A DNA stretch of 23,803 nt from a virus: positions 1-23,803 of the IMG/VR virus record IMGVR_UViG_3300034121_001217. One strand, written 5' to 3'. Position numbers and translations under genes: made by a program. Positions 1-23,803 of this stretch are shown here, piece after piece. Below the pieces are notes generated by a model, which worked only from the letters and a program-made list of their open reading frames with translations, searched no databases and was not told the origin of the DNA. Position 1 is the stretch's first letter; each line of letters begins with the position of its first letter.

Positions 1-119
1 TTTATGAAGACGGAATAGATTATAATCAATATTGTTCTGTTAATATAATTGTAAAAGATGTTATTAGAGAAACTCTATCTGTCAAAATAAACGCAGCTAA
101 CAAAAATTCATTAAAATAA
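1..119 (+). CDS. C-terminal end of an upstream gene (partial)
   Basis: An open frame enters from the left edge with codons beginning at position 3 and closes with TAA at 117-119. It gives about 38 residues ending in NAANKNSLK. The last A of the stop is the first base of the next ATG (TAATG), so the two genes are probably translationally coupled. The fragment alternates hydrophobic and polar residues (CSVNIIVKDV), as a C-terminal beta strand would. Its place just before a baseplate wedge-like gene suggests another baseplate component, perhaps of the gp25 or gp6/J type. The fragment is too short to prove any family. Confidence 0.7.
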   Translation, partial: YEDGIDYNQYCSVNIIVKDVIRETLSVKINAANKNSLK

Positions 120-367
120 TGCATAAAGATTCTTTTTATAGAAAAATATATGAATCTTCTGAAGATCGAAAGAATCTAGGTTTTGATTATGCTAAAGAAG
201 GTTTACTAAACAGATTTTTATCTCCTGCACTTTATGGTAATCCTAGATTGGCTGAATTTTTAAATAGATTAGAACCTTTATTTATAGAATTAATTGAATC
301 CGTAAAAAGAATTCAATTCTTTTATAACTACACAATAGATAAAAACGATAGAAGATATAATTTCTAA
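119..367 (+). CDS. Small helical protein of the baseplate gene block, unknown function
   Basis: This encodes an 82-residue protein that I do not recognise. It is rich in charged and aromatic residues and looks mainly helical (for example LAEFLNRLEPLFIELIESVK at about residues 44-63). There is no signal peptide or membrane segment. It overlaps the upstream stop by one base, and its own stop overlaps the next ATG by one base (TAATG), so it sits in a coupled three-gene run ending in the wedge-like protein. No Shine-Dalgarno sequence precedes the start. The context suggests a small baseplate or wedge assembly factor. That role is inferred from position alone. Confidence 0.75.
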   Translation: MHKDSFYRKIYESSEDRKNLGFDYAKEGLLNRFLSPALYGNPRLAEFLNRLEPLFIELIESVKRIQFFYNYTIDKNDRRYNF

Positions 368-3300
368 TGTATCAATATTATAGATTTTACAACAAGAAAG
401 GCGAATATTGCAATTTTGATTATGATTCGGTAAATGATAAATGGACCGGAAGAATAGATATGAATATTATTTCGGAAGGATTAATAGAAAATTCTCAGAT
501 TTATATTCTAGAAGAAATAATAGATACCTCTAATGCGAATCAAAAAGCATATGCTTATCCACATACTTCGTATTCTTATACTGGATCTACATCAACCACT
601 CTATATGCCACTTTCGATACTAATTTACCGGTTGAAGAAGTATTTATTTATGACATAGGAACCGAAGATTCTTTAATAAAATTATATTCTAATGAATATA
701 TTTTAGATTATGATGCAGGTCCTACAATGGCAGGGCCGACTGCTGAATATCCTTTTATAAAAGAATCTTCGGTAATAACTTCAAAAGCTTTACAAATCAA
801 TATAGGATTTCAACCTTCTGATGAAGATCTTTATACTTCTATTTTGTATTTGAAAGATTCACAAGATCATATTCTAGCAGAAATAACTATTTACGGTGAA
901 GGAGAAGCAGAAGATGAAAGACTACGAGCTATATTAACTTCTTTAGGAAATGATATACTTCCTACGGATTCTATTATATTTGATACTAGCGATATAAACG
1001 AAGTAAATCCTGATTGGACTCTTTTAAACAGAAAAAGAAAAGAACTTCTTTTAGAGTATTATAACATATTCCCTTATATGGGATCTTATAAGGCTCTTAT
1101 TAATATTCTTAAATTTTATGGATATCAAAATGTTCATATGAGAGAATATTGGAAAAATGTAGATTTAACATCACCAAATTTTGGAAAATATAGACAAACT
1201 GATATAATTGATATATTTTCTAAAACTCCAGATCCTCAAATATCTAAATTAATTCCTAGTAAGATATACAAGAAAACTAATCTATTTGGTTTATTTTATG
1301 ATATAAATGTAGAATCCGGGGAATATGATGAAAATGGAGTTCCTTTAACCGAGGAAGTTTTTACATTTACTCCAGAAGAAGTACTTATCAAGATATTTGC
1401 TCTTAAAAGAAAATTAGTACAATATTTTCTTCCAATAAATGCTAAAATAGTAGATATTATTGGTGAAGCTATTTATTTTGCTAATTATGAAATTAGAAGT
1501 ATAACATCACAAAATAGAATAGATTCTGTATCTTTAGGAATTAAGCCTAAGTATGAAAATTATCCTAGTCCTAAAGGATATCTTAAAGATTTAAGAGCTC
1601 TTGAATTCTTAGGAGCACCAATCGGACCTGATTTAAATGCGGCTGGGTACTCTAATTACTATGTATATAGATTATATATAGATAATGGAGTAGATGCTTA
1701 CATTGGTTCCGTAGATACGTCTATTAGCATAGGAAGTACATCTGCCGGTAGAATTAAATTTTTCAATGACCCTAGAAGATTATCTGAAACTTACACTCAA
1801 CAAGAAGTATTAGATGCGGTTGTCAAATCTTTTAATAATCCTCAATATTCTTTTGGAAATAACACACAAGAAGGAATATCTTGGATTAAGGATAATTTCT
1901 ATGCTTATGGTGAAATTGATAATCCTGGATGGATTAGAATAGTACAGAAAAATCCTATTTCTGGATATACTGCAAGTCTTAATGTATATCCAGTAGGAGC
2001 AATATCTACTTATCCGGGTCCTACTAGCGTAGGTCCTATTGATATATCGCCTGGAGGGTCTTTTGGTGCTAGTGGTGCAACTATTTCTTTTTATAAATCT
2101 GCATATCTTGGATATTTTAATAAATCTGCAGTTTCTGTTGAAAATCTTAATGATGCACCAAATATATCTGTAGGATATCCTATAATTCTTAAGAATAAAT
2201 CGTTTGATATCACATGGGATAATGCGAATGTAACATTTAATCAAATAGATGTTATAGGACCTACTACAGGAACCTTATATTCTGCGTTTAATAATTCATA
2301 TATTTCATTATCTGGACCAAGTGGATGGACTTCTATTAGTCCTGGTCCATCTGGAGAAAATTTTATAGTTTCTGGAATAACTTATGGTGTCACCGGATTT
2401 CCGACAGATTTCCCTCATCAATTTAATTATTCATGGGATAATTTAGGATATTATTCTTATTACGATATGCAATGGATAATATCAAAAAATCTAGATAATA
2501 CTCCTGCTTTTTCTTTTGATAGTGGTCAAAGACCTATAGATGAAATAAATGAAATTGGAATATCTTTACCATATACCGGAAAATATACTGTTCAATTAAT
2601 ATTATGGGATTTATATAATAATAGATCTTTTATTATTGATGAAGATATTATAGAGGTAGAAATTCCTGAAGTTAATTTTATAGGTTGGTATACGAAAAGA
2701 GAATTAGATTATACATTCGATTCTCCTATATCTAAAGTACAAATAGATCATGTAGAAAAAAGACCTCCATTAGGAGCACCGCCAAAAGAGTTAACTTTAA
2801 ATGATTATGCTTCTACTTGGGATTTACCTTTACATCCTAATGAATCTTTAAGTATGGCAGATATATCTTTTAATTCTTTAGATTCTATAGAATTTTATCA
2901 AAGTATAGAAAATCCAATAGATAATCCTTTAGTAGATAGATATCCTTATAATTTTAATCTTATTGGTGAATCCGCTACATTAGATGATACTTATCATTTA
3001 TGGTGGGATAATACAGGAACTAGAATTACTCAATTTAAAATTGATGATTGTTGTCCTGACGGTCCTACTTCTGGTATAATATACATGACCAGAGCTAATT
3101 CAACTCTTGATATAATAGGAGCTACAATGAATTATGTTGTAGGACCTACAGGATGGACCGGTGCTACTAGCACATCTATTGCTGGAACTACTGGAGAAAT
3201 CGTTTATGTAGAATCTAATAAAAGAGCTTATTTATACAATGGCACAGAATGGAAATATGTTATAGATGAATTAGATGCAATAAAAATTCCAGTTACTGGA

Positions 3301-4206
3301 AGTACTGCAAATAGAAAAGAAGATACATTAACGGTTACTCAATATTTAAATAATGCTAATTCTTCGGATCATTCTATAATTTCTGATTTTATATATTATT
3401 ATGAAGAAGAATATGACGCATATTATAATTTAGTACCTTATGTTAAAGCAGCTTCTAAGAATTTTGACAAGGGAGGAAGACATAAAATTTCATATGAATC
3501 ATTTAATGGAGATTCTAAATCTTTCGAGACTGTTTATTATGGATATTTAGGAGATATTCCAACGCATTTTGAAATATATCAAATTCCTTCAATAGGACCT
3601 ACAGGATCTTTTACGGTATCTTATATTAAAGGAAATGCTAAAGAATTAGATTCTTCTTATACATATTATATAGGATCTACTTCCTTATCAGATTTATGCA
3701 ACGAATTAAATGGATCTACTGCACAAGCTCTTCCGGTTATTGGAGATTTTCTATATAATGTAGTTTATGGAGCTTCAGGTTGGAGTGGAGGAATTGGACC
3801 TACTAATATTACCGAAGTTAAGATTCAAGGAGTGGCTAAAGCATTTGTTGAACCTCAACAAATTGGAGTAACATATTCATCAGGATTAATAGGAAATTCA
3901 TATGGAAGATCTCTAATCAAGAATCCTACATGGAATGATATACGAATACTTAAATATACTGAAGAACTTCCTTTATTGACTACAATAAATTTCACATTTG
4001 ATAATTGTAAGATCTCAGGTAAAACTAAATTCTTTTGGACCTTAGAAAAGGAAGATGATCTAGATTTCTCAAATATATATTATAATAATCCGTATTTCTC
4101 TTACATGTTTACTCGTAAAGGAAGCTATTCTTTATCTTTGACAATCGAAGATTCTAATGGAAATACAAATACAATTAAAAAACGAGAATTAATAAAAATA
4201 GTATAA
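367..4206 (+). CDS. Large baseplate wedge-like protein with P2 gpI-like segment and PKD-like domains
   Basis: This 1279-residue protein is probably a baseplate wedge component. Residues about 195-265 resemble the phage tail protein I family (P2 gpI): a run ending KRKELLLEYYNIFPYMGS, then KALINILKFYGY and MREYW, matching the family pattern of a helical region, G-[ST]-x-x-A-[IL], a G-Y and an E-W. P2 gpI has under 200 residues, so this one carries long additions. Residues about 688-775 and 1195-1279 look like PKD/Ig-type beta domains, with KYTVQLILWD and SYSLSLTIEDSNGN strand patterns. Residues about 940-965 (EIVYVESNKRAYLYNGTEW) resemble a small module common at the ends of phage fibre proteins. 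Short GPT, GST and GPSG peptides are scattered through it. It starts at a TAATG overlap and ends one base before the next gene. The wedge role is a family-level inference; domain limits are approximate. Confidence 0.75.
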   Translation: MYQYYRFYNKKGEYCNFDYDSVNDKWTGRIDMNIISEGLIENSQIYILEEIIDTSNANQKAYAYPHTSYSYTGSTSTTLYATFDTNLPVEEVFIYDIGTEDSLIKLYSNEYILDYDAGPTMAGPTAEYPFIKESSVITSKALQINIGFQPSDEDLYTSILYLKDSQDHILAEITIYGEGEAEDERLRAILTSLGNDILPTDSIIFDTSDINEVNPDWTLLNRKRKELLLEYYNIFPYMGSYKALINILKFYGYQNVHMREYWKNVDLTSPNFGKYRQTDIIDIFSKTPDPQISKLIPSKIYKKTNLFGLFYDINVESGEYDENGVPLTEEVFTFTPEEVLIKIFALKRKLVQYFLPINAKIVDIIGEAIYFANYEIRSITSQNRIDSVSLGIKPKYENYPSPKGYLKDLRALEFLGAPIGPDLNAAGYSNYYVYRLYIDNGVDAYIGSVDTSISIGSTSAGRIKFFNDPRRLSETYTQQEVLDAVVKSFNNPQYSFGNNTQEGISWIKDNFYAYGEIDNPGWIRIVQKNPISGYTASLNVYPVGAISTYPGPTSVGPIDISPGGSFGASGATISFYKSAYLGYFNKSAVSVENLNDAPNISVGYPIILKNKSFDITWDNANVTFNQIDVIGPTTGTLYSAFNNSYISLSGPSGWTSISPGPSGENFIVSGITYGVTGFPTDFPHQFNYSWDNLGYYSYYDMQWIISKNLDNTPAFSFDSGQRPIDEINEIGISLPYTGKYTVQLILWDLYNNRSFIIDEDIIEVEIPEVNFIGWYTKRELDYTFDSPISKVQIDHVEKRPPLGAPPKELTLNDYASTWDLPLHPNESLSMADISFNSLDSIEFYQSIENPIDNPLVDRYPYNFNLIGESATLDDTYHLWWDNTGTRITQFKIDDCCPDGPTSGIIYMTRANSTLDIIGATMNYVVGPTGWTGATSTSIAGTTGEIVYVESNKRAYLYNGTEWKYVIDELDAIKIPVTGSTANRKEDTLTVTQYLNNANSSDHSIISDFIYYYEEEYDAYYNLVPYVKAASKNFDKGGRHKISYESFNGDSKSFETVYYGYLGDIPTHFEIYQIPSIGPTGSFTVSYIKGNAKELDSSYTYYIGSTSLSDLCNELNGSTAQALPVIGDFLYNVVYGASGWSGGIGPTNITEVKIQGVAKAFVEPQQIGVTYSSGLIGNSYGRSLIKNPTWNDIRILKYTEELPLLTTINFTFDNCKISGKTKFFWTLEKEDDLDFSNIYYNNPYFSYMFTRKGSYSLSLTIEDSNGNTNTIKKRELIKIV

Positions 4207-4207
4207 A

Positions 4208-4759
4208 ATGGCAATTTCTTTAACTACTTTAAATGGCACAGATTCTATCGCTTCAGCTAGAATCACCATTAACGACAATTTTTCTACATTAGGCAGTGCT
4301 CTTAATTCGGTTTTATCTATTTTAGATATAGCTACTGGATTTATAGATAACACTAGTTATGGTTCTAATAATAATATCAGGACTGAAAGTATTACTGCTA
4401 CTACAGGAATCACTATCAGTTCAGGCAATCTTACGATATCCAATGGTAATGCGGTTCTTAGTGGATCTATACAATTAGGATCTGGTACTAATGTAAATAT
4501 TAAGAAAAACTTACATAATTTAACTTCAGGTACAATTTACACATTAGATGTTTCAGGTTCTACTGGTATTACTGGATCAACACCAGTAGGAGCTTTAGTT
4601 ATTCCTAGATTATCTACTGCTAGTTATACCGATATAAGAACTCCTGAATTAGGATCTATAGTATACGATATAAGTACTGATAAACTTATGGTTTGTACTG
4701 GTACTACTAGTATTGCTGGTGCTACAGGAACTTGGACAATTATAGGATCACAATCATAA
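4208..4759 (+). CDS. Short tail-fibre-like protein with shared N-terminal docking motif
   Basis: This 183-residue protein is rich in Ser, Thr, Gly and Ile and looks almost entirely beta-structured, as in short phage fibres. Its first 28 residues (MAISLTTLNGTDSI, then INDNFSTL) align without large gaps with the start of the collagen-containing fibre encoded from 15323. This suggests a common attachment peptide. Residues about 48-110 hold repeated short strands (TATTGITISSGNLTISNGNA). The C-terminus (LGSIVYDISTDKLMVCTG, later TWTIIG) is the strand module often found at the end of fibre proteins, here interrupted by TTSIAGATG. It starts one base after the upstream stop. I infer a small trimeric fibre or fibre connector on the baseplate. 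Confidence 0.75.
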   Translation: MAISLTTLNGTDSIASARITINDNFSTLGSALNSVLSILDIATGFIDNTSYGSNNNIRTESITATTGITISSGNLTISNGNAVLSGSIQLGSGTNVNIKKNLHNLTSGTIYTLDVSGSTGITGSTPVGALVIPRLSTASYTDIRTPELGSIVYDISTDKLMVCTGTTSIAGATGTWTIIGSQS

Positions 4760-4770
4760 AAAATAAATAA

Positions 4771-6855
4771 ATGGCTACTCCATTAATTAATCCTCTTAGA
4801 GTACAAGGAGGTACATTCTATTCGTTTTCATCAGCAGTAAAAGATATACAAAAAACTTTTACTGACGATGATGCAAGATTTGTATTTTCTAAATTCGCTC
4901 TTTTAAATATTCCAGATGTTGCAACTCCAAATTCAACAAATAGAGAAAATTATATTGTATGGGAAGCTTTAGGATCTTATGCCGGAGGAGGAACTTCTTC
5001 GGTTCCATATTCTACTATAAATTCCGATAATAATATAAATATTGCTCAATCTTTTCAAAATTACGTTTTGAATTTTGAGGAATTAATCCTTAAAGGAAAT
5101 AACACTTTAGGAAAAGCTTATGATCCTACAGAATTATATACCACATCCGAAAGAATATTTTGGAGATGGTTGGCTCAATTAAATGCTATTCGTTTTAGAA
5201 ATGCATCAACTTCTACGGAATCTACAGCATCTTCAAGATATACAGAAGAAGACGAAACTACTTATTATAAGCGAATAGTAAAATATATTGGTGATATTGA
5301 CGTAGTCAACAATGTATCTAGAGGAGGTCATGCATATTCAGAAGTTTATATTAATGTCCCGACTCAACATGGAAATACACCTACTGTTTTATGGAAGACT
5401 TTTACGGATAATAATTATGCTCCTGGTAGACAATGGAAAGGATCTAATGGATTTGTTGAAGGTAGAGATAGCGGATCTACTCACCCAAGTGGATTAGATC
5501 TTAGAGCATTTTATGACGATGACGATCAAGATTATTACGAAACATATACATCTTTTGGTACAATTTCTAATGTTAATTTTAATGCGGTTGCTACGGGTGG
5601 AGGATCCGCAAAACCAGTTAGATTATCTAGAATGGATGGTGCCATTTTAGATTTTGAGCCATTTTCTTATACGGATATAGTTAATGACGGAACAATAACG
5701 TCTATAAGTGAATATAATATGACTGATAAGGCTGAGGATTTTACATTCAATGCTGCTCTAGTCTATTATGATACTTATTCTGCATCAAATCCTTCGGATA
5801 AAGCTACTAATCTATATGGAATACTTATTTTAGATGATTATGTAAACTCTGGAGCAGGTGCTTCTTATCTTAAAAGATTTGATAAATTTAAGCCTAATAG
5901 AATTACTAAATTAAATGGTAATGGATATAGTCTTAAGTTAGATATTCGGTTTGATACGTCAATTTCTAATTCAGGAGTAGAAACTTTGATAAATGATTAT
6001 AATACATTTTCAATGGATCTATTTATCGATGCTTCTACTAGAATGCAAGAAGCTGCCGAAATGTTTCTTGATACAGAAATTGATGTAATTGATATAAAGG
6101 ATAGATTGACTAAGCTAGAAAATTTTATGTTTAGTCAAGCACAAATCGACGAATTGTCACAAAGAATATCGATATTAGAACAATCTCTTATAAATGCTAA
6201 ATTAGCATTTTCTTCGTCTTCTACGATACTAGATTTAATTAATAAAAATGCAGATAATATAAATCAAATATTATCTGGAAATTTATCAGTTAATTTGACA
6301 TATAATACAGATGTACTTTATCAAGGTGATGGTATATTATTGGATAAATCTGTACCAAATCAAGTAAAAATTGTTAATAAAAATCAAGGATATACTAATT
6401 TTTCAATTTGTAAAAATTCATCTACTATATATAATCCTCAAAAGACTTTGAAATCTACTGCTAATAATGGAATAGATCCAAATTCTTTAGCAGATAATAA
6501 TATTTTAGTTCTTGGAGCATATACTAATTATTTTAAGCAATTAAATGATTCTCATGAAAACGTTAACGCTCTTTCAGGGATAGAAATTTTTCAAGATGAT
6601 CTTTATATAAATATTGATGATACGAATTCTTGGCAAAAAGGTCAATCTTTTAGAATAGTTTTTGCAGATCCTATTGATATTAATAATTTCACAATATATA
6701 TTAAAACTGATTCTGCTAATAAATTAGGAAGTGGAATATTTGGAATTACTGTAGGAACTGTAATACCTAGTATGCTAATTTCTGATAGACCAATAATTGA
6801 TATTATTTGCACGGACGAAAGTTTATATAAATTCAACATAGACATAATCAGATAA
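4771..6855 (+). CDS. Phage structural protein with central coiled coil, probable baseplate/tail component
   Basis: This 694-residue protein has no catalytic motif, signal peptide or membrane segment. Residues 1-160 are mixed and aromatic-rich (GGTFYSFSSAVKDIQKTF, later FWRWLAQLNAIRFRN). Residues about 165-420 look beta-rich. Residues about 445-505 form a heptad-like helix (LTKLENFMFSQAQIDELSQR, then ISILEQSLINAKL), a likely trimeric coiled coil. Residues about 510-694 form a further beta domain (NLTYNTDVLYQGDGILLD). A head, coiled coil and tip layout is typical of virion fibres and baseplate spikes. Its start follows an A-rich leader with no Shine-Dalgarno sequence. It lies 11 bases after the short fibre gene and one base before the next structural gene. 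The exact role is not recognisable from sequence. Confidence 0.75.
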   Translation: MATPLINPLRVQGGTFYSFSSAVKDIQKTFTDDDARFVFSKFALLNIPDVATPNSTNRENYIVWEALGSYAGGGTSSVPYSTINSDNNINIAQSFQNYVLNFEELILKGNNTLGKAYDPTELYTTSERIFWRWLAQLNAIRFRNASTSTESTASSRYTEEDETTYYKRIVKYIGDIDVVNNVSRGGHAYSEVYINVPTQHGNTPTVLWKTFTDNNYAPGRQWKGSNGFVEGRDSGSTHPSGLDLRAFYDDDDQDYYETYTSFGTISNVNFNAVATGGGSAKPVRLSRMDGAILDFEPFSYTDIVNDGTITSISEYNMTDKAEDFTFNAALVYYDTYSASNPSDKATNLYGILILDDYVNSGAGASYLKRFDKFKPNRITKLNGNGYSLKLDIRFDTSISNSGVETLINDYNTFSMDLFIDASTRMQEAAEMFLDTEIDVIDIKDRLTKLENFMFSQAQIDELSQRISILEQSLINAKLAFSSSSTILDLINKNADNINQILSGNLSVNLTYNTDVLYQGDGILLDKSVPNQVKIVNKNQGYTNFSICKNSSTIYNPQKTLKSTANNGIDPNSLADNNILVLGAYTNYFKQLNDSHENVNALSGIEIFQDDLYINIDDTNSWQKGQSFRIVFADPIDINNFTIYIKTDSANKLGSGIFGITVGTVIPSMLISDRPIIDIICTDESLYKFNIDIIR

Positions 6856-6856
6856 A

Positions 6857-9800
6857 ATGGATACTAAATATTCGCTAACCACCTTACTCAATAATCTGTT
6901 AAAACTTCAAAATAACGGATATCAAATAATTACTAAATTATCTGACGTTGTTTCTTCAAATGCAGATGTAGTTGAAGTAGATGTAATGGATGGTTCTGGA
7001 ATCATACAGAAAGTTTACGTACCTTCTTATGGATCTATTAAAAATCAATTAGTTAAGCTAGAAAATGATATCAAAAGTATTTCCGGAATAGGAGATACTT
7101 CTTCATCTGTACAATTATCTGATGGATCTTTCAGAAAGATTTTAATTTCTTCTTTACAAAAAGAAGCAGCTGATATTAAATCTATGCAGCTACCAACTAC
7201 TTTTGCTAAAAAAGAAAATTGGTTTTTTGAATCATTTATGAATCCTCTACTTTATGTTTCATTTGATCTTACAAATCAAATCAAATTTGAAACTGAAAAG
7301 ATAGAAGTTGCTAGATATATTCTTAATTTAGATACTGATGAAAAACTTAGAATATTTAATACGAAATTCTTTAGAAAATCTGATGTAAAATTTCAGGAAT
7401 TTGTAAAGACTTTATTAGATTATGATATCAAATTCTTTTTAGATAAAGATATGATAGATATGCCTGCTAGAACTTTAAGATTCTCAGGTAATTTTACAGT
7501 CACTAATATTTTTGATGATACTATCTCAGAAACTGTTAATAATTCAACAGTTCAAAAAAGAGTATTAAGAGTTAAGCTTGATAAGCTAACTTATGATGAT
7601 AGTCAATCTAATTATTTAAGCACACAACAGTTAAAAATTGGTGATTCTTTAGTTGTTAATTCCGAAAGAAATAATACTAGATACGAAATCATTAATATTG
7701 AACCTTCTACAAGAACAGTATCTCTTAGATTGATTGAAGGTTTTGATCCAATTTTAATAGGATCTAATGTTTTATCTTTCTATGGTGAAGATCTTGCTAC
7801 TGTGAATGCCGAAGTTGCTATAGGATTTAACGAATATTGCGTAATTTTCATAAAGCCTATAGATCCTGATTCTAGAATTCAATCTGTTAATTGGTCACCA
7901 GGTGTTGGAATGTACACAAATGATCTTAATATCATAGATCCTGTTACTGGAAGAACTATATCACTTTCTACATATTATCAAAATGAAGTTGTAGATTTTG
8001 GAGCTTATTTATACTCTACGGTAAAAGATAAAACTCCTTCTTCGATATATGGAATTAAGCCTGGAATCCCTGCATTAGATTCTACAAATTTTCAAGTCTT
8101 TCAGATAAATGAACATTTGACTACTTCGGGATCTCTTGAATCTTTACAGAAACTACAATCTGATAAACTCAGAGTACAATCTCAAGTATCTTCTTTAGAT
8201 AAATCTATTTCTCAATTAAGAACAAAAATACAAACTACAAAGTATTCTTCACAGAAACTTTTAGATACTGATAATAATCAGCTAAGTAAATTAATTAATG
8301 ATAGATCTTCACAATCTACTTTATATTCTTCTATTATAGATGATATTAATAAAATTTCTACATCTGAAAATGTAGAAAATCTTAATCCTAAATATAGAGT
8401 CAGAGGATTTTTTCCAATACCAGAAGCTAAAACTTCTGAACGTACTGCTCCACAAGAAGTAGTACAATTTAGCATACAATATAGATATGTAAAGAAAGAT
8501 GGATCTGCTAATCAACCACAACAAATAGAATTTGTCGATAATGATGGTCAATCAAGAAGAGGAACTTTTTCTCCTTGGGTAGAATATAAATCAGAAGTTA
8601 GAAAAAGAAGATTAGATCCAAATACCGGTATAGCTTCTTGGTCTGTTGAAGATGTAGAGAATGCCGATACTGTAAATATTAATCAAATAGATATTGCAAT
8701 TCAACAAGGAGAATCAGTAGAATTTAGAGTAAAATCTATTTCCGAAGCTGGATGGCCAGTTACTCCTTTAGAATCTGAATATTCCGATATAATTAGAGTA
8801 GATTTTCCTTCAAAATTTGAATCTATTCCTACTGCTACTTCTATTGTAGAACAAGCAAAAAAGGAACAAGTTAGAGTAGAACTTCAAGCTGAATTAGTTA
8901 ATATGAATTTAGATAAAGTTTCTGCCAATACTATTTCACAAAATGGTAAATTTTATACAGCGGATTCTGTTCATTTAGCTTCTGGATTTTTAACTCCAGA
9001 AAATAATATTATCAGTCTATTTGATAAATTAAATCAAATGGATCAGGAATTAGCTAGAGTACGGTCGTTAATTTCTAATACTAAAGGTCTATTAACGGTA
9101 TCCTTAATCGATGAGGATGGACAAGAATATATAGTTGAAAATAATTCAACCATTAGAATTTTTGCTGGTAATTATAAAGATCAAGTGTCTTCTCTTTCCG
9201 TTAAAAAAGGAGCAATTATCACAAAGAATTATTTTGTAAAAATAACGAATACCGAATCTTCGGTATTAGAGCTATTTTCAAGAGCATATGGATCTAAATA
9301 TACACGAATAAATTCATCTTTTGTAAATGGAGATGGATATAATGGAAGTGATTTTGATTATAATGTCCTTAGACGTTATGATTTTGTTCCTATTGGATTA
9401 TCTAATCCTTCTAGTTCTGATATTTCAGGATATAGTTTCATAAATCAAATTCCTGACCAATCTTCTCAAGTTAGAAGTCAATTTATAAATTCTAGATATG
9501 TAACCGTTGACGGAAAGAATTCTTTATATAACAATATAATAGGAAGCGGAGCAAATCAAATAATAACATCTAAATATTATGTTAGTACCAACAATAATTC
9601 TGCTGCCAATTCAATAGATGATGTAGAATGGTTAGGCAATATTCCTCCTTCTTTTAGCGGATATCCAAATGGAACTATTGGGACTGATTTTGTTTGGAAA
9701 GGTGGTACCGGAAATAATGACGTAATCCCTTTCACATCAATTCTACCTACAGAATATGCCGAAAGAATATTAGTACATATCAATCATCCTGAAATTTCGG

Positions 9801-10417
9801 ATTGGATATCTGAAGGAGTTAATGTAAATACCATAAATACTACGACGGTTCCAAAATATGTTAAAAATTCTATTTTAGGAAATAGAGCTAAACCTTCTTC
9901 TGGATATAGTTTACAAACAGCGCTTTTCGATGTAGGAGGTACTTATTCTAAGATAAGCTTCTCAGAAAACGATAAATATTTGATTGGTCCTAGATCTGTA
10001 GGTGCTTATCTTTTTGTAAATCCTAATACTCATTCTGATATATTAGTAGATGGAGCTGATTCTATCTCTGTTAAAAAAGTTAATTTCGGGAGCCCTAATT
10101 CTATAACAGTTCCAATAACTTTTCAATATAGAATGACTGATTATTTCGGAGCAGGTGATGCAGGTCTTGGTAATGTTGGAGGTATACCATCTTCAAATTC
10201 AAATACTAATATAGAATATGTTAAAACTATAGGAATCGATGTGTATTCTAATCCTGTAAATAATGATAGATTCTCTTTTGATTTAGAAGTTAGTGCTAGA
10301 TACTATTCAAAATCTCTTATATCTAAAGATATTCCAACTAGAACTTTTGAATCTGCAATAGACGATTTGAATAAAACTATAAAAGTTGTAACTCCTAGGA
10401 CTTCAAGAGATATCTGA
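6857..10417 (+). CDS. Very large phage structural protein with coiled coil and fibronectin III-like region
   Basis: This 1186-residue protein is probably a baseplate or tail-periphery component. The N-terminal 140 residues are mostly helical and end in a hydrophobic, aromatic stretch (NWFFESFMNPLLYVSFDLT). Residues about 426-502 form a long heptad coiled coil (SLESLQKLQSDKL through INDRSSQSTLYSSIIDDI). Residues about 513-655 look like a fibronectin type III domain: FSIQYRYVKKDG, then WVEYKSE, VEFRVKSISEAGW and YSDIIRVDFP. Helices at about 662-745 lead to a Gly/Ser/Asn-rich beta C-terminus. A coiled coil next to an Fn3-like module recalls tail-tip proteins, but no family is proven. It ends in TGA followed in frame by TAA, the only TGA stop in the window. 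It begins one base after the preceding stop. Confidence 0.75.
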   Translation: MDTKYSLTTLLNNLLKLQNNGYQIITKLSDVVSSNADVVEVDVMDGSGIIQKVYVPSYGSIKNQLVKLENDIKSISGIGDTSSSVQLSDGSFRKILISSLQKEAADIKSMQLPTTFAKKENWFFESFMNPLLYVSFDLTNQIKFETEKIEVARYILNLDTDEKLRIFNTKFFRKSDVKFQEFVKTLLDYDIKFFLDKDMIDMPARTLRFSGNFTVTNIFDDTISETVNNSTVQKRVLRVKLDKLTYDDSQSNYLSTQQLKIGDSLVVNSERNNTRYEIINIEPSTRTVSLRLIEGFDPILIGSNVLSFYGEDLATVNAEVAIGFNEYCVIFIKPIDPDSRIQSVNWSPGVGMYTNDLNIIDPVTGRTISLSTYYQNEVVDFGAYLYSTVKDKTPSSIYGIKPGIPALDSTNFQVFQINEHLTTSGSLESLQKLQSDKLRVQSQVSSLDKSISQLRTKIQTTKYSSQKLLDTDNNQLSKLINDRSSQSTLYSSIIDDINKISTSENVENLNPKYRVRGFFPIPEAKTSERTAPQEVVQFSIQYRYVKKDGSANQPQQIEFVDNDGQSRRGTFSPWVEYKSEVRKRRLDPNTGIASWSVEDVENADTVNINQIDIAIQQGESVEFRVKSISEAGWPVTPLESEYSDIIRVDFPSKFESIPTATSIVEQAKKEQVRVELQAELVNMNLDKVSANTISQNGKFYTADSVHLASGFLTPENNIISLFDKLNQMDQELARVRSLISNTKGLLTVSLIDEDGQEYIVENNSTIRIFAGNYKDQVSSLSVKKGAIITKNYFVKITNTESSVLELFSRAYGSKYTRINSSFVNGDGYNGSDFDYNVLRRYDFVPIGLSNPSSSDISGYSFINQIPDQSSQVRSQFINSRYVTVDGKNSLYNNIIGSGANQIITSKYYVSTNNNSAANSIDDVEWLGNIPPSFSGYPNGTIGTDFVWKGGTGNNDVIPFTSILPTEYAERILVHINHPEISDWISEGVNVNTINTTTVPKYVKNSILGNRAKPSSGYSLQTALFDVGGTYSKISFSENDKYLIGPRSVGAYLFVNPNTHSDILVDGADSISVKKVNFGSPNSITVPITFQYRMTDYFGAGDAGLGNVGGIPSSNSNTNIEYVKTIGIDVYSNPVNNDRFSFDLEVSARYYSKSLISKDIPTRTFESAIDDLNKTIKVVTPRTSRDI

Positions 10418-10421
10418 TAAA

Positions 10422-10443
10422 ATTCTAATAAAAGAATTAGAAT
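10422..10443 (+). repeat. Perfect 8-bp inverted repeat in the gap before the largest gene
   Basis: The arms ATTCTAAT (10422-10429) and ATTAGAAT (10436-10443) are exact reverse complements around the six-base loop AAAAGA. They occupy most of the 38-base gap between two giant genes, which is the widest gap in the baseplate block. The stem has a single G-C pair and no T-run follows, so it is a weak intrinsic terminator at best. It could be an RNA-processing or protein-binding site, or a chance palindrome in very A+T-rich DNA. Confidence 0.4.
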
Positions 10444-10455
10444 AAATAATAAGAT

Positions 10456-13400
10456 ATGTCGAAAATACTTAAAAGATCTTCTTTCGGATTATTAAGAACA
10501 AATCCGAAACTTACTACAAATGTTAAAATCATTGCGGATTCTAAAAATCAAGTGTTTTTAGAATCCTTTGATGCTGATCCTTTATTGTCTAAATCAATAT
10601 ACAAAGGATATAATGTAACTGGCGGATCTTATTCACAAGATCTTAACCGATTTTATTCTCAAGGTTCAGGTGCTCTACCTAAATCTATAGCATATAAAGT
10701 CTTTGAACAAGATTCTTCTCAGGAAATAAAAGATCGATACAAAGATCAATATGATTTCACTTATTGTATGGGAATGGAATCTAAAAATTCTCGAATATAT
10801 CAAGAAGAGTTTTCTTTATTTTTCCCTCTTTGGGTTGAACCCGAAAATATTCCTGATTATTTTTTGATTTTTAAGATTGATAATCCTGTTACTATAAATT
10901 ATAATGATTCTGTTTATAATGGTTTAGATTTAGATTCATCAACGATATTAGAATCTTATGTTTCCGGAGCAACTTCATTTTTTGATAATTATATCAAATC
11001 TGCTAAGATTATTAAGACTTTTGATCTTACTGATAGAACCGCTATAGGACAATATATACGAAATCATGCTAATGATATTCTTTTTCCTGAATCATCTATA
11101 TATGCATCTTTATCTAAGGATGAATTGACTTATTGGAATGGAATTTCATATGATGAAGGAGGATTCTGTAAAAAAGGACAAGACATATATAATGATTTCG
11201 TTTTAGTAGATAAAACCGTCACAGAAAATGACGATTTTATTACTCTTGGGTTTTATGAAAATGGAGTAGTACACCCAAATATTCTTAATATCGAATTTCT
11301 ATTTGATGACGTAAATCAACAAGATTATAAATTCAGTAGATATTTTGGATTATATGTATCTGAAGCGGAATTAGGAAAATTTGAAATCGATGGATCTAGA
11401 TTATATAATGATAAGGATTCAGAAAATACTCAAATACCTTCACCTGCTAAAGATATTTTCGGATATTCTAATAATATTCAAGATCAATATCAATCTAACG
11501 AAAATGGAATAAAAGTTTATCCTAAATTAGGTGCAACTTCTATATTTCAAGGTAGATTAATTACATGGGAAGAAACTCAAAATCCTAGATTGCCGTATAT
11601 CAAAGATGCTGATGGAACTTTTTATTCTATAAATGCTACGAATAATTGGTTTAGTACATATCCTTCCATTGGATCTACTTCTTATACGGAAAATACATTT
11701 CTTAGAATAAAAGATACTTCAGTAAATTGGAAAACTTTTAGTGGATTTGATAAACCGTTTTCATTTATTTCTTCTTTAATAACTGATATGCGAGGAAGAC
11801 CTAATTTTTCTTTCAATGTAATAAATAAACCTTCTAATGGTGATCAAATTAGGATATTTTATACAGATTGGCAAGATGATACACAAAAAGATCTTATAGA
11901 TTATTATACAATAACTGCTTCTGATGATATTACAATACCGGCAGGAGATAATCGAGGTTCTCTATTTAGCACCGAAGGCACAGATTCTCAAGTAGCTAAG
12001 GCTATAGCTAAAGCTATCAATTTTATACAAATTGCTACAGGAGAACAACAAATATTTAGAGCAATATCATTAGGTGATAAAGTTGTAGTTTTTTGTAAAG
12101 TAGATTCTGAAAATTGGAATAAAATAAAATATTCTTTATTTAGCAGAGCTACTGAATTTCCTTGGAGTAAACCATACGAATTTCAAGAAATAGATCCTAA
12201 TAAAACTTACACACCTTCTCCTATATCTGTAAGTTCACAAATTCAAGGTAATTATTTTGAATATCATTTTACTGGAGGAAATGATAATCCTGATACTAGA
12301 TTTATCATAAATACAGATGACTATGCAGATCTTTTTAATTCAAATGATCCTATTTATATAAAAACTAAAAAAGGATTTGATTTATTAGGTGAATATTCTC
12401 TTTATTTAGATGAACCTATATATGACAATTTAGGAAATATTATTTCGTTTAATAATATTGATAAATATCGAGTTTATCAATTAAAGGATAAAACTAACGA
12501 AATATCATTTACATCATCGAGAAGTTTGGGATTATATAAAACTAGAAAAAATACTAATGGATATTTATCAATCTATCCTATAAGAGATTTTGATTTTGAT
12601 TTTTTTGATACAACCTATGCAAAAGATGCAGATTCAGATTATCAAAAAATATATTCATTTTATACTGGATCTACCGCATATGGAGCTACTGCAACATTTG
12701 ATTATGATTCTTTAGAACCTGCATCTCAAGATTATATCAATGAAATTCTAAGTTCTGGATCTTCATTTGCAATATCTGGAGGTTTTCAAAAACTTAATGG
12801 TCAAATTGATGATGTTCTAGATGTTAACGAAAATGTAATAAATGAATACGATAGATTAAAGGAAAATACTCTACAGGAACTAGCGTTGTCATCTAGAGTG
12901 GTTCCTTTTATTAATAAATGGGTATATGATAACGAAAGTGTAGATGTGCGAGAGAACCCTTATAGATTGAATACCGATCAATCATTTGGATATAGTAATT
13001 TTTCGCCTTCATTTGATGAGATTCAGAGAAATCCTAAATTCTTTACACATGAATGGTATTATTTGCAGAAATATCCACCATATATGTCATTTGATGAAAA
13101 GGTAAATTCGTTTTCATATTTCGATGAAGATCTTAATTTTCCAGATATACCAGTTCAAGGATCTGTTGGATCTACTAGTACTTATTTTGGATTAACTGGA
13201 TCTACGGGAAATTTACTTTCTACGGTTGAAGATTATTTTCTCTCTTATTTTACTAGAGAAACTGTAGGAGGATCAGCAATACCTAGAGATTTTAAATATT
13301 CTACATTTGCTAATGGGACAGAATTCTTATATCCTGAAACATTTTTTAGAGGAGCAAAAGTTATCATAAAAGATAGATCTGAATTCTCTTCAATAAATTA

Positions 13401-15312
13401 TAATATTCAATCTCTTAGATTTCTAGCAAATCCAAAATATAATACATATAAATTTTCAACGGTATTAACATATGGAACTGCAGGAACTCAATTATCAGTA
13501 ATAAAGAATGATAAATGGAAGAGTATAACTTTGACAATTCAATCGGAATTAAATGATCCTGTATTCATGGAATATAATAATGGACCACAGATTTCTAAAT
13601 TTATCGATAGATCTAATTTATACACACTTCAACATAAATTAGAATTGAATTCTGGAGGAACTGCTCTTTTATATAAAAATACTAATTTATCCGGAGAAAT
13701 TTATAAATGGTCTTGGGATTCAGATGAAAACAAATGGAGAGTATATCTAAGACAAAATGCTAATGGAATTATTCCTAATCTTTTATCTGAAATATCTCTA
13801 AATGAAAATGGATCTTATAATAATATAAAAGTTTCCGATGTTAATAGTATTATTTCTATAGAATTCATAGGCGTATTGGAACCTTCTGCTAGTTCATTCA
13901 CATGCAATGGTATAATTATTACTGGTTTCCCTCCATTAGATGATAACTCATCTTCGAACTTAGAAGTAAACGCGGATAGAACTTGGTTAACTGTTTACCC
14001 TAATAGTTGGACATCTTTTGGAGGACTTATACCATTAGCGATATTATCTATAATTTCTACTCCTGAATATATTGGTGGAGGATATGGATATTATACAAAT
14101 CTTTTTGATACAATATCATTTGCATCTATTGCTAATCAAATAAATGAGGGTAATCCGGAAATAAAATATGTTACGATAAATGAAGACGATTCTATAGAAT
14201 TTAATACATTTGCATTAGAAATAGCTAAGCCTGATTATCCTGTTAAATCTACATACATCAAGTATATTCCTTTACAACAAAAACCTTCTATATTACAAAA
14301 TGTTAAGGGTACTGTTGGATACGAATTGACCGCTTTAGATAGAATAATAGTCAATCAAATGGCTAGATATCGAGGAAATTACAATCCTAAATGGAAAAAT
14401 ATATTGAAATTTATAGATACCGATGAAATAAAAGGATATTCTGATATTAATGGAAATTCTTTAGATTATAACAATGTTCAAATATTAACTGATATTAATT
14501 ATTTAAGAGATAATAATTTATTCTTTCTTAATGATGCATATTTCAATAAAGTAAATGTAGAAAGTCCTAATATCATTCTAAGATCTACTAACGATAAAAC
14601 TACTTCGATATATCCTTTAGTTGGAGAAATAGCAATAGACCATAAAGATATATTTCTTTTTAAATCTAGCTGGGATACTGGATATTTTACAAGGAATTTG
14701 AAATCTGATTTATCTAATCCGGTAATAGGAACTAGAGAACCTCGAGAAAAGAAATCATTTTTCGGATCTAAAATAGTGGCAATACCATCTTCACTTAGAT
14801 TAGAAACTTTTCCACAAGGAATAATTGCCAGAGATGAATTAGGTCCTTCATCTAGAATAAGAGCGGTTCCTCAAAATTTAGTAACTTCTTTATCTAAAAA
14901 AGGAACTAATGATTTCTTAAATATTGACGTTTTTACAGTGTTAGCTTTGGAAGATTATCTTATAGATGATGGATTTTCCGTAGAATTTTACAAATATATC
15001 AATCCTAATTATTCTTTTGGTAGTGTTAAGTTAGATGATGATATTAAAACATATATAGCAGAAAATATTACTGAAAGATATATCATAAAAGATATTATTC
15101 TTTGGGAGAAATTTTGGACAGCTAGTAATCCTTTAGCTCAAATAGAATATAATCTAACAGATTCCGAAAAAATATCAGCTGGATACAAACAAACTAAGAA
15201 TTTCCAAACTAAATTCGAAGATCCTAATGATCTGAATTTTAGATTGATATATAATATACCTAAAGATAGAAATTATTCTATCGCGTTTACAGTAATTCTC
15301 GAGAAAAAATAA
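10456..15312 (+). CDS. Giant phage structural protein (1618 aa), probable baseplate or tail component
   Basis: This is the largest gene in the window. The start region (SFGLLRTNPKLTTNVKIIAD, then VFLESFDADPLLSKSIYKGY) reads like the N-terminus of a conserved class of large phage virion proteins, with no signal peptide or membrane segment. Much of the chain is beta-rich with many Asp, Asn, Tyr and Ser residues. A distinctive segment near residues 1300-1320 is MARYRGNYNPKWKNILKF. GST-type peptides occur at several points (SIGSTSYTEN, YTGSTAYGAT, SVGSTSTYFGLTGSTG). I see no protease, hydrolase or glycosidase motif. It starts after an A-rich leader and ends in tandem TAA TAA, ten bases before the collagen fibre gene. 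A baseplate hub-periphery or wedge scaffold role is inferred from size and neighbours only. Confidence 0.75.
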   Translation: MSKILKRSSFGLLRTNPKLTTNVKIIADSKNQVFLESFDADPLLSKSIYKGYNVTGGSYSQDLNRFYSQGSGALPKSIAYKVFEQDSSQEIKDRYKDQYDFTYCMGMESKNSRIYQEEFSLFFPLWVEPENIPDYFLIFKIDNPVTINYNDSVYNGLDLDSSTILESYVSGATSFFDNYIKSAKIIKTFDLTDRTAIGQYIRNHANDILFPESSIYASLSKDELTYWNGISYDEGGFCKKGQDIYNDFVLVDKTVTENDDFITLGFYENGVVHPNILNIEFLFDDVNQQDYKFSRYFGLYVSEAELGKFEIDGSRLYNDKDSENTQIPSPAKDIFGYSNNIQDQYQSNENGIKVYPKLGATSIFQGRLITWEETQNPRLPYIKDADGTFYSINATNNWFSTYPSIGSTSYTENTFLRIKDTSVNWKTFSGFDKPFSFISSLITDMRGRPNFSFNVINKPSNGDQIRIFYTDWQDDTQKDLIDYYTITASDDITIPAGDNRGSLFSTEGTDSQVAKAIAKAINFIQIATGEQQIFRAISLGDKVVVFCKVDSENWNKIKYSLFSRATEFPWSKPYEFQEIDPNKTYTPSPISVSSQIQGNYFEYHFTGGNDNPDTRFIINTDDYADLFNSNDPIYIKTKKGFDLLGEYSLYLDEPIYDNLGNIISFNNIDKYRVYQLKDKTNEISFTSSRSLGLYKTRKNTNGYLSIYPIRDFDFDFFDTTYAKDADSDYQKIYSFYTGSTAYGATATFDYDSLEPASQDYINEILSSGSSFAISGGFQKLNGQIDDVLDVNENVINEYDRLKENTLQELALSSRVVPFINKWVYDNESVDVRENPYRLNTDQSFGYSNFSPSFDEIQRNPKFFTHEWYYLQKYPPYMSFDEKVNSFSYFDEDLNFPDIPVQGSVGSTSTYFGLTGSTGNLLSTVEDYFLSYFTRETVGGSAIPRDFKYSTFANGTEFLYPETFFRGAKVIIKDRSEFSSINYNIQSLRFLANPKYNTYKFSTVLTYGTAGTQLSVIKNDKWKSITLTIQSELNDPVFMEYNNGPQISKFIDRSNLYTLQHKLELNSGGTALLYKNTNLSGEIYKWSWDSDENKWRVYLRQNANGIIPNLLSEISLNENGSYNNIKVSDVNSIISIEFIGVLEPSASSFTCNGIIITGFPPLDDNSSSNLEVNADRTWLTVYPNSWTSFGGLIPLAILSIISTPEYIGGGYGYYTNLFDTISFASIANQINEGNPEIKYVTINEDDSIEFNTFALEIAKPDYPVKSTYIKYIPLQQKPSILQNVKGTVGYELTALDRIIVNQMARYRGNYNPKWKNILKFIDTDEIKGYSDINGNSLDYNNVQILTDINYLRDNNLFFLNDAYFNKVNVESPNIILRSTNDKTTSIYPLVGEIAIDHKDIFLFKSSWDTGYFTRNLKSDLSNPVIGTREPREKKSFFGSKIVAIPSSLRLETFPQGIIARDELGPSSRIRAVPQNLVTSLSKKGTNDFLNIDVFTVLALEDYLIDDGFSVEFYKYINPNYSFGSVKLDDDIKTYIAENITERYIIKDIILWEKFWTASNPLAQIEYNLTDSEKISAGYKQTKNFQTKFEDPNDLNFRLIYNIPKDRNYSIAFTVILEKK

Positions 15313-15322
15313 TAAAATAGGA

Positions 15323-18300
15323 ATGCCTATCACTATAAAAGAACTTTTACTTTCTGATGTTATTTCTGAAGTAGTAGAAAAAGTAAATTTTAATTTTGAC
15401 CAATTGGTCTTAGCTGGAGGAGGTCCTCCAGGAATTCAAGGAATTCAAGGACTCGCAGGTCCAATAGGTCCTATTGGTGCCAGAGGAGATCATTGGTTTG
15501 TGGGATCTAGCGCTTTTGGACAAACTGCGGATCATGATGGAACTGGTCTTCAAGTACAAGATCTATTCTTAGAAAGTGATGGAGATGTTTATAAATATTT
15601 TGAAATAGGCGGTTCTACTGGTTGGACTTATAGCGGTATAAATCTAAAGGGACCTACAGGAGCTCAAGGAGTAACTGGCGGAGGTTTAGAATGGTCAATA
15701 TATTTAGGATCTACTCAAGGTAACGCAATTGGATCATATTCGTATACTCCTAAAATAATAGGAACATCTTTAGACACGGATTTCTTAGTACCTAATGCGA
15801 CAAAAGATTCAATATTTTTAGGAAGCCCTTCTTGGGCTTATAATAAATTAGATAATTTTGGTGCTAATATAGAATCACCTAATAGTTTTATTGATAGAAT
15901 TAAAAGGATGCCTAAGTTATCAATAATACAATCCGAAGTAAATACTTTTGGTATGAATGGGTTGTTATTCGGAGCTTATGGTGCTACTACTACTAGAGTA
16001 TCAAATTCATCATACGGTTCAGCAGGTCCGACTACAAGTGCATTTGATTTTGTAAATATGGGATTTGCTACTACAGATCCACAAGATCTCGGTGATGGAA
16101 CTAAATACAAAACTAGATTTAAATTAATTTCACCTAGAGCTTCTGTTAGATTTGAAATTGGCGGGATTCCTGGTAATGCGCTTCAAGGAGAAAAAAGAGT
16201 TGCTAATTTTGAAACTGTTGCTAATCAAACTAGTTTTAAAGATTGGGATAGTTCAAAATATATTAATATTGAAGATAGTAATTTTGCAGCTACTCCTATT
16301 ATCGCAAGCTTAAGAGAAATATCTATAGTTTCAAAAAATGATATATCTTCAACTCCTGGAAACACTGGCATATATTCAAATTTAATACCAACATCCGGAG
16401 CTACTAATAAATATGGATATATTGCTTTACAAAATGATCCTGGAACTAATCCAAATACTTCCGGTTGGCCGGAACATGATTATGGTAATGTAATCATAGG
16501 ACCTACAAAATTAGGTAGTGTTAATTTAGGATTTGCTTCTCCTCAAGGATTAGCTATCGTAAGAAAAATAACTAAACATGATACAGTAGATGCTGCAATA
16601 AGATTTTTTCAAACAGCATATTTGACTGGATCACCAGCACTTACTGAAGAATATAAAATAAAATCTACATTTGTAGGAGCTATTACTCCAGTAAGGATTA
16701 TCGATTCTGAGTTATCAAGCTTGCCATTAGATACTTTAGCTTTATCTTCAGGTTTAGGATATTCAATACCTGGAGTTACTGCTGCTGGTAGAATTGGATT
16801 TACTAATAATGTTTTATCTACATTCAAACCTCAACATCCTTTTCATGTTAGTATTAGCAAAGATGCTGGAACTAGAAATACAGGATGGGATCAAGGCGGA
16901 ATATTTAATGCAGGAGAATTAGATATGTTTTATGCCGGTTTTGATAATGATCCTATTATTGGATCGACTGGTAGAAATTCTGGTATAGGTCTTGCTAGTA
17001 AATCATATTTAGATTTAAATAATGTTGCACATTCTGTACCTGTTATCCAAACTTATTACCGAGTAAAACCTGGAATGGTTAATTCGATAGATAATCCATA
17101 TGATAATAGTAATCCAAGCATTGGACAAGGAACTTCTGCTCCGCATTTGTATATGCAACCGCATAATTCTAGTAATATAGGTATTGGATTTTCTCCTAAT
17201 CCTACTATTTTCAATGCCGGACAAAATGGATATTGGCCATTGGCTAAAGTTTCAATTAATGGAGGTGTAGTAATAGGATCTACTGCTCAAGGATATCATA
17301 ATTTATTAACAAACAGGCCGTCTAATGGAATTTTAGTAGAAACTACTATTATAGTAGGTGCTACAACGATAGAAAACCAATATTCTACTTCTTATGCTAC
17401 ATCAGGACAAGTTCTTAATGGAAACGGAATAGGATATTCTAATGTTAGTGCATCTTTTAATCAATTTGTTTTTGGTAGATTTTTCTTAGGAAAAAATAGT
17501 GGTACTAATGGAGGTTTTCCGGAATTTGGATTTTCGGATTTTAGGACTGGAATTAGATTAGCAACGACCAATGTTGCATCACCAAATAATAATACTGGAG
17601 TTACTGGTAAAGGACAATTAATTTCTGCACCAAATCTTACACAATCTGATAATATAAATGCTGGCAATTTTGCTTTTCCTAAAATAGTAGCAGAATGGTC
17701 ATCAAGAGGAGATTCTTTGAGAGCTGCTCAAACTGTTACTACTGCTGGAGGTAATTTTAATGTTCCAGCAGTTGATTATACTAATAATTTCGAGTATTCT
17801 AACCTTAAGATTACTGACACATATTCGGAAGAATGGAATTATCGAGAATTTTATGAATTAAGTAAAAAATTCAGTGCATTTAAAGTTCCTACTAGTAATG
17901 CATCTATACCTACTTTATTCTTTCCTGGAATATATCATGTTATTCCTACAAATAAATCTGGTTTATTTTTAAATATTGATTATTTATATGAAAATACCGT
18001 AAATACTCATTATCATTATATAGAATATGATGGAGCAATAAAACAAAGGCCAATAGCTGCTCCTGGAGGAAAACAATTATGGTATTTAAATGGATCTACT
18101 ACACCAGCTTCCGGTAATGTTGCAACTACTTTAACGGATCATAGAGATCAGAAAAGATATTTTCCACCGGATATAAATTCTGTAGATTATGCACAAACTC
18201 CTATTTTTTATGGAAATTTAGCAGGAAATAATATTCTTTCTTCTAAAGAATTTAATAGAAGATGGCCTACTAATTTTGCTATGTTAGAAGATGGCCATTA

Positions 18301-18901
18301 TAACGGACAAAAGTTTACTTTAACAGTTTTAAATGCGGACACACAAAACAATTTGTATTTAGATTCTACACCTCCACATCCTGAATTATTATCTGATACA
18401 TACAATGGAAATTGGGCCCTCAGAAATAATTTTACCACTGTTAATTCTGATGATATACGATTAAAAATTAAATCTAAAATAATATTTCCGGTTGGAGCTG
18501 ATTCCGAATATTTAGCACCAGGAACTCCTTATGGTGATTGGATTCCGGATAATCCAACTTCTGTAGTTAATGGAAATATAAATCAATCTTCTATATTAGG
18601 AAATAAATTAGGAGCTGTTCTACAAAGTTGGACAGTTTATAATTTTATATGGCAAGCTGGAGATTTTGGTTTATATAACAATATGGCATTTACTACTCTT
18701 AATACTATACCTTATAATAATGGAGGAATAACTTTCCAAACTTTTAATCAAGCAGATCCAATCAATAGGACTTTAAGTAACACAAAAGTATATGAACACG
18801 CCGGAGTTTGGATCTGTACTGGAATGACTAGATTAACTCCTAGAACTGTTTTCGATTATGGATCTTTGAATAAAATAAATAGAGAATTTACTGATCTTTA
18901 A
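15323..18901 (+). CDS. Collagen-like tail fibre protein, probable receptor-binding fibre
   Basis: This 1192-residue fibre protein probably contacts the host surface. Residues 1-28 match the N-terminus of the short fibre at 4208 (MPITIKELLLSDVI, then VNFNFDQL), suggesting a shared docking site. Residues 34-57 are a Gly-X-Y collagen run (GPPGIQGIQGLAGPIGPIG), and 110-119 is a second (GPTGAQGVTG); the intervening DGDVYKYF and GWTYSG pattern is usual in such fibres. The long middle is Gly/Ser/Asn-rich beta structure. Residues about 617-683 (SNIGIGFSPNP, later VSINGGVVIGS) resemble the IG-x-G...V-x-G...IG strand repeats of phage fibres. The C-terminal third is aromatic and could be the receptor-binding head. 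No intramolecular chaperone dyad is convincing. It ends in TAA TAA. Confidence 0.85.
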   Translation: MPITIKELLLSDVISEVVEKVNFNFDQLVLAGGGPPGIQGIQGLAGPIGPIGARGDHWFVGSSAFGQTADHDGTGLQVQDLFLESDGDVYKYFEIGGSTGWTYSGINLKGPTGAQGVTGGGLEWSIYLGSTQGNAIGSYSYTPKIIGTSLDTDFLVPNATKDSIFLGSPSWAYNKLDNFGANIESPNSFIDRIKRMPKLSIIQSEVNTFGMNGLLFGAYGATTTRVSNSSYGSAGPTTSAFDFVNMGFATTDPQDLGDGTKYKTRFKLISPRASVRFEIGGIPGNALQGEKRVANFETVANQTSFKDWDSSKYINIEDSNFAATPIIASLREISIVSKNDISSTPGNTGIYSNLIPTSGATNKYGYIALQNDPGTNPNTSGWPEHDYGNVIIGPTKLGSVNLGFASPQGLAIVRKITKHDTVDAAIRFFQTAYLTGSPALTEEYKIKSTFVGAITPVRIIDSELSSLPLDTLALSSGLGYSIPGVTAAGRIGFTNNVLSTFKPQHPFHVSISKDAGTRNTGWDQGGIFNAGELDMFYAGFDNDPIIGSTGRNSGIGLASKSYLDLNNVAHSVPVIQTYYRVKPGMVNSIDNPYDNSNPSIGQGTSAPHLYMQPHNSSNIGIGFSPNPTIFNAGQNGYWPLAKVSINGGVVIGSTAQGYHNLLTNRPSNGILVETTIIVGATTIENQYSTSYATSGQVLNGNGIGYSNVSASFNQFVFGRFFLGKNSGTNGGFPEFGFSDFRTGIRLATTNVASPNNNTGVTGKGQLISAPNLTQSDNINAGNFAFPKIVAEWSSRGDSLRAAQTVTTAGGNFNVPAVDYTNNFEYSNLKITDTYSEEWNYREFYELSKKFSAFKVPTSNASIPTLFFPGIYHVIPTNKSGLFLNIDYLYENTVNTHYHYIEYDGAIKQRPIAAPGGKQLWYLNGSTTPASGNVATTLTDHRDQKRYFPPDINSVDYAQTPIFYGNLAGNNILSSKEFNRRWPTNFAMLEDGHYNGQKFTLTVLNADTQNNLYLDSTPPHPELLSDTYNGNWALRNNFTTVNSDDIRLKIKSKIIFPVGADSEYLAPGTPYGDWIPDNPTSVVNGNINQSSILGNKLGAVLQSWTVYNFIWQAGDFGLYNNMAFTTLNTIPYNNGGITFQTFNQADPINRTLSNTKVYEHAGVWICTGMTRLTPRTVFDYGSLNKINREFTDL

Positions 18902-18915
18902 TAAATTTAAAATAA

Positions 18916-19704
18916 ATGAAAATAAATAAAGATCTTTTACTTTTTGGATCAATTTTAATTTTAATCTTTTTTAGTCTCTATCAATGCGACTCTAATCGAG
19001 ATCTAAAAGATCAAGCTAAAATAGATGAACAAAATAGATTAGCTCTGACGGATTCTGTTAGGATTATTAAGAATGATTTAGGAGAAGAAATTTCCATTAA
19101 AAATGTCTTAATAGCAGATAAGAAAGAGCTTTTCTCTTTAAATAAAGATCTTGCAAATGATTTAGGTAAGCTAGAAGGAAAAGTAAAATATATTTCATCT
19201 ATAGTAACTGATATAAAAAATAGTGAACCGATAGTAATTACAAATACCGTAAAAGAATATCCTGATGGATTGAAAGAATTATCATGGAATTATGATAAAC
19301 AATTCGATGAAAATAATTCTAGAAAGATAGAAGGAAGTTCTAAATTTGTAATTGATACTACTAAAAAGATATTAAAAATCGTAGATAAAGGCACGGTTAT
19401 TACTAAGGATGAAATGAAAATTAAGCTAATTACTGGATTAACAGAAATTGACGGATCTTATCAGATATATGTTAAAACTGATTATCCTGGAGTTAAATTC
19501 GATAAGATTGATGGATCCGTTTTAGATAAGGAGATGTTCATAAAACCAAAAGAACCTTCGGTAATTATGGGTCCTTCTATTAGTGCTGGTATGGCATTAA
19601 ATCCTATAACTTTACAATTGCAACCACAAATTAGCTTAGGCATTAGTTATACTTTGAACGCTAATAAATATATAAGAAAGATAAAGAAGATATTTAATCC
19701 ATAA
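18916..19704 (+). CDS. Membrane-anchored coiled-coil protein, possible spanin or virion/envelope factor
   Basis: This 262-residue protein has a short basic N-terminus, then a hydrophobic segment at residues about 7-22 (LLLFGSILILIFFSLY) followed by Cys24. The Y-Q before the Cys is a poor lipobox, so a plain N-terminal membrane anchor is more likely than a lipoprotein. Residues about 27-100 are charged and helical (coiled coil). The rest looks beta-rich and ends with GPSISAGMALNPIT...GISYTLN, a pattern I associate with small membrane-anchored proteins of Bacteroidota phages (DUF6808-like); that likeness is from memory and unproven. The topology fits an inner-membrane spanin, but no holin or endolysin gene is visible nearby. 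It lies 14 bases after the fibre gene and overlaps the next gene by one base (TAATG). Confidence 0.75.
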   Translation: MKINKDLLLFGSILILIFFSLYQCDSNRDLKDQAKIDEQNRLALTDSVRIIKNDLGEEISIKNVLIADKKELFSLNKDLANDLGKLEGKVKYISSIVTDIKNSEPIVITNTVKEYPDGLKELSWNYDKQFDENNSRKIEGSSKFVIDTTKKILKIVDKGTVITKDEMKIKLITGLTEIDGSYQIYVKTDYPGVKFDKIDGSVLDKEMFIKPKEPSVIMGPSISAGMALNPITLQLQPQISLGISYTLNANKYIRKIKKIFNP

Positions 19705-21878
19705 TGACTACATCTAAATTCATACAAATTAGTGCATCTGTTCTTCTTGAATATGTTTATGCCGATCAATCTGCAATTAATACTGCAGGAAATCCTTATA
19801 GATTAAGTACTACTACTAATCCTATTTGGAAAAGCAAAAACGATCACAATAATCAAGACATCATATTCAATGCAGATTCTGCTGAAGTAATTCAAAATGG
19901 ATTACCTATAGGAACAGGGAATGTTAGAAATCGAGCATATGCATATGTTGATCCGTACAGATCTGCACTTTTAGATATTGATCGAGTTACTTTTTATAAT
20001 GATTACGATCCAGCATTAACTCCTTCGGCAAATTTGCCTATAGTTTTTACTAATGAAAAGGCTCCAGTTTATGATACTATTAAGCTTCATTTAGTACAAG
20101 GATTCAATTTTGAAGAATATATTGGATTAGCTTTTAATGTAAAGATTACTAGAAAAGATGGAAAACTTTTAAATTTAGCAAATCTAGTATATAACAAAAC
20201 TGATACATTTGAGACTCTTAATCCAAGTCCATTTTTCTTTGCAGGTAGAATTTATTCGTCATATATTGAAGTTAGAGTTCTTTCTTTATATAATCTTATT
20301 TATGATTATTGGTTAGGAACTTTAGATGGTGATACCGTAGTAGAAAGAATTACTAATGGATTAGGTGTAAAGAGAGATCAACAAATACAGCTAGAGTTTT
20401 CTTGGATTCGTGATAGAAAAGAATTTGTAGGTCAAGATTATATTTATCTAGATGAAACCGTTGCTATTGATATACCGGTACAAGATCAATTTGAATCTAT
20501 TGCAGCTGAAATAAAAGAATCTAGTACTGGCGATTATATAGAATTTTATGCAACTTACAAAGGAGCTATTATAGAAAATTTTATCTTAGATTTGAATAAG
20601 AACGGATATAATTTTATGGTTCTGCATGATCTAACGATATATGAATGGATTTATGATCCAGATAATGCTGAATATTATTGGGTTAAAACAGATGATATGC
20701 AAATATCACAAACTACAGATTATGATCTTCCTAATGTATTTAGGCCTGTAATTAAAAATTCTTCTGCTACTGGTTTTAGAATTGATTACGTTGCAAGGCT
20801 ATATAATAGAAATGACAATTCACAGATATGGAAGACTTCTTCTTTAATATCTTATTCTGCTGCAAAATACGGAAGAAAGCTACAGCAAATTAATTTAGGA
20901 TCTAATCCTGTTCAAACTTCTTTGTATAATAAAAATGTTATAAAAGAAATCAAGATAAATAGAATTTCCGAACCGGTATTAGATAACACTAAATATATTA
21001 CGTCATTTATTGATAGTGCTAATATATCGGTATCTTTTGATACTATTAATCCTAATGTTAGTACAGGAACTTCTACTGGATCGCTTTCACAAAACAATGC
21101 TTCTAATTTAGGTGGTGCTGTTGGAGATATAGCTTCTAATGGATTAGCTAAAATTCTAATATCAGATTCTATTTCTTATTTGAAATTTAATCTATATCAA
21201 AGAGATCCAAAATCTGGAAATAACGTTGCACTTAATCTTTCAGGAATAGGCGATTTGATTTTAACTTTTGTATCTAATACTAAAGAAAATCTAGATGTAA
21301 TAGAATTTCCTACTACTTCAATATCAAAAACTCGAGGTGAAGTAGTTTTTCGAATAACGGAATCTCAATCTAAACAGATTCTTACATTTACGGATAAGAA
21401 ATTTAAAATTTATCTAATCAATAGTAAAGGCGAAAAAACTTTCTTATATAGTGGTAAATTTTACAATCAAAATGAATGGATAACTCTATCTGAAACTGAT
21501 AAGCTATCTTCTCTACAATTAAGTCTTTCTGGATTAAGTACTACTAATATGTACTTAAATACGCAAATCAAAAGCCAATCTGATTTAATCCAGAAACTTA
21601 ATAAACAAATTGCCGGAACAAATACTATAGCAGAACAAGATAATTTACAATTTGATGTTATCAATGCTCTTAACGATCAAGTAAAGAATCTAAATGAAAC
21701 TATTTCTTTAATGGAATCTAAAATCCTTTATGATCAAGGCTTAGTATCTATTCTTAAAAAGCAACAAGAAGAAAGATCTAAGTCTATGAATGGAGCTAAT
21801 CTCACAAATTCCGCGTCTAAGACGGAACAAGATTTAGATAAGCAAAAAGCAGATATTAATAAAGATAAGAGAACATAA
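19704..21878 (+). CDS. Phage structural protein with C-terminal coiled coil
   Basis: This 724-residue protein starts at a TAATG overlap with the membrane-anchored protein. Residues 1-230 are beta-rich and aromatic (KLHLVQGFNFEEYIGLAFNV, later YSSYIEVRVLSLYNLIYDYW). The centre is also beta-rich. Residues about 605-724 change sharply to a Gln/Asn/Lys-rich helical region with heptads (IKSQSDLIQKLNKQI, LNDQVKNLNETISLMESKI), ending in a very charged tail (DLDKQKADINKDKRT). There is no signal peptide, membrane segment or enzyme motif. It lies three bases before the tube-like gene. A tail, baseplate or tape-like role is possible, but it is too short and too beta-rich for a typical tape measure. I do not recognise the family. 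Confidence 0.75.
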   Translation: MTTSKFIQISASVLLEYVYADQSAINTAGNPYRLSTTTNPIWKSKNDHNNQDIIFNADSAEVIQNGLPIGTGNVRNRAYAYVDPYRSALLDIDRVTFYNDYDPALTPSANLPIVFTNEKAPVYDTIKLHLVQGFNFEEYIGLAFNVKITRKDGKLLNLANLVYNKTDTFETLNPSPFFFAGRIYSSYIEVRVLSLYNLIYDYWLGTLDGDTVVERITNGLGVKRDQQIQLEFSWIRDRKEFVGQDYIYLDETVAIDIPVQDQFESIAAEIKESSTGDYIEFYATYKGAIIENFILDLNKNGYNFMVLHDLTIYEWIYDPDNAEYYWVKTDDMQISQTTDYDLPNVFRPVIKNSSATGFRIDYVARLYNRNDNSQIWKTSSLISYSAAKYGRKLQQINLGSNPVQTSLYNKNVIKEIKINRISEPVLDNTKYITSFIDSANISVSFDTINPNVSTGTSTGSLSQNNASNLGGAVGDIASNGLAKILISDSISYLKFNLYQRDPKSGNNVALNLSGIGDLILTFVSNTKENLDVIEFPTTSISKTRGEVVFRITESQSKQILTFTDKKFKIYLINSKGEKTFLYSGKFYNQNEWITLSETDKLSSLQLSLSGLSTTNMYLNTQIKSQSDLIQKLNKQIAGTNTIAEQDNLQFDVINALNDQVKNLNETISLMESKILYDQGLVSILKKQQEERSKSMNGANLTNSASKTEQDLDKQKADINKDKRT

Positions 21879-21881
21879 CAC

Positions 21882-22448
21882 ATGATTCTTCAAAATAGAA
21901 ATGACCTTTTTAAGGTAGAACTTCCTAAGGTTTTTATACCAGATGAGATTAAGGCTAGATATGCACCTTATCTATTTAGAATGCCTACGCCTATAACTGA
22001 TGTTTCAGATTTAGTTAATTATTCTATTCAATCGATAACTATTCCTAATTTTAATTATCAACCGGTAGAACAAACAAAACCAGGATATTATGAGCAAGCA
22101 AAAGGTACTGTTAGGAAATTTCGGCAATCGCTTTCTCCGGAATTACTTATTGATAGAAATTTTACTATTACTTTTCAGCTATTAGATGGAAATGTCAATT
22201 ATTGGATTATGCTAGAAACATTTTTTCATTATTATTCTTATGCCGCTACTAAACCTTACACTCATGATGTCCCTTTAAGAATATTTGATGCCGAGGGTAT
22301 ATGTATGTACACTTCATTCTTTAAAGATTGTTTGTTTACCGGCTTAAATCAATTCACTCTTTCTTATTCCGAAATCACTCCTGAATTTAGAACATTTGAA
22401 TGTACGTTTGCATTTAATGATATTCAGATAGATTTTCAAACCCAATAA
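21882..22448 (+). CDS. Tail tube-like protein (tube or baseplate tube-initiator candidate)
   Basis: This 188-residue protein has the size and strand pattern of contractile-tail tube proteins such as T4 gp19, or the gp54/gp48-type proteins that begin the tube on the baseplate. Visible features are VNYSIQSITIPNFNYQPVEQ (about residues 45-64), the strand FTITFQLLDGNVNYWIMLE (about 93-111), the strand VPLRIFDAEGICMYT (about 128-142), and the closing pair FTLSYSEITPEFRTFECTF followed by NDIQIDF. That alternation, with a short helix and YW after the long strand, is what a tube beta-sandwich shows. The family call is by pattern, not by a database match. It follows the previous gene after three bases and leads into the resolvase gene after three bases. 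Confidence 0.6.
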   Translation: MILQNRNDLFKVELPKVFIPDEIKARYAPYLFRMPTPITDVSDLVNYSIQSITIPNFNYQPVEQTKPGYYEQAKGTVRKFRQSLSPELLIDRNFTITFQLLDGNVNYWIMLETFFHYYSYAATKPYTHDVPLRIFDAEGICMYTSFFKDCLFTGLNQFTLSYSEITPEFRTFECTFAFNDIQIDFQTQ

Positions 22449-22451
22449 TAT

Positions 22452-23051
22452 ATGAAAATCGGGATAGATTTTTCCATAAATTCCACTGCGATATGTATTC
22501 AATCGGATGAAATGAAGCTATTTTCATTTGTTCCTGATTATCGTTCAACTTTATCTGGATTTAAAATACATAATAAAATATCGGATATCGTAGATATAAT
22601 ATCCTATGATAAAAAATCAACTACTAAAGATCCTATCGAGGATCAATCTATTAAGCTTTCTAATGCGGATTCTTTATCTAATGCAATCATTAGTACAATA
22701 GAACCTTTCATTACAGGAATTCCTGAAATAAGAATAGAAGGGTTTTCATTTGGATCTAAAGGAAATGCCTTTATAGATATAATAACTTATAATACATTTT
22801 TGAAAGTTAAAATTATTCAAAAATGGGGTAATTGTATTTCCGTAATTTCACCAAAGACCGTTAAGAAACTTTATACTGGAAATGGTAATGCTTCTAAATG
22901 TGATATGCTTAGAACATTCTTTACAAAAGAAGATTCAATATTTAAACAAAGATTCGAAGATCTAGGATTAAATCGAGAAGAAGATTTTAATATACCAAAG
23001 CCTATTGACGATCTTATTGATTCCGTAGCTCTTTGTAGTATTCAAATATAA
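22452..23051 (+). CDS. RuvC-like Holliday junction resolvase (RNase H fold)
   Basis: This 199-residue nuclease probably cuts branched DNA made during phage replication and recombination so that it can be packaged. The RNase H-fold acidic set is visible: D6 in the first strand (KIGIDFSINSTAICI), E96 in IRIEGFSFGSKGN, and D187 and D190 in PIDDLIDSVALC, matching the D, E and D-x-x-D of RuvC. Lysines around ISPKTVKKLYTGNGNASK (about 132-149) fit the DNA-binding region between them. The IEGFSFGSKGN form is typical of phage-type rather than bacterial RuvC proteins. All key acids are present, so it is probably active. It starts three bases after the tube-like gene, which puts it in the late operon, where T4 uses the unrelated endonuclease VII for the same job. 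Confidence 0.85.
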   Translation: MKIGIDFSINSTAICIQSDEMKLFSFVPDYRSTLSGFKIHNKISDIVDIISYDKKSTTKDPIEDQSIKLSNADSLSNAIISTIEPFITGIPEIRIEGFSFGSKGNAFIDIITYNTFLKVKIIQKWGNCISVISPKTVKKLYTGNGNASKCDMLRTFFTKEDSIFKQRFEDLGLNREEDFNIPKPIDDLIDSVALCSIQI

Positions 23052-23191
23052 AACAGTAGGATGCTTTCCTATCACTTTACTACTAATCAGAAATACAGTA
23101 TTCTTTCATTCATTTAATTCCAGTAATTATTATATGATATATTGATATAGTCAGTTTCTAAAATTCAATTTATTTTAGAGATAAATATAAT
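23052..23191 (+). promoter_or_regulatory. Only substantial intergenic gap; probable promoter for the two internal-protein genes
   Basis: This 140-base stretch holds no convincing gene. It contains a small hairpin at its left end and becomes very A+T-rich toward the right. ATAAATA (23181-23187), just before the ATG at 23192, resembles the T4 late promoter core TATAAATA, but its place against the start codon would leave almost no leader. A-rich bases here may instead serve translation initiation. TATTATATGATAT (23129-23141) is another possible -10 region. The position, between the tail block and two small candidate head genes, makes a separate promoter reasonable. No element is proven. Confidence 0.4.
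23057..23071 (+). repeat. Short hairpin after the resolvase gene, weak terminator candidate
   Basis: TAGGA (23057-23061) and TCCTA (23067-23071) are exact reverse complements around the loop TGCTT. The hairpin starts five bases after the resolvase stop codon. No T-run follows directly (next bases TCACTTTAC), so if it ends the tail transcript it does so weakly. Confidence 0.25.
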
Positions 23192-23230
23192 ATGAAGAAC
23201 TTACCAACTTATTCTGAATTTTTAAATGAA
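23192..23230 (+). other. Predicted capsid targeting sequence with prohead protease site (first gene)
   Basis: Codons 1-13 encode MKNLPTYSEFLNE. The T-Y-S-E-F-L-N-E core aligns with T4 internal-protein leaders (Y-Q-E-F-I-A-E), and the end L-N-E|A fits the T4 gp21 rule of cleavage after L/I-x-E. The assignment is by motif. The prohead protease gene lies outside this window. Confidence 0.6.
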
Positions 23231-23545
23231 GCTGAATCTGGTCCTGAAAGTCGAATCGACGATCTTGCTAATGATCCTAAGGTCCAATCAAAATTGGATA
23301 CATCGGATACTGCAAAACTAAAACATGCATTTCTTGTTCTATTCAAGAGAGGATATGGAGCAGCTCAAACTAACTGGGGAGCTGTTAGACCAGAAATCAA
23401 AGCATTAGGAAAACCAGCAGCATATAACGCTTGGGGTTATGCTAGACTTAATGCTTTTATTGATAAGAGAAAAGGATATGAAACATCTGATTCTGATATA
23501 GCTGATTGGCTCAAAGGAAAGGGAGAAAAACCACAACCGAAATAA
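23192..23545 (+). CDS. Candidate internal head protein with T4-like capsid targeting leader
   Basis: This 117-residue protein begins MKNLPTYSEFLNEAES. That matches the T4 internal-protein leader type (a start like MKTYQEFIAE followed by A), which directs proteins into the prohead core and is cut by the prohead protease after L/I-x-E. The expected cut is after E13 (L-N-E|A), leaving a 104-residue mature protein. The mature part is helical and mildly basic, with a core near residues 42-88 (KLKHAFLVLFKRGYGAAQTN, later YNAWGYARLNAFIDKRKGY) and a Lys/Pro-rich end (KGKGEKPQPK). I do not recognise this domain. It is the first gene after the 140-base gap and overlaps the next gene by one base (TAATG). 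I infer that it is packaged with, and perhaps ejected with, the DNA. Confidence 0.75.
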   Translation: MKNLPTYSEFLNEAESGPESRIDDLANDPKVQSKLDTSDTAKLKHAFLVLFKRGYGAAQTNWGAVRPEIKALGKPAAYNAWGYARLNAFIDKRKGYETSDSDIADWLKGKGEKPQPK

Positions 23546-23583
23546 TGAATACATTTTTATCATACGAAGAATTTCTTTTAGAA
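23545..23583 (+). other. Predicted capsid targeting sequence with prohead protease site (second gene)
   Basis: Codons 1-13 encode MNTFLSYEEFLLE. S-Y-E-E-F-L-L-E occupies residues 6-13, exactly as T-Y-S-E-F-L-N-E does in the preceding gene, although the sequences after residue 14 are unrelated by eye. Sharing of only the leader is what a sorting signal would show. Confidence 0.6.
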
Positions 23584-23803
23584 AAACAGAAACATCATCC
23601 CGGAGATCCTCCTGAGATAGGTCTTTATTCTAAAGGAGGGAAAGAAGCTATAAAAGGAACTGGATATGCTAATAAAGAAAAGGCAGAATACACTATAAAA
23701 GAGCTTAATAAATTAATAGACAAAGGTGAATTCAAATGGGCTATGTCAATTGCTACTACAATGGAAAGTCGAGCAAAGAAACATCAGCATCAAACTCCTG
23801 AAA
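23545..23803 (+). CDS. Second candidate internal head protein with the same leader (partial, 3' end beyond window)
   Basis: The frame opens with ATG at 23545, overlapping the previous stop (TAATG), and stays open to the window edge, giving at least 86 residues. The first 13 residues, MNTFLSYEEFLLE, repeat the leader of the previous protein in the same register, with a predicted prohead protease cut after L-L-E13|K. The rest is strongly basic and helical: YSKGGKEAIKGTGYANKEKA, then IKELNKLIDKG, and ATTMESRAKKHQHQTPE at the edge. The last part resembles a small conserved phage motif with an M-x-x-R-A-K-x-H core; I cannot name the family. Basic character suits a DNA-associated core protein. The C-terminus is not seen. 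Confidence 0.75.
   Translation, partial: MNTFLSYEEFLLEKQKHHPGDPPEIGLYSKGGKEAIKGTGYANKEKAEYTIKELNKLIDKGEFKWAMSIATTMESRAKKHQHQTPE

What the first reader, a model, noticed from the sequence alone, without database searches (positions are those of the whole stretch)
23192..23803. Two tandem genes share only a T4-like capsid targeting leader
Seen: the proteins start MKNLPTYSEFLNE|A and MNTFLSYEEFLLE|K. The [ST]-Y-x-E-F-L-x-E core falls at residues 6-13 in both, and the remaining sequences look unrelated. Known: T4 internal proteins carry a short N-terminal capsid targeting sequence with a Y-x-E-F-I-x-E core, and gp21 protease cuts after L/I-x-E. Inferred: these are internal head proteins packaged in the prohead core, possibly ejected with the DNA to act on the host, as T4 IPI does against a restriction enzyme. 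If so, the leader can be used to find the phage's whole ejected set.
Basis: partly seen in the sequence, partly recalled or inferred. Interest (0 to 1): 0.8.

Follow-up and report, generated by a model that had tools for sequence, protein, structure and literature searches.

The report
T4-like capsid leaders on dozens of proteins
A large Bacteroidota-type virus family puts the same short address label on 27 to 52 otherwise unrelated proteins per genome, a label that looks like the one phage T4 uses to load proteins into its head, so the label probably reveals the whole set of proteins carried in the virus particle and perhaps injected into the host.

Summary
Both genes (23192-23545 and 23545-23803, the second cut by the contig end) start with the stated leader. 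In four long relatives (144-294 kb) the same leader opens 33, 52, 35 and 27 genes, against 0.13-0.45 expected by chance. The 149 leader proteins fall into 84 unrelated mature families, and conservation stops right after the predicted cut. Every long relative also has the T4 parts the idea needs: a gp21-type (S77) prohead protease, fused to a scaffold-like region with 14-16 [LIV]xE|[AGS] sites, and a gp23-type capsid protein. The four most telling leader columns are those shown in T4 IPIII to govern targeting and processing. Mature proteins are lysine-rich, as expected for proteins packed with DNA. In the distant relative PAU, 4 of 5 proteins annotated 'internal capsid protein' share a leader of the same design. 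Best reading: a capsid-targeting leader removed by the prohead protease, expanded to about a tenth of all genes. Leaders of unrelated neighbours resemble each other more than those of orthologues do, suggesting that leaders are copied locally. Packaging, cleavage and ejection are inferred; no virion data exist for these phages.

The parts
23192..23230 (+). Leader of gene 1, MKNLPTYSEFLNE (13 codons); predicted cut after E13, P1' = Ala
   Evidence: leader-type N-termini in the gene 1 orthologues, drifted in some
23231..23542 (+). Predicted mature gene 1 protein (104 aa), all-helical compact domain of unknown function
   Evidence: AlphaFold2 mean pLDDT 83.3, helices from residue 18 on; no Pfam or PHROG family, no PDB or viral fold match; 61-82% best-segment identity to orthologues in 7 contigs
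23543..23547 (+). TAATG stop/start overlap of genes 1 and 2, suggesting translational coupling
   Evidence: Sequence; inference
23545..23583 (+). Leader of gene 2, MNTFLSYEEFLLE (13 codons); predicted cut after E13, P1' = Lys
   Evidence: present in all 12 homologues with a readable N-terminus
23584..23803 (+). Predicted mature part of gene 2, truncated by the contig end; a three-helix domain that is single or tandem in orthologues
   Evidence: Alignment and model of a full-length orthologue
22452..23051 (+). Context: RuvC-like Holliday junction resolvase, no leader
   Evidence: phrog_159, E 8.7e-14
21882..22448 (+). Context: tail tube-like protein, no leader; used to find relatives
   Evidence: phrog_45, E 2.2e-4; relatives

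Best explanation
The 13-residue start of both proteins is a capsid-targeting leader that works like the T4 CTS. During head assembly it docks each protein onto the scaffold core. The S77 prohead protease (present in the relatives, fused to the scaffold) then cuts after [LIV]-x-E, leaving the mature domain inside the head among the DNA. In this phage group the device has spread to about 27-52 unrelated proteins per genome, roughly a tenth of all genes, many in tandem arrays. The mature proteins are small and lysine-rich and include ADP-ribosyltransferase-like, RimK-type ATP-grasp, nucleotidyltransferase-like and many unknown domains. Most are probably delivered to the host with the DNA to counter defence or reprogram the cell. 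Shown: the shared leader, its statistics, protease, scaffold and capsid genes, the site code, the arrays, and unrelated mature domains. Inferred: docking, cleavage, packaging, ejection and function.
For: Leader excess of two orders of magnitude in four genomes. Sharp end of conservation at P1' (S/A/G preferred), with F/Y at 0 (3.49 bits), F at +3 (3.92), L/V/I at +4 (2.28) and E at +6 (3.87) among the most conserved columns. These correspond to T4 IPIII residues 4 and 7 (targeting) and 8 and 10 (processing) (PMC9026906). S77 protease and Gp23 capsid protein in 6/6 relatives. The protease-scaffold ORF has 14-16 [LIV]xE[AGS] sites against about 2.5 in shuffles, the top or near-top protein in each genome. 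A second [LIV]NE site follows the leader in 32/149 proteins against 1.4 in shuffles; redundant propeptide cuts are known in giant phages (PMC9026906, PMC5694885). Mature parts: lysine 11.0% against 8.6% in conserved non-leader genes, p about 1e-19. Codons vary, so selection acts on the peptide. In PAU, 4 of 5 annotated internal capsid proteins and the annotated scaffold carry a leader of the same plan, p about 7e-5. T4 as control: two genes with MKTYQEFIAEA are recovered.
Against: No virion proteomics or N-terminal sequence was found for any close member of this group. One PAU protein annotated as internal (gp70) lacks a leader, and several PAU leader proteins have no virion annotation; the basis of those annotations is not stated in the record. 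PTm1, a relative with the same protease type, shows no leader set. Gene 2 has Lys at P1', which is rare in the set. A glycosyltransferase carries the leader, which is not an obvious head cargo. Ejection is not addressed by any sequence test.
Confidence: 0.85

Rival explanations
1. The leader is a docking tag for another phage structure or compartment (for example a replication or membrane site), not the capsid, and is not cleaved.
For: No localisation data; enzymes such as a glycosyltransferase and RimK-type ligases carry it. PTm1 has the protease but no leader set.
Against: The leader ends in the same [LIV]xE|[AGS] code that crowds the protease-linked scaffold. A second such site often follows. 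The key positions match T4's CTS, and PAU internal capsid proteins have the analogous leader.
Confidence: 0.08
2. Packaged but structural: the proteins stay in the head as core or DNA-condensing proteins and are not effectors delivered to the host.
For: Lysine-rich mature domains; a few leader proteins are conserved in all four genomes and lie in the head gene cluster.
Against: Most families are found in one genome only (56 of 84 clusters are singletons), and some match enzyme families (ADP-ribosyltransferase, RNA 2'-phosphotransferase, RimK, nucleotidyltransferase), which suits effectors better than scaffolding.
Confidence: 0.25
3. The leader genes are diverged paralogues of one ancestral gene, and the leader is simply the part still recognisable.
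For: Arrays of adjacent genes and some real paralogue pairs.
Against: 84 clusters with different lengths (65-501 aa) and different domain families; conservation stops abruptly after the cut site.
Confidence: 0.04
4. The conservation reflects a translation-initiation or mRNA element at the start of late genes, not a peptide signal.
For: Located at gene starts; TTC is somewhat favoured at the invariant Phe.
Against: Synonymous codons vary widely at nearly every leader position. Orthologues keep the peptide pattern while changing residues. Tail and capsid genes of the same phages lack it.
Confidence: 0.02

Closest known systems
Phage T4 internal proteins IPI, IPII, IPIII and Alt with their capsid targeting sequence (CTS), cut by gp21
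   Same: Short N-terminal leader with the same aromatic, Phe, [LIV], Glu spacing; cut motif L/I-x-E; otherwise unrelated mature proteins; a gp21-family protease and gp23-family capsid protein in the genome.
   Different: About 27-52 leader genes per genome instead of the handful described for T4; leader is usually 13 not 10 residues (MKNIPTFEEFLNE against MKTYQEFIAE); tandem arrays; frequent second cut site; protease fused to scaffold; no mature domain recognisably shared with T4 proteins.
Ejection proteins of giant phages phiKZ, 201phi2-1 and SPN3US
   Same: Jumbo phages whose prohead protease trims many head-internal proteins after Glu, often at several sites (PMC9026906, PMC5694885).
   Different: Those propeptides are mostly long (often over 100 residues) with a different motif (S/A-x-E in phiKZ); here the leader is short and uniform like T4's.
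Sphingomonas phage PAU (distant relative) internal capsid proteins gp142, gp154, gp199, gp270
   Same: About 20 PAU proteins start MK[ST][LI]xxLYE, and several continue to KLNE|A; four are annotated internal capsid proteins.
   Different: The consensus differs (LYE instead of FEEF), there are fewer genes, and the protease and scaffold are separate genes.
Uncultured 462-kb phage LR756500
   Same: About 22 genes with MKYIxEYEEFLxE leaders; the closest annotated-collection record to the window phage in tail proteins.
   Different: Own leader dialect; record unannotated.

Membership tests
T4-type CTS-bearing internal head proteins | N-terminal 10-20 residue leader with aromatic and Phe targeting residues and an [LI]-x-E end | tested here: met
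   positions compared with T4 mutational data in PMC9026906
T4-type CTS-bearing internal head proteins | Same leader on several proteins with unrelated mature parts | tested here: met
   149 leader proteins in 84 mature clusters, 56 singletons
T4-type CTS-bearing internal head proteins | Phage encodes a gp21-family (S77) prohead protease | tested here: met
   PF03420 over cut-off in 6/6 long relatives, phrog_207 E 1.3e-39; not in the 23.8-kb window, which is only a fragment
T4-type CTS-bearing internal head proteins | Leader is removed by the prohead protease | not testable with these tools
   Only the site code can be compared: the leader end matches sites in the scaffold and the IIE and LYE sites in the capsid protein N-terminus
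T4-type CTS-bearing internal head proteins | Mature protein is inside the virion head | not testable with these tools
   Indirect support only: lysine enrichment and annotated PAU internal capsid proteins
T4-type CTS-bearing internal head proteins | Protein is ejected with DNA and acts in the host | not testable with these tools
   No sequence test; some enzyme-like domains
phiKZ/SPN3US-type ejection proteins | Long propeptides cut after S/A-x-E | tested here: not met
   Leaders are about 13 residues and end in [LIV]-x-E
T4 gp23-type major capsid protein | Gp23 family match with an N-terminal propeptide site | tested here: met
   PF07068 in 6/6; conserved IIE|S at 18 and LYE|N at 43. The PAU homologue is N-terminally trimmed from 585 to 520 residues (PMC5646251), close to its LME|N site

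The most novel reading that the evidence does not exclude
These phages run a modular cargo platform. A short capsid-targeting leader is copied between neighbouring genes and attached to new mature domains, so that about a tenth of the genes encode 30-50 different proteins loaded into one head and injected as a first-strike effector set, including ADP-ribosyltransferase-like and RimK-type protein-modifying enzymes. Unrelated neighbours share leaders more closely (63% identity) than orthologues in other genomes do (54%).
Probability: 0.5. Interest if true: 0.85.

Novelty: new variant of a known kind. Interest (0 to 1): 0.72.

Why it matters
Proteins that phages inject with their DNA are the first contact with host defences, but they are usually found one at a time by virion proteomics. 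Here a 13-residue label lists the likely set for uncultured phages from sequence alone, giving more than 80 mostly uncharacterised families to test for anti-defence activity. It also gives a natural experiment on how a targeting signal spreads between unrelated genes, and a new set of leaders and cut sites for loading foreign proteins into phage heads.

Tried and rejected
Fold search of gene 1 (PDB and viral models) and gene 2 (PDB): no match with E below 0.6. Sequence search against PDB: nothing meaningful. Annotated phages: no gene 1 or gene 2 homologue by tblastn; no gene 1 homologue in bacterial or archaeal genome contigs. A T4-late-promoter-like TATAAATA upstream of leader genes: not enriched. 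Membership of the ribosomal-S21 lake phages (PMC9723584): no S21 gene in six relatives, so not claimed. PHROG 'internal head protein' match to a leader gene: a match at 6e-4 was seen but the member was not identified; the one member found is only 0.009, so it is not used as evidence. Host: Bacteroidota is inferred only from relatives (Tenacibaculum, Prevotella, Chryseobacterium and Flavobacterium phages and PAU share the tail proteins).

Full report
WHAT IS IN THE WINDOW. The record is a complete 23,803-base virus contig, a fragment of a larger phage. It carries tail and baseplate genes, a tail-tube-like protein (21882-22448), a RuvC-like resolvase (22452-23051), and then the two genes of the finding. 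Gene 1 (23192-23545) begins MKNLPTYSEFLNE|A. Gene 2 begins at 23545 with MNTFLSYEEFLLE|K, overlaps gene 1 by one base (TAATG) and is cut by the contig end. Neither has a convincing match in Pfam or PHROGs. The tail genes place the phage near Bacteroidota jumbo phages: PAU, Tenacibaculum PTm1/pT24, Chryseobacterium MA9V and the Lak phages.

THE LEADER IS A GENOME-WIDE MODULE. Relatives were found with gene 1 and with the tail tube protein, and four long ones (246, 294, 254 and 144 kb) were read in full. A simple pattern (M, 2-9 residues, [YF]xx[FY][LIVM]xE) hits 30, 45, 31 and 24 gene starts, against 0.4-0.7 in shuffled N-termini and 0.5-1.1 from the internal rate. A position-weight profile gives 33/326, 52/459, 35/355 and 27/224 genes, with 0.13-0.45 expected. 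The consensus is MKNIPTFEEFLNE|[SAG]. A few more genes carry variants with a small insertion before NE, including a RimK-type ATP-grasp protein beside the head genes: MKNRLAYFNEFVINEA in G003, closely similar in G001 and G002, and a plain leader in G004. No gene longer than 520 aa carries a leader under the gene calls used; one search lists one such ORF in G004 with a possible leader at a downstream start.

THE REST OF EACH PROTEIN IS UNRELATED. After removing the leader, 149 proteins form 84 clusters, 56 of them singletons. Information content drops from 3.9 bits at the Glu to 1.0 at P1' and about 0.2 beyond. Recognisable domains include KTSC, RimK ATP-grasp, cytidylyltransferase-like, ADP-ribosyltransferase (PolyVal type, weak, E 1e-3), RNA 2'-phosphotransferase-like, PAP2 and a family 2 glycosyltransferase. 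Most have no match.

WHY CAPSID TARGETING. First, all six long relatives have a gp21-type S77 protease and a gp23-type capsid protein, with the portal gene alongside in G001. Second, mutational work on T4 IPIII assigns targeting to residues 4 and 7 and processing to residues 8 and 10 (PMC9026906); these map onto the aromatic, Phe, [LIV] and Glu columns, which are among the most conserved here. Third, the relatives' protease is the N-terminal part of a 614-643 aa ORF (in G001 phrog_207 covers residues 13-272). The rest holds most of the 14-16 [LIV]xE[AGS] sites, against about 2.5 in shuffles; one, VNE|SF or VNE|AF, lies just after the protease domain, and many read LNES, VNEG or INEG exactly like leader ends. 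A second protein in the head cluster is similarly site-rich (10-18 sites). Fourth, 32 of 149 leaders are followed within a few residues by another [LIV]NE site (1.4 expected), matching the redundant propeptide cuts reported in giant phages (PMC9026906, PMC5694885). Fifth, mature leader proteins are lysine-rich, 11.0% against 8.6% in conserved non-leader genes of the same phages (p about 1e-19); lysines of T4 internal proteins contact DNA phosphates (PMC3012670).

AN OUTSIDE CHECK. In Sphingomonas phage PAU about 20 genes start MK[ST][LI]xxLYE, several continuing to KLNE|A. The GenBank record labels five proteins 'internal capsid protein'; four carry this leader (p about 7e-5), as does the annotated scaffold gp152. 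N-terminal sequencing showed the PAU capsid protein is trimmed from 585 to 520 residues (PMC5646251), within a residue of its LME|N site. The 462-kb phage LR756500 has about 22 genes with MKYIxEYEEFLxE. T4 itself, as a control, yields two genes starting MKTYQEFIAEA, which by size and position I take to be IPII and IPIII (identity from my knowledge). PTm1 and MaF61 show no such set, so the expansion is not universal.

ORTHOLOGUES AND SPREAD. Gene 2 homologues keep the leader in all 12 cases with a readable start, although the linker after it varies by up to about 20 residues. Gene 1 orthologues have leader-type starts, with drift: one has an altered start that still ends LLNE|A, one is extended (MKNLITYDEFVDFALNE), and one ends LLE|S instead of LNE|A (MNKFLKYEDFLLES). 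Leader genes sit in runs of up to 10 (adjacent pairs 16, 31, 18 and 16, against 3-6 at random). Leaders of unrelated neighbours (within two genes) are 63% identical, orthologous leaders in different genomes 54%, and distant unrelated leaders in one genome 47% (0 of 200 permutations reach the neighbour effect). Codon identity at shared residues is only mildly raised in neighbours (0.66 against 0.61). This suggests that leaders are copied locally onto new genes, but it could also reflect local gene conversion.

STRUCTURE. Gene 1 is predicted as a compact helical domain from residue 18, with the leader as a short separate low-confidence helix (mean pLDDT 83.3). The full-length gene 2 orthologue is two three-helix units on flexible linkers, again with a short leader helix (mean pLDDT 66.6). 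Neither has a fold match, so what these two proteins do in a host is unknown. By analogy with T4 IPI and Alt the likeliest role is interference with a host defence or host enzyme after injection, which I rate about 0.6 given packaging.

LIMITS. Genes were called by a simple rule, so counts may shift by a few. The profile was trained on the same genomes, although the plain pattern and shuffles are independent of it. Relatives are metagenomic assemblies. No cleavage, packaging or ejection was observed. The novelty judgement rests on the held library: 15 papers mention the capsid targeting sequence, and judging by titles, abstracts and the passages read, none describes Bacteroidota jumbo phages or sets of this size.

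Noticed in passing
L044:5957-7801 (G001:81957-83801) and equivalents: Prohead protease and a scaffold-like region are one 614-643 aa protein with 14-16 [LIV]xE[AGS] sites, unlike the separate protease and scaffold genes of T4 and PAU.
   Followed up: partly
L043:17470-19029 (G001:74470-76029) and equivalents: A second protein in the head cluster (468-575 aa) is as rich in putative prohead protease sites (10-18) as the protease-scaffold; no family match. Likely a second core protein.
   Followed up: partly
G001:87756, G002:97441, G003:238020, G004:109121: A RimK-type ATP-grasp protein near the head genes carries a leader or a leader variant in all four genomes; a possible injected protein-modifying enzyme.
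   Followed up: partly
JQ362498 (PAU), about 20 genes, clustered at 100-114 kb: PAU has its own leader dialect MK[ST][LI]xxLYE(AKLNE), apparently undescribed in the record, shared by annotated internal capsid proteins.
   Followed up: yes
LR756500, about 22 genes: 462-kb uncultured phage has a third leader dialect MKYIxEYEEFLxE.
   Followed up: partly
window 15323-18901: Large tail-region protein has a collagen-like stretch (GPPGIQGIQGLAGPIGPIGARGD) near its N-terminus.
   Followed up: no
window 18916-19704: 262-aa protein with an N-terminal hydrophobic segment followed by a cysteine, possibly a membrane or lipoprotein component in the tail gene region.
   Followed up: no
alignment A1 (leader proteins of G001 and G004), member not identified: One leader protein matches Pfam NleE (cysteine methyltransferase family) at E 7e-5.
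   Followed up: no
L184, L090 and other gene 2 orthologues: The linker between the two repeats often holds another [LI]xE|G site (for example ILAE|GDG), so the protein might be cut into two domains.
   Followed up: no
G001:237911-238813: A family 2 glycosyltransferase (E 2e-13) carries a leader (MFFKKFEEFVNEN), an unexpected head cargo.
   Followed up: no
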